Of a stretch of DNA of 64,000 nucleotides, positions 1-64,000 are shown in pieces. The stretch is from Methylopila sp. 73B (GTDB taxonomy: Bacteria > Pseudomonadota > Alphaproteobacteria > Rhizobiales > Methylopilaceae): NCBI RefSeq assembly GCF_000526315.1, contig NZ_JAFV01000001.1:558001-622000 (forward strand). Direction: 5' to 3'. Positions within the stretch are counted from its first letter, which is position 1. Each line of letters starts with the position of its first letter. Made by a program: the position numbers and the translations under genes. Below the pieces are notes generated by a model. The model made no database searches, had not been told where the DNA came from, and worked only from the letters and a program-made list of their open reading frames with translations.

Positions 1-140
1 CGGCTGCGGCGCCGCGGCTCGAAGGGCGCTCGGCCGAACGGGCGGCGGCGGCGCTCGCTTTGATCGCGACCCCGGCCGGCGCCGACCTCGTGGCGCTCGC
101 GGACCGGCGCGACCGCCTGCTCAAGCGCGCCACGGCCTGA
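1..140 (+). CDS. nagZ: C-terminal tail of a gene cut by the window edge, probably beta-N-acetylhexosaminidase NagZ
   Basis: An open frame runs from the left edge (codons from base 3) to a TGA at 138-140 and encodes about 45 residues rich in Ala, Arg and Leu. No catalytic motif lies in this tail. The nagZ assignment rests on position only: in many alphaproteobacteria nagZ sits directly upstream of scpA-scpB, and here the gap to scpA is about 20 bases. NagZ is a cytoplasmic glycosidase that removes N-acetylglucosamine from recycled muropeptides. The tail itself could belong to another protein. Confidence 0.45.
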   Translation, partial: AAAPRLEGRSAERAAAALALIATPAGADLVALADRRDRLLKRATA

Positions 141-161
141 CGCCGCCGGAGACCGAGATCC

Positions 162-983
162 ATGGCCGTTCCCGGCGTGGAAGGGCCTGACCCCGTGTTC
201 GAGGCCGACGAGCGGCCCGACGCGCCGCGCGCGGCCTTCGTGGTCGATCTCGACGGCTTCGAAGGCCCGCTCGATCTGCTGCTAGATCTCGCGCGCCGGC
301 AGAAGGTGGACCTCGCGCGCCTGTCGATCCTCGACCTCGCCGACCAGTATCTCGCCTTCGTGGAGGCGGCGCGCGCGGAGCGGCTCGATCTCGCGGCCGA
401 CTACCTCGTGATGGCGGCATGGCTCGCCTATCTGAAATCCCGGCTGCTGCTGCCCGAGCCGCCGGCGGACGACGACGAGCCCCCCGCGGAGATCGTCGCC
501 GCGGCGCTCGCCTTTCGCCTGCGACGCCTGGAGGCGATGCGCGCCGCGGGCGCGGCGCTGATCGACCGGCCCCTGCTCGGGCGCGACGTCTTCGTGCGGG
601 GCGAGGAGCCGAAGGAGCACGACGGGCGCCGCCCACAGTGGACCGCGGGCCTCTACGACCTGCTGTCAGCCTACGCCCGCCAGCGCGCCCGCACCTTCTC
701 CGCGCCTGTCACCATCGCGCGGCGGCCGCACTGGACGCTCGCGGAAGCCCGCGCCGCGCTGGAGCGCCTCGTCGGGCCCGCGGCCGACTGGGCGCGGCTC
801 GACGGCCTGCTGCTCGGCTTCATGACGCCGGAGCTGCGCGCTTCGGTGCTGGCGTCCGGCCTCGGCGCCTCGCTTGAGCTGGCGCGCGAGGGACGCATGG
901 ACCTCCGCCAGGAGCGCGCCTTCGGGCCGCTGTTCGTGCGCTCGGCCGCGCCGCTCGCGCCCACGCCTTCGGAACGGTCGTGA
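162..983 (+). CDS. scpA: Segregation and condensation protein A (kleisin of the Smc complex)
   Basis: 273-residue ScpA. The N-terminal half carries the family signature FEGPLDLLLDLARRQKVDL (about residues 33-51), which forms the helical bundle that contacts the Smc neck. The C-terminal part, ending in a stretch containing AFGPLFVR, is the winged-helix domain that binds the Smc cap. ScpA bridges the two Smc heads and recruits ScpB, helping to compact and segregate the chromosome. Its TGA overlaps the GTG start of scpB by four bases, so the two are translationally coupled, as expected for subunits of one complex. The ATG at 162 follows GAGACCGAGATCC, a modest ribosome site. Confidence 0.95.
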   Translation: MAVPGVEGPDPVFEADERPDAPRAAFVVDLDGFEGPLDLLLDLARRQKVDLARLSILDLADQYLAFVEAARAERLDLAADYLVMAAWLAYLKSRLLLPEPPADDDEPPAEIVAAALAFRLRRLEAMRAAGAALIDRPLLGRDVFVRGEEPKEHDGRRPQWTAGLYDLLSAYARQRARTFSAPVTIARRPHWTLAEARAALERLVGPAADWARLDGLLLGFMTPELRASVLASGLGASLELAREGRMDLRQERAFGPLFVRSAAPLAPTPSERS

Positions 984-1729
984 CCGAGCGCGACCCGCCC
1001 AGCCGCTTCGCGCCGAGGGGCGCGAACGAGCCGCCGCTGCCGCTCGAGGGATTCGGCGGCACGCTGAGCCCCGACGACGTCGCCCGCGCGCCGGAGCTGC
1101 ACCTGCGGATTCTCGAAGCCGTGCTGTTCGCGGCGCGGGCCCCGGTGGAGGAGTCGGCGCTCGCCGCGCGGCTGCCCGACGGCGCGGACGTTCGCGCGGC
1201 GCTGCGGGTGCTGGCCCACCGCTACGCCGGCCGCGGCGTGAACCTTAGGCGGATCGAGCGCGCCTGGGCCTTCCGCACCGCCCCGGATGTGGCGGCGTCG
1301 CTGTCGGAGGCGATCGCCGAGCCGAAGAAGCTCTCGCGCGCAGCGATCGAGACCCTCGCCATCATCGCCTACCACCAGCCGACCACGCGGGCCGAGATCG
1401 AGGAGATCCGCGGCGTCGCGACCTCCAAGGGCACGCTCGACGCGCTGCTGGAGGCCGGCTTCGTCCGCCTGCGCGGGCGCCGCCGCTCTCCCGGGCGGCC
1501 GGTCACCTTCGGCACGACGCCAGCCTTCCTCGACCATTTCGGCCTCGAACAGGTCTCGGACCTTCCCGGCCTTGACGAACTGAAGGCGGCGGGGCTTCTC
1601 GACGCCCGGCTCCCGCCGGGCCTCGCCATGCCGCAGCCGTCCGACGATCCGGGGCTTGCCCCGGACGAGGAGCCGCTGGGCGCGGACGATCCGTTCGCCG
1701 CGCTCGAGATCGGCGACGGGGAGGAGTGA
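980..1729 (+). CDS. scpB: Segregation and condensation protein B
   Basis: 249 residues beginning at a GTG that overlaps the scpA stop (GTGA). The core holds the two winged-helix domains of ScpB; the diagnostic stretch AIIAYHQPTTRAEIEEIRGV is about residues 122-141, and the second domain ends near TFGTTPAFLDHFGL. ScpB dimers bind ScpA and complete the Smc-ScpAB condensin. The acidic, low-complexity C-terminus (from about residue 215) is outside the conserved fold. The gene ends in another four-base GTGA overlap with an ABC ATPase gene, an unusual partner for condensin. Confidence 0.95.
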   Translation: MTERDPPSRFAPRGANEPPLPLEGFGGTLSPDDVARAPELHLRILEAVLFAARAPVEESALAARLPDGADVRAALRVLAHRYAGRGVNLRRIERAWAFRTAPDVAASLSEAIAEPKKLSRAAIETLAIIAYHQPTTRAEIEEIRGVATSKGTLDALLEAGFVRLRGRRRSPGRPVTFGTTPAFLDHFGLEQVSDLPGLDELKAAGLLDARLPPGLAMPQPSDDPGLAPDEEPLGADDPFAALEIGDGEE

Positions 1730-2883
1730 CGGATGCAGACCCCAAACGACCGAGTGGCGGCGACCGACCGGCGGCGACCGGCGCCGGGCCGCCGATGAAC
1801 GCCGCCGCGTCCGCCGCGCGTCCCCTCGTTCCCCGCGCCGACCCCGCAGCCCTCGCCTTCGACGACGTGTCCCACGCCTATGGCCGCACCGTCGCGGTCG
1901 ACCACGTGTCGCTCGAGGTGCGCCCCGGCGCCGTGGTGGCCCTGCTGGGGGAATCCGGCTGCGGCAAGACCACGCTGCTGCGCATTGCGGCGGGGGTCGA
2001 GCGGCCGGGCGGCGGCGTGGTGCGGCTGGACGGGCGCGCGGTCTCGGCCGGCCCGGACTACCTGCCGCCGGAAAGGCGGGGCGTCGGCCTGATGTTCCAG
2101 GACTACGCCCTGTTTCCGCACATGACCGTGCTCGCAAACGTGCTGTTCGGGCTCAAGGCCCTGCCGCGCGCCGAAGCCGACGCCCGGGCGAGGGCGGCGC
2201 TCGCCCGCGTCGGGATGTCGGCCCACGTTGGTCGGTATCCCACCGAGCTGTCCGGCGGGCAGCAGCAGCGCGTGGCGCTTGCCCGCGCCATCGCCCCGCG
2301 GCCGCGCGTGCTGCTGATGGACGAGCCGTTCTCCGGCCTCGACAAGCGCCTGCGCGACGCGGTGCGCGACGAGACCGTCGCCGTGCTGCGCGAGACCGGC
2401 GCGACGGCGGTGATCGTCACCCACGATCCGGAAGAGGCGATGCGCATGGCCGACGAGATCGTGCTGATGCGGGGAGGGCGCGTGGCGCAGGCCGGCGCCC
2501 CCGAGGCGCTCTACCGGGCTCCAGTCGATCTCTTCGTCGCGCGCTTCTTCTCGGAGCTCAACGAACTGCCCGCGGTTGTGCGGGCCGGCCGCGCGGACTG
2601 CACGCTAGGCGACCTGCCGGCGGCCGGCGTGCCGGACGGCGCGGCGGTGGTCGCGGTGCGGCCGCAGGGTCTGCGCATCGGCGCGCGGGGCACGGGGGCG
2701 GCTGCGCGAATCGTCGCGCGCCGGTTCCTGGGCGAAGCCGAGCAGATCGAGCTCTTAGTCGATGGTCTAACGTCTCCGCTCAGGGCCCGAGTGCGGCCCG
2801 GCGGAGACGCATCCCCCGGGACTGACGTCGCCGTGACGTTGGACGCATCGGAAACCCTTGTGTTCGCGGCGGGCGGCGCCTAG
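1726..2883 (+). CDS. ABC transporter ATP-binding protein, FbpC/PotA-like, without permease neighbours
   Basis: 385 residues if read from the GTG at 1726 that overlaps the scpB stop; an in-frame ATG at 1795 would give 362 and is an equally good start, since the first 40 residues are not conserved-looking. Walker A is GESGCGKT (about residues 75-82), followed by a Q-loop (MFQDYALFPHMTV), the signature LSGGQQQR, Walker B LLMDEPFSGLD and the H-loop VIVTHD. The C-terminal 110 residues look like the TOBE-type regulatory region of the iron(III)/spermidine/sulfate importer group. No permease or binding protein lies nearby, so the substrate is unknown. Confidence 0.85.
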   Translation: MTDADPKRPSGGDRPAATGAGPPMNAAASAARPLVPRADPAALAFDDVSHAYGRTVAVDHVSLEVRPGAVVALLGESGCGKTTLLRIAAGVERPGGGVVRLDGRAVSAGPDYLPPERRGVGLMFQDYALFPHMTVLANVLFGLKALPRAEADARARAALARVGMSAHVGRYPTELSGGQQQRVALARAIAPRPRVLLMDEPFSGLDKRLRDAVRDETVAVLRETGATAVIVTHDPEEAMRMADEIVLMRGGRVAQAGAPEALYRAPVDLFVARFFSELNELPAVVRAGRADCTLGDLPAAGVPDGAAVVAVRPQGLRIGARGTGAAARIVARRFLGEAEQIELLVDGLTSPLRARVRPGGDASPGTDVAVTLDASETLVFAAGGA

Positions 2884-2964
2884 TTTCCGGAACACGACAG
2901 GCGGCGCGCCGCCGGACGCTCGCGCGCGGGCGAGGTCCTGACTGCCGCTTCGAAAGGGAATGTC

Positions 2965-3204
2965 ATGAGTCTCACGCATTGGTTGGTCGTCGCCGTGCTG
3001 GTGATGCTGCTGTTCGGCCGCGGCAAGATTTCCGAGCTCATGGGCGACATGGCCAAGGGCATCAAGAGCTTCAAGAAGGGCCTCGCCGAGGACGACGACG
3101 TCGCCGAGGGCATGTCCCAGAGCCGGCCGGCGCAGCCGATCGAGCACCGCGCCGACGCGCAGGTCCGCCCCGGCGTCGGCAGCGTCGACGGCAGCAAGTC
3201 CTGA
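2965..3204 (+). CDS. tatA: Sec-independent protein translocase subunit TatA
   Basis: 79 residues. A single N-terminal membrane helix (about residues 5-18) is followed by the [18 protein letters not shown] stretch, the family's hinge and amphipathic helix. The C-terminus is short, polar and variable. TatA oligomerises to form the path for folded proteins at the inner membrane. A good Shine-Dalgarno-like GAAAGGGA precedes the ATG. The gene heads a tatA-tatB-tatC run. Two binding proteins encoded later in the window carry twin-arginine signals and are likely clients. Confidence 0.96.
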
Positions 3205-3309
3205 CGTCCGAGTGCTGACGTTCAAGTCCTGACGTCGAGGTCTCCTGCGGCGGGCGTCGTCCCGCTGCGCGGCGCCTCGGCTGAGCGCCCCTGACGGGGG
3301 CTGAGCCTC

Positions 3310-3885
3310 ATGTTCGACATCGCCTGGTCTGAGTTTCTGGTCGTCGCGGTCGTGGCGCTTGTCGTCGTGGGCCCGAAGGACCTTCCTGCGCTGCTGCGCA
3401 ACGTCGGGCGCATGGTTGCGACCGTCCGGCGCATGGCCGGCGAGTTCCAGACCCAGTTCAACGACGCCATGCGCGAAGCCGAGCTGGACGACCTCAAGCG
3501 CGAGGTGACCGGCCTGAAGGACATCGCGTCCAAGGCCGCGTCCTCGCCCAACCCGTTCCAGATCGCCCGCGACGAGATCCGCAAGGCGGTCGACTCCAAA
3601 CCGGCCGCGCCCTCGGCGCTGGCGGGCGAGGCGGCGGCGTCCTCCCTGGTCGACGACCAGCCGATCCCCTCCGCGCTCGCGCCGTCCCCGACCACGGACG
3701 ACGCCGAGGCCGAGCCGGACGTCGTCGCGTCCGGCATGTCGGGGATCGAGACCCCCGCCGCGCCGAACGGCGCTACGCCCCACGTCGCAGGACCCATGGA
3801 CGCCGGATCCATGGACGCCGAGCCCGCTCACGCGCCGTCCCCCGTGCCCGCCGAACCTCCTCATTCTTCGAGCGCCGCTTCGTGA
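3310..3885 (+). CDS. tatB: Sec-independent protein translocase subunit TatB
   Basis: 191 residues. The N-terminus MFDIAWSEFLVVAVVALVVV forms the membrane helix, followed by VGPKDLPALLRNVGRM, the hallmark of TatB, and a long amphipathic helix to about residue 85. The remaining 100 residues are rich in Ala, Pro and acidic residues and probably disordered, as is common in alphaproteobacterial TatB. TatB with TatC forms the receptor for twin-arginine signal peptides. Its stop overlaps the tatC GTG by four bases. Confidence 0.95.
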   Translation: MFDIAWSEFLVVAVVALVVVGPKDLPALLRNVGRMVATVRRMAGEFQTQFNDAMREAELDDLKREVTGLKDIASKAASSPNPFQIARDEIRKAVDSKPAAPSALAGEAAASSLVDDQPIPSALAPSPTTDDAEAEPDVVASGMSGIETPAAPNGATPHVAGPMDAGSMDAEPAHAPSPVPAEPPHSSSAAS

Positions 3886-4673
3886 GCCAAGCCGACATCG
3901 ACTCCACCAAGGCGCCGCTGATCGAGCACCTGATCGAGCTGCGTTCGCGGCTCATCCGCTCGATCCTCGCCTTCGCGATCGCCTTCGGCCTCTGCTTCGC
4001 CGTCGCCGGGCACATCTTCAACCTGCTGCTCGTGCCCTACGAGATCGCCGCCGGCTCGGCCGAGGCGATCCGGCTGCAGTACACGGCGCCGCAGGAGTAC
4101 TTCATCACGCAGATCAAGCTCGCCATGTTCGGCGCGGGCTTCATCTCGTTTCCGATCGTCGCGAACCAGATCTACAAGTTCGTGGCGCCCGGCCTCTACA
4201 AGAACGAGCGCTCCGCCTTCCTGCCGTATCTGGTGGCGACGCCGGTGCTGTTCCTGATGGGCGCGGCCTTCGTCTATTTCGCCGCGATGCCGCTCGCGAT
4301 GCGGTTCTTCCTGTCGATGCAGCAGGCGGGCGGCGACGGCCACGCCTCGATCGAACTGATCGCCCGCACCAGCGAGTACCTCTCGCTGGTCATGACGCTG
4401 ATCTTCGCCTTCGGCATCTGCTTCCAGACGCCGGTGATCCTGACGCTGCTCGCCCGCGCCGGCTTCATCGACTCGCAGTGGCTGAAGGACAAGCGGCGCT
4501 ACGCCATCGTGGTGGTGTTCGCGATCGCCGCGGTCCTGACGCCGCCCGACGTCATCAGCCAGGTCGCGCTTGCCGTGCCGACGATCCTTTTGTACGAGGC
4601 CTCGATCGTCGTCGTGAAAATGGTCGAGAAGAAGCGCGCGGAGGCCGAGAAGGCCGAAGGTTCGCCGGACTAG
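3882..4673 (+). CDS. tatC: Sec-independent protein translocase subunit TatC
   Basis: 263 residues starting at a GTG that overlaps the tatB stop (GTGA). The N-terminal cytosolic segment has the conserved LIEHLIELRSRL (about residues 12-23), part of the site that reads the twin-arginine motif. Six hydrophobic helices follow, with QEYFITQIKLAMFGAGF and APGLYKNER as further family landmarks. The C-terminal tail is charged (KKRAEAEKAE). TatC is the signal-peptide receptor of the Tat translocase. Confidence 0.96.
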   Translation: MSQADIDSTKAPLIEHLIELRSRLIRSILAFAIAFGLCFAVAGHIFNLLLVPYEIAAGSAEAIRLQYTAPQEYFITQIKLAMFGAGFISFPIVANQIYKFVAPGLYKNERSAFLPYLVATPVLFLMGAAFVYFAAMPLAMRFFLSMQQAGGDGHASIELIARTSEYLSLVMTLIFAFGICFQTPVILTLLARAGFIDSQWLKDKRRYAIVVVFAIAAVLTPPDVISQVALAVPTILLYEASIVVVKMVEKKRAEAEKAEGSPD

Positions 4674-4746
4674 GCCGGGGGCGTTCTCGCCTCCGACGCG
4701 ACGACGCCGGTTGGTTGAGATTTCAAACCCTTAGGTCCGTTTCTCC

Positions 4747-6024
4747 ATGCACGACATCCGCCTGATCCGCGACGATCCCGAGAGCTTCGACCGGGGGCTC
4801 GCGCGGCGCGGGCTGACGCCTCTGAGCGGCCGGCTCGTCGCGCTCGACGAACGCCGGCGCGAGGTCATCGGCCGCCTGCAGGCGATCCAGGAGCGCCGCA
4901 ACGCCGCCTCCAAGGAGGTCGGCCAGGCCAAGGCCCAGAAGGACGAGGCCCGCGCCGCCGCCCTGATCGAGGAGGTGGCGAAGCTCAAGCTCGACGCGCC
5001 AGCGGCGGAGGCCGAGCAGAAGGCGATAGAGCAGGAGCTCGAGGCGACGCTCGCCGAGATCCCGAACATCCCGCTGGACGAGGTGCCCGATGGTCCGGAC
5101 GAGAGCGCGAACGTCGAGCGCCACCGGGTCGGGACCCCGCGCGAGATCCCCGACGCCAAGGCGCACTACGACCTCGGCGAGGCGCTCGGCCTGATCGACT
5201 TCGAAGCCGCCTCGCGCATGTCCGGCGCGCGCTTCGCGGTGCTCAAAGGTCAGGTGGCGCGGCTCGAGCGGGCGCTGATGTCGTTCATGCTCGACCTGCA
5301 CACGACCGAGCACGGCTACACCGAGATCGCGCCGCCGCTGCTGGTGCGCGACGAGGCGATGTTCGGCACCGCGCAGCTGCCGAAGTTCGCCGACGACCAG
5401 TTCCGGACGAGCTTCGATTTCTGGCTGATCCCGACCGCCGAGGTCTCGCTCACGAACCTCGTGCGCGAGCAGATCCTGTCGGAGGAGGAGCTGCCGCTGC
5501 GCGTGACCGCCGGCACGCCTTGTTTCCGCGCGGAAGCGGGCGCCGCGGGCCGCGACACGCGCGGGCTGATCCGCCAGCACCAGTTCAGCAAGGTTGAGCT
5601 GGTCTCGGTCACGACGCCGGAGAAGAGCCTCGAGGAGCACGAGCGCATGCTCGCCTGCGCCGAGCAGGTGCTGAAGCGTCTGGAGCTCCCGTTCCGCACC
5701 ATCACGCTCTGCACCGGCGACATGGGCTTCGCCTCGCGCAAGACCTACGACATCGAGGTCTGGCTGCCGGCGCAGAAGACCTACCGCGAGATTTCGAGCT
5801 GCTCGGTCTGCGGCGATTTTCAGGCGCGGCGCATGAACGCGCGCTACCGACCGGCGGACGCCAAGGGCCCGCGCTTCGTCCACACGCTGAACGGCTCCGG
5901 CGTTGCGGTCGGCCGCGCGCTGGTCGCGGTGCTGGAGAACTACCAGCAGGCGGACGGCTCGATCGCCGTCCCCGCCGCGCTGAAGCCCTATATGGGCGGG
6001 CTGACGACGATCGGGCGGGCGTGA
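4747..6024 (+). CDS. serS: Seryl-tRNA synthetase
   Basis: 425 residues, the normal length for a bacterial class II SerRS. Residues 1-110 form the long coiled-coil arm that holds the tRNA(Ser) variable loop (many Lys, Glu, Arg, Ala heptads). The catalytic domain contains motif 2 ([20 protein letters not shown], about residues 260-279) and motif 3 ([19 protein letters not shown], about residues 383-401). The enzyme charges tRNA(Ser) and also serves tRNA(Sec) where present. The tatC-serS-surE order is common in Rhizobiales. The start [12 protein letters not shown] is the usual SerRS N-terminus. Confidence 0.97.
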
Positions 6025-6067
6025 GGACGCTCGCCGAAGCACGCACCGACCGGAGAGCCGCCTGCGC

Positions 6068-6835
6068 ATGAGAATTCTCCTCACCAACGACGACGGCGTC
6101 CACGCCGAAGGCCTCGAAGCGCTGGAGCAGATCGCGCTGCAGCTGTCGGACGACGTCTGGGTGGTCGCGCCCGAGACCGACCAGTCCGGCGCCTCGCACT
6201 CGATCTCGCTGAGCGATCCGCTCAGGCTGCGCCAGATCGGCGAGAAGCGCTTCGCCGTGCGCGGAACGCCGAGCGACTGCGTGATCATGGGCGTGCGCCA
6301 CGTGCTCTACGACGCGCGGCCGGACCTGATCCTGTCGGGCGTCAACCGCGGCCAGAACGTCGCCGAGGACGTCACCTATTCCGGCACCATCGCCGGCGCC
6401 ATCGAGGGCACGCTGCTCGGCGTGCCGTCGATCGCGCTGTCGCAGAACTACGACCGCACGCGCGACCTCGAGGACATGTACGCCTCCGCGCGGGTCCACG
6501 GCGCCGAGGTCGTCCGCCGCGTCATCAAGGCGGGCTTCGCCCCCGACCGGCTGGTCAACGTGAACTTTCCCGGCTGCGCGCCGGAGGAGGTCGAGGGCGT
6601 CGCCGTCTCGTCCCAGGGCAAGCGTAACCAGGAGCTTCTGCGGATCGAGCAGCGTGAGGACGGGCGCGGGCAGCCCTATTTCTGGATCGCGTTCGGCCGG
6701 GCTCCGGTGGAGGCCGGGGAGGGCACGGACCTCGCCGCGATCCGAGACCGCAAGATCTCGGTGACTCCGCTGAAGATCGACCTGACCGACCACGACACCT
6801 TCGACGGCCTGCGCGCCGCCTTCGCCGACGCCTGA
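6068..6835 (+). CDS. surE: 5'/3'-nucleotidase SurE
   Basis: 255 residues. The start [15 protein letters not shown] supplies the Asp8-Asp9 metal pair; [11 protein letters not shown] and SGVNRGQN supply the Ser and Asn ligands of the SurE metal site. SurE dephosphorylates nucleoside 5'- and 3'-monophosphates and is linked to survival under stress. It lies seven bases upstream of pcm, matching the classic surE-pcm-nlpD order also known from Escherichia coli. Confidence 0.96.
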
Positions 6836-6842
6836 GGGCCCG

Positions 6843-7505
6843 ATGACCGAGGGGCGCGACGAGGCCGAACGCACCCGCCGCGCCGAGCTCGTGCTCAAGC
6901 TGCGCTCGCGCGGCGTCCGCGACATGCGCCTCCTGCGCGCGATCGAAATGATCCCGCGGACGCTGTTCGTGCGCGCCGAGCACGCCGAGGTCGCCTACGC
7001 CGACCGTGCCCTCCCGATCGCCTGCGGGCAGACGCTCGAATCGCCGTTCCAGATCGCCGCGACGACGGAGGCGCTGGGCGTCGGGGAAGCCGACGTCGTG
7101 CTCGAGGTCGGCTGCGGCACAGGCTACCAGACGGCGATCCTCGCCAGCCTCGCGAGCCGCGTCGTCGCGATCGACCGCTGGCGCGGGCTCGTCGAGGCGG
7201 CGGAGAAACGCCTCGAGCGGCTTGGGGGCGCGGCGAACGTGGCCTTCGTCGCCGCCGACGGCCTTCAGGGCCGCGCGCCCGAGGCGCCGTTCGACCGCAT
7301 CCTGATCTCCGGCGCGGTGCTCGCGCCGCCGTCGGCGCTGCTCAACCAGCTGAAGCCCGGCGGCGTGATGCTCGCGCCGATCGGGCAGGGCGCGCGCCTG
7401 CGTCTCACGCGCTTCCGCAAGGGCGCGAACGGCGACGTCGATGACAGCCTCATCGGCTTCGTCCGCGCGGCCCCCATGACGCCGGGGCGAGCTGCCGCTC
7501 TCTGA
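6843..7505 (+). CDS. pcm: Protein-L-isoaspartate O-methyltransferase
   Basis: 220 residues. A Rossmann methyltransferase with SAM motif I VLEVGCGTGYQTAILA (about residues 86-101) and the upstream PCMT landmark CGQTLESPFQIA. The enzyme methylates isoaspartyl residues formed by protein ageing and starts their repair. It is probably cotranscribed with surE, from which it is separated by seven bases. A large palindromic repeat follows the stop. Confidence 0.93.
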   Translation: MTEGRDEAERTRRAELVLKLRSRGVRDMRLLRAIEMIPRTLFVRAEHAEVAYADRALPIACGQTLESPFQIAATTEALGVGEADVVLEVGCGTGYQTAILASLASRVVAIDRWRGLVEAAEKRLERLGGAANVAFVAADGLQGRAPEAPFDRILISGAVLAPPSALLNQLKPGGVMLAPIGQGARLRLTRFRKGANGDVDDSLIGFVRAAPMTPGRAAAL

Positions 7506-7870
7506 GGGCGATCCGCCAGCTCGGGCGAAACCGGCGCGCGTTCTTCCCTTCTCCCCTTGCGGGAGAAGGTGGCGCGAAGCGCCGGATGAGGGGTCGTCTG
7601 GGGCATCCTGAACATCGACGAGGGCGGCCCAGACGACCCCTCACCCCTAACCCTCTCCCGCAGGCGGAGAGGGGGGCCGCGACGGCGCGCTTTGATCGGC
7701 ATCGCCGAACCTCGCGTCGCCGCCCGCCCGCCACCCGCCCGCCGCCGCTCGCCCCTTCGTGAAAAGACTTGCGGCGCCTTCGTGGCTTTTCGCCTCGAAG
7801 CTAACCGTATGTTTACCTCAACGCCTCTTTACTACGTTCATGTTGGTCGAAGTCGTTGCGAGTGTCCCAC
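7506..7870. other. Intergenic stretch between pcm and nlpD, mostly one palindromic repeat
   Basis: 365 bases with no credible gene. Bases 7546-7674 are an inverted repeat listed separately. The remaining part (about 7740-7870) is less GC-rich near 7800-7850 and probably contains the nlpD promoter; a weak candidate is TTTACC at 7812 with TACGTT at 7833, but the 15-base spacing is short. Confidence 0.5.
7546..7674. repeat. Palindromic intergenic repeat (CTTCTCCCC...GGGGTCGTCTGGG type)
   Basis: An interrupted inverted repeat. A small outer hairpin CTTCTCCCC/GGGAGAAGG lies at 7549-7570. A long-range pair follows: GAGGGGTCGTCTGGG (from about 7588) matches CCCAGACGACCCCTC (from about 7628). A further CCCTCTCCCGCAGGCGGAGAGGGG hairpin closes it at 7651-7674. 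It has no coding capacity. Such elements are typical of dispersed intergenic palindromes in Rhizobiales. This is the only copy of its type that I saw here. Confidence 0.8.
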
Positions 7871-9412
7871 ATGCGTAATGTCGTTCCGTGCCTCCGCGCC
7901 AAGCTGCTGGCGCGGGCCGCTCTCATCGCCTTCGCCGCCAGCGGCGTGGCCGCCTGCAGCTCGGACTCCAGCCGCTTCGGCGAGTCCCCGTTCTCCAACC
8001 CGTTCGCGTCGGCCTCGTCGTCGGAGCCGACCTACCGGGCCCCGGCCGAGCCGCGCTACACCGGCACGGTCCGGGCGGCTCCCACCAGCCGGATCGAGCG
8101 CGCGCCGCTTGGCGCGCCGAGCCCCGCCCAGTCCGCGCCGATGCGCGGCTTCGGCGGCCAGCAGAGCGCCAACCAGCCGCGCTCGGGCTCCTATGAGCCG
8201 CAGAGCACCGGCTCCATCCCGTCGGTCTCCCGCACGGCGATCGCCCGCCCGGCGCCGTCCGTCTCCGCGGCGTCCTCCAACTGGAGCGCCGAGGGCGGAT
8301 CGACCGTCACGCTCGCCCAGGGCGAGAGCGTCCACACCCTGTCGCAGCGCTACGGCGTGCCGGCGAGCGCCATCATGCAGGCGAACGGCCTGTCGAGCGC
8401 CAACGCCGTCGGCCCCGGCTCCCGCGTCGTGATCCCGGTCTACTCCAGCGGCGGCTCCCGCATGGGCGCCGCGGCCCCGGTGATCGAGGCTCCCCGCGTC
8501 GCCGCGGCCCCTCAGGCCGTCGAGGCTCCCCGCATGGCGGCGGCGCAGGCTCCGGCCCGCGGCGGCGTGCACACGGTCGCTCCCGGCGAGACGCTGTCCT
8601 CGGTCGCCCGCCAGTACAACGTTAGCCGCACGGCTCTCGCCGAGGCCAACAACATCCCCTCGGAGACCATGGTCCGCAGCGGCCAGAAGCTCTCGGTGCC
8701 GGGCGCCGGCCAGCAGATGGCGGCGGTGAAGCCCGTCGCGCCGGTCGCTCCGCCGGCCGCCGTCAACGGCCGCGAGCCGAAGATGCAGTTCGTTCAGGGC
8801 GCCCAGCCCAAGGGCGCGGCCCCCGTCGCCGCCCCGGTCGCGCCCGTCGCCCCCCCGGCGGTCCGCACGGCCCAGGCCGCTCCGGCGCTGAAGCCGAGCG
8901 TCCCCGGCGCCGACCCGCAGGCCCGCGCCTTCGCCGGCGCGCCGTCCAAGCCGAGCGCCGCGCCCGAGCCGTCCGAGCAGGTCAAGACCGCCTCGATCAA
9001 GGTCGACGCCACCCCTGAGGCGGCGCCCTCCGGCCCGTCCTTCCGCTGGCCGGTCCGGGGCCGCGTGATCTCCGGCTACGGCTCGAAGGCGAGCGGCGCG
9101 ACCAACGACGGCATCAACCTCGCGGTGCCCGAAGGCACCGACGTGAAGGCCTCCGACGACGGCGTCGTGGCCTACGCCGGCAGCGAGCTGAAGGGCTTCG
9201 GCAACCTCGTGCTGATCCGCCACTCGAACGGCTGGGTCACGGCCTACGCGCACAACAGCGCGCTCGAGGTGAAGCGCGGCGAAACCATCCGCCGCGGCCA
9301 GATCATCGCGAAGTCCGGCTCAACCGGCAACGTGACCTCGCCCCAGCTGCACTTCGAAGTCCGCAAGGGCGCCCAGGCGGTGGACCCGATGCAGCACCTC
9401 GCCGGCATCTGA
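7871..9412 (+). CDS. nlpD: NlpD-like lipoprotein: two LysM domains and a degenerate LytM (M23) domain
   Basis: 513 residues from the ATG at 7871 (a TTG five codons upstream is possible). A lipoprotein signal ends at SGVAAC, so Cys29 would be lipidated. LysM domains lie at about 145-190 and 233-278, joined by Ala/Pro-rich linkers. The C-terminal M23/LytM domain (about 405-505) lacks the usual zinc ligands: the HxxxD position reads NDGINL and the HxH position reads QLH. It is therefore probably not a peptidase but an activator of cell-division amidases, like E. coli NlpD. The surE-pcm-nlpD order supports this. A terminator follows. Confidence 0.9.
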   Translation: MRNVVPCLRAKLLARAALIAFAASGVAACSSDSSRFGESPFSNPFASASSSEPTYRAPAEPRYTGTVRAAPTSRIERAPLGAPSPAQSAPMRGFGGQQSANQPRSGSYEPQSTGSIPSVSRTAIARPAPSVSAASSNWSAEGGSTVTLAQGESVHTLSQRYGVPASAIMQANGLSSANAVGPGSRVVIPVYSSGGSRMGAAAPVIEAPRVAAAPQAVEAPRMAAAQAPARGGVHTVAPGETLSSVARQYNVSRTALAEANNIPSETMVRSGQKLSVPGAGQQMAAVKPVAPVAPPAAVNGREPKMQFVQGAQPKGAAPVAAPVAPVAPPAVRTAQAAPALKPSVPGADPQARAFAGAPSKPSAAPEPSEQVKTASIKVDATPEAAPSGPSFRWPVRGRVISGYGSKASGATNDGINLAVPEGTDVKASDDGVVAYAGSELKGFGNLVLIRHSNGWVTAYAHNSALEVKRGETIRRGQIIAKSGSTGNVTSPQLHFEVRKGAQAVDPMQHLAGI

Positions 9413-9436
9413 CGCCGCGCTCCAGATCGACATGCG

Positions 9437-9476
9437 AACCCGGGCGGCCGAGAGGCCGTCCGGGTTTCGCGCTTTT
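9437..9476 (+). terminator. Intrinsic terminator after nlpD
   Basis: Arms 9437-9449 (AACCCGGGCGGCC) and 9454-9466 (GGCCGTCCGGGTT) form a 13-pair stem with one G-U wobble and a GAGA tetraloop, followed by TCGCGCTTTT. It sits 24 bases after the nlpD stop. Confidence 0.75.
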
Positions 9477-9506
9477 AAGGCTGATGTCTCGAGCTTCCTT
9501 CAACGC

Positions 9507-9623
9507 CCTCATGCTGAGGAGCCGGCCTTGAGGCCAGCGTCTCGAAGCACGCAATTCTTTCCCGTCGCGTGCAATGGGCAGTGCGTGCTTCGAGACGCGC
9601 CTGCGGCGCTCCTCAGCATGAGG
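9507..9623. repeat. Family A palindromic repeat, copy 1
   Basis: Outer arms CCTCATGCTGAGGAGC (9507-9522) and GCTCCTCAGCATGAGG (9608-9623) are perfect inverse complements. Inner arms CGTCTCGAAGCACGC (9538-9552) and GCGTGCTTCGAGACG (9583-9597) are also perfect. Copies 2 (15085-15192) and 3 (47441-47560) carry the same two motif pairs in the opposite nesting order. It has no coding capacity and lies between nlpD and a convergent ATPase gene. Confidence 0.88.
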
Positions 9624-9658
9624 GGCGAGGAGGTGAGGGCGGGCGAAGAGCGGTTGGG

Positions 9659-10543
9659 CTACTCCCCCAGCCGCCCCGCGAGGTCCTGCACGAACTGCCA
9701 CGCGACGCGGCCGGAGCGGGAGCCGCGGGTGGTGGACCATTCCAGCGCCTCGCGGCGGAGCTGTTCCGGATCGGCGTTCAGCCCGAGGTGGTCGACGTAG
9801 CCCTTCACCATGGCGAGGTACTCGTCCTGGCTGCAGCGGTGGAACCCGAGCCAGAGGCCGAAGCGGTCCGACAGCGAGACCTTCTCCTCCACCGCCTCGC
9901 CGGGGTTGATCGCGGTCGAGCGCTCGTTCTCGATCATCTCGCGCGCGAGCAGATGGCGGCGGTTCGACGTGGCGTAGAGCAGCACGTTCGCCGGCCGGCC
10001 CTCGACGCCGCCGTCGAGCACGGCCTTCAGCGACTTGTACGAGGTGTCTTCGGCGTCGAACGACAGGTCGTCGCAGAACAGCAGGAAGGGATAGGGCGCC
10101 GGCCGCAGCAGGCCCATCAGGACGGGAAGCGATTCGATGTCCTCGCGGTGGATCTCGACGAGCTTCAGCGGCGGCTTGCCCTCCGCGACCAGCGTGGCGG
10201 AGACGGTCGCATGCGCGGCCTTCACCAGCGAGCTCTTGCCCATGCCGCGCGCGCCCCAGAGCAGCGCGTTGTTCGCCGGCCGCCCACGCGCGAAGCGCAG
10301 GGTGTTGTCGAGCAGCTGGTCGCGGACGCGATCGATCCCCTTCAGCAGCACGAGATCGACGCGCGAGACCGCCGGCACCGGCTGCAGCCGGGTCTCGCCT
10401 GCGTTCCACACGAAGGCGTCCGCGGCGTCGAAGTCCGGGGTCTGCGCCTTCGGCGGCGACAGCCGATCGAGCGCCTCGGCGATGCGCAGCAGCAGCGCGT
10501 CGCGGGTGTCGGTCGCGGGCATGGAGTAGAACGGGTCGGACAC
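9659..10543 (-). CDS. DUF815-family AAA+ ATPase
   Basis: 294 residues from a GTG at 10543 (VSDPFYSMPATD), which fits the usual length of the family; a longer frame reaching 10678 adds a poor-quality, non-conserved N-terminus. Walker A is WGARGMGKSSL and the Walker B-like region is PFLLFCDDLSFD, followed by TSNRRHLL and SDRFGLWLGFHRC as further DUF815 landmarks. The cellular role of this family is not established. It is divergent from yajC-secDF. Confidence 0.85.
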   Translation of the reverse strand: MSDPFYSMPATDTRDALLLRIAEALDRLSPPKAQTPDFDAADAFVWNAGETRLQPVPAVSRVDLVLLKGIDRVRDQLLDNTLRFARGRPANNALLWGARGMGKSSLVKAAHATVSATLVAEGKPPLKLVEIHREDIESLPVLMGLLRPAPYPFLLFCDDLSFDAEDTSYKSLKAVLDGGVEGRPANVLLYATSNRRHLLAREMIENERSTAINPGEAVEEKVSLSDRFGLWLGFHRCSQDEYLAMVKGYVDHLGLNADPEQLRREALEWSTTRGSRSGRVAWQFVQDLAGRLGE

Positions 10544-10690
10544 GGAGCTTGCCTCTGGGTTGCGGGGCGCAAAGCTGCGGCCGTCGTTATCGCGGGGCGG
10601 GAGACGCGTCCACAACGGCGCGGGCATGGCCGCTCCCCCGGCGCCGCCTGTTCGACGAAGGGCGCAGGCGCGTCCCATCCGAGCCGTGAT

Positions 10691-10718
10691 TTGATTTGTT
10701 AAGGCCCGTGGCTATAGT
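10691..10718 (+). promoter_or_regulatory. Candidate sigma-70-type promoter for yajC-secD-secF
   Basis: TTGATT at 10691-10696 and TATAGT at 10713-10718 with a 16-base spacer, about 100 bases upstream of the yajC ATG in an otherwise very GC-rich gap. This is the clearest minus-10 box I found in the first 20 kb. Confidence 0.55.
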
Positions 10719-10815
10719 CCGCGCGCTTTCGCCGGGGCGCGCGCTCCGGCTTTTCCGCGAAGGTTGAAGCCGGCTCCCCTGAGCGAGGCGCAAAACCCCG
10801 CCACCGGAGCCTAAG

Positions 10816-11157
10816 ATGTTCAGCACTCCCGCTTTTGCCCAGGCCGCCTCGGGGGCTCCCGGCGGCACGGACTTCCTGATCCAGATCCTGCCGTTCCTGC
10901 TGATCTTCGTGATCATGTACTTCCTGATTCTGCGTCCGCAGCAGAAGCGGGTGAAGGCGCATCAGGAGATGATCAAGAACGTTCGCCGCGGCGACACGAT
11001 CGTGACCTCCGGCGGGCTGATCGGAAAAGTGATCAAGGTGACCGACGATTCCGAGGTGCAGGTCGAGATCGCGGACAACGTGCGTGTCCGCCTGTCCCGC
11101 GCGATGATCGCCGAAGTCCGCGCCAAGGGCGAACCCGTGAAGACCGACGCGGCTTGA
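10816..11157 (+). CDS. yajC: Sec translocase accessory subunit YajC
   Basis: 113 residues. A short N-terminal segment, then one membrane helix (about residues 22-42, FLIQILPFLLIFVIMYFLIL) followed by the YajC signature RPQQKRVKAHQEMI, then a beta-rich soluble tail with GDTIVTSGGLIGKV. YajC associates with SecD and SecF in the holotranslocon at the inner membrane, and the gene order yajC-secD-secF is conserved. Confidence 0.96.
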   Translation: MFSTPAFAQAASGAPGGTDFLIQILPFLLIFVIMYFLILRPQQKRVKAHQEMIKNVRRGDTIVTSGGLIGKVIKVTDDSEVQVEIADNVRVRLSRAMIAEVRAKGEPVKTDAA

Positions 11158-11199
11158 TCGGTATCGATCAGGCTTGAGACGGCGAGGCCGCGCGACAGC

Positions 11200-12819
11200 A
11201 TGCTCCATTTCTCCACCTGGAAGACGGCCGCCATCGGCGCCCTCTGTCTGCTCGGCGTCATCTTGGCGTTGCCGAACGTGCTGCCGCAGTCCGTCCGCGA
11301 CAGCTACCCCAGCTGGTTCCCGGCCCGCACCATCGTGCTCGGCCTCGACCTGCAGGGCGGCTCGCAACTGCTTCTGGAAGTCGACGGCGAGGCCCTGAGG
11401 AAAAGCCGCGCGGTCGGCCTCCAGGAAGAGGCGCGGCGCGTGATGCGGGAGGCCCGCATCGGCACCACCGGGATCGACCTCAACGGCATGACGGTCGCCG
11501 TCACGCTGCGCGATCCCAGCGATCTGGCGAAGGCGCAGGAGCGGCTCCGCACGCTCGCCCAGCCGATCGGCGCTTCCGCCTTCGCGCCGGGGACGGGTCA
11601 GCTCGACCTCGAGGTCGGCCAACGCAACGCCAACGTCGCGACCGCGACGCTGACCGAGCAGGGGCTGCAGGCCCGCGTCCGCCAGGCGGTCGACCAGTCG
11701 CTCGAGGTCATCCGGCGCCGCGTCGACCAGCTCGGCACGGTGGAGCCGTCGATCCAGCGCCAGGGCGCCGACCGCGTGCTCGTGCAGGTGCCAGGCCTCG
11801 CGGATCCGCAGCGGCTGAAGGACATCCTCGGCCAGACGGCGAAGCTCGAGTTCCGGCTCGTCGATCCGAACTTCCCGATCGGCCAGCCGCCGTCGGGTCC
11901 GCTGCCGGCGGGCTCGGAGCTGATGTACGAGGGCGCGAGCAACGACAATCCGGGCATCCCCGTGGTGGTCGAGCGCCGGGTCATCGTCTCCGGCGAGGAC
12001 CTGACCGACGCCCAGCCGGGCTTCGACCAGAACAACCGCCAGCCGATCGTCTCCTTCAAGTTCAACACCCGCGGCGCCCAGGCCTTCGCCCAGGTGACGC
12101 GCGAGAACGTCGGCCGGCCCTTCGCGATCGTGCTCGACGACAAGGTGATCTCCGCGCCGCGGATCAACGAGCCGATCACCGGCGGCTCCGGTCAGATCTC
12201 CGGCAACTTCACCGTCGAGAGCGCGAACGACCTCGCGGTGCTGCTGCGCGCGGGCGCGCTGCCGGCCCCGCTCAACGTGGTCGAGGAGCGCACGGTCGGC
12301 CCCGGCCTCGGGCAGGACTCGATCACCGCCGGCACCCGCGCCACCTGGGTCGCCGCGATCTTCGTGATCGTGTTCATGTTCGCGACCTACGGCGTGTTCG
12401 GCTTCTTCGCGAACATCGCGCTCGTCGTGCACGTGGTGTTCATCTTCGCGCTGATGTCGCTGCTCGGGGCCACGCTGACCCTGCCCGGCATCGCGGGCAT
12501 CGTGCTGACCATCGGCACGGCGGTCGATTCGAACGTGCTGATCTACGAGCGCATCCGCGAGGAGTTCCGCGCCGGCCGCACCATGGTCTCGGCGATCGAG
12601 AGCGGCTTCAAGCACGCTTTCGCGGTCATCGTGGACTCGAACTCCACCATGGCGATCGCGGCCATCATCCTGTTCCTGCTGGGATCGGGCCCCGTCCGCG
12701 GCTTCGCGGTGGTGTTCCTGCTCGGTATCCTCACGACCGTGATCACCGCCGTCACCATGACGCGCCTGATGATCGCGCTGTGGTACCGCCGCACCCGTCC
12801 CACCACGATGCCGTTCTGA
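11200..12819 (+). CDS. secD: Protein translocase subunit SecD
   Basis: 539 residues. An N-terminal membrane helix (about 6-22) is followed by GLDLQGGSQLLLEVD, the start of the large periplasmic P1 domain. The C-terminal half holds five membrane helices of the RND-like fold with the D5-type motif GTAVDSNVLIYERIREE. SecD with SecF uses the proton gradient to help pull exported proteins across the membrane. It begins 42 bases after yajC and ends 13 bases before secF. Confidence 0.96.
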   Translation: MLHFSTWKTAAIGALCLLGVILALPNVLPQSVRDSYPSWFPARTIVLGLDLQGGSQLLLEVDGEALRKSRAVGLQEEARRVMREARIGTTGIDLNGMTVAVTLRDPSDLAKAQERLRTLAQPIGASAFAPGTGQLDLEVGQRNANVATATLTEQGLQARVRQAVDQSLEVIRRRVDQLGTVEPSIQRQGADRVLVQVPGLADPQRLKDILGQTAKLEFRLVDPNFPIGQPPSGPLPAGSELMYEGASNDNPGIPVVVERRVIVSGEDLTDAQPGFDQNNRQPIVSFKFNTRGAQAFAQVTRENVGRPFAIVLDDKVISAPRINEPITGGSGQISGNFTVESANDLAVLLRAGALPAPLNVVEERTVGPGLGQDSITAGTRATWVAAIFVIVFMFATYGVFGFFANIALVVHVVFIFALMSLLGATLTLPGIAGIVLTIGTAVDSNVLIYERIREEFRAGRTMVSAIESGFKHAFAVIVDSNSTMAIAAIILFLLGSGPVRGFAVVFLLGILTTVITAVTMTRLMIALWYRRTRPTTMPF

Positions 12820-12832
12820 GGGACGCCCGATC

Positions 12833-13789
12833 ATGCGTTTGATCCGACTGTTCCCCGACGACAGCAAGTTCCGCTTCGTCCGCTGGCGCGTGCTGAGCTT
12901 CCCGTTCTCGGCCTTCATCACCGTCACCACGGTCGTGCTGTTCCTGACCGTCGGCCTCAACTTCGGCATCGACTTCACCGGCGGCACGCTGATGGAGATG
13001 CAGGCGAAGTCCGGCCAGGCCGACCTCGCCGCGGTGCGCTCCGCCGCGCATTCGTTCGAGGCGGGCGAGGTCGAGGTGCAGGAGTTCGGCCAGGGCGGCC
13101 AGGTCTCCGTGCGCTTCCGCACCCAGCCCGGCGGCCAGGCGGCGCAGGACGCGCTCGTCACGAAGGCGCGCGCGACGTTCCAGAACGACTACGAGATCCG
13201 CCGCGTCGAAACCGTCGGCCCGCGCGTCTCGGGCGAGCTGGTGCAGTCCGGCACGCTCGGCGTGGTGCTCTCGATCGTCTCGGTGCTCGTCTATCTCTGG
13301 TTCCGGTTCGAGTTCAATCTCGCGCTCGGCGCCGTCATTGGCACGCTGCACGACATCGTGCTCACGGTGGGCTTCTTCCTGATCACCCGGGAGGAGTTCA
13401 ACATGACCTCGATCGCGGCGATCCTGACCATCGTCGGCTACTCGCTGAACGAGACGGTGGTGGTGTTCGACCGCACGCGCGAGCTGCTGCGGAAGTACAA
13501 GAACATCCCGACCGAGGAGCTGCTCGACCTGTCGATCAACTCCACCATGTCGCGCACCGTGATGACCGCCACGACCACGGCGCTGTCGCTGCTCGCGCTG
13601 GTGCTGTTCGGCGGCCAGGCCATCCAGGGCTTCGCCAACGTGATGCTGTTCGGCGTGGTGATCTGCACCTACTCCGCGATCTTCGTCTCGACGCCAATGC
13701 TGATCTACCTCGGCGTCAAGACCTCCGCCCGCGCCGCCGCCGACGCCAAGGCGGAGGCCGAGGCGAAGGCGGCGCAGGTTCGCGCCTGA
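12833..13789 (+). CDS. secF: Protein translocase subunit SecF
   Basis: 318 residues. One N-terminal helix, then GLNFGIDFTGGTLMEMQ (the SecF signature), a periplasmic domain, and five C-terminal helices with SLNETVVVFDRTRE, equivalent to the conserved motif in SecD. The C-terminal tail is Ala/Lys/Glu-rich. It is the partner of SecD in the translocon. The ATG is preceded by GAGGGACGC. Confidence 0.96.
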   Translation: MRLIRLFPDDSKFRFVRWRVLSFPFSAFITVTTVVLFLTVGLNFGIDFTGGTLMEMQAKSGQADLAAVRSAAHSFEAGEVEVQEFGQGGQVSVRFRTQPGGQAAQDALVTKARATFQNDYEIRRVETVGPRVSGELVQSGTLGVVLSIVSVLVYLWFRFEFNLALGAVIGTLHDIVLTVGFFLITREEFNMTSIAAILTIVGYSLNETVVVFDRTRELLRKYKNIPTEELLDLSINSTMSRTVMTATTTALSLLALVLFGGQAIQGFANVMLFGVVICTYSAIFVSTPMLIYLGVKTSARAAADAKAEAEAKAAQVRA

Positions 13790-13793
13790 TCCG

Positions 13794-14177
13794 ATGGCGG
13801 CCCCCGACGACGGCCGCCATCTGCCGGGCGCGCACCTGATCGACGCCTACGGCGGCGGCGGCTTCCGCCTCGCCGACCTGTCGCACCGGGGCTCCCTGCT
13901 GGCGCTGCCGTCCGGCATGTGGGCGTGGCCCGTGGCCCACGCGTCCGAGCTCGACGAGGCGGCCTTCGCGCGGGTGCTTGCGGAGGCCGACGCGATCGAC
14001 ACGCTGCTCGTCGGAACCGGCGCCGACATCGCGCCGTTGCGTAAGCCGGTGCGCGAGGCGCTGCGGGCCGCCGGCCTCGTGGTCGAGACCATGGCGACCG
14101 GCGCCGCGGCGCGGACCTGGAACATCCTGATCGCGGAGAAACGCCGCGTGGCTGCGGCGCTGATCGCCGTCGCCTGA
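13794..14177 (+). CDS. Mth938-like domain protein (relative of mitochondrial NDUFAF3)
   Basis: 127 residues spanning one Mth938-like domain: an early GAHLIDAYGGGGFRLAD strand region, the LLVGTGADIAPLRKPVREAL turn and helix (about 76-95), and a C-terminal ARTWNILIAEKRRVAAALIA segment. Mitochondrial NDUFAF3 (C3orf60) belongs to this family and helps assemble respiratory complex I; what the bacterial proteins do is unproven. It lies four bases after secF and 25 bases before a squalene/phytoene-synthase-like gene. Confidence 0.88.
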   Translation: MAAPDDGRHLPGAHLIDAYGGGGFRLADLSHRGSLLALPSGMWAWPVAHASELDEAAFARVLAEADAIDTLLVGTGADIAPLRKPVREALRAAGLVVETMATGAAARTWNILIAEKRRVAAALIAVA

Positions 14178-14202
14178 CGCGGGCGGGCCCGGAGAGCCGC
14201 CT

Positions 14203-15066
14203 TTGACCGAGCCGTCCCAAGACCTGTCGAAGGACCCGGTGGGAAGCCTCGTCCGCGACCTGGACTTCGACCGCTACGCAGCGAGCCTGTTCGCGCCGGC
14301 GGCGGCCCGGCCGCATCTGCTCGCGCTCGCCGCCTACGATCTCGAACTCGCCCGCGTGCGCGATGTGGTCTCCGACCCAATGCCGGGCGAAATCCGCCTG
14401 CAGTGGCGGCGCGACGCGCTGGCGGAGCCCGAGCGGGCCGACGCCATGGCGGACCCCGTCATGCGGGCGTTGGAGGCCGCCATCCGCCACGGCGCGCTGC
14501 CGCGTCCCGCGCTGGACGGGCTGGCCGAGGCCCGCATCGCCGACCTCTATGACGACCCCATCGCTTCGGTCGACGAACTGACCGCCCGGCTCGGCGAGAC
14601 CCATTCGGTCCCGCTCCGCCTCGCGACGCTGATCCTCGCCGGCGGCAAGGACCCCGGCGGCGCCGACGTCGCCGGCCATGGCGGCGTGGCGCTCGGCCTC
14701 ACGCGGCTGCTGGCGGCGCTGCCGGCGCAGGCCGCGCGCGGACAGCTGCTGCTGCCGACCGACCGCATGGCGGCCCATGGCGTGCGGCGGGAGGACGTGA
14801 TCGCCTGGAAGGCGAGTCCGGGCCTCGCAGCTTTGCTTCGGGAGCTGTCCGGCCTCGCGCGCGGCCACCTCGCGAGCGCCCGCGCGGCCTTCGACACGCT
14901 GGAGCCAGCGGCCGCTCCGGCGTTCCTCCCGCTCGCCCTGCTGGACGGCGACCTCAAGGCGCTCGACCGCCGCGCCGACCAGCCGTTCGCGCCCCGCACG
15001 CGGCCGGCGATCTGGCTCAGGCTGCTCCGCCTGTGGCGGGCGAGCAAACGCGCGCGGCCGTTCTGA
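14203..15066 (+). CDS. Squalene/phytoene synthase-like protein (relative of NDUFAF6)
   Basis: 287 residues starting at TTG. The fold is recognisable from DFDRYAASLFAPAAARPHLLALAAYDLELARV near the N-terminus and GEIRLQWRRDAL. The Asp-rich DxxxD motifs of true synthases are not evident: the second motif region reads HGGVALGLTRLLAALP. This matches the non-catalytic branch that includes mitochondrial NDUFAF6, a complex I assembly factor. I therefore do not assign terpene synthase activity. It is likely cotranscribed with the preceding gene. Confidence 0.82.
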   Translation: MTEPSQDLSKDPVGSLVRDLDFDRYAASLFAPAAARPHLLALAAYDLELARVRDVVSDPMPGEIRLQWRRDALAEPERADAMADPVMRALEAAIRHGALPRPALDGLAEARIADLYDDPIASVDELTARLGETHSVPLRLATLILAGGKDPGGADVAGHGGVALGLTRLLAALPAQAARGQLLLPTDRMAAHGVRREDVIAWKASPGLAALLRELSGLARGHLASARAAFDTLEPAAAPAFLPLALLDGDLKALDRRADQPFAPRTRPAIWLRLLRLWRASKRARPF

Positions 15067-15084
15067 CCCCGTGGCGAGGGAGCT

Positions 15085-15192
15085 GCGTGCTTCGAGACGC
15101 GCCTTCGGCGCTCCTCAGCATGAGGAGGTTTTGAGCAGGCTCAGGTTTCCTCATGCTGAGGAGGCCGCCTAAGCGGCCGTCTCGAAGCACGC
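15085..15192. repeat. Family A palindromic repeat, copy 2
   Basis: Outer arms GCGTGCTTCGAGACG (15085-15099) and CGTCTCGAAGCACGC (about 15178-15192); inner arms GCTCCTCAGCATGAGGA (from about 15109) and TCCTCATGCTGAGGA (from about 15148). The same two motif pairs as copies 1 and 3. It fills most of the gap between two convergent genes. Confidence 0.88.
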
Positions 15193-15302
15193 AGTTCGGC
15201 CACTTGCACACGATCTCGGCCGCCGGGCTCATGGGTTCAGGAATTCCGCTGCGCTTCAGCCGGAACGACGGCGCGTCCGTGTCGCGTTGAGGGCTGGAAA
15301 CC

Positions 15303-15908
15303 TCACAGCCTCTCCAGCGCTTCCTCGTCCTCGTCCGGCCCGAGCGCTTCGAGAATGGGGACCGCGGCCTCGAGCATCGGTAGGATGTCCTCGATCTTGC
15401 TCGCGACGATGTACGGCACGTCGAGGCCCTGGCGGATGAAGCCCTCGGCCTGCATGTGCTCGATCAGCGTCAGGAGCGGAGTCCAGAAGCCGTCGAGGTC
15501 GGCGATCAGGATCGGCTTGTCGTGGCGGCCGAGCTGCGCCCAGGTGAGCTGCTCGACCAGCTCCTCGAGCGTGCCGACGCCGCCCGGCAGCGCCACGAAG
15601 GCGTCGGAGCGCTCGAACATCAGGCGCTTCCGCTCGTGCATGTCGGCGGTGACCACGAGCTCCTGGACGTCCCCCAGCATCACCTCGCGGTCGACGAGGA
15701 ACTGCGGGATGATCCCCGTGACGTGGCCGCCGTTGGCGAGCGTGGCGCGCGCGACGGCGCCCATCAGGCCGATGTTTCCGCCGCCGTAGACCAGCCGGAC
15801 GCCGGCCTTGGCGAGCGCGACGCCGAGCGCCGTGGCGTTTTCGATGTGTTCGGGGCGGGCGCCGGGGCTGGAGCCGCAATAGACGCAGACAGTCTGGATT
15901 CGGTTCAT
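15303..15908 (-). CDS. LOG-family nucleoside monophosphate phosphoribohydrolase (TIGR00730)
   Basis: 201 residues from the ATG at 15908 (MNRIQTVCVYCGSS); a longer frame to 15980 lacks family resemblance before this Met. Landmarks are YGGGNIGLMG (nucleotide-binding loop), MHERKRLMFE (catalytic Arg region) and LPGGVGTLEEL (catalytic Glu). The family splits the N-glycosidic bond of nucleoside 5'-monophosphates; in plants and some bacteria this releases active cytokinins, but the substrate here is unknown. It is convergent with the squalene synthase-like gene. Confidence 0.92.
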   Translation of the reverse strand: MNRIQTVCVYCGSSPGARPEHIENATALGVALAKAGVRLVYGGGNIGLMGAVARATLANGGHVTGIIPQFLVDREVMLGDVQELVVTADMHERKRLMFERSDAFVALPGGVGTLEELVEQLTWAQLGRHDKPILIADLDGFWTPLLTLIEHMQAEGFIRQGLDVPYIVASKIEDILPMLEAAVPILEALGPDEDEEALERL

Positions 15909-16110
15909 GCTTTGGATTTGGGGGTTGGACCATGGCGGGGTCAAGACGATCTGGCGAGGATCGGGCCGCTGCTTCGTCACTCGATCAGCGAGACCAAAGA
16001 GTCGTGCACGCAGACCTAAGCCGTTGTAGGACAGTGCGATTGAAGTCTGTGTGACGGTCCGGCGGCATGTATCGGGCCGTGCGCGGAACGTTCGGGGACA
16101 TGTGGGGACG

Positions 16111-17496
16111 ATGGATCAGGCGGTGAAACGGGGCTTTGCGGCCGGCTTCGTGTTGGTCGCGGCGGCGGTCGGCGTCTATGGCTGCCAGCGCGCCTCGTCC
16201 CCGACCGCTCCGAACCGCCAGGCCGAGGCTCCGGCCGCTCCGGACGCCGCGCCCGCGCCGGGCGCGCCCTCCGCGGCGCTGAAGCCGCAGCCCGCCGCGC
16301 CCTCCGCCGCACTTAAGAATCCGGACGTTCCGACGCTCGCGGCCCCGTCCGGCGGGACCGCCGCCGCCCCGTCGCCGGCCGCTCCGGCGGCCCGGGCGCC
16401 GGCCGATCCCGCCAAGCCCTCGTTCGACGTGGTGCGCGTGGAGCCCTCGGGCGAGATGGTGGTGGCCGGCCGCTGCGTCGCGAACTGCGCGGTGGCCCTG
16501 ACCGCGAACGGCAAGACGCACGAGAGCGCCAAGGCCGACGCGCAGGGGCAGTTCACGATGACGCCGGCGCCGCTGGCGCCGGGCGACTACCAGATCGGCC
16601 TGACGGTGACGCAGCCGGACGGAAAGACCATCGTCTCCGAACAGACCCTCACCGTGTCGGTGCCGAAACCGCCGTCGAAGGACGTCGTGGTGGTCCTGAA
16701 CAAGCCCGGCGCGCCGTCACAGATCCTGCAGCGCCCGGACAGGGCGCCGGCCGATCCGAAGGTGGCGGGCGCGGTCGACGCCGCCGGTCAGCCCGCCTTC
16801 GCGCCGGCCGCGGCGTCGCCTGCGGCCGCGCCGGAGAGCGCCCGCGCGGCGGCCGGAGGCAAGCTCGCGATCGTGGCGGTCGAGACCGAGAACGGCCGGT
16901 TCTTCGCGCAGGGCTCCGGTCCGGCGGACGGTCGGCTGCGGCTCTACCTCAACAATGCGCCGGTCGCGTCCGCCACCATCGGCGGCGACGGCCGCTGGTC
17001 GCTCCGCGTTGAGCGCGGTCTTGCGCCGGGGTCCTACGTCGTCCGCGCCGACCAGCTCGATCCGAAGAGCGCGCAGGTCGTCGCGCGCGCCGAAGCGACC
17101 TTCACCTACGCCGGGTCGCCGGCGGCCGGCGCGCCCCTCGCGAGCGCCGGCCCGGCCGGCCAGCCCTCGGCAACCCAGCTTTCGGGAGCCCAACCATCGG
17201 CGGGCGCCGCCGGCGCCGCGACCCCCTCGGCCCCTCAGACGGCGGCGGCGACGCCGGCTCCCGCCGCATCCGACGCGGCGAACCCTGTGGTCGGCGCGAT
17301 CGGCGCGGTGAAGGTCGAGCGCGGCGACAGCCTGTGGCGCATCTCGCGCTCGAACTACGGCGCCGGCGCCCGCTACACCGTCATCTACCAGGCGAACGAT
17401 GGCCAGATCCGCAATCCCAACCTGATCTATCCCGGCCAAGTCTTCGTACTTCCGAACGAATCCGCTGACGGACAGACGCCGCCGGCGCGTCCCTGA
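16111..17496 (+). CDS. LysM-domain envelope protein with repeated Ig-like segments
   Basis: 461 residues from the ATG at 16111, which follows GTGGGGACG; a GTG at 16051 would add 20 residues. The N-terminus is an export signal with a hydrophobic stretch ending in VGVYGC, so it may be a lipoprotein. Long Ala/Pro-rich linkers separate two beta-sandwich-like segments (about residues 105-190 and 245-330). The C-terminus is a single LysM domain with VERGDSLWRISRSNYG and YPGQVFVLP. It probably binds peptidoglycan; no catalytic domain is visible. Confidence 0.85.
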   Translation: MDQAVKRGFAAGFVLVAAAVGVYGCQRASSPTAPNRQAEAPAAPDAAPAPGAPSAALKPQPAAPSAALKNPDVPTLAAPSGGTAAAPSPAAPAARAPADPAKPSFDVVRVEPSGEMVVAGRCVANCAVALTANGKTHESAKADAQGQFTMTPAPLAPGDYQIGLTVTQPDGKTIVSEQTLTVSVPKPPSKDVVVVLNKPGAPSQILQRPDRAPADPKVAGAVDAAGQPAFAPAAASPAAAPESARAAAGGKLAIVAVETENGRFFAQGSGPADGRLRLYLNNAPVASATIGGDGRWSLRVERGLAPGSYVVRADQLDPKSAQVVARAEATFTYAGSPAAGAPLASAGPAGQPSATQLSGAQPSAGAAGAATPSAPQTAAATPAPAASDAANPVVGAIGAVKVERGDSLWRISRSNYGAGARYTVIYQANDGQIRNPNLIYPGQVFVLPNESADGQTPPARP

Positions 17497-17626
17497 CGGC
17501 GGGAGGCCGCTGACCGCGAGACGGACCGCCGCTTGCGGTTCGGCGTCGCGCTCCCTAACTCCGGCCTCGCATGACCTTCGTGAACACCTCTCTTTCCCGG
17601 TCGCCGTCGCGCTCCGGCCGTTTCGT

Positions 17627-19600
17627 ATGAGCGGGCTGGATCCGGCCGGGACGAAGGTACGCGCGGAAGGCTTCGCCTTCTTTCGGACCATGCGCGCCCT
17701 GCAGCCCTTCATGTGGCCAGGCGACCGGCCGGACCTGAAGCGGCGCATCGCGGTCGCGGTCGTCCTGCTGGTGCTGACGAAGCTCGTCACGGTCATCGTG
17801 CCCTATGGCTTCAAGTGGGCGACCGACGCGCTGACGCGGATCGCGAACGGCGAGGCCGCGCCGGTCGGCGACGGGTTCGCGGCCTTCGCGCTCGGCGCGC
17901 CGATCGTGATGGTGGTCGCCTACGGCCTCGGCCGGGTGTCGATGGTCGGCCTCGCGCAGCTCCGCGATGGCATCACCGGCGCGGTCGTCATGCACGCCGT
18001 CCGCCGGCTTGCGCTGCTCGTGTTCCGGCACATCCACCGCCTGTCGCTGCGGTTTCATCTCGGCCGCCGCACCGGCGCGATCAGCCGCATCGTCGACCGC
18101 GGCCGCAACGCCATCGAAACGCTGACCCGCACCGCGCTGCTGACCGTCATCCCGACGATCCTCGAGCTCGCGCTGGTGCTGGGCGTGCTCGCCTACCAGT
18201 TCGACTGGGTCTACGCGGCGGTCGTGGGCGCCATGGTCGTCGTCTACATCGGCTTCACCTACATGGCGACCGAGTGGCGCCTCGGAATCCGCCGCGCGCT
18301 GAACGAGAACGACACCGACGCGAGCGCCAAGGCGATCGACAGCCTGCTCAACTACGAGACGGTGAAGTACTTCGGCAACGAGGAGCGCGAGGCCGCCCGT
18401 TACGACCGGGCGATGGGCCGCTACGAGGCGGCCTCGATCCGCGCCTACACCTCGCTCGCCTGGCTGAACACCGGCCAAGCGCTGATCTTCACCGCGGGCC
18501 TGACGGCGTGCATGGTGATGGCGGTCGGCGACATCCGCGCGGGCCGCAACACGGTCGGCGACTTCGCGCTGATCAATGCCATGATGATCCAGCTCTACGT
18601 GCCGCTGAACTTCATGGGGTTCATCTACCGTGAGATCAAACAGTCGGTCACCGACCTCGAGCAGATGTTCAGGGTGCTCGGCGAAGACCCTGAGATCGCG
18701 GACGATACGGACGCGCGCCCGCTCGCCGTCTCCGGCGGCACGATCCGCTTCGAAAACGTGTCCTTCGCCTACGACCCCGAGCGGCCGATCCTGAAGGGCG
18801 TGTCGTTCGAGGCCCCGGCCGGCAAGACCATCGCCATCGTCGGGCCCTCCGGCGCGGGCAAGTCCACGATCTCGCGGCTGCTCTACCGCTTCTACGACGT
18901 CGGCTCCGGCCGCATCACCATCGACGGCCAGGACATCCGCCGGGTGACGCAGGAGAGCCTCCGCGGCGCGATCGGCATGGTTCCGCAGGACACCGTGCTG
19001 TTCAACGACACGGTTCGCTACAACGTCCGCTATGGCCGCTGGGACGCGAGCGACGCCGAGGTCGAGGAGGCGGCGCGGCTGGCCCAGATCGACGGTTTCA
19101 TCCGCACCATGCCCAAGGGCTACGAAACCGAAGTCGGCGAGCGCGGCCTGAAGCTCTCGGGCGGCGAGAAGCAGCGCGTAGCGATCGCCCGCACGATCCT
19201 CAAGGCGCCGCCGATCCTGATCCTCGACGAGGCCACCTCGGCGCTCGACAGCGCGACCGAGATGGAGATCCAGGACGCGCTGGAGAGCGTCGCCCGCGGG
19301 CGCACCACGCTGGTGATCGCGCACCGGCTGTCGACCGTGGTCGCGGCCGACGAGATCCTGGTGCTGGAGGCGGGACGCGTCGCCGAACGCGGGACCCATA
19401 CGGAGCTGCTGGAGAAAGGCGGGCTTTACGCCAGCCTCTGGAACCGCCAGCGCGAGGCCGACCAGGCCCGCGAGCTGCTGGCGCGGATGGGCGAGGATGG
19501 GCCGTCGCGCGGCGGAGATGCGCCGGACGAGGAGCCTGCGCCGCGCCGCCCGGCGGCGGACGCGCTCGACGAAGACCTTCGGCCCGACGCGGCGGAATAG
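17627..19600 (+). CDS. Atm1/HMT-type ABC exporter (fused permease and ATPase)
   Basis: 657 residues. Six membrane helices in the first about 340 residues, with the Atm1-type landmarks [15 protein letters not shown] and [16 protein letters not shown]. The nucleotide-binding domain has Walker [10 protein letters not shown], signature LSGGEKQR, Walker [13 protein letters not shown] and H-loop IAHRLST. Relatives export glutathione-linked compounds: mitochondrial Atm1 works in cytosolic iron-sulfur supply, and Novosphingobium Atm1 in heavy-metal detoxification. The exact cargo here is unknown. The last 50 residues are polar and non-conserved. Confidence 0.92.
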
Positions 19601-19693
19601 CCCGCCGGTTGCGGCGTCGCGGCCTTCCCGCCACTCTGCCCGGCGCTGCGCCGACGAGCGATTCCAAACCGCCAATCCCGACCGAGCCCTTTC

Positions 19694-21058
19694 ATGACCG
19701 CATCCGCCCGTAGCTGTCTCACGATCGTCCTCGCCGCCGGTGAGGGCACGCGGATGCGCTCCGACATCCCCAAGGTGCTCCACAAGGTCGCCGGCCGCTC
19801 GTTGGTGGGCCACGTGCTTGCGACCGCGCTCGCCGCCGGCTCCGATGCGCTCGCGGTCGTCGTGGGGCCCGGCCGCGAGGACGTGGCGACCGAGGTCGCG
19901 GCGCTCGCGCCCGGCGCGCCGGTGTTCGTGCAGACCGAGCGGCGCGGCACCGCGCACGCGGTGCTCGCGGCGCGCGAGGCGCTGGCGGGCGGCTTCGACG
20001 ACGTGCTCATCGTCTACGGCGACACGCCGCTGGTGCGGGCGGAGACGCTGAAGCGGCTGCGCGCCCCGCTCGCCCACGGCGCGGGCGTGGTTGTGCTCGG
20101 CTTCGAGGCCGGCGACCCGACCGGCTACGGCCGCCTGATCTCCGAGGGGAGCAACCTGGTGGCCATCCGCGAGGAGAAGGACGCGAGCGACGAGGAGCGC
20201 GCGATCAAGCTCTCCAACGGCGGGCTGATGGCGATCTCGGGCGCTTATGCGCTGGCGCTGCTCGAGGGCGTTGGAAACGCCAACGCCAAGGGCGAGTTCT
20301 ACCTGACCGACGTGGTGGAGGGCGCGGTGCTCGCCGGCCTCGCGGTCGCGGTCGAGGCGGCGCCGGAGGCCGAGGTGCAGGGCGTCAACGACCGCGCCCA
20401 GCTCGCGGCCGTGGAGGCCGAGTTGCAACGCCGGCTCCGCGCGGCGGCGCTGGCGGGCGGCGCCACGCTGATCGCGCCCGAGACCGTGTTCTTCGCCCAC
20501 GACACCCGGCTCGGCCGCGACGTGGTGGTGGAGCCCAACGTGGTGTTCGGCCCCGGCGTCGTGGTCGCCGACGGCGCGGTCATCCACGCCTTCAGCCATC
20601 TGGAGGGCGCCGAAGTCGGGGCAGGGGTCTCGGTCGGCCCCTTCGCGCGGCTCCGGCCCGGCGCGCGGCTGGCGGCGAAGTCCCGCGTCGGCAACTTCGT
20701 CGAGGTCAAGAACGCCGCGATCGGCGAGGGCGCCAAGCTCAACCATCTCGCTTACGTCGGCGACGCCGAGGTCGGCCCGCGCGCCAACCTCGGGGCGGGC
20801 ACGATCACCTGCAACTACGACGGCGTGTCCAAGTTCCGCACCACGATCGGGGCCGACGCCTTCGTCGGCTCGAACTCGACGCTGGTCGCGCCCGTCACGA
20901 TCGGCGACGGCGCCTATGTGGGCGCCGGCAGCGTGATCGTGGAGGAGGTGCCGGCCGACGCTCTCGCCATCGGCCGCGGACGCCAGGTCACCAAGGAAGG
21001 CCGCGGGGCGAAGCTCAGGGCCCTGCAGAAGGCGAAGAAGGGGAAGGCGGGGGCGTAA
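19694..21058 (+). CDS. glmU: Bifunctional UDP-GlcNAc pyrophosphorylase / GlcN-1-P acetyltransferase
   Basis: 454 residues, the normal length. The N-terminal uridyltransferase has [20 protein letters not shown] (about residues 12-31). The C-terminal half is a left-handed beta-helix of hexapeptide repeats with the acetyltransferase active-site region AYVGDAEVG and [12 protein letters not shown]. The enzyme makes UDP-N-acetylglucosamine, the precursor of peptidoglycan and lipid A. It precedes glmS, which supplies glucosamine-6-phosphate, so two steps of one pathway are neighbours. Confidence 0.97.
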
Positions 21059-21062
21059 AGCG

Positions 21063-21165
21063 CGTCATCCCGGCCGAAGAGCCGGGATCGTCATCCGACG
21101 AAGGCGCCCCCATGGGCCGCCCTGAAGAACGATCCCGGCTCGGCCTGCGGCCGTCCGGGACGACG
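21063..21165. repeat. Family B palindromic repeat, copy 1
   Basis: Begins CGTCATCCCGGCC and ends CCGTCCGGGACGACG, with internal GCCGGGATCGT / ACGATCCCGGC. Matches copies at 58642-58747 and 60908-61025. It lies between glmU and glmS. Confidence 0.85.
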
Positions 21166-21276
21166 AGCGCCGCCACATCCCGAAACCAGCCGTGATTTCG
21201 CGCGGCCTTCAGCCGCCGCTAACGAGAAGCTGTTAGAAGCGGGCGGCGGGACGGCTTCAAGGAGCGTGCGGACGGC

Positions 21277-23100
21277 ATGTGCGGCATCGTCGGAATTCTC
21301 GGCAAGGGCGACGTCGCCCCGCTTCTGGTCGACAGCCTCAAGCGGCTCGAATACCGCGGCTATGACAGCGCCGGCGTCGCGACGCTGGACGGCGGCCGGG
21401 TCGTGCGCGCGCGGGCGGAAGGCAAGCTCCGGAACCTCGAGGCCAAGCTGACGGCGACGCCGCTTCCCGGCCGCGTCGGCATCGGCCACACCCGCTGGGC
21501 GACCCACGGCGCGCCGACCGAGGCCAACGCGCATCCGCACGCCACCGACCGCGTCGCCGTGGTCCACAACGGCATCATCGAGAACTTCCGCGAGCTGCGC
21601 GCCGAGCTGGAGGCGGACGGCGCCGTGTTCCAGAGCCAGACCGACACCGAGGTCGTCGCCCATCTCGCCTCGCGCGAACTCGCGAACGGCGCGGCGCCCC
21701 GCGCCGCGGTGCAGGCGACGCTCAAGCGCCTGCGCGGCGCCTTCGCGCTCGCCTTCATCTTCGCCGGCGAAGACGACCTGATCATCGGCGCGCGCCGCGG
21801 CAGCCCGCTCGCGATCGGCCATGGCGAGGGCGAGAACTACCTCGGCTCCGACGCCATCGCGCTCGCGCCCTTCACCGACAGCGTGACCTATCTCGAGGAC
21901 GGCGACTGGGTGGCGCTGACGCGCAACGCCGTCGAGATCTTCGACGAGAGCGGCGCGACGGTGGTGCGCGCCGGCACGCGCGCCGCGGCCGCCGCGGTCA
22001 TGGTCGACAAGGGGAACCACCGGCACTTCATGGCGAAGGAGATCGCCGAGCAGCCGGAGGTCGTCGGCCACACGCTCGCCCGCTACGTCGACATGGCGAA
22101 CGGCCGCATCCGGCTTCCCGAGGGCGCTGACGTCGATTTCTCCAGGCTCGACCGCCTCGCGATCTCGGCCTGCGGCACCGCCTATTACGCCGGGCTGGTG
22201 GCGCGCTACTGGTTCGAGAAGTTCGCGCGGCTTCCGGTCGACATCGACATCGCGTCGGAGTTCCGCTACCGCGAGCCGCCGCTGTCGCCGGGCGGGCTGG
22301 CGCTGCTCATCTCGCAGTCCGGCGAGACGGCGGACACGCTGGCCACGCTGCGGCACTGCCGCGCGCAGGGCATGCGCATCGGCGCGGTCGTCAACGTGCC
22401 GACCTCGACCATCGCCCGCGAGGCGGACCTGGTGTTCCCGACCGTCGCCGGCGTCGAGGTCGGCGTCGCCTCCACCAAGGCCTTCACCTGCCAGCTCAGC
22501 GTGCTGGCGGCGCTTGTCGTCAAGGCGGGGCGCGACCGCGGCGTGCTGTCGGAGGAGGACGAGAGCAAGCTCGTGGCGTCCCTCGTCGAGCTGCCGCGGC
22601 TGATGGTCGAGGCGCTCAGGCTGGAGCCCGAGATCGAGCGGCTCGCGCCGGCCTTCGCGAAGGCCCAGGACGTGCTCTACCTCGGCCGCGGCACCAGCTT
22701 CCCGATCGCGCTCGAAGGCGCGCTCAAGCTGAAGGAGATCTCCTACATCCACGCCGAGGGCTACGCCGCGGGCGAGCTGAAGCACGGGCCGATCGCGCTG
22801 GTCGACGAGAACATGCCGGTCGTGGTGCTCGCGCCCTTCGACCATCTGTTCGAAAAGACCGCCTCCAACATGCAGGAGGTCGCGGCGCGCGGCGGCAAGA
22901 TCGTGCTGATCACCGACGAGGAGGGCGCGGCGCACGCCGGCGAGACCTTCGCGACGCTGGTCTGCCCCAAGGCCTACGCCTTCGTCAGCCCGATGCTCTA
23001 CGCCCTGCCGATCCAGCTGCTCGCCTATCACACCGCGACCTTCATGGGCACGGACGTCGACCAGCCGCGCAACCTCGCGAAGTCCGTCACGGTGGAGTGA
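21277..23100 (+). CDS. glmS: Glutamine--fructose-6-phosphate aminotransferase (isomerizing)
   Basis: 607 residues. It starts MCGIVGIL, so Cys2 becomes the N-terminal nucleophile of the glutaminase domain after Met removal. Other landmarks are HTRWATHG and HNGIIENF in the glutaminase part, and two SIS isomerase domains with CGTAYYAG, SQSGETADT and the C-terminal end LAKSVTVE. It makes glucosamine-6-phosphate for cell-wall synthesis. I did not see a glmS ribozyme upstream, as expected outside Gram-positives. Confidence 0.97.
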   Translation: MCGIVGILGKGDVAPLLVDSLKRLEYRGYDSAGVATLDGGRVVRARAEGKLRNLEAKLTATPLPGRVGIGHTRWATHGAPTEANAHPHATDRVAVVHNGIIENFRELRAELEADGAVFQSQTDTEVVAHLASRELANGAAPRAAVQATLKRLRGAFALAFIFAGEDDLIIGARRGSPLAIGHGEGENYLGSDAIALAPFTDSVTYLEDGDWVALTRNAVEIFDESGATVVRAGTRAAAAAVMVDKGNHRHFMAKEIAEQPEVVGHTLARYVDMANGRIRLPEGADVDFSRLDRLAISACGTAYYAGLVARYWFEKFARLPVDIDIASEFRYREPPLSPGGLALLISQSGETADTLATLRHCRAQGMRIGAVVNVPTSTIAREADLVFPTVAGVEVGVASTKAFTCQLSVLAALVVKAGRDRGVLSEEDESKLVASLVELPRLMVEALRLEPEIERLAPAFAKAQDVLYLGRGTSFPIALEGALKLKEISYIHAEGYAAGELKHGPIALVDENMPVVVLAPFDHLFEKTASNMQEVAARGGKIVLITDEEGAAHAGETFATLVCPKAYAFVSPMLYALPIQLLAYHTATFMGTDVDQPRNLAKSVTVE

Positions 23101-23299
23101 CGCGGGGCGCCCGCGACCGGTCGAGCGCGGGCGCGATGGCTGCATCGAGCCCGCGGATCGCACAAATGCGATCTTGTCCGTGATCGATGTCTCAACGAAA
23201 CGGAAACCAATCTGTCTCAGGGATCGCCTCCGATCGTCCCTTTAGGGTCGCTCCCGGCGGCGCGCGCCGACCCGCGCCTCTTGATGACGGAACCGCTCG

Positions 23300-24928
23300 A
23301 TGACGAACCTGACCATACGCCAGCGGATCGTTATGAGTTTCCTGGCCGTGCTGGCGGTCCTCACCTGCATGGCGGCCGTCGGCTATGTCGGCCTGGAGGA
23401 GACGAAGCGACAGGCGACCGCGGTCGAACGGCACACCGTTCCCGCGCTGACCTCGAGCCTCCGCATGATGGCCGCGTGGACGGAGGCGCAAGGGCTGCTG
23501 CGTGACCTGGCGTCGCAGCCGACGCCGGCGGAGCGAAGCCGCGTCGCCGACGCCATCCTCAAGAACCGCGCGGGCGTCGAGCGCCTGATGTCGGCCTATC
23601 AGGAGACGGTCGACAGCGACCAGGACCGCCGCAACTACGACGCCCTGCGCGACCTCACCGGCCGGTTCTTCGAGCTCGAGGACGCCACGCTCGCCCGCGC
23701 GTCGGCCGCCGGCACGGAGGTCGATCTTCGCGCCCTGGTCGCGAGGGAGCTGGAGGCTCCGCTGGCAAAGATCCGCGCCGCGCTCGAGACGACCATCAGC
23801 TTCAACCAGAGCGAAGCCGACCATGAGACGCGGATGATCGTGTCCGCGGTGTCCGCCGCGGAGCTCGGCCTCGTCGTCGGCTTCCTCGTCGCGCTCGTCC
23901 TGTCGATCCTCTGCGGCTACGTGCTCTTCCGGTCGATCACGGTTCCGCTCGGCAAGCTGCTGCGGATGGTCGGGATCATGCGCGAGGGCGACTTCAGCGA
24001 GCGGTTGACGCTCTCCCGCCGGGACGAGTTCACCACCCTGGCCGACGGCTTCAACGCCATGGCGGACGAGCTGGCCGCGCTGATCGGCCAGGTCCAGCGG
24101 TCGAGCATCCAGGTCAACACCTCGATCACCGAGGTCGCCGCCACGTCCAAGGAGCAGCAGGCCACGGCGAGCGAGATCGCGGCGACCACTACGGAGATCG
24201 GCGCGACCGCGAAGGAGATCTCGGCCACCTCGAACGAGCTGGTGCGGACCATGGACGAGGTCTCGGCGGTCGCCGAGCAGACGGCGACCCTTGCGGGCGG
24301 CGGCCAGGCCGGGCTGTCGCGCATGGAGGGCACCATGCGCCACGTCATGGAGGCGGCCGGCGCGATCAACGCCAAACTCGCGGCGCTGAGCGAGAAGGCG
24401 AGCAACATCAACCAGGTCGTGACGACCATCACCAAGGTCGCCGACCAGACCAATCTCCTGTCGCTGAACGCGGCGATCGAGGCCGAGAAGGCGGGCCAGC
24501 ACGGACGGGGCTTCGCGGTCGTCGCGACCGAGATCCGCAGGCTGGCGGATCAGACCGCGGCCTCGACCTACGACATCGAGCAGATCGTGAAGGACATCCA
24601 GTCCGCGGTGGCCGGCGGCGTGATGGGCATGGACAAGTTCTCGGAGGAGGTGCGGCGCGGCATGCTCGACGTGCAGCAGGTCGGCGGCCAGCTGTCCGAG
24701 ATCATCCAGCAGGTGCAGGGGCTCGTGCCGCGCTTCGAAATCGCCAACGAAGGCATGCAGGCCCAGGCCGTCGGCGCGAGCCAGATCAGCGATGCGCTGT
24801 CGCAGCTCGGGGAGGCGGCGCAGCAGACGGTCGAGTCGCTGCAGCAGTCCACGCTCGCGATCGACGAGCTCAATCTGGTCTCGACCGGGCTTCGCAGCTC
24901 GATCGTCCGCTTCAAGCTGCGCGCCTGA
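23300..24928 (+). CDS. wspA: Methyl-accepting chemotaxis protein WspA
   Basis: 542 residues. Membrane helix about 11-31, a periplasmic four-helix-type sensor of roughly 150 residues, a second helix about 190-214, a HAMP domain, and a long cytoplasmic signalling coiled coil. The hairpin tip contains [20 protein letters not shown], the typical receptor core. In the Wsp pathway this receptor clusters in response to surface contact and activates WspE. Spacing to wspB is 15 bases. The gene heads the seven-gene operon. Confidence 0.93.
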
Positions 24929-24943
24929 GCGCCCGGGCCGGCC

Positions 24944-25408
24944 GTGCTGTTCCTGATGTTCCACATCGGCCGGGATCGCTTCGTCCTCGACGCCGAGCAG
25001 GTCGAGCGGGTGCTGCCGCTGATGGAGGCGAAGAGCCTGCCCGGCGCGCCTCCGGAGGTGGTCGGGATCATCAACTACCGCGGCGCGCCGACGCCTTTGA
25101 TCGACCTCAGCCGCCTCGCGCTGGGGCGGCCGTCAGAGCGCGTGATGAGCACGCGGATCATCCTGGCGCGCTATCCCGGACGGGGGGAGGGCCATGACCG
25201 GCTGGCGCTCTGCGCCGAGCGGGTGATCAAGACGATCCACCGCGACCCCGCTGATTTCGTCGCGACCGGCGTCGAGGCCGGCTCGCCCGCCTACCTCGGG
25301 CCGGTCGCCTCCGACGCGGACGGCTTCATCCAGTGGATCCGGGTGGAAGCGCTGCTCGCGGACGAGGTCCGCAACCTCCTGTTCCAACGGGCGGGAGCGC
25401 CCGCATGA
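24944..25408 (+). CDS. wspB: CheW-like adaptor WspB
   Basis: 154 residues from a GTG. A single CheW domain with FHIGRDRFVLDAEQVERVLPL at the start and VVGIINYRGAPTPLIDL in the middle. In Wsp systems the two CheW proteins couple the receptor WspA to the kinase WspE. Its TGA overlaps the ATG of the following CheR gene (ATGA). No extra domain is present. Confidence 0.9.
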   Translation: MLFLMFHIGRDRFVLDAEQVERVLPLMEAKSLPGAPPEVVGIINYRGAPTPLIDLSRLALGRPSERVMSTRIILARYPGRGEGHDRLALCAERVIKTIHRDPADFVATGVEAGSPAYLGPVASDADGFIQWIRVEALLADEVRNLLFQRAGAPA

Positions 25409-26673
25409 TCCTGGACGAGGTCGGGCGGCTGCTTCGCGAGGAGATCGGCCTGCACGTCGCGAGCGTCGGCGGATCGGTGGTCCAGTACGCCGTGAAGACC
25501 CGCATGGCGGCCTGCGGCTTTCCCGAGCCGCTCGACTACCTCCAACGGCTTTCGAGCTCGCGGCAGGAAATGCAGGAGCTGATCAACGCAGTCATCATCC
25601 CGGAAACCTGGTTCTTCCGGGACCGCGAAGCCTTCGTCGCCATGGTCCGCCACGCCCGGGCGCGCCGCCGGCCGGGATCGCCTCTGCGCATGCTCAGCCT
25701 TCCCTGCTCCACCGGCGAGGAGCCCTATTCGCTCGCGATGGCGATGTTCGACGCGGGCTTCGCGGCGGCGGACTTCACGATCGACGGCGTCGACATCTCG
25801 ACGCGGAACATCGCCGCGGCGACCCGCGCGGTCTATGGCCGGAACTCGTTTCGCGGGACCGACCTCGCGTTCCGCAGCCGCCATTTCGAGGCCGTCGAGG
25901 GCGGCCACCGGCCAAGCGCCGCCGTGCTCAACCAGGTGAAGTTCAAGGCCGGGAACTTGTTCGATCCCGCCGTGACGCCGCCGGTCGAAGCCTATGACGT
26001 CATCTTCTGCCGCAACCTCCTGATCTATTTCGACCGCGAGCTGCAGCAGCGCTCGATCGGCCGGCTTCGGCAGATGCTGGTTCCCGGCGGGCTCCTGCTG
26101 GTCGGCCCCGCGGAGTCGAGCCTGCCGACCCTCCATGGCTTCGTGTCCGCCCGCACCCCGCTCGCCTTCGCCTTCCACAAGCAGGACCCGGCGGTCGCCG
26201 AGCCGCGCCCCGGCCCGCCGCGACCGCGGCGCGCGTCTGCGCCGGTCGCCGCCCCGGGCGTCCGCTTAGGCGGCGTCCGGGCCCCGGCGGCGCCATTTGA
26301 GGCGGGTCCGAAGCCGATGGTCCAGCCGACGTCGCCCGCTGCGGCGAAGGACGCCTCCGAGCTGAGCCTGACGGCGATCCAGCGCGCGGCGGACGCCGGG
26401 CGGCTGGACGAAGCCAAGCGGGCGGCGCTCGCGCACCTCGCGGCGTTCGGGCCGTCCGCCGACGCCTACTACCTCCTTGGGCTCGCCCACGACGCCAGCC
26501 AGGCGATGGCCGAGGCGATCGAGAACTACCGCAAGGCGCTCTATCTTTCGCCGGACCACCGCGAGACGCTGGCGCACCTCGCGCTGGCGCTGGAGCGCCG
26601 GGGCGACGCGGCGGGAGCGAAGGTGCTGTCCGATCGCCTCGGCCGCATCGGGGATAGGAGCAGGAACCAATGA
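25405..26673 (+). CDS. wspC: CheR-type methyltransferase with TPR repeats, WspC
   Basis: 422 residues from the ATG at 25405 that overlaps wspB. The N-terminal CheR domain has SLPCSTGEEPYSLAMAM (SAM-binding) and CRNLLIYFDRE. A Pro/Ala-rich linker (about 270-330) leads to TPR-type helices (about 335-415) with YYLLGLAHDASQAMAEAIENY. WspC methylates glutamates on WspA to set its activity. The TPR tail is a Wsp hallmark that ordinary CheR lacks. It ends with a four-base overlap into wspD. Confidence 0.93.
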   Translation: MILDEVGRLLREEIGLHVASVGGSVVQYAVKTRMAACGFPEPLDYLQRLSSSRQEMQELINAVIIPETWFFRDREAFVAMVRHARARRRPGSPLRMLSLPCSTGEEPYSLAMAMFDAGFAAADFTIDGVDISTRNIAAATRAVYGRNSFRGTDLAFRSRHFEAVEGGHRPSAAVLNQVKFKAGNLFDPAVTPPVEAYDVIFCRNLLIYFDRELQQRSIGRLRQMLVPGGLLLVGPAESSLPTLHGFVSARTPLAFAFHKQDPAVAEPRPGPPRPRRASAPVAAPGVRLGGVRAPAAPFEAGPKPMVQPTSPAAAKDASELSLTAIQRAADAGRLDEAKRAALAHLAAFGPSADAYYLLGLAHDASQAMAEAIENYRKALYLSPDHRETLAHLALALERRGDAAGAKVLSDRLGRIGDRSRNQ

Positions 26674-27293
26674 CCGGCGCGAGCGGGGGCGGCAGGCCGG
26701 GCGGATCTCCCGCAGCCGCCGGAGGCGAGATCGCGGGCGGGCTGCTCGAGCGCCCGCTGCCGACGGGATACCTCGAGGAATGGGCGCGCCATTTCGCCGA
26801 ACGCGCAGGCGAGGGCGCCGCGGAGGACGAGAGCGACGCCCGCGCGGCGCTGCTGTTCCGCATCGGCGATGAGTGGCTGGCCCTGCCGACCGATCACCTT
26901 CACGAGGTCGCGCAGCCGCGGCGCACGCACTCGCTTCCGCACCGGCGGGACGATCTGGTGCTCGGCATCGTCAACGTTCGCGGGGAGCTGCTCGTCTGCG
27001 TGTCGCTGTCCGCCCTGTTGGGGATTTCCGCCGGAGCCGCGGAGGCCGGCGAGCGGTCCAGGGCGGGGCCGCGGCTCGTGGTGATCGGACGCGACGGCCA
27101 CCGCGTCGCCTTTCCGGTGGACGAGGTCCACGGCGTGCACCGCTACTCCGCGCGCGACGTCGTCGCCTTGCCGGCGACGATCGGCAAGGCCGTCTCCTCC
27201 TATGCCGTGGGGATGATCGCGTGGAAGGGCCGCGCGATCGGTCGGCTGGACGACGCGCTGATCCTCGAGACGCTCGATCGGAGCATGTCGTGA
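26670..27293 (+). CDS. wspD: CheW-like adaptor WspD
   Basis: 207 residues. A non-conserved N-terminal 65 residues precede a CheW domain with LLFRIGDEWLALPTDHLHEV and LVLGIVNVRGELLVCVSL. It is the second coupling protein of the Wsp complex. It overlaps wspC (ATGA) at its start and wspE (GTGA) at its end, so stoichiometry is likely set by translational coupling. Confidence 0.9.
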   Translation: MTGASGGGRPGGSPAAAGGEIAGGLLERPLPTGYLEEWARHFAERAGEGAAEDESDARAALLFRIGDEWLALPTDHLHEVAQPRRTHSLPHRRDDLVLGIVNVRGELLVCVSLSALLGISAGAAEAGERSRAGPRLVVIGRDGHRVAFPVDEVHGVHRYSARDVVALPATIGKAVSSYAVGMIAWKGRAIGRLDDALILETLDRSMS

Positions 27294-29527
27294 GCGGCGA
27301 GGACCTCAGCCAGTTCTCGATGCTGGACCTCTTCCGCGCCGAACTCGACGCGCAGTCTCAGGCGCTGACGGCCGGGCTGCTCGCCCTCGAGCGCGACCCC
27401 GTCGCGCCCGATCATCTCGAAAGCTGCATGCGGGCCGCGCATTCGCTGAAGGGCGCCGCCCGCATCATCGACCTCGATCCGGCGGTCCGCGTCGCCCACG
27501 CCATGGAGGAATGCCTCGTCGCGGCGCAGCACGGCCGGCTGGGCCTCACGCGCGACCACATCGACGCGCTGCTGAAGGGCGTCGACGTGCTTGGCGTCGC
27601 CGCCTCCGAGCCGCCGGCCGGCGGGGCGGGCGCGGAGCCGCAGATCGCTCTGTTTCTGCAGGCTCTGGAGCAGGCTTCGAACAGGGGAGCCGCGGCGGAC
27701 GCGAGGCCCTCGAGCGAGCCCCAGGAGCAAATGGCGCCGGCCCTCTCCGCCTTGGAGCCTCCGCAAAGCGCGGCGGGGGCTGACCGCATGGTCCGCATCA
27801 CCGCGCAGGCGATGACTAGGCTGCTGGGGCTTGCGGGCGAATCCCTGATGGAGGCGCGCCGTCTGCGCCCCTTCGCCGATCGCCTGGTGCGTCAGAAACG
27901 GCGTCACCGCGACCTCGCCAAGGCGGTGGACGGACTGCGGGCGGCGCTCGGGCCGATCGATCCGGACGACCGCGCCGCGCGCGCGCTCGCCGAGGTGCAG
28001 GACAAGCTCGCGCAGAGCGAGGACTTCTTCATCGAGCGCCTCGCCGAGCTCGACTCCATCGACCGACGCGCGACCGACCTCGCCAACCGGCTCTACACCG
28101 AGACCCTGTCGAGCCGCATGCGGCCGTTCGAGGACGGCGTGCGGCACTTCTCGCGCGCCGTGCGCGACCTCGCGCGGTCGTTGGGCAAGGAGGCCCGGCT
28201 GGAGATCGTCGGCGGCGGGGCCGGCATCGACCGCGACATCCTCGACCAGCTCGACGCGCCCCTCGGCCACCTCTTGCGCAACGCCGTCGACCACGGCCTC
28301 GAGACCCCGGAGGAGCGCGTCGCGGCGGGCAAGCCCCGCGAGGGCGTGATCCGGCTCGAGGCCCGGCACCACGCCGGGCTGCTCCAGGTGATCGTCGCCG
28401 ACGACGGCCAGGGCGTCGACGTCGAGCGGGTGCGGGCCGCGGTGCTGGCCAACGGCCTGGTGACGGAAGAGACGGTCGGCGACCTCGGCGAGGCGGAGCT
28501 GCTCGAGTTCCTGTTCCTGCCGGGCTTCTCGATGAAGACGACGGTGAGCGACGTCTCCGGCCGCGGCGTGGGGCTCGACGCCGTGCAGAGCATGGTCAAG
28601 CAGGTTCGCGGATTGACCACGGTGTCGTCCACCCCCGGCGAGGGCGCCCAGTTCCAGCTGCAGCTTCCGCTGACGCTTTCGGTGATCCGGACCCTGCTTG
28701 TGGAGATCGCCGACGAGCCCTACGCGCTTCCGCTCGCGGGGATCACCCGCACGCTGAAGCTCCCCCGCGCGGACATCGAGCTGCTGGAGGGCCGGCCGCA
28801 TTTCCGGTTCGGCGAGCGGCAGGTCGGGCTGATCACCGCGCACGAGATCCTCGGCCGCGGCGACGCGCGGCCGGACGCGGCCGAGCTGTCCGTCGTGGTC
28901 CTCGGCGACGGCGAGACCTCCTACGGCCTGATCGTGGACCGCTTCCTCGGCGAGCGGGAGCTCGTCGTGCGGCCGCTCGACCCCCGGCTCGCGAAGGTGA
29001 AGGACATCAGCGCCGCCGCCCTGATCGAGGACGGCTCGCCGGTGCTGATCATCGACGTCGACGACCTGCTCCGCTCGGCCGAGAAGATCGCGTCGTCGGG
29101 CCGGCTCCGCACGCTGCAGCGCGCGTCGGCCGCGGCGGACCGCGCGCGGCGCAAGCGCGTGCTGGTCGTGGACGACTCGCTCACGGTCCGCGAGCTCGAA
29201 CGCAAGATCCTCGACCACCACGGCTACGAAGTGGAGGTGGCGGTCGACGGCATGGACGGCTGGAACGTCGTGCGGTCCGAGCCGTTCGATCTGGTGGTGA
29301 CCGACATCGACATGCCCCGCATGGACGGCATCGAACTCGTCACGCTGATCAAGCGCGACGCCCGGCTGCGGAGCGTGCCCGTGATGATCGTCTCCTACAA
29401 GGACCGCGAGGAGGACCGCCGGCGCGGTCTGGACGCGGGCGCGGACTACTACCTCACGAAGGGCAGCTTCCACGACGACACGCTGATCCACGCCGTGGTC
29501 GACCTCGTCGGTCCGGCGTCGGGGTGA
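27290..29527 (+). CDS. wspE: Hybrid CheA histidine kinase with receiver domain, WspE
   Basis: 745 residues from the GTG at 27290 that overlaps the wspD stop. The HPt domain has [10 protein letters not shown], with the phosphorylated His at residue 51. Then come the dimerisation region, the HATPase domain ([28 protein letters not shown]), a CheW-like domain, and a C-terminal receiver ([34 protein letters not shown]). WspE phosphorylates WspR to raise c-di-GMP, and WspF for feedback. The attached receiver is usual for WspE and may act as a phosphate sink. Confidence 0.95.
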
Positions 29528-29570
29528 GCGCGCGGCGGGGAACGGGGTCCATAGTCTCAGGGAACAGGGC

Positions 29571-30590
29571 ATGAGGATCGGCGTCGTCAACGACCTGCCG
29601 ATGGCGGTGGAGCTGCTCCGCCGGATCGTCGTCTCGGCGCCCAGCCATGAGCTCGCCTGGACCGCGGCCAACGGACGCGAGGCGGTGGAGGCCTGCCGGC
29701 GCGACCGGCCGGACCTCGTGCTGATGGATCTGACCATGCCGGAGATGGGCGGCGTCGAGGCGACGCGCCAGATCATGGCGGAGACGCCGTGCCCAATCCT
29801 GCTGGTCACCGCGAGCGTCGACGCCAACGTGCCCGGAGTGTTCGAGGCCATGGGCCACGGCGCTCTCGACGCGGTCGACCTGCCGTCGGTCGGGCCGGGC
29901 GAGACCTTCGGGTCGCAGGTCTCGCTGCTCCTGGCGAAGATCACGATGATCGGCAAGTTGACGGGCGAGCCTCTGCGCCCGCGGCGGCGGACTGACGACG
30001 AGGCCGCCGCCGCGCGGTCGGCGCGCAAGCTCGTCGTCATCGGCGCCTCCGCCGGCGGCCCGGCCGCCGTCGCGACCCTCTTGGGAGGATTGCCTGAAGA
30101 TTTTCCTGCCGCTCTGGTGCTGGTCCAGCACGTCGACGCGAAGTTCGCCTCGGGGCTGGCCGACTGGCTGGGGCTGCACACCAAACTGGAGGTTCGGCCA
30201 GCGCGGGAAGGCGATTGTCCCAAAGTGGGAGCTGTGCTCGTCGCCGCGACCAGCGACCACCTTGTATTCAAGTCGTCGTCCGAACTAAGCTACGTCTCGG
30301 AGCCGCGTGATTACCCATATCGGCCGTCTGTAGACGTGTTCTTCGAAAGCGTTGCAACCAAATGGCAAGGCCAAGTGTTTGGCGTATTGCTTACCGGGAT
30401 GGGCCGGGACGGAGCGCGCGGGCTAAAATCACTTCGGGACAAGAATCATCTCACTATTGCGCAGGACCAGGCCACCAGCGCGGTCTACGGCATGCCGAAA
30501 GCCGCCGCCGCGCTTGGAGCCGCCGTCGAGATCCTGCCGCTTGGCGCGATCGCGCCGCGGCTGGTCGCGGCCTGCGCGCTGAAAGCCTGA
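29571..30590 (+). CDS. wspF: CheB-type methylesterase WspF
   Basis: 339 residues. Receiver domain with the phosphoacceptor Asp53 ([13 protein letters not shown]), then a methylesterase domain with the catalytic Ser in [10 protein letters not shown], His in LVQHVD and Asp in GMGRDGARG. It removes methyl groups from WspA and lowers signalling; loss of WspF in pseudomonads locks the system on. Bases 30190-30480 use markedly more A/T-ending codons than the rest of the operon (for example ccaaagtgggagctgtg), yet the frame and catalytic residues are intact. Confidence 0.95.
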
Positions 30591-30601
30591 AAGGCCGCCG
30601 T

Positions 30602-31615
30602 ATGACCCAGGACCAAGATCCCATCGCGATGGTCGTGCCGCCGGCGGCGGACAACTATCTCTCGATGGTGCTGCTGGTGGACGACCAGGTGCTGATCTGC
30701 GAGGCCGTGCGGCGGGCGCTGGCCGAAGAGCCGGACATGGATCTCCACTACTGCACCAACTCCCGCGACGCGGTCCGCACCGCCCAGGACCTGAAGCCGA
30801 CGGTGATCCTGCAGGACCTCGTCATGCCGGGAATCGACGGGCTCGATCTGCTGCGGACGTACCGGGCGACGCCGTCGTTGCACGCGGTTCCGGTCATCGT
30901 CCTGTCCGCGAAGGACGAGGCGAGCACCAAGAGCGAGGCGTTCCGCGCCGGCGCGAACGACTATCTCGTCAAGCTCCCGGATCGGATCGAGCTGATCGCG
31001 CGCATTCGCCACCAGACCCGCGCCTACCTCGACCACGTCCAGCGCGACGCGGCCTACAGCGCGCTGCGCGAGAGCCAGCGCCAGCTGATGAACGCCAATC
31101 TGGAGCTTCAAAGGCTGACGCAGATCGACGGCCTGACCAACCTCGGCAACCGTCGTTACTTCAACGAATACATGCAGGCGGAATGGCGCCGGGCGCTTCG
31201 CAGCGAGGCGTCGATCGCGGTGCTGATGATCGATGTCGATCGTTTCAAGGGCTACAACGACGCCTACGGCCACCTGGCGGGGGACGAGGTCCTGAAGCGG
31301 CTCGCCGCGGTCATCAACACCGGCGCGAGCCGCGCCAGCGACCTCGCGGCGCGCTTCGGCGGCGAGGAGTTCATCGTTGTCCTGCCCGGGGCGACGATCG
31401 ACGGGGCCGGCGCGGTGGCTGACCGCCTGGTTCGAAGCGTGCGCGATCTCGGCATTTCTCATGGCGAGGGGGTGGTCACAATCAGCGTGGGCGTCGCCGC
31501 CATGGTTCCAGGCGTCGGCACATCCGCGCGCGACCTCGTCAACGCGGCCGACGTCGCGCTTTTCCGCGCCAAGGAGGCGGGGCGGGACAGGGTGGAGCCG
31601 CACATCGCGGCCTGA
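30602..31615 (+). CDS. wspR: Response regulator diguanylate cyclase WspR
   Basis: 337 residues from the ATG at 30602. The receiver domain has DD27-28-type acidic residues (LLVDDQ) and the phosphoacceptor Asp72 (ILQDLVMPG). After a helical linker comes a GGDEF domain with an active GGEEF at 253-257 and an inhibitory I-site RASD at 244-247. Phosphorylation by WspE should drive assembly into an active c-di-GMP synthase. This is the output of the Wsp operon. It starts 11 bases after wspF. Confidence 0.94.
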   Translation: MTQDQDPIAMVVPPAADNYLSMVLLVDDQVLICEAVRRALAEEPDMDLHYCTNSRDAVRTAQDLKPTVILQDLVMPGIDGLDLLRTYRATPSLHAVPVIVLSAKDEASTKSEAFRAGANDYLVKLPDRIELIARIRHQTRAYLDHVQRDAAYSALRESQRQLMNANLELQRLTQIDGLTNLGNRRYFNEYMQAEWRRALRSEASIAVLMIDVDRFKGYNDAYGHLAGDEVLKRLAAVINTGASRASDLAARFGGEEFIVVLPGATIDGAGAVADRLVRSVRDLGISHGEGVVTISVGVAAMVPGVGTSARDLVNAADVALFRAKEAGRDRVEPHIAA

Positions 31616-31739
31616 GACGCGCCAGCGCCGGGCGTTGGTCTCCGCGACGGCGCCGCGCCTCGTCGCAGGAAACCGTTCGCCTTTGGCCCCGCCGCGCGTT
31701 CGTGGTAGGGCAGGATGACGGCTGACAGGGGGCGAAGTC

Positions 31740-32114
31740 GTGGCGGCTAGGCGGAGACCGGGGGATGCGTTGCGCGGGCTGCTGCTCGCGTATCTGCTCG
31801 TCCTCCAGGCTGCGCTCGGCGGTCTCGCTCTCGGGTCTCAGCCCGTGGTCGCCGCTCCCCTGGCGGACGTCCATTGCGGATCCTATAGCGGACCCATCGA
31901 AGGGTCGGGGAAGGGCCACGCGGCGCTTCCCGGCTGCTGCGTCGCCGGCTGCCTGATGCTGGGCGCCGCCATGGCGCCGCCGCCGTCGTTTCCTGCGACG
32001 CCCATCGCGAGCGACGACCACATCGTCCGCGCGTCCGCCGAGGCTCAGGCCGCCGCGCCCGCCGTCTTCGAACGCTCTCCACGCAGCACGCGAGGCCCAC
32101 CGGCCAAGGCCTGA
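31740..32114 (+). CDS. Small exported DUF2946-like protein
   Basis: 124 residues from a GTG. A hydrophobic N-terminal segment (about 12-35, LLLAYLLVLQAALGGLALG) looks like a signal or membrane anchor. The exported part has HCGSYSG and a cysteine cluster GCCVAGC, as in DUF2946-type proteins often found next to TonB-dependent receptors and copper genes. The tail is low complexity. The function is unknown; metal handling is an inference from the His/Cys residues and from the receptor gene 90 bases downstream. Confidence 0.65.
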   Translation: MAARRRPGDALRGLLLAYLLVLQAALGGLALGSQPVVAAPLADVHCGSYSGPIEGSGKGHAALPGCCVAGCLMLGAAMAPPPSFPATPIASDDHIVRASAEAQAAAPAVFERSPRSTRGPPAKA

Positions 32115-32207
32115 CGCGCGCGGCCCCGGGCCGCGCGTCTCCTGCCAGCCGTCAGCCCAGCCGCGCGACCCGACCGTCGGCGGCCCCGTCTTCGCGTGGA
32201 GCTTCCC

Positions 32208-34487
32208 GTGCCTCGTTTTCTGTCCGCGTCGGCGCCTTTCGGCGCGCGGCGACCCGCCCTCATGTCGTCGACCGCCTATCGCGCGGTCGTGCTCGCCACC
32301 CTCGGCGCGGCCTCGATCTCCGCCGCCTCCGCTGAAGACGGCGGGACGATCGCCCTCGACGAAATCAGCGTCCAGGGCGAAGGCTCCGCCGTCGACGACG
32401 GGTCGCCTGCCCAGATCCTCAAGCGCAGCACGGAGGCTGCGAGCCGGTTGGGCCTCACGGTGCGTGAGACGCCCGCGACCGTGAACGTCATTACACAGGA
32501 GCGCCTGCAGGAGCAGGGCAGCCGCTCGCTGATCGAGGCCTACATGTCGGCGCCGGGCGTCGTCGCCGGCAACCTGCCGGGCGAGCCCGGCGTCACCGCC
32601 ATCCGCGGCTTCTCGCGCGGCGCGGTGGGCTACTCGATCGACGGCGTCCGCTCGATCGACCCGCTGATCGCCTCGCGCAACTACGACAGCTACAGCTTCG
32701 ACCGCATCGAGATCCTGAAGGGGCCGGCCTCGGTGGTGAGCGGCGCCGGGGCGCTGGCGGGCACGATCAACCTCGTCACCCGCAAGCCGGAACTGGGCGT
32801 GACCAAGGCCGACGCCCTGCTGAGCTACGGCTCGTTCGACACCCTCCGCGCCGGCGCCTCGTTCAACGCAGCCGTCTCCGAGAACGCCGCCGCGAGCGCG
32901 AGCGTGCTCTACGGCCGCTCCGGCGGCTACGTGAACGACGCCGACAGCGAGAACGTGCAGGTCACCACCGGCCTCACGCTGAAGCCGACCGACCGCCTGA
33001 CGATCACCGCGGCCTTCGACTACTTTCGCGACGATTTCTCGACCGCATACTTCGGCACCCCGCTGGTTCCCCGCGGCGTCGCCCGCGATCCGAGCGGCGT
33101 GGTCTCCAGCGGCGACCAGGGTCTCGTGCTCGACAAGTCGATCTGGAAGAAAAACTACAACGTCGACGACGGCGTGATGAAGTCCGACGCGATCTGGGCG
33201 CGGACCGGCGCCGCGTTCCAGCTCACCGACCAGTGGACGTTGAAGAACGATTTCGCCTTCTACAGCGCCGACCGGCTGTGGCGGAACTCGGAGGACTACA
33301 CGTACGACGCCGCGACTAAGAAGCTAAACCGAGGTTTGACCTACATCAGCCACAACCAGCAATCTTGGACAAATCGGACATCCGCCAATTTTGACGGCGA
33401 GATCGGCGGACGGCGGAACCGCTTCACGGTCGGCTTCGAGTACATGCGGACCGAGTTCGGTTCGAAGCGGCGGTTCGACGACACCTTCGAACTGATCGAC
33501 CCCGTCGATCCGTTTAGTTTCGACCGCGGACGCTTCCCGGACACGTCGGGCTTTGAGACACGCCAGAACTTTGACAGCACGGTCGACAACACGGCGGTGT
33601 TCCTCGAAAACGCGCTGAACATCACGCCGGAATGGATCGTGGTTGGCGGCTTGCGCCGGGAGTGGATCGATCTCGACCGGAAGGTCCACGATCTGAACGC
33701 CGGAACGAGGTCGACGTTTGGCAACAATTACTCGCCCACCACGTGGCGGTTTGGCACGGTGTACGACCTGACGCCGGAAGTCAGCCTGTTCGGCCAGTAC
33801 ACGACCGCCATTACCCCTGTAAGCGCCCTACTGCTTTCGAATTCCGCTCGGGCGGAGTTCAAGCTCACAAAAGGCCGTTCTGTCGAAGCCGGCGTGAAGA
33901 CGACGCTCTGGAACGAGCGGCTCGTTGCGACGGCCTCCGTCTATCAGATCGACCAGGACAACATCCTCACGCGTGACCCGACCAATTCGAGCCTCACCAT
34001 CCAGGGCGGCAGCCAGCGCTCCCGCGGCGTCGAATTCGACGTCGCGGTGACGATCACGGACCAGTGGAAAATCAACGCCAACGCCGCGATCCTGCAGGCG
34101 GAGTTCACCGAACTCCGGGAGTCGGTCGAACAGCCCGACGGGACGTTTAAGTCCGTGAGCCGCAAGGGCAACCGCCCGCTCAACGTCCCGGAGCAGACGT
34201 TCAACCTCTGGACCACCTACCGGCTGGCGTCGGTCCCGGTCACCTTCGGCGCGGGCGTCCGCTATGTCGGCGACTTCTACACCGACAACGCCAACACCAT
34301 CCGCGTGGACGGCCGCACGCTGCTCGACGCCTCGATCGCCTACGACGTGCCCGTCGGCGGCACGCTCACCCTGCGCGGCCGCAACCTGACCAACAAGTTC
34401 TACGCGGAGTGGTCAGGCTACAGCTCCACCCAGGTCTATGTCGGCGCGCCGCGCAGCTTCGACGTCACCTACAGCGTGAAGTTCTGA
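32208..34487 (+). CDS. TonB-dependent siderophore receptor
   Basis: 759 residues from the GTG at 32208, which has GGAG six bases upstream; an ATG at 32262 would shorten it by 18 residues. A signal peptide ends near ASAEDGG. The TonB-box-like IALDEISVQG follows, then the plug domain (VTAIRGFSRGAVGYSIDGVRSIDP region, DRIEILKGPASVVSGAGALAG) and a long beta-barrel ending in the canonical Phe (DVTYSVKF). It takes up an iron chelate across the outer membrane; the exact ligand is unknown. Bases 33310-34050 have unusual, more A/T-rich codon use. Confidence 0.92.
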   Translation: MPRFLSASAPFGARRPALMSSTAYRAVVLATLGAASISAASAEDGGTIALDEISVQGEGSAVDDGSPAQILKRSTEAASRLGLTVRETPATVNVITQERLQEQGSRSLIEAYMSAPGVVAGNLPGEPGVTAIRGFSRGAVGYSIDGVRSIDPLIASRNYDSYSFDRIEILKGPASVVSGAGALAGTINLVTRKPELGVTKADALLSYGSFDTLRAGASFNAAVSENAAASASVLYGRSGGYVNDADSENVQVTTGLTLKPTDRLTITAAFDYFRDDFSTAYFGTPLVPRGVARDPSGVVSSGDQGLVLDKSIWKKNYNVDDGVMKSDAIWARTGAAFQLTDQWTLKNDFAFYSADRLWRNSEDYTYDAATKKLNRGLTYISHNQQSWTNRTSANFDGEIGGRRNRFTVGFEYMRTEFGSKRRFDDTFELIDPVDPFSFDRGRFPDTSGFETRQNFDSTVDNTAVFLENALNITPEWIVVGGLRREWIDLDRKVHDLNAGTRSTFGNNYSPTTWRFGTVYDLTPEVSLFGQYTTAITPVSALLLSNSARAEFKLTKGRSVEAGVKTTLWNERLVATASVYQIDQDNILTRDPTNSSLTIQGGSQRSRGVEFDVAVTITDQWKINANAAILQAEFTELRESVEQPDGTFKSVSRKGNRPLNVPEQTFNLWTTYRLASVPVTFGAGVRYVGDFYTDNANTIRVDGRTLLDASIAYDVPVGGTLTLRGRNLTNKFYAEWSGYSSTQVYVGAPRSFDVTYSVKF

Positions 34488-34498
34488 GGGAGGCGACG

Positions 34499-35872
34499 AT
34501 GGGCTGGCTCTCGAATCCTGCGACCTACCGCGCCGTCTGGCGCTGGCATTTTTACGCCGGGCTCATCGTCGCCCCGTTCCTGCTGATCCTGAGCGTGACG
34601 GGCGCGATCTACCTGTTCAACGACGAGATCAACGACGTCCTTCATGCGGAAAAGCGCATCGTCGCGCCCCATGGGGAGACCTTGCCGCTGAGCCGCTTGA
34701 TCGCCGCCGCTGAAGCGAGCGTTTCCGGAGGGAAGGCGACGCGCATCGACACCTGGAGCGCGCCCGACCGGAGCGCCCAGGTCTTCGTCACGGCCGGCGA
34801 CGGGACGGCGCTCCGGGCTTTTGTCGATCCGGGGACCGGCGCCCCGCTCGGCGCTTACGTCTACGAGCGCACGCTGGTGGGCTTCGCCGACCGCTTCCAC
34901 GGCTCGCTGATGCTGGGGACCTTCGGAGACGGCGTGGTGGAGCTCGCCGCCTGCTGGGGCGTCGTGCTGATCGTCACCGGGCTCTACCTCTGGTGGCCGC
35001 GCGGCGTCCGCGGGGTCGCGGAGGCGCTGACGCCGCGGCTCCGCGCGCGGGGGCGACCGTTCTGGAAGAGCCTGCATGCGGTGATCGGCGTCTGGACCGC
35101 AGGGCTGATCCTGTTCCTGATCCTCACGGGCCTGCCCTGGGCCAACGTCTGGGGCACGCTGCTCAGGGCCGGGACCGAAGTGGCGGGGGTGGGCTATCCC
35201 ACCAGCCACCGCAACCACGGCTCCGTCCCGGCCTCGGGCCAGACCTTGAAGCAGGCGACCGGCGAGGCGCCCTGGACGCTCGAAAACGCGCCGATGCCGT
35301 CCTCCGGCGACCACGCCGCCCATCATGGCGCGGCCCACGCCCCGCCAGCCGACCCCGAGGCGCAGCCGATCGGCGTCGACCGCGCCGCGGAAGTTCTGGC
35401 CGCGGCAGGCATGACGCATCCATATCGGCTGTCGCTGCCGAACGGCCCGGCCGGGGTGTTCTCCGCCTACACCTACCCCGACCAGCCGGAGGGGCAGCGC
35501 ACGATCCAGATCGACCAGTACTCCGGCCGCATCCTCAATGACGTCGGCTTCAAGGACTACGGGTCGGCGGCGAAGGCGGTGGAGCTCGGCGTCCAGTTGC
35601 ACATGGGGAACTACTTCGGCTGGGCGAACCAGATCGTGATGCTGTTCGCCTGCCTCGGCGCGGCCGCGCTGTCGATCACCGGCCCCGTGATGTGGTGGCG
35701 CCGCCGGCCGGTGGGCGGCCTCGGCGCGCCGCGTCCGCTGGCGCCCGCCCGGGCGCGGACGGTCGCGCTCATCACGCTCGCGCTCGGCGTCGCGTTCCCG
35801 CTGGCGGGCGCCTCGCTGCTGGCGGCGCTGGCGATCGACCGCTGGGCGGGAAGGCGCCGAGCGGAAGGCTGA
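34499..35872 (+). CDS. PepSY-associated inner-membrane protein, iron-uptake linked
   Basis: 457 residues from the ATG at 34499, preceded by GAGGGAGG and 11 bases after the receptor stop. The first helix region WRWHFYAGLIVAPFLLILSV carries conserved histidines; PepSY-type periplasmic segments and three further helix regions follow, with RFHGSLMLG, KSLHAVIGVW and ELGVQLHMGNYFG. A His-rich loop (DHAAHHGAAHAPP, about residues 268-280) lies in the periplasmic segment. Relatives are thought to act as ferric-siderophore reductases of the inner membrane. Cotranscription with the receptor supports this. Confidence 0.88.
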   Translation: MGWLSNPATYRAVWRWHFYAGLIVAPFLLILSVTGAIYLFNDEINDVLHAEKRIVAPHGETLPLSRLIAAAEASVSGGKATRIDTWSAPDRSAQVFVTAGDGTALRAFVDPGTGAPLGAYVYERTLVGFADRFHGSLMLGTFGDGVVELAACWGVVLIVTGLYLWWPRGVRGVAEALTPRLRARGRPFWKSLHAVIGVWTAGLILFLILTGLPWANVWGTLLRAGTEVAGVGYPTSHRNHGSVPASGQTLKQATGEAPWTLENAPMPSSGDHAAHHGAAHAPPADPEAQPIGVDRAAEVLAAAGMTHPYRLSLPNGPAGVFSAYTYPDQPEGQRTIQIDQYSGRILNDVGFKDYGSAAKAVELGVQLHMGNYFGWANQIVMLFACLGAAALSITGPVMWWRRRPVGGLGAPRPLAPARARTVALITLALGVAFPLAGASLLAALAIDRWAGRRRAEG

Positions 35873-35891
35873 TCCCGCCCGGCGCCGTGAA

Positions 35892-35921
35892 CCGGCGGTT
35901 ACCCCGGCGTTAACCCGCCGG
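35892..35921. terminator. Candidate bidirectional terminator between convergent genes
   Basis: CCGGCGG at 35892-35898 pairs with CCGCCGG at 35915-35921 around a 16-base loop that has its own TTA/TAA complementarity. It lies in the 61-base gap between the PepSY gene and the convergent SDR gene. There is no strong U-tract in either direction, so the call is tentative. Confidence 0.35.
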
Positions 35922-35933
35922 CTCGTTTCGGCG

Positions 35934-36695
35934 TCAGAACTGGACGCCGCGCGTCAACGCGCCGTCGACCACGAGGTTCGATCCGGTGATGAAGCTCGCG
36001 GCGGGGCTCGCGAGGAAGACGGCGGCGTTCGCCATCTCCTGCGGCGTTCCCATCCGGCCGGTCGGGTTCAGCGCGAGCGCGGTCGCGAACAGCTCCGGGT
36101 TGCCGGTTTCGATCTGCTCCCAGACGCCGCCCTTGAAGTAGGTGTTGCCCGGCGAGACGCTGTTCGCCCTGATGTTCTTGGCCGCGAGCTGGTAGGCGAC
36201 GCCTTGCGTATAGTGGATCAGCGCCGCCTTGAACGTCCCGTAGGGACCCGCCGCGAAGTCGATCTCGCGGCCCGAGACGCTCGAAATCGTGACGATCGCC
36301 GCGGCCGAGCTGGCCTCCAGATGGGGCAGGGCGGCGTCGACGAGCCGCACCGTTCCCATCATGTCGGTGGCGAACGACGCCTGCCAGCTCGCCTCGTCGT
36401 TCCCGATCGCGAGCGCGCTGACGTTCGCGACCACAATGTCGACCCCTCCGAATTCCGCCGCGGTCGCCTCCACCCAGGCCGCGACCGCCGCGCCGTCGGC
36501 GACGTCGAGCGCCCGGCCGAGCGTCTTCACGCCCGTCCGGGCGAGCTCCGCCGCGGCGGTCTCGACCTCGGCGGCGTTGCGCGCGCAGATCGAGACGTTG
36601 GCGCCTTCGGCGGCGAGCGTCTCGGCGATGGCGCGGCCGATGCCCTTGGTCCCGCCGGAGACCAAGGCGTTGAGCCCCTTGAGCTTCAGGTCCAT
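35934..36695 (-). CDS. Short-chain dehydrogenase/reductase (SDR)
   Basis: 253 residues. NAD(P)-binding motif VSGGTKGIGRAIAE near the N-terminus, NVSALA in the NNAG position, and the catalytic Ser in TISSVSG with YGTFK as the YxxxK pair. The C-terminal VDGALTRG is typical of the family. It is the last gene of the minus-strand urt-amidase run and lies 10 bases after the acetamidase gene, so its substrate may be a product of that pathway; this is inference. Confidence 0.88.
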   Translation of the reverse strand: MDLKLKGLNALVSGGTKGIGRAIAETLAAEGANVSICARNAAEVETAAAELARTGVKTLGRALDVADGAAVAAWVEATAAEFGGVDIVVANVSALAIGNDEASWQASFATDMMGTVRLVDAALPHLEASSAAAIVTISSVSGREIDFAAGPYGTFKAALIHYTQGVAYQLAAKNIRANSVSPGNTYFKGGVWEQIETGNPELFATALALNPTGRMGTPQEMANAAVFLASPAASFITGSNLVVDGALTRGVQF

Positions 36696-36705
36696 GGCCG
36701 CGCCC

Positions 36706-37644
36706 TCAGATGACGGATTTCGGGAGCATCATGTGGATGCCTTTGTTGCCGTCGACGAGCTGCGTCACCCGCAGGTTTCCGGCCAGCGAACACAGCATGT
36801 AGGCCTGGTTGCGGGACAGGTTCGAGCGCAGGCAGACGTGATGCACCATCTCGCGCACCGCCTGCTTGGCCGCGTCGTCCAGGTCCTCGTCGAGGCCGAT
36901 CGACATCAGGTGCGTCTCGGTCTCGGCGAAGGGGAAGTCGATCGCCATGTCCTTCCGGACGGTGAGCCGGAACGTGCCTTCGATGCCCATCTCGAGCGCC
37001 GTGATGCAGACCTCGCCGTCGCCCTGCACGCCGTGGCCGTCGCCGGCGAAGAACAGCGCGCCCTCGTTGAAGACGGGCAGGTAGAGCGTCGTGCCCTCCT
37101 TCAGCTCCTTGTTGTCCATGTTGCCGCCGAAGGCGCGCGGCACGGGCGAGCCGCAGCGGCCCCAGGCCGGCGGCGGGGCGACGCCCAGAATCCCGAAGAA
37201 CGGATCGAGCGGCACGTCCACGCCCCAGGGCAGGGTGCAGACGTTCTTCCCCGTGTCGATCGCCGGGTGAATCGTCTCGTAGTCGGTGAATTCGTCCGGC
37301 AGCGTTCCGAGCAGCGGAAGGATGGCGACGAAGCCCCAGTCCATCGTCGGCTTGGCCGAAAGGATCTCCACCTGCAGCGTGTCGCCGGGCTCGGCGCCCT
37401 CGACATAGACCGGGCCGGTGATGAAGTGCGGTCCGCCGCCCTGGGTCAGCGTGTCGAGCGCCGCCATGTAGTCGGCCGGCACGCGCGAGGCGTCGGGCGG
37501 GAGGCACTCCTTGCCGCCGGCCGGGAACGAGGTGAGCGTCACCGTATCGCCGGACGCGATCTTCACGACAGGCTTCAGCGCCGAGTCGAGATAGCCCCAG
37601 ACCATGTTTTCGGGCGCGGACGAGATGACGTGGTGCTTGGACAT
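36706..37644 (-). CDS. Acetamidase/formamidase family amidohydrolase
   Basis: 312 residues, typical length. Landmarks of the FmdA/AmdA family are GGPHFITGPVYVEGAEPGDTL, FGGNMDNKEL and FAGDGHGVQGDGE, which carry metal-binding His and Asp residues. The enzyme hydrolyses short-chain amides such as formamide or acetamide to ammonia and the acid. It is directly downstream of urtE (22 bases) on the same strand, so the transporter may deliver its substrate. Formamide versus acetamide cannot be told from sequence. Confidence 0.93.
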   Translation of the reverse strand: MSKHHVISSAPENMVWGYLDSALKPVVKIASGDTVTLTSFPAGGKECLPPDASRVPADYMAALDTLTQGGGPHFITGPVYVEGAEPGDTLQVEILSAKPTMDWGFVAILPLLGTLPDEFTDYETIHPAIDTGKNVCTLPWGVDVPLDPFFGILGVAPPPAWGRCGSPVPRAFGGNMDNKELKEGTTLYLPVFNEGALFFAGDGHGVQGDGEVCITALEMGIEGTFRLTVRKDMAIDFPFAETETHLMSIGLDEDLDDAAKQAVREMVHHVCLRSNLSRNQAYMLCSLAGNLRVTQLVDGNKGIHMMLPKSVI

Positions 37645-37666
37645 GCGTGCCTCGGATGCTTGAAAA

Positions 37667-38359
37667 TCAGACGGACATGAAGCGGGAGAGCCGCTCGCGG
37701 CTCATCGCGGATTGGGGGCCTTCGTCGACGACCTGGCCGCGCGACAGCACGACGAAGCCGTCGGCGACGGCGGCGGCGAAATCGAGATACTGCTCGACCA
37801 GCAGGATCGAGAGCGCGCCCTTGAGGCGCTTCAGAACGTCCTCGATGAGCTGGACGATCGAGGGCTGGATGCCCTCGGTCGGCTCGTCGAGGATGAGGAG
37901 CTTCGGCTTCGTCGCCAGCGCGCGGGCGAGCGCCAGTTGCTGCTGCTGGCCGCCGGACAAGGCGCCTCCGCGCCGCTCGGCCATTTCGCCCAGCACGGGG
38001 AAGAGCGCGACCATCTCGTCGAAGGCGGCCTGCGCCGGTTTGCCGTGGGCGCGGGCGGCGACCAGGACGTTCTCCCGCACCGTGAGCTCGGCGAAGATCT
38101 CACGGCCCTGCGGCACATAGGCGACGCCCGCGAGCGAGCGGCGATGGTTCGCGGCGCGCGTCACGTCCAGCCCGTCGAGCGCGATGCGCCCCCGCGTGAC
38201 CGGCAGCACGCCGGCGAGACACTTGAGGAGCGTCGACTTGCCTGCGCCGTTGCGCCCGAGCACCGCGAGGCACTGGCCCGGCTCCACCTCGAAGGAGACG
38301 CCCCGCAACGCCTGTGCGCTGCCGTAATGCTGGTCGAGGCCGGCGACGGTGAGCTTCAT
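37667..38359 (-). CDS. urtE: Urea/amide ABC transporter ATPase UrtE
   Basis: 230 residues. Walker A GRNGAGKST, PQGREIFAELTVREN in the Q-loop region, LSGGQQQQLALARAL and LLILDEPTEGIQPSIVQLIE, the last being characteristic of UrtE. The C-terminus RERLSRFMSV also matches the family. It forms the ATPase pair with UrtD and is six bases downstream of it. Confidence 0.93.
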   Translation of the reverse strand: MKLTVAGLDQHYGSAQALRGVSFEVEPGQCLAVLGRNGAGKSTLLKCLAGVLPVTRGRIALDGLDVTRAANHRRSLAGVAYVPQGREIFAELTVRENVLVAARAHGKPAQAAFDEMVALFPVLGEMAERRGGALSGGQQQQLALARALATKPKLLILDEPTEGIQPSIVQLIEDVLKRLKGALSILLVEQYLDFAAAVADGFVVLSRGQVVDEGPQSAMSRERLSRFMSV

Positions 38360-38365
38360 GGCCTT

Positions 38366-39076
38366 CTAGCGCCCCAGATAGACGTCGACGACGGCGGCGT
38401 CGGCGCGCGCGCGGGCCATGGAGCCCTCGAACAGCGTGCGGCCCTCGTGCAGCACCGTCACCCGATCCGAGATCCGCTCGACGAAGTCCATGTCGTGCTC
38501 GACCACGATGATCGCGCGCTCGGGGCTCCGCAACGCCTTCACCAGCGCCGCGGTGCGCTCGGTCTCCTCGTCTGTGAGGCCAGCCACCGGCTCGTCCAGC
38601 ATCAGCACCTTAGGCTCGGCGACGACCACCATCGCGATCTCCAGCCACTGCTTCTGGCCATGGGCGAGTTCGCCCGCGAGCCGGTCGGCTTCGGCCGTGA
38701 GCCCCACCGTCTCCAGCATCCGGGCCACCTTCTCCGGTCCGTCGGAACCGGGCTTGGCGCCGAGCCCGATCGCGACGTTGTCGCGGACGGTCAGCGCTTC
38801 GAACACGCTTGGCTTCTGGAATTTGCGCCGGACGCCGGAGCGGGCGATCTCCGCCTCGCTCGCGCGCGTCAACTCCATGGTCTCGTCGAAAAGCACGCGG
38901 CCGGCCTTGGCGCGGCTCACCCCCGAGATCACGTCGAGCAGCGTGGTCTTGCCCGCGCCGTTCGGACCCACGACGCCGCGCACCTCGCCGTAGTCGATCG
39001 CGAGCGACAGGTCGTTCAGCGCGCGGAAGCGCCCGAACTCGACGGTGAGCCCCTCGACCAGCACCGCGACGGTCAT
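38366..39076 (-). CDS. urtD: Urea/amide ABC transporter ATPase UrtD
   Basis: 236 residues from the ATG at 39076; an upstream extension to 39154 overlaps urtC and has no family resemblance. Walker A GPNGAGKT, the UrtD-type RRKFQKPSVFEALTVRDNV, signature region LAHGQKQWLEIAMV and Walker B VLMLDEPVAGLTDEE. LAHGQ instead of LSGGQ is normal for the LivG/UrtD group. Ten bases separate it from urtC. Confidence 0.93.
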   Translation of the reverse strand: MTVAVLVEGLTVEFGRFRALNDLSLAIDYGEVRGVVGPNGAGKTTLLDVISGVSRAKAGRVLFDETMELTRASEAEIARSGVRRKFQKPSVFEALTVRDNVAIGLGAKPGSDGPEKVARMLETVGLTAEADRLAGELAHGQKQWLEIAMVVVAEPKVLMLDEPVAGLTDEETERTAALVKALRSPERAIIVVEHDMDFVERISDRVTVLHEGRTLFEGSMARARADAAVVDVYLGR

Positions 39077-39086
39077 GGCTTGATGC

Positions 39087-40187
39087 TCATGGCGTCGCGT
39101 CCCTCGGTTCGAGCGCTCGGGCGCGCGAGAGCAGCGTCGGCTTCCATTTGCCAAGGTCGAGCAGCCCGTTCGGGAAGATCAGCGCGACGACGATGACGAG
39201 CGCCGCGAGCACGAAGGGCCAGAGCTCCGGCAGGCTCGCCGACAGCGCGAACTTGACCGCGTTGACCAGCACCGCGCCGATGATCGCGCCTGCGAGCCGG
39301 CCGCGGCCGCCGATGGCGCACCACACCGCGATCTCGATCGAGAGCTCCGGCGACAGCACCCGCGGGTTGATGATGCCGACCTGGGGCACGTAGAGCAGGC
39401 CCGCGAGCGCCGCGAGCACCGCGGACAGGCACCACACCTTGAGCTTCAGCCGCAGCGTCTCGTAGCCGAGCGAGCGCAGCCGCACCTCGTCGTCGCGCGT
39501 CGCGACCAGGAGGCGGCCGAACCGGCCGATCATCAGCAGCCGGCACCCGACCAGCGCCGCGAGCAGGGCGAGCACGGAGGCGACTGCGAGGCCCTTCGTC
39601 ACCGCCGGGTCCTGGATTGGAACCCCGAACACGACCTGGAAGCCGGTCATGCCGTTGTTGCCGCCGAAGCCTGTGTCGTTGCGGAACATCAGCAGCATGG
39701 CGACGTAGACCAGCGCCTGCGTGATGATCGCGAAGTAGACCCCGCTGACGCGCGAGCGGAACGAAGCCCAGCCGAACACGAAGGCGACCGCGAAGCTGAC
39801 GCCCATCGCCGCGGCCAGCGCGACGGGAAAGCTCTCGAGCGGCCCCCACCAGCCGGGCAGCGCCTTCCAGCCCATGAACTGCACGATGTCGGGCGTGACC
39901 CCGGTCTCAGCGACCGAGCGCTCCAGGAGGTGCATGCCGACGACGTAGCCGCCGACCGCGAAGAACAGGCCATGGCCCAGGCTCAGGATGCCGGCGTAGC
40001 CCCAGATCAGGTCGAGCGCGAGCGCGAGCAGCGCGAAGCAGGCGAGCTGGCCGATGGTGTTGACGCGGTAGCCGGACAGACCGCCCACGACCACAACCGC
40101 TGCGGTCGCCGCGAGCGCCAGCGCCACGGCGACGACCATCCGGTCGTCGGCCGCCCGCGCGAGGAGGCTTCGCTTGGGGGCCATCAT
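39087..40187 (-). CDS. urtC: Urea/amide ABC transporter permease UrtC
   Basis: 366 residues from the ATG at 40187, which has GGAGG just upstream; a longer frame would translate the palindromic repeat and is rejected. About ten membrane helices with the LivM-type motif LIWGYAGILSLGHGLFFAVGGY and the loop ATRDDEVRLRSLGYE that contacts the ATPase. It pairs with UrtB to form the membrane channel. The 220-base gap to urtB holds a large palindrome. Confidence 0.93.
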   Translation of the reverse strand: MMAPKRSLLARAADDRMVVAVALALAATAAVVVVGGLSGYRVNTIGQLACFALLALALDLIWGYAGILSLGHGLFFAVGGYVVGMHLLERSVAETGVTPDIVQFMGWKALPGWWGPLESFPVALAAAMGVSFAVAFVFGWASFRSRVSGVYFAIITQALVYVAMLLMFRNDTGFGGNNGMTGFQVVFGVPIQDPAVTKGLAVASVLALLAALVGCRLLMIGRFGRLLVATRDDEVRLRSLGYETLRLKLKVWCLSAVLAALAGLLYVPQVGIINPRVLSPELSIEIAVWCAIGGRGRLAGAIIGAVLVNAVKFALSASLPELWPFVLAALVIVVALIFPNGLLDLGKWKPTLLSRARALEPRDATP

Positions 40188-40238
40188 GGGCGGCCTCCGA
40201 CGCGCGCGGGCGAGAGGCGCCGTGGGGAGGTTCTGCTT

Positions 40239-40387
40239 ATCCCTCCCCTTGCAAAGGGGAGGGTGGCCTCGCGGCAGCGAGGTCGGGTGGGGATCGTCCC
40301 GGATCGGACGCGACGCTGACACAAGGCCCCACCCGACCTCGGCCTTCGGCCGAGGCCACCCTCCCCACGCTGCGCGCAAGGAGGGAT
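40239..40387. repeat. Palindromic repeat between urtB and urtC
   Basis: Outer arms ATCCCTCCCCTTGC (40239-40252) and GCAAGGAGGGAT (about 40376-40387); inner arms CCTCG...GAGGTCGGGTGGGG (up to about 40293) and CCCCACCCGACCTCGG (from about 40327). A GGCCTTCGGCC hairpin is at 40341-40351. No reading frame of interest. It sits inside an otherwise tightly packed operon. Confidence 0.82.
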
Positions 40388-40407
40388 CAGGAGCGCCCGA
40401 CCGGCCC

Positions 40408-42018
40408 TCACTTGCGGCGTCCCTTCACGGCGTAGAGGCCCTCGGGGCGCCATTGCAGGAAGCCGACGATCATCAGCAGCACGATCACCTTGGCGGCGAC
40501 TGCGCCGTAGAGCGGCTCGATCAGGACGTTGATCTGGCCGACGCCCAGCGCCGCCACCACAGTGCCGGCGAGCGTGCCGACGCCCCCGAGCACCACGACC
40601 ATGAAACTGTCGATGACGAAGTTGGAGCCCATCTGCGGGTTCACGTTGTAGATCGGGCAAAGCGCGAGGCCTGCGAGGCCGGCGAGCCCGGAGCCGAGGC
40701 CGAAGGCCATCATGTCGACCCGCCGCGTCGGCACGCCGATGCAGCCCGCCATGGCGCGGTTTTGGGTCACGGCGCGGATGTTGAGGCCGAGCCGCGTGCG
40801 CTTCAGCACGGCCCAGGTGGCGACCAGCGTGACGCCCGCGAAGACGATCGCGAACAGCCGGTTCCAGGTGACGATGAAGTCGCCGACGAGCAGCTTGCCG
40901 CCGGCCAGCCAGCTCGGCGTGACGAACTGCAGGTTCTGCGTGCCGACGCCGACCCGCACGAGGTTCACGATCAGCAAGCTGACCGCCCAGGTCGCGAGCA
41001 GCGTCATCAGCGGCCGGGTGTAGAGCCGCCGCACAAGCGTCGCCTCCAGCGCCACCCCGACCGCGGCGACCACGAGGAACACGACCGGGATCGCGAGGAT
41101 CAGGTACCACTCGAGCAGGCCGGGGGCGACGGCCCGCAAGGCCTCCTGCACGGCGTAGGTGACGTAGGCGCCGAGCATGATGAACTCGCCCTGGGCGAGG
41201 TTGATGACGCCCATGAGCCCGAAGATGATGGCGAGGCCGACCGCCGCCATGAACAGGATCGAGGCGAAGGACAGCCCGTTGTAGAGCGTGTTGGCGACCG
41301 ACGAGACGCGCAGCCAGCGGTCGATCGAAGTGAGGCCGGCGTCGACCGCCGCGGCGAACGCGGCCTCCTTCCCGTAGGCCGGATCTCTTTTGAGCGCCGC
41401 GATCTGCGTCTCGGCGCGCCGGCTCGGCTGGGCGGCGATGCGCTCGATCGCGGCGATCCGCTTGGCGACGTCGGGCGAATTGAGCAGCGCGCTCTGGCCG
41501 ACGCCGAGGATCTGCTCCTTCAGGCCTGCGTCCGGCTCGCGGGCGGCGGCGGTCTCGAACAGGTCTGGTGGAAGGCTCGCGGCGCGGCGTTCGAGGGCGC
41601 GCAGCGCGGCCGCCCGTTCGCCGGCCGTCGCGCCCGCGAACAGGGTCGCCGCGGCGCGGGCGGTCTCGACCAAGGGGCGGTTCTTGAGACTGAGCACCGG
41701 CGCGGGGCCGTCCGCCGGGGCGGCCTTGGCGAGCGTGGCCGCGTCGACGGAGCCGGAGGGACTTTCGATCGTCGAGGCGCCGGCCCCGCACCGGATCGTC
41801 TTGTCGAGCAGGGCGCCGGTCAGCGTCGCCGCCCAGGCGGCGTCTTCGGAGGTCGCGGAGGCGGCGCCGGCGGTGAGGGTCGCCGCCGCTTCGCTCAGGC
41901 CCGCCGCGCCGAAGCACGCCTGGGCTGCGATCTGCGCCCGGTCGTAGGCGAGGGCGGGGGAGCCCCACGCCGCGGCGAACGCCAGAAGCAGCAGACCGAG
42001 ACGCCGGCCCATGCGCAT
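40408..42018 (-). CDS. urtB: Urea/amide ABC transporter permease UrtB
   Basis: 536 residues from the ATG at 42018. UrtB proteins carry an exported N-terminal extension that ordinary LivH lacks: a signal peptide (LLLLAFAAAWGSPALA), then about 200 Ala-rich helical residues with ALERRAASLP and AAIERIAAQPSRRAETQ. The membrane part follows with GLAIIFGLMGVINLAQGEFIMLGAY, the LivH/UrtB signature, and the EAA-like loop GLNIRAVTQNRAMAGCIGV. It lies 14 bases after urtA. Confidence 0.93.
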   Translation of the reverse strand: MRMGRRLGLLLLAFAAAWGSPALAYDRAQIAAQACFGAAGLSEAAATLTAGAASATSEDAAWAATLTGALLDKTIRCGAGASTIESPSGSVDAATLAKAAPADGPAPVLSLKNRPLVETARAAATLFAGATAGERAAALRALERRAASLPPDLFETAAAREPDAGLKEQILGVGQSALLNSPDVAKRIAAIERIAAQPSRRAETQIAALKRDPAYGKEAAFAAAVDAGLTSIDRWLRVSSVANTLYNGLSFASILFMAAVGLAIIFGLMGVINLAQGEFIMLGAYVTYAVQEALRAVAPGLLEWYLILAIPVVFLVVAAVGVALEATLVRRLYTRPLMTLLATWAVSLLIVNLVRVGVGTQNLQFVTPSWLAGGKLLVGDFIVTWNRLFAIVFAGVTLVATWAVLKRTRLGLNIRAVTQNRAMAGCIGVPTRRVDMMAFGLGSGLAGLAGLALCPIYNVNPQMGSNFVIDSFMVVVLGGVGTLAGTVVAALGVGQINVLIEPLYGAVAAKVIVLLMIVGFLQWRPEGLYAVKGRRK

Positions 42019-42032
42019 GCGGACGGCCTCGC

Positions 42033-43283
42033 TCAGCCGAACGGGCTCATCGGCACGGGCTTCGGCGTGTCCTTGGACTGCCACAGCACGTCGAAGCCCT
42101 GCGCCTCGTTGACCGAGCCGATGAAGACGCCGCGCGAGACGTAGTTGTTCTCGGCCGTCATCGCGATCTTGTAGCCCGAGGGGCAGTCGAAGCTGAGCCC
42201 TGCGAAGGCCTTGCGCACCTCCGGCACGTCGAACGAGCCCGCCTTCTTGGCGGCCATCGCCCAGAGGTGGACGGCGTCGTAGGTCGAGACCATCGGGTCG
42301 ATGGCGACGTCGGCTGAGAAGGGCACCTTCTCCTTGGCGACGAAGTCCTTCCAGCCGGACAGGAACTTGACGTTGGCCTCGCCCTTCGCCTGCTGGAGGT
42401 AGGCCCAGCAGTTGAGGTGCCCGACGAGCTTCTTGGTGTCGAGGCCTTCGAGGTCGGCCTCCACCATGTCGAGGCCGAGGATCGGCACGTCGGTCGCGGT
42501 GATGCCCTGGTTCGCGAACTCGCGCAGGAAGTCCGGGATCGAGGAGCCGACCACCGTCAGCACCACGACGCACTTGCCGCCCGGAGCGTCGGCGAAGGCG
42601 CGAACCTGGTTCACCAGCGTCTGGAAGTTCGAGAAGGAGAACGGGACGTACTCCTCCTTCCAGGCGCTCTCCTCGATGCCCTTGGACTTCCAGTAGCCCT
42701 TGAGCTGCTTGTTGATGGTGCGCGGCCAGACGTAGTCCGAGCCGATCATGAAGAAGCGCTTGGCCTCCACGCCGTCCGGGCTCATGAGGTAGTCGACGGC
42801 GGGCAGCACGGAACTCGCCGGCGGCGAGTTCACGTAGACGACGTTCTTGGAGTTCTCGTCGCCCTCGAAGTGGAGCGGGTAGAACAGCAGGCCGTCGTTC
42901 TGCTCGACGACCGGCAGCACGGTCTTGCGGGACACGCTGGTCCAGCAGCCGAACAGCGCGGCGACCTTGGTCTCCGTCAGCATCTGGCGGCCGACCTGCG
43001 CGTAGAGCGGCCAGTCGGAGGCGGGGTCCGACGCCACGACCTCGACCGTCTTGCCGTTCACGCCGCCGGCGGCGTTGATCTCGGCGGCCGCCATCTTGGC
43101 CACGTAGTTCAGCCGACCCTCGAGGTTCGCCATCGTGCCGGAGGAGGAGAAAAGGCAGCCGAGCTTGACGGTGTCGGCGGCGTTGGCGGAGCGGATGAAC
43201 GCGGGGGCGCCGAGCGGCAGCGCCGCGCCCGCGGCGACCGCGCCGGAGGTCTGGAGGAAGGTGCGGCGGGTGAAGATGCTCAT
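42033..43283 (-). CDS. urtA: Urea/amide ABC transporter substrate-binding protein UrtA, Tat-exported
   Basis: 416 residues from the ATG at 43283. The N-terminus SIFTRRTFLQTSGAVAAG is a twin-arginine signal with cleavage probably near RSANAAD. The mature part is a type 1 periplasmic binding fold with FSSSGTMANLEG, AEINAAGGVNGKTVEVV and LFGCWTSVSRKTVLPVVE. In the ligand region it reads LLFYPLHFEGDENSKNVVY, similar to urea- and amide-binding members such as UrtA and FmdD. With an acetamidase/formamidase downstream and no urease in the window, a short amide is a possible ligand. Confidence 0.9.
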   Translation of the reverse strand: MSIFTRRTFLQTSGAVAAGAALPLGAPAFIRSANAADTVKLGCLFSSSGTMANLEGRLNYVAKMAAAEINAAGGVNGKTVEVVASDPASDWPLYAQVGRQMLTETKVAALFGCWTSVSRKTVLPVVEQNDGLLFYPLHFEGDENSKNVVYVNSPPASSVLPAVDYLMSPDGVEAKRFFMIGSDYVWPRTINKQLKGYWKSKGIEESAWKEEYVPFSFSNFQTLVNQVRAFADAPGGKCVVVLTVVGSSIPDFLREFANQGITATDVPILGLDMVEADLEGLDTKKLVGHLNCWAYLQQAKGEANVKFLSGWKDFVAKEKVPFSADVAIDPMVSTYDAVHLWAMAAKKAGSFDVPEVRKAFAGLSFDCPSGYKIAMTAENNYVSRGVFIGSVNEAQGFDVLWQSKDTPKPVPMSPFG

Positions 43284-43658
43284 CGGACGGGCCTCGCGAC
43301 GACGGGATGGATCCGGTCGCCGTGGATTTGGCGATGTCCGGCAACCAGCGACAAGATCAAATAAAAACGGTCTTCGCCGCGGAATTGAGCATCGGCGGGG
43401 TCGCCCGCGGCCGATGTCAAAAGTGACATAAGACGGCGGGGCAGGACCTGCTGGGCGTCCGCGGCTCCCGCTCCGGCGACGTCTCATTTCTCTGAGGTTG
43501 CGTACTGCGGGAATGGATCTCGAAAGGCGCCGCGCTCATGCGATCCGGGATTGCGCGGCGCGGGCTGCAGGATCATGCTGCCTCTCAGTTGAGCAGGCCC
43601 AAGGGCTGCGCATGACCATCGCCGCCGCCCTGAGACGCCGGAACGGAGGCTAGAGACC
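43284..43658. other. Intergenic stretch upstream of urtA and of the IS3-like remnant
   Basis: 375 bases with no credible gene. It contains the perfect palindrome ATGTCA-N4-TGACAT (43414-43429) listed separately, and a TTGACA on the minus strand inside it that could be a minus-35 box for urtA, although no good minus-10 follows at normal spacing. The part from 43500 to 43650 shows nothing recognisable. Confidence 0.5.
43414..43429. promoter_or_regulatory. Candidate operator palindrome upstream of urtA
   Basis: Perfect inverted repeat ATGTCA-AAAG-TGACAT about 130 bases upstream of the urtA ATG, in otherwise GC-rich DNA. The spacing and symmetry suit a dimeric helix-turn-helix regulator. No regulator gene is adjacent, and I cannot name the protein. 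Confidence 0.5.
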
Positions 43659-44045
43659 ATGAGCCGTTCGCGTTTGACCGACGAAGAGATCGCGGGACTG
43701 TTGCAGGAGGTCGAGAACGGCGCTCCGCTCGAGGCCGTCTGCGAGAGCGCCCACGTCTCGGTCCGCACGTTCTATCGCTGGAAGCAGAAGTTTGCGGGCC
43801 TTGCGCCCGCGGGGGTGCGGCAGTTGAGGGCGCTCAGCCTGGAGAATCAGGAGCTGCGACGGTTGCTGGCGCAGAAGTCCGCGATCATCGGCGGCCCCCG
43901 CGACGCCGACCTGCGCACGCGCGGACCGGCCGCGCCGGGCGCCCGGCAGGCCAACCTGGGAGCCCGTGAGATGCATGGCCTCGGGCTCGGCCGCTTCGCG
44001 ACCGTCAGGGTGTCCGCGATCGGCTCCGCCAAGACCGCACGCTGA
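43659..44045 (+). pseudogene. IS3-type OrfA transposase remnant or domesticated HTH protein
   Basis: 128 residues. Residues 1-75 match IS3-family OrfA: a helix-turn-helix (TDEEIAGLLQEVENGAPLEA and SVRTFYRWKQKFAGL) followed by a leucine-zipper-like ALSLENQELRRLLAQKSAI. The remaining 50 residues do not resemble the OrfA end. There is no OrfB, and I found no terminal inverted repeats. It may be a decayed fragment or a small DNA-binding protein derived from a transposase. It is on the strand opposite to the two amide blocks it separates. Confidence 0.65.
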
Positions 44046-44068
44046 CGACCGTCCGCTTGGCCGCGTGG

Positions 44069-44743
44069 TCAGGCCGTCGTCGCGATCTCGGGCGTCGCGG
44101 CGGCGGAAAGCCGCCCCTTCTCCATGTGCAGCACGCGATCGGCGAGATCGCCCATGAACTTGACGTTTTGCTCGACGAGCAGGATCGACAGGCCCAGCGA
44201 CCTGCGAAGCCGCAGGAGCGTCTCCACGATCTCGTCGCGGATCGACGGCTGAATGCCCTCGGTCGGCTCGTCCAGCAAGATCAGCGACGGCCGCCCGCAC
44301 AGGCAGCGGGCGAGCGCGAGGATCTGCTGCTCGCCGCCCGAGAGCACACCGCCGGCGCGGTCAAGGATCGACGTCAGGCGCGGAAACCGCTCGATCATGT
44401 CGTCGACGATCTCGAGCGGCTGGGCGGCGGCGCGGGCGGCGTACTCCATGTTCTCCCGCGCCGTCAGCGCGGGGAAGATCTGCCGCCCCTGGGGCACGTA
44501 GCCGAGGCCGCGCCTGGCCCGGCGGAACGGCGGCTCGCGCGCGACGTCGACGCCCTCGAACACGATCGAGCCCCGGGTCGCGGGGATCGCGCCGCTCAGC
44601 GCCTTGAGCAGCGTGCTCTTGCCCATGCCGTTGTGGCCGAGCACGCCGAGGATCTCGCCCTTGTCGACGCTGAGGGCGACCTCGCGGAGAATGCCGATCT
44701 GGCCGTAGCCGGCGGCGAGGTTGGAGACGGTCAGCAGGCTCAT
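44069..44743 (-). CDS. Branched-chain/amide ABC transporter ATPase, LivF/UrtE-like
   Basis: 224 residues. Walker A GHNGMGKST, PQGRQIFPALTAREN, signature LSGGEQQILALAR and Walker B LILLDEPTEGIQPSIRDEI, again closer to UrtE than to LivF. It overlaps the upstream ATPase gene by four bases and is the last gene of the second transporter operon. The likely cargo is the substrate of the HyuAB enzyme encoded upstream. Confidence 0.92.
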   Translation of the reverse strand: MSLLTVSNLAAGYGQIGILREVALSVDKGEILGVLGHNGMGKSTLLKALSGAIPATRGSIVFEGVDVAREPPFRRARRGLGYVPQGRQIFPALTARENMEYAARAAAQPLEIVDDMIERFPRLTSILDRAGGVLSGGEQQILALARCLCGRPSLILLDEPTEGIQPSIRDEIVETLLRLRRSLGLSILLVEQNVKFMGDLADRVLHMEKGRLSAAATPEIATTA

Positions 44744-45462
44744 GCCGCGTCCTTTCCGAGGTAGACGTCGCGCACGCGGGCGTCGGCCAGCACCTCGGCC
44801 GCCGGCCCCTGCGCCAGCACGCGGCCCTGGTTGAACACCGTCACCGTGCGGGCGATGCGGCGGATGAAGGTCATGTCGTGCTCGACCACAATGACCGAGC
44901 TTGAGCGCGCGAGCTCCACGATTAGGTCGCCCAGCCGGTCGACCTCGGCGCCGGTCATGCCCGCCGCCGGCTCGTCGAGCAGGATCAGGTCCGGCTTCTG
45001 GGCGATCACCATGGCGAGCTCGACGAGCTGGCGCTGACCGTGCGCAAGCCGGCCGACGACGTGGCCGGCGAGGCGGGACACGCCCATGCGCTCCAACGCT
45101 TCCTCAGCGCGCCTCTTCGACAATGTCGGCGGCAGCACGGCGTCAGTCGCGACGCGGACGCTCGCCATCGCCGTCAGCCCGTCGAACAGGCTCGGCACTT
45201 GCGTCTTCACGCCCACGCCGAGCCGGGCGATGCGCGAGGCGGGCAGGCCCGCGATGCTGCGGCCGCGCAGCCGCACGTCGCCGGCGGTGGGCTTCAGCTG
45301 GCCGCAGAGCATCTTGAAGAAGGTGCTCTTACCGGCGCCGTTTGGGCCGACGAGGCAGTGCAGTTCGCCTTCGCCAAGCGTGAAGTCAACGTCGGCGACG
45401 GCGGTCACGCCGCCGAAGCGCATCACGAGGCTCTCCGCCTCGAGCAGGGGAGCGCCGGTCAT
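44740..45462 (-). CDS. Branched-chain/amide ABC transporter ATPase, LivG/UrtD-like
   Basis: 240 residues. Walker A GPNGAGKST, KTQVPSLFDGLTAMASV in the Q-loop area, LAHGQRQLVELAMVI as signature, Walker B LILLDEPAAGMTGAEVD. Four-base overlaps with the permease gene before it and the ATPase gene after it show a tightly coupled operon. Confidence 0.92.
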   Translation of the reverse strand: MTGAPLLEAESLVMRFGGVTAVADVDFTLGEGELHCLVGPNGAGKSTFFKMLCGQLKPTAGDVRLRGRSIAGLPASRIARLGVGVKTQVPSLFDGLTAMASVRVATDAVLPPTLSKRRAEEALERMGVSRLAGHVVGRLAHGQRQLVELAMVIAQKPDLILLDEPAAGMTGAEVDRLGDLIVELARSSSVIVVEHDMTFIRRIARTVTVFNQGRVLAQGPAAEVLADARVRDVYLGKDAA

Positions 45463-46511
45463 GGCCGCTCCTCCGCCGGCTGGCCAAGCTCCGCCGCGCC
45501 GCGCCCCCGCGTCTTTGCAAGCAGGCGCTCTCCGAGCGTGAGCGCTGTGGGCAGGAGACCCTGCCGCAGACCGAGCACGCAGAGCGTCAGCACGACGCCC
45601 ATGACCAGGTTGGGGTCGAGGACGGCGAAGCCCGGCCCCGCGTCGAGCGAGCCGAGCCAGGTTGAAAGCGCCATCAGCAGGAAACAGCCGATCACGGGGC
45701 CTGCGAAGGTGCCGAGCCCGCCGACGATCACCCAGATGATCACCTGCCCGTTAGTCTGCAGGCTGAACATGTTGGGGCTGACGAAGACGCTGTTGGCGAA
45801 CAGCACGCCGCCGGCGCCCGCGATCGCGCCGCCGAGGGTGAAGATCCCGAGCTTGTAGCGGCGGGTGTCGTAGCCGAGCAGCTCGGCGCGGCTTTCGTTT
45901 TCGCGGATCGCTATCACCGCCCGGCCGAAGCGGGTCGCCATCGCAAGTTTGCAGATGACGTAGCAGGCGAGCAGCGCGCCGACGGCGAGCATGTAGATCT
46001 GCTCCGGCAGGAAGGGCTCGTCGGGATGGCCCGGCGGCGCGAGGATTGGGGTGGAGGGGATGCCGTTGAAGCCGCCGAGAGGGGCCGCGCCGATCGTCCA
46101 TTCCTCGCCCGCGGTCTGGTTGATGAAGCGGTAGAGGATCAGCGACACGGTGAGGGTGATCACGCCGAGGTAGACGTCCGAGATCCGGCCCCAGAACATG
46201 AAGTAGCCGAGCAGGGCCGCGAAGCCGGCCGCCGCCGCGACGGCGATCACGGCCGCGAGCGGCGTGCTTTCGAGGTTGAGGCCGGCGACCGCGTAGACGT
46301 AGCCGGCGAGGCCGAAGAACGCGGCCTGCCCGAAGCTGAGGATGCCGGCGTAGCCCCAGATGAGCGCAAGCGAGAGCGCGAGGATCGCGTAGCTCGCGTA
46401 GATCGAGCCGTTGATCATGGTCGTCAGCTCGCCCCCGGCGGGAACGGCCACGAGGGCGTAGAGGGCGGCGGCTGCGACGAGCAGCCAGCCGAGGGCGTCG
46501 CGAAGGGTCAC
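45459..46511 (-). CDS. Branched-chain/amide ABC transporter permease, LivM-like
   Basis: 350 residues from the GTG at 46511 that overlaps the stop of the upstream permease; longer frames are shadows of that gene. About ten membrane helices with LIWGYAGILSFGQAAFFGLAGY and the coupling loop AIRENESRAELLGYDTRRYK. It forms the channel together with the LivH-like protein. Confidence 0.92.
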   Translation of the reverse strand: MTLRDALGWLLVAAAALYALVAVPAGGELTTMINGSIYASYAILALSLALIWGYAGILSFGQAAFFGLAGYVYAVAGLNLESTPLAAVIAVAAAAGFAALLGYFMFWGRISDVYLGVITLTVSLILYRFINQTAGEEWTIGAAPLGGFNGIPSTPILAPPGHPDEPFLPEQIYMLAVGALLACYVICKLAMATRFGRAVIAIRENESRAELLGYDTRRYKLGIFTLGGAIAGAGGVLFANSVFVSPNMFSLQTNGQVIIWVIVGGLGTFAGPVIGCFLLMALSTWLGSLDAGPGFAVLDPNLVMGVVLTLCVLGLRQGLLPTALTLGERLLAKTRGRGAAELGQPAEERP

Positions 46512-47374
46512 AGCGACCTCCGGAAGAAGCGGCCGGTGATCCCCTGCGGCAGCACGCGCAGGAGAAGGACGGCGGCCGCGAGCAGCGCGACCTCGCCGAG
46601 CACCGGCGTCATGACGAAGGAGAAGGCGGTGTTGACCGAGCCCAGCAGCGCCGAGGCGCTGAGCGCGCCCGTCAGGATCGCGGTCCCGCCGGAGATCACG
46701 GTGATGAAGGCCTTGGCAATGTAGACCGCGCCGATGGACGGCGCGACGCCCGTGATCGGCGCGATCAGCGCCCCCGCGAGCCCCGAGATGGCGGCGCCCG
46801 TGACGAAGGTTGTGGCGTAGACCTTGGCGGGGTCGACGCCGAGCTCCGCCGCCATGTCGCGGTTCTGCATGGCGCCGCGGGCGATCAGCCCGACCGCGGT
46901 CCGCCGCAGCACGTACCATCCGCCGAGGAAGAGCAGCGCGGTCACGCCGGTGGTGAGCAGTTCATAGAGGCCGATGGCGTAGCCGCCGATCGGGACGCTG
47001 CCGAGCGGCGGCGAGATGCCGGAGACGCGGTTGCCGAAGATTACCGTCACGACGCCGACCAGCGCCAGGCTGACGCCCCAGGTCGCCAGCATGGTGTCGA
47101 TCATCCGCCCGTAGAGCCGCCGGATGACGAGGCGTTCCAGCACCGCGCCGATGAGGCCGACCGTGACTGGCGCCGCCACGAAGATCGCGAGCCAGAGATT
47201 GAGGCCGGCCTGGTGCGAGACCAGCGCCGCGTAGCCGCCGAGCATCAGGAACTCGCCATGGGCCATGTTGATGATCCGCATCATGCCGAAGATCACCGCG
47301 AGCCCCGCGCTGATGAGCGCGAGGTTGGCGATGGTCACGACGAGCTGCAGGAGGACGATGAGCGCATAGTCCAT
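46508..47374 (-). CDS. Branched-chain/amide ABC transporter permease, LivH-like
   Basis: 288 residues, about eight membrane helices. Signature GLAVIFGMMRIINMAHGEFLMLGGY near the N-terminus and the coupling loop GLIARGAMQNRDMAAELGV. Unlike the UrtB of this window it has no exported N-terminal extension, which is one reason not to call this second operon urt. Confidence 0.92.
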   Translation of the reverse strand: MDYALIVLLQLVVTIANLALISAGLAVIFGMMRIINMAHGEFLMLGGYAALVSHQAGLNLWLAIFVAAPVTVGLIGAVLERLVIRRLYGRMIDTMLATWGVSLALVGVVTVIFGNRVSGISPPLGSVPIGGYAIGLYELLTTGVTALLFLGGWYVLRRTAVGLIARGAMQNRDMAAELGVDPAKVYATTFVTGAAISGLAGALIAPITGVAPSIGAVYIAKAFITVISGGTAILTGALSASALLGSVNTAFSFVMTPVLGEVALLAAAVLLLRVLPQGITGRFFRRSL

Positions 47375-47440
47375 GGTGTGTCTTCGGCTAGAGCGGGGAG
47401 CTTCGACGCAAGTGAGAGGGGCGAGCGACGTTACCCTCGT

Positions 47441-47560
47441 GCGTGCTTCGAGACGCCTCGCTGTTCGCGAGGCTCCTCAGCATGAGAAGAGGGGAGGGGC
47501 CTCTCCATCACCAAAGGGTCCTCATGCTGAGGAGGCCCGTAGGGCCGTCTCGAAGCACGC
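47441..47560. repeat. Family A palindromic repeat, copy 3
   Basis: Outer arms GCGTGCTTCGAGACG (47441-47455) and CGTCTCGAAGCACGC (47546-47560); inner arms GGCTCCTCAGCATGAG (from about 47471) and CTCATGCTGAGGAGGC (from about 47521). It lies between the binding-protein gene and the livH-like gene of one operon. Confidence 0.88.
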
Positions 47561-47588
47561 AGACGGTCGCGGCCGCCCCAGCCTCGCC

Positions 47589-48833
47589 TCAGCTCTTCAC
47601 GTCGATGACGAACTGCTTGGTCTCGGTCGGGTTCGCCGCGAGATCACAGACGGCGGCGGTGTCGGCCGGCGGCTGCTGCGGGAAGCTCTCCAGCACGTGG
47701 TAGGCGCGGTCCCGCACCTCAGCGATGTAGGTGTCCAGCGTGTCGTGATGGGTCCTGGGATCAATCGTGGTCTTGCCCGCGGGTCCCGTGAACGACAGGC
47801 CGCTCTCGAGCGCGAGGATGACCTTGTCACGGTCCACGCTGCCGGCCTCGGCGGCCGCCGCGGCCCAGAGGTTGACCGCGTGGTAGGTCATCGCCGAGGC
47901 CTCGGTCACCGCGTCCGCCTTTTCGCCGAAGCGGGCCGTGTACTTCTTCAGGAAAGCTTCGTTTTCCGGCGTCTTGAGGCCGTCGAAGTAGGCGTAGGAC
48001 ACCACGATGCCGTTGTGCTCGTCGGGCGAGGTCAGGACCTGCTCGTTGCCGATGCCGAAGGTGGTCGAAGCCATCGGGATCTTGTCCTTCATGCCGGCCG
48101 CGACCCACTGGCGGTAGAACGAGTTGTGCGCCGCGCCGACGAGCACGGACATGATCATGTCGGGCTTGGCCGCCTGGATCTTGCGGATCGTCGGGCCGAA
48201 GTCGTTGACGTCGAGCGGGAAGAAGTCCGCCTGCGCGACCTCGCCGCCGTTCTCGGAGGCGAACTTGCGGATCCACTTGGTGGTGATCTGGCCGTAGTTG
48301 TAATCGGCCGCCAGCACGTAGATCGTCTTCGCGTTGAAGCGCTTCATCACGAAGGGCGTGAACTTCTGAAGCGTCTGCGCGGGCGTCGAACCCATGCAGA
48401 ACACGTTGCGGTCGCAGACGCCTCCCTCGTAGAGCATGTTGTAGAAATAGGGCGTGCGGAACCGGCGGAGCGTCGGGCGCATCGCTTCCCGGGAGGCGGA
48501 GATGATCCCGCCGAACACCACCGAGGCCTTCTGCTTCGTGGCCGCTTCAGTCGCGTACTGGGTGTAGAGCTGCATGTTCGACTGCGGGTCGTAATTCTTC
48601 AGCGCGATCGGGCGGCCCAGCACGCCGCCCGCCGCGTTGATCTCCTCGACCGCCAGGGTCAGGCTGTTGATCATCGGCCGGCCGTAGATGTCGATGCCGC
48701 CCGAGGCGTCGTGGATGCCGGCCACCTGGATCGGCTCGGCGGCCGAGGCGAGACGGAGATAGGCGGGTCCGAAGCCCAGCGCCGCTCCCGCGGCGCCGGT
48801 CTTGAGAAGCGTCCTGCGGCTGAGATGCGTCAT
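47589..48833 (-). CDS. AmiC/UrtA-like substrate-binding protein, Tat-exported
   Basis: 414 residues. The N-terminus LSRRTLLKTGAAGAALGFG is a twin-arginine signal, cleaved probably near LASAAEP. The mature protein is a type 1 binding fold of the AmiC/UrtA kind: IHDASGGIDIYGRPM, AVEEINAAGGVLGRPI, VVFGGIISASREAMRPTL and LAADYNYGQITTKWIRKFA. It should deliver substrate to the LivHMGF-like transporter downstream. It is preceded by an AT-rich promoter-like region. The ligand is unknown; the adjoining AmiC sensor has the same fold, so they may share a ligand class. Confidence 0.9.
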   Translation of the reverse strand: MTHLSRRTLLKTGAAGAALGFGPAYLRLASAAEPIQVAGIHDASGGIDIYGRPMINSLTLAVEEINAAGGVLGRPIALKNYDPQSNMQLYTQYATEAATKQKASVVFGGIISASREAMRPTLRRFRTPYFYNMLYEGGVCDRNVFCMGSTPAQTLQKFTPFVMKRFNAKTIYVLAADYNYGQITTKWIRKFASENGGEVAQADFFPLDVNDFGPTIRKIQAAKPDMIMSVLVGAAHNSFYRQWVAAGMKDKIPMASTTFGIGNEQVLTSPDEHNGIVVSYAYFDGLKTPENEAFLKKYTARFGEKADAVTEASAMTYHAVNLWAAAAAEAGSVDRDKVILALESGLSFTGPAGKTTIDPRTHHDTLDTYIAEVRDRAYHVLESFPQQPPADTAAVCDLAANPTETKQFVIDVKS

Positions 48834-48966
48834 CGTGGATCGGTCCCCTGAGGCCGTTCGTCGGTGGATGGTGCGGCGGCGCTCGCTTTCGCTTGCGCCG
48901 CCGATGGTTTGCCTCCGGTCGACGGTAGCCGCCGACCCTCGTCATCGAACAGATAAGGTCAATTTT

Positions 48967-48995
48967 GAGATATTTGAATATGCTAATTTATGCAA
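48967..48995 (-). promoter_or_regulatory. Candidate promoter for the binding-protein/transporter operon
   Basis: On the minus strand, TTGCAT (48995-48990) and TATCTC (48972-48967) are 17 bases apart in a 45-base AT-rich island, about 135 bases upstream of the binding-protein ATG. It suggests that the transporter can be expressed separately from hyuAB. Confidence 0.5.
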
Positions 48996-49019
48996 GGTGG
49001 CCGTTGGCGCGCGCCTGCG

Positions 49020-49055
49020 CCTGTACGGTGGTCGTACAGGGCCGCCGCGGCGGCC
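49020..49055. other. Two adjacent perfect hairpins after hyuB
   Basis: CCTGTACG (49020-49027) pairs with CGTACAGG (49033-49040) around GTGGT, and GGCCGCCGCGGCGGCC (49040-49055) is a palindrome. They begin a few bases after the hyuB stop on the minus strand. No U-tract follows, so they may stabilise or process the transcript, or weakly terminate it. Confidence 0.45.
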
Positions 49056-49058
49056 TCG

Positions 49059-51080
49059 TCAGGCCACCTTGAGGGAGACCGTGGCGTCCTGGCCGGGTTG
49101 CATGCGCTGGCTCCAGTACGGGGAGGCGCGGCGCTTCAGCATGGCCCGGAACTGCTGGGTGGTTTTCTCGAGCAGCTCGCCCGAGCCCCAGTTCACGATC
49201 ACGCCGTACTGGCGGATGAGGTCGAGCGTGCCGAGCTCCCCCGCCCGGTACTTCGCGGCGATCGCCCCGGCGTCCTCGTCCAGCCACTTCGCGCGGTTGG
49301 CGCGGATGTAGGCGCGCTTGGCGAGCGTGCCCTCGCGGTCGACGACGTATTCGGCGAGGTCGGCGTCGACCTCCTTGACCACGACGCCGTAGTCGATCGC
49401 GGCCCGCTCGATCGAGACGTAGCCGTCGGCCACATCCTCGCAGACGAGCTGCGGCTCGCGCTCCAGCGGGTCGCCGAGGCCGCCGCCGCCGGCCGACGGG
49501 CGGCTGACGACGTCGCCCGGCGACAGCGACTCGTTCGAAAACATCGAGCCGAGATAGCGCTCGTTCTCGAGCCCCTCGTTCACCCACACGCCGTGCGGGA
49601 TCGAGGGCAGCCCGCCCCACAGCCCCCAGGTGATGGAGCGTTCGCGGTCGCAGCAGTAGGAGACGACGGTGCGGTCGACCTTGGTGAGGATGACGCCCTT
49701 GTCGACGCCCATGCCGCCGCGGGATTCGCCGGGGCCGCCGCTGTCGACGCGCAGTTCGTGGCAAGTGGTGAGCACCGGCGCGAGCCGCTCCTGGCCCTCG
49801 AAGGGCTGGGTGCCGAGCTGTACGCCGAACACCGGGCCGGTCGCCGCCCAGCCGTCGCGGCCGTTGCGGGCGCCCCAGCCGCCGACCATCCAGTCGTACC
49901 ACATGAAGTACTTGTGGCCGCCGGAGGCGTCCCGCTTGTCCTGGCCGCCGATCAGCAGGTAGTCGAGGTTGAAGGTGCAGGCCATCGCCCGCTCCGGCAT
50001 CACCTCGGCCCAGAGCTCGAAGATCGAGTTCATGATCTTCTCGAACGGACCCGAGCAGAAGCCCGCGACCGGCGTCGGCCAGGCGGCGTTCACGACCGAC
50101 CCCTCCGGCCCGAGATCCACGGTGACGACCCGGTAGAAGCCGGAGTTCAGCGGGATCTCCGGGAACTGCATCTTCGTGCCGGCGACGATCGCGGCGAAGG
50201 AGCCGCCGAAGCAGGCGTTGAGGAAGCAGCGGATGCTGGTCGGGTGCGACTTCGACAGGTCGTAATGGACGGTGTCGTCCTTGATCGTCATCCGCACGCG
50301 GATCGGGATCAGGCCTTCGCCGACGCCCGGGTCGAGGTCGATGTAGTCCTCGGTCTCCCAGACGCCGTCCGGCAGCGCCGACACGCGCTGGCGGGTCAGC
50401 GTCTCGACGTAGTCCTGCACCGCGCCGAAGGAGGTCTTGATGACGTCGAGGCCGTACTTCTCGATCAGGCGGCAGACCTCCTGCTCGGCGACCTTCGTCG
50501 CCTCGGCCTGGGCCTCCATGTCGCCGATGATGTCGGCCGGCGCGCGGGTGTTGGAGGCGATCAGGTTGCAGACGTCGTGCAGGCACTGGCCCTTGCTCCA
50601 CACCCGGACGGGCGTGATGCGCAGCCCTTCGGCCATGTGGTCGATGGCGTTGACGTTGAACGACCCCGGCGTCGCCCCGCCGACGTCCGCCCAGTGGCCG
50701 TTCGCCTGGGCGAAGCCGAGCAGCTCGCCCCGGTAGAACATCGGCCGCACGATGCGGGTGTCGTTGAAGTGTGTGCCGCCCTGGTAGACGTCGTTCACGA
50801 CGAACACGTCGCCGGGATGGATGTCGCCCTTGAAGGCGTTGATCACGGCCTTGGCGGTGTAGTGCAGCGTGCCGACGTGGGCCGCGATGTCGCCCGAGCC
50901 CTGCATGATCGTGTCGCCATTGGCGTCGCAGAGCGCGGAGGAGAAGTCGCGGGACCAGATCACGAAGGAGTAGCAGGTGCGGAAGATCTGCTCCGCCATT
51001 TGGTCGACGATGTTGACGTAGGCGTTCTTGAGGACCTCGAAGGTGACCGGGTCGAGGCCGTGGTCCATGTTAGCGGACAT
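49059..51080 (-). CDS. Hydantoinase B/oxoprolinase-type subunit (HyuB)
   Basis: 673 residues. HyuB-family landmarks are LDPVTFEVLKNAYVNIVDQMAEQI at the start, GDIAAHVGTL, GDVFVVNDVYQGGTHFND (metal/active-site region), GHWADVGG and, near the C-terminus, RPSAGGGGLGDPLERE. The family uses ATP hydrolysis by the HyuA partner to open or carboxylate cyclic amides and ketones (5-oxoprolinase, N-methylhydantoinase, caprolactamase, acetone carboxylase). The substrate here is unknown. The start has AAGGAG seven bases upstream and lies 35 bases after hyuA. Confidence 0.9.
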   Translation of the reverse strand: MSANMDHGLDPVTFEVLKNAYVNIVDQMAEQIFRTCYSFVIWSRDFSSALCDANGDTIMQGSGDIAAHVGTLHYTAKAVINAFKGDIHPGDVFVVNDVYQGGTHFNDTRIVRPMFYRGELLGFAQANGHWADVGGATPGSFNVNAIDHMAEGLRITPVRVWSKGQCLHDVCNLIASNTRAPADIIGDMEAQAEATKVAEQEVCRLIEKYGLDVIKTSFGAVQDYVETLTRQRVSALPDGVWETEDYIDLDPGVGEGLIPIRVRMTIKDDTVHYDLSKSHPTSIRCFLNACFGGSFAAIVAGTKMQFPEIPLNSGFYRVVTVDLGPEGSVVNAAWPTPVAGFCSGPFEKIMNSIFELWAEVMPERAMACTFNLDYLLIGGQDKRDASGGHKYFMWYDWMVGGWGARNGRDGWAATGPVFGVQLGTQPFEGQERLAPVLTTCHELRVDSGGPGESRGGMGVDKGVILTKVDRTVVSYCCDRERSITWGLWGGLPSIPHGVWVNEGLENERYLGSMFSNESLSPGDVVSRPSAGGGGLGDPLEREPQLVCEDVADGYVSIERAAIDYGVVVKEVDADLAEYVVDREGTLAKRAYIRANRAKWLDEDAGAIAAKYRAGELGTLDLIRQYGVIVNWGSGELLEKTTQQFRAMLKRRASPYWSQRMQPGQDATVSLKVA

Positions 51081-51115
51081 GGTTCAGCTCCTTAGGATGT
51101 GAGGGCCGGGGCCGG

Positions 51116-53173
51116 TCAGGCCAGCGGGATGCGCATGACGAGGGTGAGGGAGCGGTCGACTTCCGCCGTGACGCCGGGCGGCACGATCACCGTCGAGTCG
51201 AGCTGGTCGATCACCGCGGGGCCGGCGACCTTCATCCCGGACTGGAGCGCCGCGCGGTCGTAGACGGGCGCGTCGATCGTTTCCGGCAACTCGTCGAAGC
51301 GGACGCGACGGGTCCCGACGGGCGTCGCTTCGGCGTCGACGGGGTCGAAGTCGGCGAACTTCGCCTTCGAGGTGACGCCGGTCGCGATCACGCTGACGCG
51401 GTAGATCTCGACGGGTGCCCCGGGGCGCGAGTAGTTGTGCTCGCGGCCGTGCTCCTCGTGGAAGTAGGCGATCGACTCGTCGAGCGAAACGACGGGCGAG
51501 GCGATGTTGATCGACAGCGCGCGCCACTGGCCGTGGTAGCGCATGTCGATCTTGCGCTGGAACACCATGTTCTCCGGCGTCACGCCCTCGGTGACGAGCC
51601 GCTCGCGACCTTCGATCTCCAGCTCGCGGGAGGTCGTCTCGAGGTCGGCGACGTTCACCTCCTCGGCCTTCGCGAGGTACATCCGGGAGATGTCGTGCTG
51701 GATGTCGACCAGTAGGCAGCCGAGCGCCGAGGTGACGCCGGGGTTCGGCGGCACCAGAACGACGGGGATCGCCAGATCCTTGGCGAGCGCGGCGCCGTGG
51801 AGAGGCCCCGCGCCGCCGAAGGCCACCAGCGCGAAGTCGCGCGGGTCGTAGCCGCGCCGGATCGAGAGCAGCCGGACGGCGTCCGCCATGTTGGCGTTCG
51901 CGACCTTCAGGATCGCGAGCGCGGCCTCCTCGACCGACATGCCGAGCGGCTCGGCGACGCCCTTGCGGATCGCCTCCGTGGCGAGACCCTTCTCGAGCGA
52001 GACCTTGCCGCCGGCGAGCCGGTCGCTGAGGCGGCCGAGCACGACGTTGGCGTCGCAGTTCGTCGGGTTCTCGCCGCCGCGGCCGTAGCAGGCGGGTCCG
52101 GGCGTGGAGCCGGCCGACTGCGGGCCGTTGCGCAGCGAGTTGGCGGCGTCCATCCAGGCCAGCGAGCCGCCGCCGGCGCCGATCGTCAGCACCTCGATCG
52201 AGGGGAAGCAGATCGGGTAGCCGTACTCGACGAACCACTCCTTGGTGACGTTGATCTCGCCGTTGTCGCACAGCGAGACGTCGGTGGAGGTGCCGCCCAT
52301 GTCGAGGCCGATCGAGTTCCTGAACCCGGCCTGCTCGGCGACGAAGCGGCTGGCGATCGCACCCGCCGCGATGCCGGAGGCGGAGAGGCGCGCCGCGTAG
52401 CGCTCGGCCATCTTCGCGGTCATGACGCCGCCGCCGGAGTGCAGCAGCAGCACGTCCTCCTTGTAGCCGCCGGCCTTCATGCGGCTCTCGAGACGGCTGG
52501 CGTACTGGCCGACGACCGGCGCCAGCACCGCGTTCGCGACCGTGGTCGAGAAGCGCTCGTGCTCGAAGATCTCCGGCATGATGTCGCTGGAGATCGAGAT
52601 CGTCGCGTCGGGAATCGCCTCGGCCAGGATGTCGCGCATCCGCTGCTCGTTGGCCGGGTTGATAAAGGAGTTCGCGAAGCAGACCGCGATGGTCTTGACG
52701 CCGCGCTTCTTGATCACGCGGGCGAGCTCGGCGGCCTCCGCTTCGTCGAGCGGCGCGACGATCGCGCCGGAGTAGTCGGTGCGCTCGGTCACCACGAGGC
52801 GGTCGCGGCGCCGGATGTAGGGCTTCGCCATCTCCTTGTAGGTGTCCCAGAGGTCGTCGCGGTTGCCGCGGCGGATCTCGATGGTGTCGCGGAAGCCCTT
52901 GGTGGTGACCATCACGGCCGGCGGAAAGCGGCGGGTGATCAGGGCGTTGGTGGCGAGCGTGGTGCCGTGCTTGAACAGCAGCAGGTCGTTCAGGTTCACG
53001 CCGCCGGCGTCGATGCCGGCCAACACGCCGTCGATCGGGTCGGGGGTGGTCGGCACCTTCGCCACATGCATCAGGCCGGTGGCCTCGCTCAGCACGCAGA
53101 TGTCGGTGAACGTGCCGCCCACGTCGCAGGCGACGCGGACCCTGCGGTCTTCGACGTCAATCGCTTGAGTCAT
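51116..53173 (-). CDS. Hydantoinase A/oxoprolinase-type ATP-binding subunit (HyuA)
   Basis: 685 residues. N-terminal phosphate loop CDVGGTFTDICV, FKHGTTLATNALITR, then the second ASKHA half with GLDMGGTSTDVSL, GAGGGSLAWMD and GPACYGRGG. The C-terminal part includes MRYHGQWRALSI and GPAVIDQLDSTVIVPPG. This subunit binds and hydrolyses ATP to phosphorylate the substrate for HyuB. The ATG is preceded by GAGGAG. An intrinsic terminator and two small hairpins lie between amiR and this gene, suggesting induction by AmiR. Confidence 0.92.
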   Translation of the reverse strand: MTQAIDVEDRRVRVACDVGGTFTDICVLSEATGLMHVAKVPTTPDPIDGVLAGIDAGGVNLNDLLLFKHGTTLATNALITRRFPPAVMVTTKGFRDTIEIRRGNRDDLWDTYKEMAKPYIRRRDRLVVTERTDYSGAIVAPLDEAEAAELARVIKKRGVKTIAVCFANSFINPANEQRMRDILAEAIPDATISISSDIMPEIFEHERFSTTVANAVLAPVVGQYASRLESRMKAGGYKEDVLLLHSGGGVMTAKMAERYAARLSASGIAAGAIASRFVAEQAGFRNSIGLDMGGTSTDVSLCDNGEINVTKEWFVEYGYPICFPSIEVLTIGAGGGSLAWMDAANSLRNGPQSAGSTPGPACYGRGGENPTNCDANVVLGRLSDRLAGGKVSLEKGLATEAIRKGVAEPLGMSVEEAALAILKVANANMADAVRLLSIRRGYDPRDFALVAFGGAGPLHGAALAKDLAIPVVLVPPNPGVTSALGCLLVDIQHDISRMYLAKAEEVNVADLETTSRELEIEGRERLVTEGVTPENMVFQRKIDMRYHGQWRALSINIASPVVSLDESIAYFHEEHGREHNYSRPGAPVEIYRVSVIATGVTSKAKFADFDPVDAEATPVGTRRVRFDELPETIDAPVYDRAALQSGMKVAGPAVIDQLDSTVIVPPGVTAEVDRSLTLVMRIPLA

Positions 53174-53229
53174 CTCTGGCTCCTCATGGCGGGCCGCGGG
53201 CGCCGGGCGCTCCGCAGGCCGTGAAAACG

Positions 53230-53265
53230 AAAAAAGCCGCCGCCAGCGGTGATGCTGGCGACGGC
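53230..53265 (-). terminator. Intrinsic terminator in the hyuA leader (attenuator)
   Basis: On the minus strand the arms GCCGTCGCCAGC and GCTGGCGGCGGC (12 pairs, one G-U) enclose a six-base loop and are followed by TTTTTT. It lies 94 bases after the amiR stop and 56 bases before the hyuA ATG, so it would stop transcription before hyuAB unless overcome. Its 5' arm overlaps an alternative hairpin at 53262-53276. Confidence 0.85.
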
Positions 53266-53276
53266 TCCCTTGGCCG
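53262..53276 (-). promoter_or_regulatory. Candidate antiterminator hairpin P2 in the hyuA leader
   Basis: Minus-strand CGGC-CAAGGGA-GCCG. The 3' arm is shared with the 5' arm of the terminator, so the two structures exclude each other. The loop has A and G in the AxxG spacing described for ANTAR RNA targets. The AAGGGAGC core recurs in the amiC leader. Confidence 0.5.
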
Positions 53277-53336
53277 GTGTCCGCTGGCGACGATCTCTGG
53301 CGCGCGCGGACTTATGTGGACGTGGCGTTTCCGGTC

Positions 53337-53351
53337 GGCGCGCTCTGCGCC
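53337..53351 (-). promoter_or_regulatory. Candidate hairpin P1 in the hyuA leader
   Basis: Minus-strand GGCG-CAGAGCG-CGCC, eight bases after the amiR stop; a five-base-loop register (GGCGC/GCGCC) is also possible. The loop again contains AxxG. ANTAR targets are tandem hairpins, the second overlapping a terminator, which is the arrangement seen here. Confidence 0.42.
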
Positions 53352-53358
53352 GGACGGG

Positions 53359-53949
53359 TCAGAAACCCACGAATTCCTCAGCGTTGATGATCGTCTCGCA
53401 GACGATATCCATTGTAATTCGCGCAGTCATTGCGCGAGCGCGTATGGTCTCATACGCCTCTTGTTCAGATAACCCCTTCCGGGACATCAGTATTTGCTTC
53501 GCTTTTTCAAGCTTTCTGAAGCCCTCTAATCGTGCCTCAAGCTTGCGAACTCTGTCAAGAAGGATTTTCTCTTTAGAGGAAATTGTGTGGGCGATGACGA
53601 TGCTGGTCAGGAGACCGAAGGCGCGGATCGGCTTCGTCACGATTGCGGCGGCGCCGGCGCGGGCGACCGCCTCGATCACCGCCGGGCTTTCGAACTCCAC
53701 GATCGCGACCAATGTCACCCGCGCGTCGCGCTCGGCCAGCGCCTTCAGCAGGACGTGGGTGAAGCCGTCCTGCCGGAACAGCATGAACACGATGTCGGCG
53801 TCCGAGGGGATCGCGTCCCGCGGCGGCCACACGGCCTCGACGTTGCAGCCGATGCGGCGGATCTGGTCGACCAGTTCGTCGCGCTCGCGGTCCTTCGGGT
53901 GGTAGACCACCACGCGGACGTTTCGAAGGTCGCGGAGGGCCTTCAGCAT
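53359..53949 (-). CDS. amiR: AmiR-like antitermination regulator with ANTAR domain
   Basis: 196 residues, the same length as Pseudomonas AmiR. A pseudo-receiver domain (about 1-125) lacks the phosphoacceptor Asp (DADIVFMLFRQDG), as in AmiR. A coiled coil (EKILLDRVRKLEARLEGFRKLE) leads into the ANTAR RNA-binding domain with KAKQILMSRKGLSEQEAYE and IRARAMTARITMDIV. Control should be by binding to AmiC rather than by phosphorylation. It starts five bases before the amiC stop region ends (TGACCGGATG), so the pair is cotranscribed. Confidence 0.93.
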   Translation of the reverse strand: MLKALRDLRNVRVVVYHPKDRERDELVDQIRRIGCNVEAVWPPRDAIPSDADIVFMLFRQDGFTHVLLKALAERDARVTLVAIVEFESPAVIEAVARAGAAAIVTKPIRAFGLLTSIVIAHTISSKEKILLDRVRKLEARLEGFRKLEKAKQILMSRKGLSEQEAYETIRARAMTARITMDIVCETIINAEEFVGF

Positions 53950-53953
53950 CCGG

Positions 53954-55123
53954 TCAGCCCCCCGCTACGCGGGCGGTGACGAGGTTCGGCGCGTGGTCCC
54001 AGTCCGCTAGGCTGTGGTGGATCAGGTACGGGTCGGGCTTGATCGCCTGCGCGCTCTGCTCGAGCACCTTGAACTGGCCATCCGCCTCCACGCGCCCGAT
54101 CCGCGGCCAGAGGTAGGAGTGCCCGTTCTCGGCGTCGATCCGGATCTCGCCCTGCGGCGCAAGAAAGCTGGTCTCGCCGAGCGCCGACCGGACGTTCCCG
54201 GGTTCGACGGACCGGGCGCGCCCGACGGCGTCGAGCGTCATGCGCGTCACGCTGTAGGCGGTTTCGGCCATCGCGTTCAGGCGCTCGTGCACTCCGAAGC
54301 GGGACTGGTAGGCCCGCACGAAGCGGCGGTTTTCGGGGCTGTCGATCGACTGGAAGTAGGTCGCGCCGGTGAGGTGGCCGACGGCGAGGCCTGCCGGCAT
54401 CGACGCGATCTCGGCCTCGGTGACGGTCAGGCTCGCGATCGTCAGCGTGTCGGTCAGGCCGGCTTCGGCGCAGAGCTCGTAGAAGCGCACGGCGGCTTCG
54501 CCGACGACGGTGCAGAACACGACGTCCGGCTTCTTCTTCTTGATGTCCTGGACGATCTGGTCGAGCTCCCGGCGGGAGGCGTCGAGCGGCACGTAGCGCT
54601 CGGCCAGCGTCTGGCCCTTCTGCTCCGCGACCAGGGTCATCATCACCCGGTTGGATTCGACCGGGAAGGTGTAGCGGGTGCCGACGAGGTAGAAGCTCCT
54701 GCCGGCGTTGAGGATCAGGTGCCGCGCCAGCAGCAGGATATGCTGGTTCGGCACCGCTCCGCCGTAGATCACGTTCGGCGAGTATTCGAAGCCCTCGTAG
54801 GGCGCGGCGTAGGCCAGCACCGCGCCGCGTCGCTCGACGATCGGCACCACCGCCTGACGCGTGTTGGTCATGTAGCAGCCGACGAGCAGGCCGGCGCCGT
54901 CCTCGTCCAGCATGCGCTCGGCGAGGCTCGCGAACCGCGCCGGGTCGGACTGGGCGTCGTAGGTCACGGGAACAACCTCGCGGCCTGCCACCCCCCCGGC
55001 GGCGTTGATCTCTTCGATCGCGAGCAGCGTCGCGTTGAGCTGGGTGCGCTCGAGATAGGCCGTTGGCCCGGTCGCCGAGTACAGCGCCCCGACGATCAAC
55101 GGCTTGGTGGTGTCGAACGCCAT
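53954..55123 (-). CDS. amiC: AmiC-like cytoplasmic ligand sensor
   Basis: 389 residues from the ATG at 55123 with GGAAG upstream. A type 1 periplasmic-binding fold but with no signal peptide (MAFDTTKPLIVGALYSATG), as expected for a cytosolic sensor that sequesters AmiR. Landmarks are AIEEINAAGGVAGREVVPV, LLVGCYMTNTRQAVVPIVE and YYFQSIDSPENRRFV-like GATYFQSIDSPENRRF. In Pseudomonas, amide binding to AmiC frees AmiR. The ligand here is unknown but should relate to the HyuAB substrate. Its own leader holds a strong terminator. Confidence 0.92.
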   Translation of the reverse strand: MAFDTTKPLIVGALYSATGPTAYLERTQLNATLLAIEEINAAGGVAGREVVPVTYDAQSDPARFASLAERMLDEDGAGLLVGCYMTNTRQAVVPIVERRGAVLAYAAPYEGFEYSPNVIYGGAVPNQHILLLARHLILNAGRSFYLVGTRYTFPVESNRVMMTLVAEQKGQTLAERYVPLDASRRELDQIVQDIKKKKPDVVFCTVVGEAAVRFYELCAEAGLTDTLTIASLTVTEAEIASMPAGLAVGHLTGATYFQSIDSPENRRFVRAYQSRFGVHERLNAMAETAYSVTRMTLDAVGRARSVEPGNVRSALGETSFLAPQGEIRIDAENGHSYLWPRIGRVEADGQFKVLEQSAQAIKPDPYLIHHSLADWDHAPNLVTARVAGG

Positions 55124-55142
55124 GCTCTTCCGCCTCAAGCAC

Positions 55143-55184
55143 AAAAAAAAGGAGCTCCCGCCGGGCAGAACCGGCGGGAGCTCC
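55143..55184 (-). terminator. Strong intrinsic terminator 20 bases before the amiC start
   Basis: On the minus strand a perfect 14-pair stem (GGAGCTCCCGCCGG / CCGGCGGGAGCTCC) with a TTCTGC loop is followed by eight T. It is 76 bases after the stop of the GGDEF-EAL gene and only 20 bases before the amiC ATG. It may end the upstream transcript, act as an attenuator of amiCR, or both. Confidence 0.9.
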
Positions 55185-55193
55185 CTTTGCTCC
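55177..55193 (-). promoter_or_regulatory. Candidate antiterminator hairpin in the amiC leader
   Basis: Minus-strand GGAGC-AAAGGGA-GCTCC, overlapping the 5' arm of the terminator by eight bases. Loop and 3' flank (AAGGGAGC) match the hyuA-leader hairpin. A weaker possible partner, GCC-TAGCGTC-GGC, is at 55197-55209. Confidence 0.5.
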
Positions 55194-55259
55194 TGAGCCG
55201 ACGCTAGGCGCCGCGCCGCGCGTCGTCAACGCGAAAGTTGGCGGGAGCGGCGCTCGCCG

Positions 55260-57251
55260 TCAGCGACGCGGCGGCGCCCGGCGGGCGGGCGCGGCGTTCG
55301 TATGCGCGCTCGCCCACCGCAGCGCTTCGTTGCGCGGCATCGGACGGGCGATGAGGTAGCCCTGAAACGCCTTGCATCCCAGGTCCTGCATGGTCTCGAG
55401 GTCGTCCTGTTGCTCGATGCCTTCGGCCACCACCTCGAAGCCGAGCGGCCCCGCGAGGCTGAGGATCGCCAGCACCAGACTGCGGTTCTCGGCGGACCGG
55501 GAGACGCCCTCGACGAAGATGCGGTCGATCTTCACCCGGTCCACCCGCAGCCGCCGAAGCGCTCCAAGCGAGGAGTAACCCACGCCGAAGTCGTCGATCG
55601 CCACGCTGACGCCGGCCTCCGACAGGGCGGCGAGCTTGCCGCGCACGGCCTGAATGTCGAGGGCGGTCTCCTCCGTGATCTCGATCTCGAGCATCGCGGG
55701 CGGAACGCCGCGCGCCTTCAGGTCCTTCAGCACCAGTTCGTCCACGGCGATCTGCGACATCTCGCGGGGCGAGACGTTCATCGCGACGCGGGCGTCGCTG
55801 AGGCCGATCTCGCGCATGGCGAGGATGGCGACGCAGATGTCGCTCAGGATGAAGCGCAGCAGCTGCTCGCCGAAGCCTGCGAGCGAGGCCGAGGCGATCA
55901 GGTCCGGGGGCGCGATCCAGCCGTGCCGCGGGTGGCGCCAGCGCGCGAGCGCTTCGAAGCCGCCGAAGCGCGCGCCCCCGTCGATCATCACCGGCTGATA
56001 CCAGACCTCGAGGCCGCCCTCCGCCAGCGCCTTTCCGAGGTCGCGCTCGATGTCGCGGCGCATCGCGAGATGGTGCGCGAGCTCCGCGTCGAACACGTAA
56101 CACCGGTTTCGGCCGGCGAGCTTCGCCGCATAGAGCGCGGCGTCGGCCGAGATCAGCATCTCGTCGATCGCCGGCGCCGTCGACACGTGAACCCCGATGC
56201 TGACGCCGATGCGGCCCGCGTCGAAGGCCGCGAAGGGGATCGTGATGGCGGCGATCAGCTCGTGCGCGAGCAGCGTCGGGTTGACGTCGACGAGGCCCAT
56301 TTCGAACAGCACGGCGAACTCGTCGCCGCCGAGGCGCGCCACCGCGAAGGAGTTGGGCAGCGACAATTGCAGCCGACGCGCGACCTCGATGAGCACGTTG
56401 TCGCCGGCCTTGTGGCCGTAGGTGTCGTTGACGGCCTTGAAGCCGTCGAGATCGAGCAACAGCAGGCTCATCGGCGACTGCGCGATCGCCGCCCGCCGTT
56501 CCGCCTCCTCCAGGAAGCCGCTGCGGTTGAGCAGGCCGGTCAGCGCGTCGCGCGAGGCGCGACGGGTCATCTCCTCGGCGATCTCGGTCGCCGCCTCGTG
56601 CGCGCCTTCGAGCGACCTCGCGAGAAAGGTCGCCTCGTTCTTCAGCCGGCTGGTCTCTCGCATGAGGCCTTCGCCTTCCCGGCAGGCCCGTATGAGGGCC
56701 GCGAGATAGAGAACGACGGTCGCGCCGAGGCACACGCGATCGAAGCCGCCCGCGTAGAACAGGCAACCCGCCGCCGACAGAAGCGGCGGCGTGATGAAGG
56801 CGATCGGGATGCGCGCGTAGGCGAAACCGTGCGTGACGGCGCCCGCGGTGATCCCGCACACGACGATCAGGTAGAACAGCGTCTGGGGCGAGGTGTAGCC
56901 GGCGCACAACGTCGGGATGAACGCCCAGACGAGACCGGACAACAGCGCGGCCGCCGAGTGCAGCTGCAAGCGTCGATCGACGGCCCTCGGATCCGTCGTC
57001 TCCGGCAGTCGGCAGAGCATCATGCGGACGCTGTTGGGAACGCAGGACGCAGCGAACCAAATCAGACCGGCCATGGCCTCGCCGGAGTTCCAGGCCACCA
57101 AAAAGGACGCGATTCCCAACGCCACGTTGACGGGTATCGACAGAAGCACGCTGCGCCTGACGGCAGCTAGCTGGTCGGACCGGATCAAGTGCGAGAGGGT
57201 GGTCGCGGCGCCCTTCGCGCCGCGCGATAAAGGTCGTCCCGCACCGACCAT
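55260..57251 (-). CDS. Membrane-bound GGDEF-EAL c-di-GMP protein
   Basis: 663 residues from the ATG at 57251, which has GAGG upstream; an ATG at 57299 is possible. Six membrane helices occupy roughly the first 195 residues. The GGDEF domain has an intact GGDEF (VARLGGDEFAVLF). The EAL domain keeps its catalytic set: FEALARWRHP, AMNVSPREM, EIEITEETA, IDDFGVGYSS, VKIDRIFV and VVAEGIEQ. It could make or degrade c-di-GMP; the direction cannot be told. Together with WspR it gives the window two c-di-GMP enzymes. Confidence 0.92.
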   Translation of the reverse strand: MVGAGRPLSRGAKGAATTLSHLIRSDQLAAVRRSVLLSIPVNVALGIASFLVAWNSGEAMAGLIWFAASCVPNSVRMMLCRLPETTDPRAVDRRLQLHSAAALLSGLVWAFIPTLCAGYTSPQTLFYLIVVCGITAGAVTHGFAYARIPIAFITPPLLSAAGCLFYAGGFDRVCLGATVVLYLAALIRACREGEGLMRETSRLKNEATFLARSLEGAHEAATEIAEEMTRRASRDALTGLLNRSGFLEEAERRAAIAQSPMSLLLLDLDGFKAVNDTYGHKAGDNVLIEVARRLQLSLPNSFAVARLGGDEFAVLFEMGLVDVNPTLLAHELIAAITIPFAAFDAGRIGVSIGVHVSTAPAIDEMLISADAALYAAKLAGRNRCYVFDAELAHHLAMRRDIERDLGKALAEGGLEVWYQPVMIDGGARFGGFEALARWRHPRHGWIAPPDLIASASLAGFGEQLLRFILSDICVAILAMREIGLSDARVAMNVSPREMSQIAVDELVLKDLKARGVPPAMLEIEITEETALDIQAVRGKLAALSEAGVSVAIDDFGVGYSSLGALRRLRVDRVKIDRIFVEGVSRSAENRSLVLAILSLAGPLGFEVVAEGIEQQDDLETMQDLGCKAFQGYLIARPMPRNEALRWASAHTNAAPARRAPPRR

Positions 57252-57380
57252 GCGATGATCCTCAACGGCGAGAGCCGGGACCGTCGGCCCACGACTCATT
57301 CGTCAGGACCATCCTGCGCTCGAGTTAATAGCCCCGCAACGCCGCGGAAAGAACACTATGTCGTCGTGGCGAAAGGGAAA

Positions 57381-57794
57381 TCACCTTTCGCCCGCGCGAG
57401 GCCGGGACGGGCGCGTGCCGATGTAGATCGCTCCCGCCGCGATGAGCGCCAGACTCGATACGATCGCGATCGGCGGCGCGCCGGATACGCTCACGAGCAC
57501 GACCGAAAGCCCCATGCCAGCGAAGGCGAAAAGCTTGGCCCTGAGGGGAATCGCGCGGTCGCGGCGCCAGGCCACTACGGTTGGGCCGAGTTTGGGATGC
57601 GCCAGCAGCCAGGCTTCGAGACGCGGCGAGCCGCGCGCGAAACATCCCGCTGCGAGGATGAGGAAGACCGTTCCGGGCATCACCGGGAGGATGAGCCCTG
57701 CGACCCCAAGTCCCAGCAAGGCGAATCCGAGCGCGAGCCAGAGGACGCGCGCCGAGCGGCTTCCTGCCGTCGCTCCTCCCTCGTTTCGCCCCAT
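57381..57794 (-). CDS. DUF454 (YbaN-like) small inner-membrane protein
   Basis: 137 residues with three to four hydrophobic segments. The family signature GLGVAGLILPVMPGTVFLILAAGCFARGSPRLEAWLLAHPKLGP is about residues 28-71, where cysteine and histidine residues are conserved. The function is unknown. It is divergent from the DUF502 gene, with about 90 bases between starts. Confidence 0.88.
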   Translation of the reverse strand: MGRNEGGATAGSRSARVLWLALGFALLGLGVAGLILPVMPGTVFLILAAGCFARGSPRLEAWLLAHPKLGPTVVAWRRDRAIPLRAKLFAFAGMGLSVVLVSVSGAPPIAIVSSLALIAAGAIYIGTRPSRPRAGER

Positions 57795-57884
57795 CGTCGC
57801 TCCACATGCTATGAGACTGTTTGTGCGTTGCGAAAGCGCCGGCCGCAAGCCGGAGCGCGCGCGGATCACGGAGCGCCTGAGCGC

Positions 57885-58640
57885 ATGAAGGAAAAGCTCG
57901 ACGCGACGCTCGCCGCACTGGCCGAGCCGCAACCGGCGCCGAAGCCGAAGGGGGCGGCGCGCATTCGCACCTACTTCTTGACCGGACTGGTGGTGGCCGG
58001 GCCGGTGGCGATCACGATCTGGATCACGCTCTGGCTGATCGGCCTGATCGACGGCTGGGTGAAGCCGCTGATTCCGCCGGCCTGGAACCCCGACAGCTAC
58101 CTGCCGGTGGCGGTGCCCGGCTTCGGCGTGCTGGCGGCGTTCCTCGGGCTCACGATCCTCGGCTTCCTGACCGCAAATCTTGTCGGGCGCACCGTGGTGC
58201 AGTCGGGCGAGCAGGTGCTGAACCGCATGCCGGTGGTGCGCTCGCTCTACAAGGGCGTGAAGCAGATCTTCGAGACCGTGTTCAAGCAGGACGGCACGAG
58301 CTTCCGCCGCGTTGGCCTGATCGAATGGCCGGGGCCGGGGATGTGGTCGCTGTGCTTCATCACCGAGCCCGCGCGCGGCGCGCTGGCGGAGGGGCTTCCG
58401 GGTCCGGAGCACCTCTGCCTGTTTGTGCCCTGCACCCCGAATCCGACCACCGGCTACCTCGTCATGATGGAGGCCTCGAAGGTGACCGAGATCGACGTCT
58501 CCACCGACGACGCCTTCAAGCTCATCATGTCCATGGGCATCATCCAGCCGAACGGCGCGCCGCCGCCCGAGCCGCCGATGATCGCGCCGAACCTGCCGGG
58601 CGGGGAGAAACCCGAGATCGCGGCGCCCGCGGCGGGCTGA
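57885..58640 (+). CDS. DUF502 family membrane protein
   Basis: 251 residues from the ATG at 57885. Two membrane helices (about 27-52 and 75-100) with the family motif YFLTGLVVAGPVAITIWIT, then LNRMPVVRSLYKGVKQIFETVF and VPCTPNPTTGYLVMM. The C-terminal 35 residues are Pro-rich. The family's function is not established. It is next to recG in many alphaproteobacteria. Confidence 0.9.
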   Translation: MKEKLDATLAALAEPQPAPKPKGAARIRTYFLTGLVVAGPVAITIWITLWLIGLIDGWVKPLIPPAWNPDSYLPVAVPGFGVLAAFLGLTILGFLTANLVGRTVVQSGEQVLNRMPVVRSLYKGVKQIFETVFKQDGTSFRRVGLIEWPGPGMWSLCFITEPARGALAEGLPGPEHLCLFVPCTPNPTTGYLVMMEASKVTEIDVSTDDAFKLIMSMGIIQPNGAPPPEPPMIAPNLPGGEKPEIAAPAAG

Positions 58641-58641
58641 G

Positions 58642-58747
58642 CGTCATCCCGGACGGCGGCGCCAGCCGCCGAGCCGGGATCGTGGCCCGGAAGGGCGCTT
58701 CATTCGGCTGACGATCCCGGATCGGCCTTCGGCCGTCCGGGATGACG
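58642..58747. repeat. Family B palindromic repeat, copy 2
   Basis: Begins CGTCATCCCGGACGGC and ends GCCGTCCGGGATGACG, perfect inverse complements over 16 bases, with internal GCCGGGATCGT / ACGATCCCGG. It lies between convergent DUF502 and recG genes. Confidence 0.87.
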
Positions 58748-58753
58748 TCCAGC

Positions 58754-60856
58754 TCATCCCGCCCGGAGCAACCGCACCGCGGCGTCGCGCTCGAACAGGT
58801 GGAGCAGCAGCCGCAGCGCGGCGCCGCGTTCGGACGTCAGGTTCGGATCCCTCGCCAGCACCAGCCCTGCGTCGTCGTGGGCGATGCGGACCAGCTCCGC
58901 ATGACGCTCCATGCGGGCGAAGCGGAACACGGCCATGCCGGACTGCCGCGCGCCCAGCACCTCGCCTTCGCCGCGCAGCTCCAAATCCTTCTCCGCGATG
59001 ACGAAGCCGTCGTCGGTGTCGCGCAGCGTCTCCAGGCGGGACTTCGCGGTCTCGCCGAGCGGTCCCTTCCAGAGCAGCAGACAGGTCGAGCGCTCGGCGC
59101 CGCGCCCGACGCGGCCGCGGAGCTGGTGGAGCTGCGCGAGGCCGAAGCGCTCGGCGTGCTCGATCACCATGATCGTCGCCTCCGGCACGTTGACGCCGAC
59201 CTCGATCACCGTGGTCGCAACCAGGATCGAGGCGCGGCCCTCGACGAAGGCTGCGACGGCGGCGTCCTTCTCCGCGCCCTTCATCTTGCCGTGCACGAGG
59301 CCCACCCGGCCGGGGAAGAACTCCGCGAGGCTCGCGAAGCGGTCTTCCACGGCGGCGACGTCCAGCGTCTCGGATTGCTCGACCAGCGGGCACACCCAGT
59401 AGACCCGCGCGCCCTTGTCGATGGCCCGGCCAATCGCGCCGATGGTCTCGTCCAGCCGGTCGAGGCTGACGAGACGCGTGTCGATCGGCGTCCGTCCCGG
59501 CGGCTTCTCGTCGAGCGCGGAGTGGTCCATGTCGCCGAAGGTGGTAAGCACCAGCGTCCGTGGGATCGGCGTCGCGGTCATCACCAGCACGTCGACGGCG
59601 TTGCCCTTGGAGGCGAGCGCCAGCCGCTGACGGACGCCGAACTTGTGCTGCTCGTCGACGATCGCGAGCGCGAGATCGTGGAACGCGACCTCGTCCTGGA
59701 ACAGCGCATGGGTGCCGACCAGGAGATCGATCTCGCCCGCGGCGAGGCGTTCGAGCAGCGCCGCCCGCTCGCGGCCCTTCTCGCGCCCCGTCAACAGCGC
59801 CACCGTCATGCCGCCGGCGGCCGCCAGGGGCTCTAGCGTCGCCAGGTGCTGGCGCGCGAGGATTTCGGTGGGCGCCATCAGCGCGGCCTGCCGACCGGCC
59901 TCGACGGCGGCCGCCGCCGCAAGCAGCGCCACCACCGTCTTCCCCGACCCGACGTCGCCCTGCAGCAGCCGCAGCATGCGCATGGGGGCGGCGAGGTCCG
60001 CGCGAATGGCGTCGAGCGCGCGGGCCTGCGCGCCGGTCAGCTCGAAGGGCAGGGCGGCGGTGATCGTCGCCGCGATCCGGCCGTCGCCGGTGGTGGCCCG
60101 GCCGCTCGCCCGCTTCATGTGCGCGCGCACCATCTGCAGCGCGAGCTGGTTGGCGAAGACCTCGTCGTAAGCGAGGCGCGTCAGCGCCGGCCCGTCCGCG
60201 GAGACGTCGCCGGGGGTCGTCGGGCGATGAAGGGCGTTCAGGCTGGCGGTGAGGCTTGCGAAGCCGCGGCGTGTGAGGAAGGCCGCGTCCTGCCACTCGG
60301 GCAGCGCCGGGAGCCTGTCGAAGGCCGCGCGGGCGATGCGGGCGACGAGGTTGTGGTTGAGCCCCTCGACCAGCGGGTAAGTGGGCTCCACCGGCGGCAG
60401 CTTGGCGAGGCCTTCGGCGTCGAGCACATGGGCGGGGTGCACCATCTGCACCATTCCGTCGAACAGCTCGGGATTGCCGGACACCCAGCGGGTTTCGCCG
60501 AGGGGCAGCAAGCGCTCGATGTACGCTTCTTGCGCCTTGAAGAACACGAGCGTCATGGCGCCGGTCGCGTCCGCCACCACCACGCGGTGGGGCGCGCGAG
60601 GGGAACGTCCCGGTTGGTGGCGCTCGACCACAACCTCGACGGTCGCAATCTCGCCGGGGATGAGCTCCGCGATCGTGGGCCGCGCCCGGCGATCGATCGC
60701 GCCGGTCGGCGCATGGAACAGGGCGTCCACCACGCGCGGCGCTCCGCCGCCGGCCGAGCTTCCAAGCAGGCGCGTCAGCGCCTTCGCCACCTTCGGCCCG
60801 ACGCCGGGCAGCGAGGTCACGTCGGCGAACAGGGGGTCGAGCCGGGAATCGCGCAT
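58754..60856 (-). CDS. recG: ATP-dependent DNA helicase RecG
   Basis: 700 residues, normal length. An N-terminal wedge/OB domain (LPGVGPKVAKAL, ADATGAMTLVFF) is followed by helicase motifs: Walker A GDVGSGKT, motif II DEQHKFG, TATPIPRTL, and in the C-terminal half ATTVIEVGVNVPEAT and QLRGRVGRG. RecG remodels stalled replication forks and Holliday junctions. It is convergent with the DUF502 gene and divergent from sdhE. Confidence 0.97.
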   Translation of the reverse strand: MRDSRLDPLFADVTSLPGVGPKVAKALTRLLGSSAGGGAPRVVDALFHAPTGAIDRRARPTIAELIPGEIATVEVVVERHQPGRSPRAPHRVVVADATGAMTLVFFKAQEAYIERLLPLGETRWVSGNPELFDGMVQMVHPAHVLDAEGLAKLPPVEPTYPLVEGLNHNLVARIARAAFDRLPALPEWQDAAFLTRRGFASLTASLNALHRPTTPGDVSADGPALTRLAYDEVFANQLALQMVRAHMKRASGRATTGDGRIAATITAALPFELTGAQARALDAIRADLAAPMRMLRLLQGDVGSGKTVVALLAAAAAVEAGRQAALMAPTEILARQHLATLEPLAAAGGMTVALLTGREKGRERAALLERLAAGEIDLLVGTHALFQDEVAFHDLALAIVDEQHKFGVRQRLALASKGNAVDVLVMTATPIPRTLVLTTFGDMDHSALDEKPPGRTPIDTRLVSLDRLDETIGAIGRAIDKGARVYWVCPLVEQSETLDVAAVEDRFASLAEFFPGRVGLVHGKMKGAEKDAAVAAFVEGRASILVATTVIEVGVNVPEATIMVIEHAERFGLAQLHQLRGRVGRGAERSTCLLLWKGPLGETAKSRLETLRDTDDGFVIAEKDLELRGEGEVLGARQSGMAVFRFARMERHAELVRIAHDDAGLVLARDPNLTSERGAALRLLLHLFERDAAVRLLRAG

Positions 60857-60907
60857 GCGGTTTCAGGGAAAGCCGAGCCCGGCGGGGAAGGCAAGGGACA
60901 GCGGCGC

Positions 60908-61025
60908 CGTCATCCCGGCCGAAGCGAAGCGCAGAGCCGGGATCGTCCCGTCATTGGGGGCAAAAGCTCCGCGGTTGCGTTCTTCTGACGACGATCCCGG
61001 ATCGGCCTAAGGCCGTCCGGGATGC
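60908..61025. repeat. Family B palindromic repeat, copy 3
   Basis: Begins CGTCATCCCGGCC and ends GGCCGTCCGGGATG, with GCCGGGATCGTC / GACGATCCCGG inside. It lies between the divergent recG and sdhE genes and so may affect their promoters. Confidence 0.84.
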
Positions 61026-61125
61026 CGGCGGCCGTTCTCAAAGCTGACATGCGGCGCCGTGGCTGCTAGGACCTCGGCCGCGCGGACATATATCGAACGA
61101 TCGTCCAGCAACCCGCGAGGCCGCG

Positions 61126-61428
61126 ATGACAGGCACGACACGCACCGGAGAGGGTCTCGACCCGCGCCGCCGCCGTGCGCTCTACCGCTCCTGGCGGCGG
61201 GGCACGCGTGAGATGGACCTGCTGATGGGCCGGTTCGCAGACGCCGAGATCGACCTGCTCACCGACGATGAGCTCGATGTCTACGAGGAGCTGATCGAGG
61301 TTCCGGACCGTGACCTGTTCGCATGGATTTCGAGCAACGAAGCTGTTCCTAAAAACTACGACACGACCGTCTACCGCCGCCTGCTGGCGTTTCACCAGGC
61401 CTTCCCGACGACCGAGCACATTGGGTGA
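61126..61428 (+). CDS. sdhE: FAD assembly factor SdhE
   Basis: 100 residues. The RGxxE motif is in SWRRGTREMDLLMGRFAD (about residues 22-39), the feature needed to attach FAD covalently to succinate dehydrogenase. LTDDELDVYEELIEVPDRDLFAWI completes the family fold. recG-sdhE-mfd is a conserved order in alphaproteobacteria. Confidence 0.94.
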   Translation: MTGTTRTGEGLDPRRRRALYRSWRRGTREMDLLMGRFADAEIDLLTDDELDVYEELIEVPDRDLFAWISSNEAVPKNYDTTVYRRLLAFHQAFPTTEHIG

Positions 61429-61438
61429 CGGCCGCTCC

Positions 61439-61556
61439 CTTGTCCCGGCCCCGAGCCGGGACCCAGAAACGCTGTCGTTTCAGATTGGATTCCGCCGTCG
61501 TCGCTTTTTCTTTCAGGGTCCCGCGTTTATGGGTCCCGGCTCAAGGCCGGGACAAG
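61439..61556. repeat. Palindromic repeat between sdhE and mfd
   Basis: CTTGTCCCGGCC...GAGCCGGGACCC at the left and GGGTCCCGGCTC...GGCCGGGACAAG at the right, inverse complements over most of 26 bases, with a T-rich middle. I found no second copy in the window. Confidence 0.82.
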
Positions 61557-61579
61557 ACCCCGCTTATGTTTCCGGAACG

Positions 61580-64000
61580 ATGACCCTGAAGCCCGACGCC
61601 CTGCTGACCCTCGCCCCCGCCACCGTCACCAATGTGCCGGACGGGTTCGACGCGCTGATCCTGGCCGACCTCGCCCGCGCGGCGCGGGGCAGCCGGCACG
61701 ACGCGCCCGGCGTGGTGCATGTGGCGCGCGACGGGGCGCGGCTTGCGGCGCTGGAACGGGCGCTGGCCTTCATGGCGCCGGACGTGGAGCTGCTGGTGTT
61801 CCCCGCCTGGGACTGCCAGCCCTACGACCGGGTGTCGCCGAACGCGGCGGTGGTCGCCCAGCGCACCACCACGCTCGCGCGCCTCGCGCGGACCCGCGGC
61901 GGCGACGCGCCGCGATTGGTGCTGACCACCGTCAACGCCGCGCTCCAGCGGATCGCGACCCCGGAAAGCGTCGCGCGCCAGAGCTTCTCGGCCGCGCCTG
62001 GCAACATGGTCGACCTTAAGGCTCTCGCCGAATGGCTTGAGATCAATGGCTTTTTTAGGTCTTCGACCGTCCGTGACTACGGTGAGTACGCCATCCGCGG
62101 CGGCATCGTGGATCTGTTTCCCGCCGGCCACGCCGAGCCGATCCGGCTCGACTTCTTCGGCGACACGCTGGAGTCGATCCGGCCGTTCGATCCCGAGACG
62201 CAGCGCTCCACCGGCCAGCTCCGCGCGCTCGACCTCGTGCCGATGTCCGAGGTGCAGCTCACCTCCGACACCATCCGGCGCTTCCGCCAGTCCTACGCCG
62301 CGACCTTCGGGGCGCCGGGCCGCGACGACCAGCTCTACGCCGCGATCAGCGAGGGCCGGCGCTACGCCGGGCTCGAGCACTGGTCGCCTCTGTTCCACGA
62401 CGGCATGGCGACGCTGTTCGACCATCTGGCCGACGCCCGCTTCGTGCTGGATCCTCTGGCCGAAGACGCAGCGGGCGAGCGTCTCGCGCTGATCGCGGAC
62501 TATTACGACGCCCGCGTCACGCAGGCGAAGCAGGACAAGGGCGGCGGCGCCTACAAGCCGCTGAAGCCCGACGCGCTCTATCTCGCCCCCGCGGAGTGGC
62601 GCGCGCGCCTCGACGAGATGGCGCCGCTGAAGCTGACGCCGTTCTCGCTGCCGGAGGGGCAGGGCGGGCGCGTGTTCGACGCCGGGGCCCGCGCCGGCCG
62701 CAGCTTCGCCGCCGAGCGCGCTGACGAAAACGCCAACGTCTTCGACGCCGTCGCGGCCCACATCCGCGCGCTGAAGGAGGACGGCAAGCGGGTCGTCGTC
62801 GCCGCCTGGAGCGAAGGCGCGCGCGACCGGCTCGGCACCGTGCTCGGCGACCACGGGCTGAAGGCGACCCGCAACGTCGCGAGCTGGCGCGACGCGATGG
62901 CGCTGCCGAAGGACGCCGTGGCGCTCGGCGTGCTGGGGCTCGAGCAGGGCTTCGAGACCGACGAGGTCGTGGTCGTCGCCGAGCAGGACATTCTGGGCGA
63001 CCGGCTTGTGCGGGCGAAGGCCAAGCGCCGCCGCCCCCAGGACTATCTCACCGAAGCGGCCGGTCTCGCCGCGGGCGACCTCGTGGTGCACGTCGACCAC
63101 GGCATCGGCCGCTTCGCGGGGCTGAAGACCATCGAGGCCGCGGGCGCGCCGCACGACTGCGTCGAGCTGCATTACGCCAACAACGACAAGCTGTTCCTCC
63201 CCGTCGAGAACATCGAGCTGCTGACGCGCTACGGCTCCGAGGAGACCGAGGCCGTGCTCGACCGGCTCGGCGGCGCGGGATGGCAGTCGCGCAAGGCGCG
63301 CCTGAAGAACCGCATCCGGGAGATGGCGGGCGAGCTGATCAAGATCGCCGCGGCGCGCATGACCAAGGAGGCGCCGCGCGCGGTGCCGCCGGAGGGGCTC
63401 TACGACGAGTTCTGCGCGCGGTTCCCCTACGACGAGACCGAGGACCAGCAGGCCGCGATCGACGCGGTGCTGGACGATCTCGCCGCCGGCCGGCCGATGG
63501 ACCGGCTGATCTGCGGCGACGTCGGCTTCGGCAAGACCGAGGTCGCGCTGCGCGCCGCCTTCGTGGTGGCGATGACCGGGCGGCAGGTGGCGGTCATCGT
63601 GCCGACCACGCTGCTCGCCCGCCAGCACTTCAAGACCTTCGCCGAGCGCTTCCGCGGGCTGCCGCTGAAGGTGCGTCAGGCCTCGCGCTTTGTGTCCCAG
63701 AAGGAAACGACGGAGACCAAGAAGGGCCTCGCCTCCGGCGACGTCGACATCGTGGTCGGCACCCACGCGCTGCTGGGCAAGGGGATAGGGTTCAAGGACC
63801 TCGGGCTCGTGATCGTCGACGAGGAGCAGCACTTCGGCGTCGGTCACAAGGAGAAGATGAAGACGCTGAGGGCCGAGGTGCACGTGCTGACGCTCTCCGC
63901 CACGCCGATCCCGCGGACGCTGCAACTGGCGCTGACCGGCGTGCGCGAGCTCTCCATGATCGCGACGCCACCGGTCGACCGCCTCGCGGTGCGCAGCTTC
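61580..64000 (+). CDS. mfd: Transcription-repair coupling factor Mfd (N-terminal 807 codons)
   Basis: Open from the ATG at 61580 to the right edge without a stop. The first part is the UvrB-like damage-handling region (ELLVFPAWDCQPYDRVSPN). The RNA polymerase interaction domain follows (GDLVVHVDHGIGRFAGLK), then a RecG-like translocase with Walker A GDVGFGKT (about residues 646-653) and motif II VDEEQHFGV (about 744-752), TLSATPIPRTL. The C-terminal part of the translocase and the autoinhibitory domain are beyond the window. Mfd removes stalled RNA polymerase and recruits UvrA. Confidence 0.96.
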   Translation, partial: MTLKPDALLTLAPATVTNVPDGFDALILADLARAARGSRHDAPGVVHVARDGARLAALERALAFMAPDVELLVFPAWDCQPYDRVSPNAAVVAQRTTTLARLARTRGGDAPRLVLTTVNAALQRIATPESVARQSFSAAPGNMVDLKALAEWLEINGFFRSSTVRDYGEYAIRGGIVDLFPAGHAEPIRLDFFGDTLESIRPFDPETQRSTGQLRALDLVPMSEVQLTSDTIRRFRQSYAATFGAPGRDDQLYAAISEGRRYAGLEHWSPLFHDGMATLFDHLADARFVLDPLAEDAAGERLALIADYYDARVTQAKQDKGGGAYKPLKPDALYLAPAEWRARLDEMAPLKLTPFSLPEGQGGRVFDAGARAGRSFAAERADENANVFDAVAAHIRALKEDGKRVVVAAWSEGARDRLGTVLGDHGLKATRNVASWRDAMALPKDAVALGVLGLEQGFETDEVVVVAEQDILGDRLVRAKAKRRRPQDYLTEAAGLAAGDLVVHVDHGIGRFAGLKTIEAAGAPHDCVELHYANNDKLFLPVENIELLTRYGSEETEAVLDRLGGAGWQSRKARLKNRIREMAGELIKIAAARMTKEAPRAVPPEGLYDEFCARFPYDETEDQQAAIDAVLDDLAAGRPMDRLICGDVGFGKTEVALRAAFVVAMTGRQVAVIVPTTLLARQHFKTFAERFRGLPLKVRQASRFVSQKETTETKKGLASGDVDIVVGTHALLGKGIGFKDLGLVIVDEEQHFGVGHKEKMKTLRAEVHVLTLSATPIPRTLQLALTGVRELSMIATPPVDRLAVRSF

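Follow-up and report, generated by a model that had tools for sequence, protein, structure and literature searches.

In Pseudomonas aeruginosa the AmiC/AmiR system has amiE as its first gene, and its sensor and its ANTAR protein belong to the same families as the pair described here. The amiE leader is alike by description, in that it carries paired hairpins, the second of which overlaps a terminator (PMC3369931, in excerpt). Another example is EutV of E. faecalis, where the eut leaders form two hairpins, P1 and P2, each with a G at position 4 of the loop (G4), P2 is held in common with the terminator and the linker between the hairpins is short (PMC3369931 and PMC8934654, in excerpt). The excerpted sources give linkers of 5-12 nt for the eut leaders and of 2-25 nt for curated ANTAR RNAs (PMC3369931, PMC8164766), and report that antitermination is lost when the eut linker is made longer (PMC3369931, PMC8164766, PMC8934654). 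In the excerpted text of the EutV-RNA structure paper, G4 is the only base-specific contact (PMC8934654). The eut system differs from the locus treated here in responding to phosphorylation as opposed to release by AmiC, and in having hexamer loops that begin with A (A1). The NasR/NasT leaders (nasF, nosR) are also alike, in that nitrogen genes are controlled by ANTAR antitermination (PMC6759348, in excerpt), although their sensors are different and the likeness is taken from description.

A related arrangement is found in Methylopila sp. 73B, in a stretch of 64,000 nucleotides that was analysed as a whole (hereafter the window, to which all positions refer unless stated otherwise). Here the leader of hyuA is very probably a transcription attenuator under AmiC-gated AmiR antitermination, which would extend this type of control to hydantoinase/lactamase-type genes. 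Comparison with related loci suggests that the switch is real and mostly as a first-pass annotation had pictured it, with a different hairpin as P1 and with a possible second switch; the conserved P1 (53311-53279) and a terminator with a G4 hairpin before amiC (55193-55143) had both been overlooked. Among the matches listed in the literature search, no title or abstract start pointed to ANTAR regulation of hydantoinase genes, and the supplementary hit tables of 2012 may hold related leaders.

The amiC-amiR-hyuA locus

The genes of the locus are as follows:

53954 to 55123, minus strand: amiC, amide-sensor homologue matching PDB 1pea
53359 to 53949, minus strand: amiR, with AmiR_N (Pfam, 1.3e-37) and ANTAR (2.3e-13) domains
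51116 to 53173, minus strand: hyuA, hydantoinase/oxoprolinase A-type subunit, by domain and sequence matches
49059 to 51080, minus strand: hyuB, hydantoinase B-type subunit, by domain matches
44069 to 48833, minus strand: ABC transporter of the urea/branched-chain amino acid type (substrate-binding protein, two permeases, two ATPases)

The minus-strand order is amiC, amiR, a 185-nt leader, hyuA, hyuB and the ABC transporter. The start of amiC is taken as the ATG at 55123, the mechanical open reading frame beginning with TTG at 55144. Its product belongs to the amide-sensor family and matches P. aeruginosa AmiC (PDB 1pea, 5.6e-87), and only 4 nt separate amiC from amiR. The AmiR product joins an AmiR_N pseudo-receiver to an ANTAR domain and matches AmiR (1qo0, 5.3e-28) as well as EutV (6wsh, 1.1e-9). 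In the alignment, EutV Arg168, Met172 and Arg175 and the neighbouring Tyr164 are retained, and Thr stands in AmiR at the positions of EutV Asn173 and Arg177; the roles of the EutV residues are described in the excerpted PMC8934654. A side observation concerns the residue 11 positions past the AM motif of the ANTAR domain (gene at 53359-53949), which is Cys in this clade (seven carriers by script, with Hansschlegelia, L010, also a carrier by alignment), Ser in Chelatococcus and Ala in 71 of 82 AmiR sequences.

HyuA and HyuB are similar to caprolactamase and N-methylhydantoinase. They stay under the NCBIfam cut-offs for caprolactamase CapAB, with 509.8 bits for CapA and 339.9 for CapB against 1000 for each. 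The locus differs from that of P. aeruginosa in that the regulators come first, the attenuator lies behind amiR and the target is hyuAB with a transporter; the loops in the window are also 7 nt long, and amiC has a candidate attenuator of its own.

The order amiC, amiR, hyuA is kept in all eight named orthologues (L045-L052), which come from Methylopila (three), Hansschlegelia, Methylobacterium, a Rhizobiaceae MAG, Chelatococcus and Acidisphaera, and also in genome G066 (L125, HyuA 85%). Close AmiR relatives (E 1e-50 or better) are few, with 6 among 397 genomes of the order and 1 among 385 of the class, own genome included, and no further orthologue at this level was found in these two sets. 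Other AmiR leaders, among them those of Bradyrhizobium, Ancylobacter and Aminobacter, likewise carry P1, P2 and a terminator directly behind amiR; these loci differ downstream, where a substrate-binding-protein-like gene is found in 48 of 80, and HyuA is restricted to the eight orthologues within the flanks covered. In the window's own genome, there are five ANTAR matches; two more AmiR genes (4235079-4235660 and 2503767-2504327 in genome coordinates) each have a P1-P2-terminator-like leader after the stop codon.

Terminator and P2 hairpin of the hyuA leader

The elements read in the leader are as follows:

53230 to 53265, minus strand: intrinsic terminator with a stem of 12 pairs (53265-53236), one of them U-G, a loop of 6 nt and six U (53235-53230)
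53262 to 53276, minus strand: P2 hairpin CGGC[CAAGGGA]GCCG, 7-nt loop, G4 at 53269
53279 to 53311, minus strand: P1 as corrected here, GUCCGC..GCG.C[AGAGAUC]G.CGC..GCGGAC, loop 53298-53292, G4 at 53295
53337 to 53351, minus strand: hairpin GGCGC[AGAGC]GCGCC after the amiR stop, previously read as P1 and judged here to lie outside the ANTAR target

A strong terminator between amiR and hyuA, with twelve pairs and six T on the minus strand, and an alternative hairpin on its 5' arm (53276-53262) had been reported in the first-pass annotation, and both are borne out. The 3' arm of P2 is formed by the first 4 nt of the terminator, such that the two overlap and exclude each other. The leader folds more stably than its dinucleotide shuffles (z -2.99; equalled by 2 of 200), and the 11 core pairs of the terminator consensus are standard in all ten orthologous leaders (window included), one pair having changed on both sides in five of the ten. 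A scan of the 64 kb window lists three strong terminators (four rows, one site being listed twice), of which only those in the hyuA leader and before amiC are overlapped by a G4 hairpin; the third strong terminator-like hairpin (31528-31559, plus strand) has none.

The minimum free energy (MFE) fold of the RNA short of the terminator's 3' arm contains P1 and P2, whose predicted energy together is -20.0 kcal/mol, compared with -41.8 kcal/mol for P1 with the terminator. Since the finished leader favours P1 with the terminator, termination would be the default, and something must therefore hold P2 for termination to be prevented. The linked AmiR, released by AmiC, would be the obvious candidate. 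Under such a mechanism, a polymerase arriving through amiC-amiR, with read-through presumably originating at the amiC promoter, would transcribe P1 and P2 first, and unless AmiR held the hairpins, the later leader RNA would convert P2 into the terminator stem, with a stop before hyuAB and the transporter genes. Binding of an inducer by AmiC would free AmiR to bind P1 and then P2 via loop G4, which would allow the operon to be transcribed.

This reading draws on the leaders behind AmiR genes, which were searched with a rule that ignores the loop letters (GGC-N6/7-GCC before a terminator-like stretch behind amiR). The rule matches 77 of 81 AmiR loci, the other four being without P2 under it, and position 4 of the P2 loop is G in all 72 distinct loops (55 of six bases, 17 of seven), while positions 1, 2, 3 and 5 vary. 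Some of the 7-nt loops lie outside the hyuA clade. By comparison, 1.33 Mb of strand sequence outside leaders holds 24 distinct matches to this rule, a rate of about 0.006 for every 350 nt; their position 4 is C in 8, T in 6, G in 5 and A in 5. Five more matches lie before amiC, all five with G. Of the terminator candidates in 80 loci, 77 of the 82 behind amiR and 25 of the 28 before amiC are overlapped by a G4 hairpin (the top-scoring hairpin in 73 and 23, respectively), as opposed to none elsewhere, a background of 25 candidates only. In these counts (P2 in 77/81, G4 in 72/72, overlap in 77/82 against 0/25) the central proposal of an ANTAR-type AmiR switch finds its support, while the hairpin that had been paired with P2 drops out of it.

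An ordinary terminator that ends the amiCR transcript, with a promoter of hyuA between terminator and start codon and with hairpins that are there by chance, would account for a terminator that is strong on its own and for the gap of 56 nt from its U tract to hyuA. It would leave the 0/25 background against the leaders behind amiR to coincidence, however, and would sit poorly with the pattern of conservation. In seven relatives, the segment from P1 to the terminator agrees with that of the window at 55-69 of the 82-87 positions aligned, and it is more alike than the amiR-side flank in all seven; the segment from the terminator to hyuA, where the promoter would lie, resembles its counterpart less closely than the P1-terminator segment does in five of five relatives (L050 and G066, whose segments were cut wrongly, being left aside). 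A promoter scan also lists no promoter-like site within 44-58 kb, though the same scan missed the amiC candidate described below. This explanation is regarded as improbable. It is less probable still that the leader is the target of another ANTAR protein of the genome, for example another AmiR type: the five ANTAR matches would permit it, whereas linkage to this AmiR is kept by orthologues from several genera, and for two other AmiR genes of the genome the 3' side was read as well, each showing, by eye, its own terminator leader.

P1 and the ANTAR-target motif

With attenuation by the linked AmiR as the preferred reading, P2 would need a partner, and the partner proposed at first was the hairpin beside the amiR stop (53351-53337). 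The window has this hairpin, and of the nine other orthologous leaders only that of M. capsulata shares it, likewise with an AxxG loop; in Methylopila sp. Yamaguchi, M. jiangsuensis and Hansschlegelia it has other loop letters, and at its place in the other five loci there are different folds, or nearly none (Acidisphaera). That it acts as P1 with P2 over 60 nt is dismissed as highly improbable, since its loop is not conserved in those eight other loci, its linker far exceeds the published 5-12 nt (eut) and 2-25 nt (curated) in the excerpted PMC3369931 and PMC8164766, and a conserved P1 is already in the right place. An A and a G spaced AxxG had been noted in both loops of the earlier pair and are indeed there, while the P2 loop of Methylobacterium (UGUGAGA) is without this spacing, the feature kept being G4.

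The conserved P1 (53311-53279) is predicted by RNAalifold from the ten orthologous leaders, window included, and lies 2 nt upstream of P2, a linker within the curated range and below that of the eut leaders, so that two hairpins with a short linker are found. The alignment used starts just 3' of the hairpin beside the amiR stop; the prediction therefore supports the new P1 and does not itself compare the two. In the ten leaders, the outer arms of P1 form longer helices within a sequence than when cross-paired (mean 6.5 against 5.28; permutation p 0.0014), with the longest P1 helix of G066 sitting in a different register. Three of the ten P1 pairs have changed on both sides, and 90% of cells pair. 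For the whole predicted structure, which is the RNAalifold output on the same ten-leader alignment, 13 cells have changed on both sides, compared with 6.0 in shuffles (1 of 500 as high), and two further measures are no better than shuffles, namely pairs with a both-sided change (4; 89 of 500 as high) and further pair types (12; 492 of 500). The covariation that had been called for in orthologous amiR-hyuA gaps is thus seen for the corrected P1; the GGC/GCC core stem of P2 is invariant, so that covariation says nothing there either way. The base four past an invariant GCGCC is G in 10 of 10 leaders, and the two bases before it vary; the apex itself is ambiguous, the MFE fold giving a loop of 8 nt as opposed to the 7 nt read here. 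Comparison of the loci thus points to a conserved P1-P2-terminator architecture in which P1 covaries, G4 is kept and the genes remain linked.

Further evidence on P1 comes from AmiR leaders outside this group. Reference leaders (57) were selected with G4 required in P2 and with P1 unselected, and for this reason the P2 loops in the alignments derived from them are no evidence for G4. The main alignment holds 40 of the 57 references, the window and L125, near duplicates and doubtful matches having been removed by hand; because it misaligns the P1 loops of its two groups, by 3-4 columns, nothing on P1 is drawn from its invariant columns. A set of 34 sequences holds the non-orthologues, and a set of 27 leaves out the seven of these with 7-nt P2 loops. 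In the 27 leaders, both-sided changes are found in 10 of 11 P1 pairs, covariation is 0.315 as opposed to 0.149 (sd 0.017) in shuffles, the closing C-G pair of P1 is present in 27 of 27, and P1 has a loop of 6 nt; in 16 of these leaders the pair beneath the closing pair is non-standard. Against 500 shuffles, the number of both-sided pairs (10) is reached by 43, that of further pair types by 32 and the other measures by none. G4 of the P1 loop is invariant in the 27-leader and the 34-sequence sets, and a blind pick of the best hexaloop for P1 has G4 in 55 of 72 leaders, the remaining picks being mostly another hairpin that scores higher or a loop that is not 6 nt. By eye, a further P1-like hairpin, CGAC[ANNGNN]GUCG, is seen behind the leader terminator in L013, L014, L015, L016, L018 and L036-L040.

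Set against the strict published definition (hexaloops, A1 and G4), the window leader fails two features and keeps the linker, the terminator overlap and G4. Both hairpins have G at loop position 4 (G53295 and G53269); P1 begins with A and P2 with C, and both loops are of 7 nt (AGAGAUC and CAAGGGA). Among the ten orthologous leaders, A1 is found in P1 in eight and 6-nt loops, by the same reading, in P1 in four and in P2 in one; A1 of P2 is found in 17 of the 72 distinct leaders. A text search found no paper that combines an ANTAR protein with 7-nt loops. Over the set of leaders, every P2 keeps G4 in its loop but not A1 or a fixed loop length, which would loosen the published hexaloop rule.

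Model searches gave a more limited picture. An ANTAR-target covariance model had been proposed as a check, and on this point the outcome is negative: a P1+P2 model built from the 27 other AmiR leaders does not detect the site in the window, and over the nine orthologue loci its only match at the site is weak (L051, E 3.6). In the window's own genome, this model finds the leader of another amiR and then matches of E 0.07 or worse. The first model, which has a weak 8-pair consensus, gives two sites with E < 0.001 in the same genome, the leader of another amiR and the hyuA leader, the latter being found by construction because the window leader was in its training set. A scan of the window with Rfam gave nothing at the gathering score, which weighs only as far as Rfam includes an ANTAR family, and its five sub-threshold matches at the leader include no family that is ANTAR by name; the one with the best E-value, NiCo-AnGGAG (E 0.13, inside amiR), is regarded as a chance match.

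A candidate second element before amiC

The elements read before amiC are as follows:

55201 to 55229, minus strand: candidate amiC promoter TTGACG - 17 nt - TAGCGT, spotted by eye
55177 to 55193, minus strand: single hairpin GGAGC[AAAGGGA]GCUCC, placed where the transcript is expected to begin, with G4 at 55185
55143 to 55188, minus strand: terminator with a stem of 18 pairs (55188-55147) and a U tract as far as 55143; it overlaps the single hairpin

This arrangement of promoter candidate, hairpin and terminator is found in nine of ten loci, window included, and is missing from the Acidisphaera locus. The recurring layout is TTGAC, 17-18 nt, TAnnnT, 7-9 nt and then (A/G)GAGC[6-7 nt]GCUC(C/U) or GGAAGC[AAUGGG]GCUUCC, with the 3' arm of the hairpin within the 5' arm of the terminator. 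TTGAC is present in all nine loci with the element and TAnnnT follows 17-18 nt on in eight (not in Methylobacterium, L049), although a simple promoter consensus scan does not list the amiC candidate. All nine loops have G at position 4, though pairing in the terminator constrains them as well, and the arms, listed by hand for this test, pair better within than between sequences (permutation p 0.022). When hairpins over the terminator are ranked blindly, the GAGC type comes first in seven of the nine, its form in L051 having six pairs and a loop of 5 nt. In L047 and L048 it ranks second, behind a hairpin other than the G4 one. In the 77 named loci that have amiC, orthologues included, a strong terminator lies before this gene in 23, with an overlapping hairpin in 22 of these, and no such terminator was found in the other 54.

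As promoter candidate, G4 hairpin and terminator recur before amiC, the regulators may be gated too, and a second, simpler AmiR-type switch may guard the sensor genes. A start at the point set by the hexamers would give a transcript that opens with the hairpin and has no P1. Whether the operon is doubly gated by its own regulator, through the P1-P2 attenuator and through a one-hairpin attenuator at the 5' end of the transcript, where there is no room for P1, is put at about an even chance. The studied eutP leader differs in that it needs both hairpins, and whether one suffices is a question raised and left open in the excerpted EutV structure paper (PMC8934654). If the amiC element works, it would be a natural test of this question, and if double gating is true, the element would be a naturally occurring ANTAR antiterminator with only one hairpin, through which the regulators activate their own expression, or else a short RNA that serves as a decoy to titrate AmiR.

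For the amiC site alone, a somewhat unlikely but sizeable alternative is that the inverted repeat GGAGC-N7-GCTCC works as an operator on the DNA, lying as it does at the expected start point, or that the terminator marks the end of the gene upstream, which in the window is of the GGDEF-EAL type and stops 30 nt before TTGAC. The neighbour varies, however, being GGDEF-EAL in the window's group, ALAD in M. jiangsuensis and AraC-type in Chelatococcus, and it is divergent in Hansschlegelia (acyl-CoA dehydrogenase) and G066 (binding protein); the frames tested upstream of amiC in Methylobacterium and the Rhizobiaceae MAG gave no Pfam match. Because the neighbour differs among loci, it is not the cause of the element. 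In rhizobia, GAGC[AGGGTA]GCTC likewise lies over a terminator, and the promoter there reads as lying at a greater distance upstream; the position of the repeat thus does not always coincide with the start point, which counts against an operator.

Apart from the candidate one-hairpin attenuator, further features were observed upstream of amiC. The GGDEF-EAL gene of the window (55260-57299, minus strand) has, among 80 loci, a match of more than 80 residues only in M. capsulata and Methylopila sp. Yamaguchi. A conserved hairpin GAAAC[AGNGNC]GUUUC, with A1 and G4, is seen by eye in L090, L094, L099, L100, L103, L104, L106, L108, L113, L114, L117 and L118; no strong terminator was found upstream of amiC in these loci, which possibly reflects ANTAR control without attenuation. 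In L125 (G066), the divergent gene on the opposite strand encodes an AmiC-like binding protein (Peripla_BP_5, 4.9e-125; 36% to AmiC), beyond which lies a weak AmiR-like match (27%), so that a second sensor pair may perhaps be placed back to back with the first.
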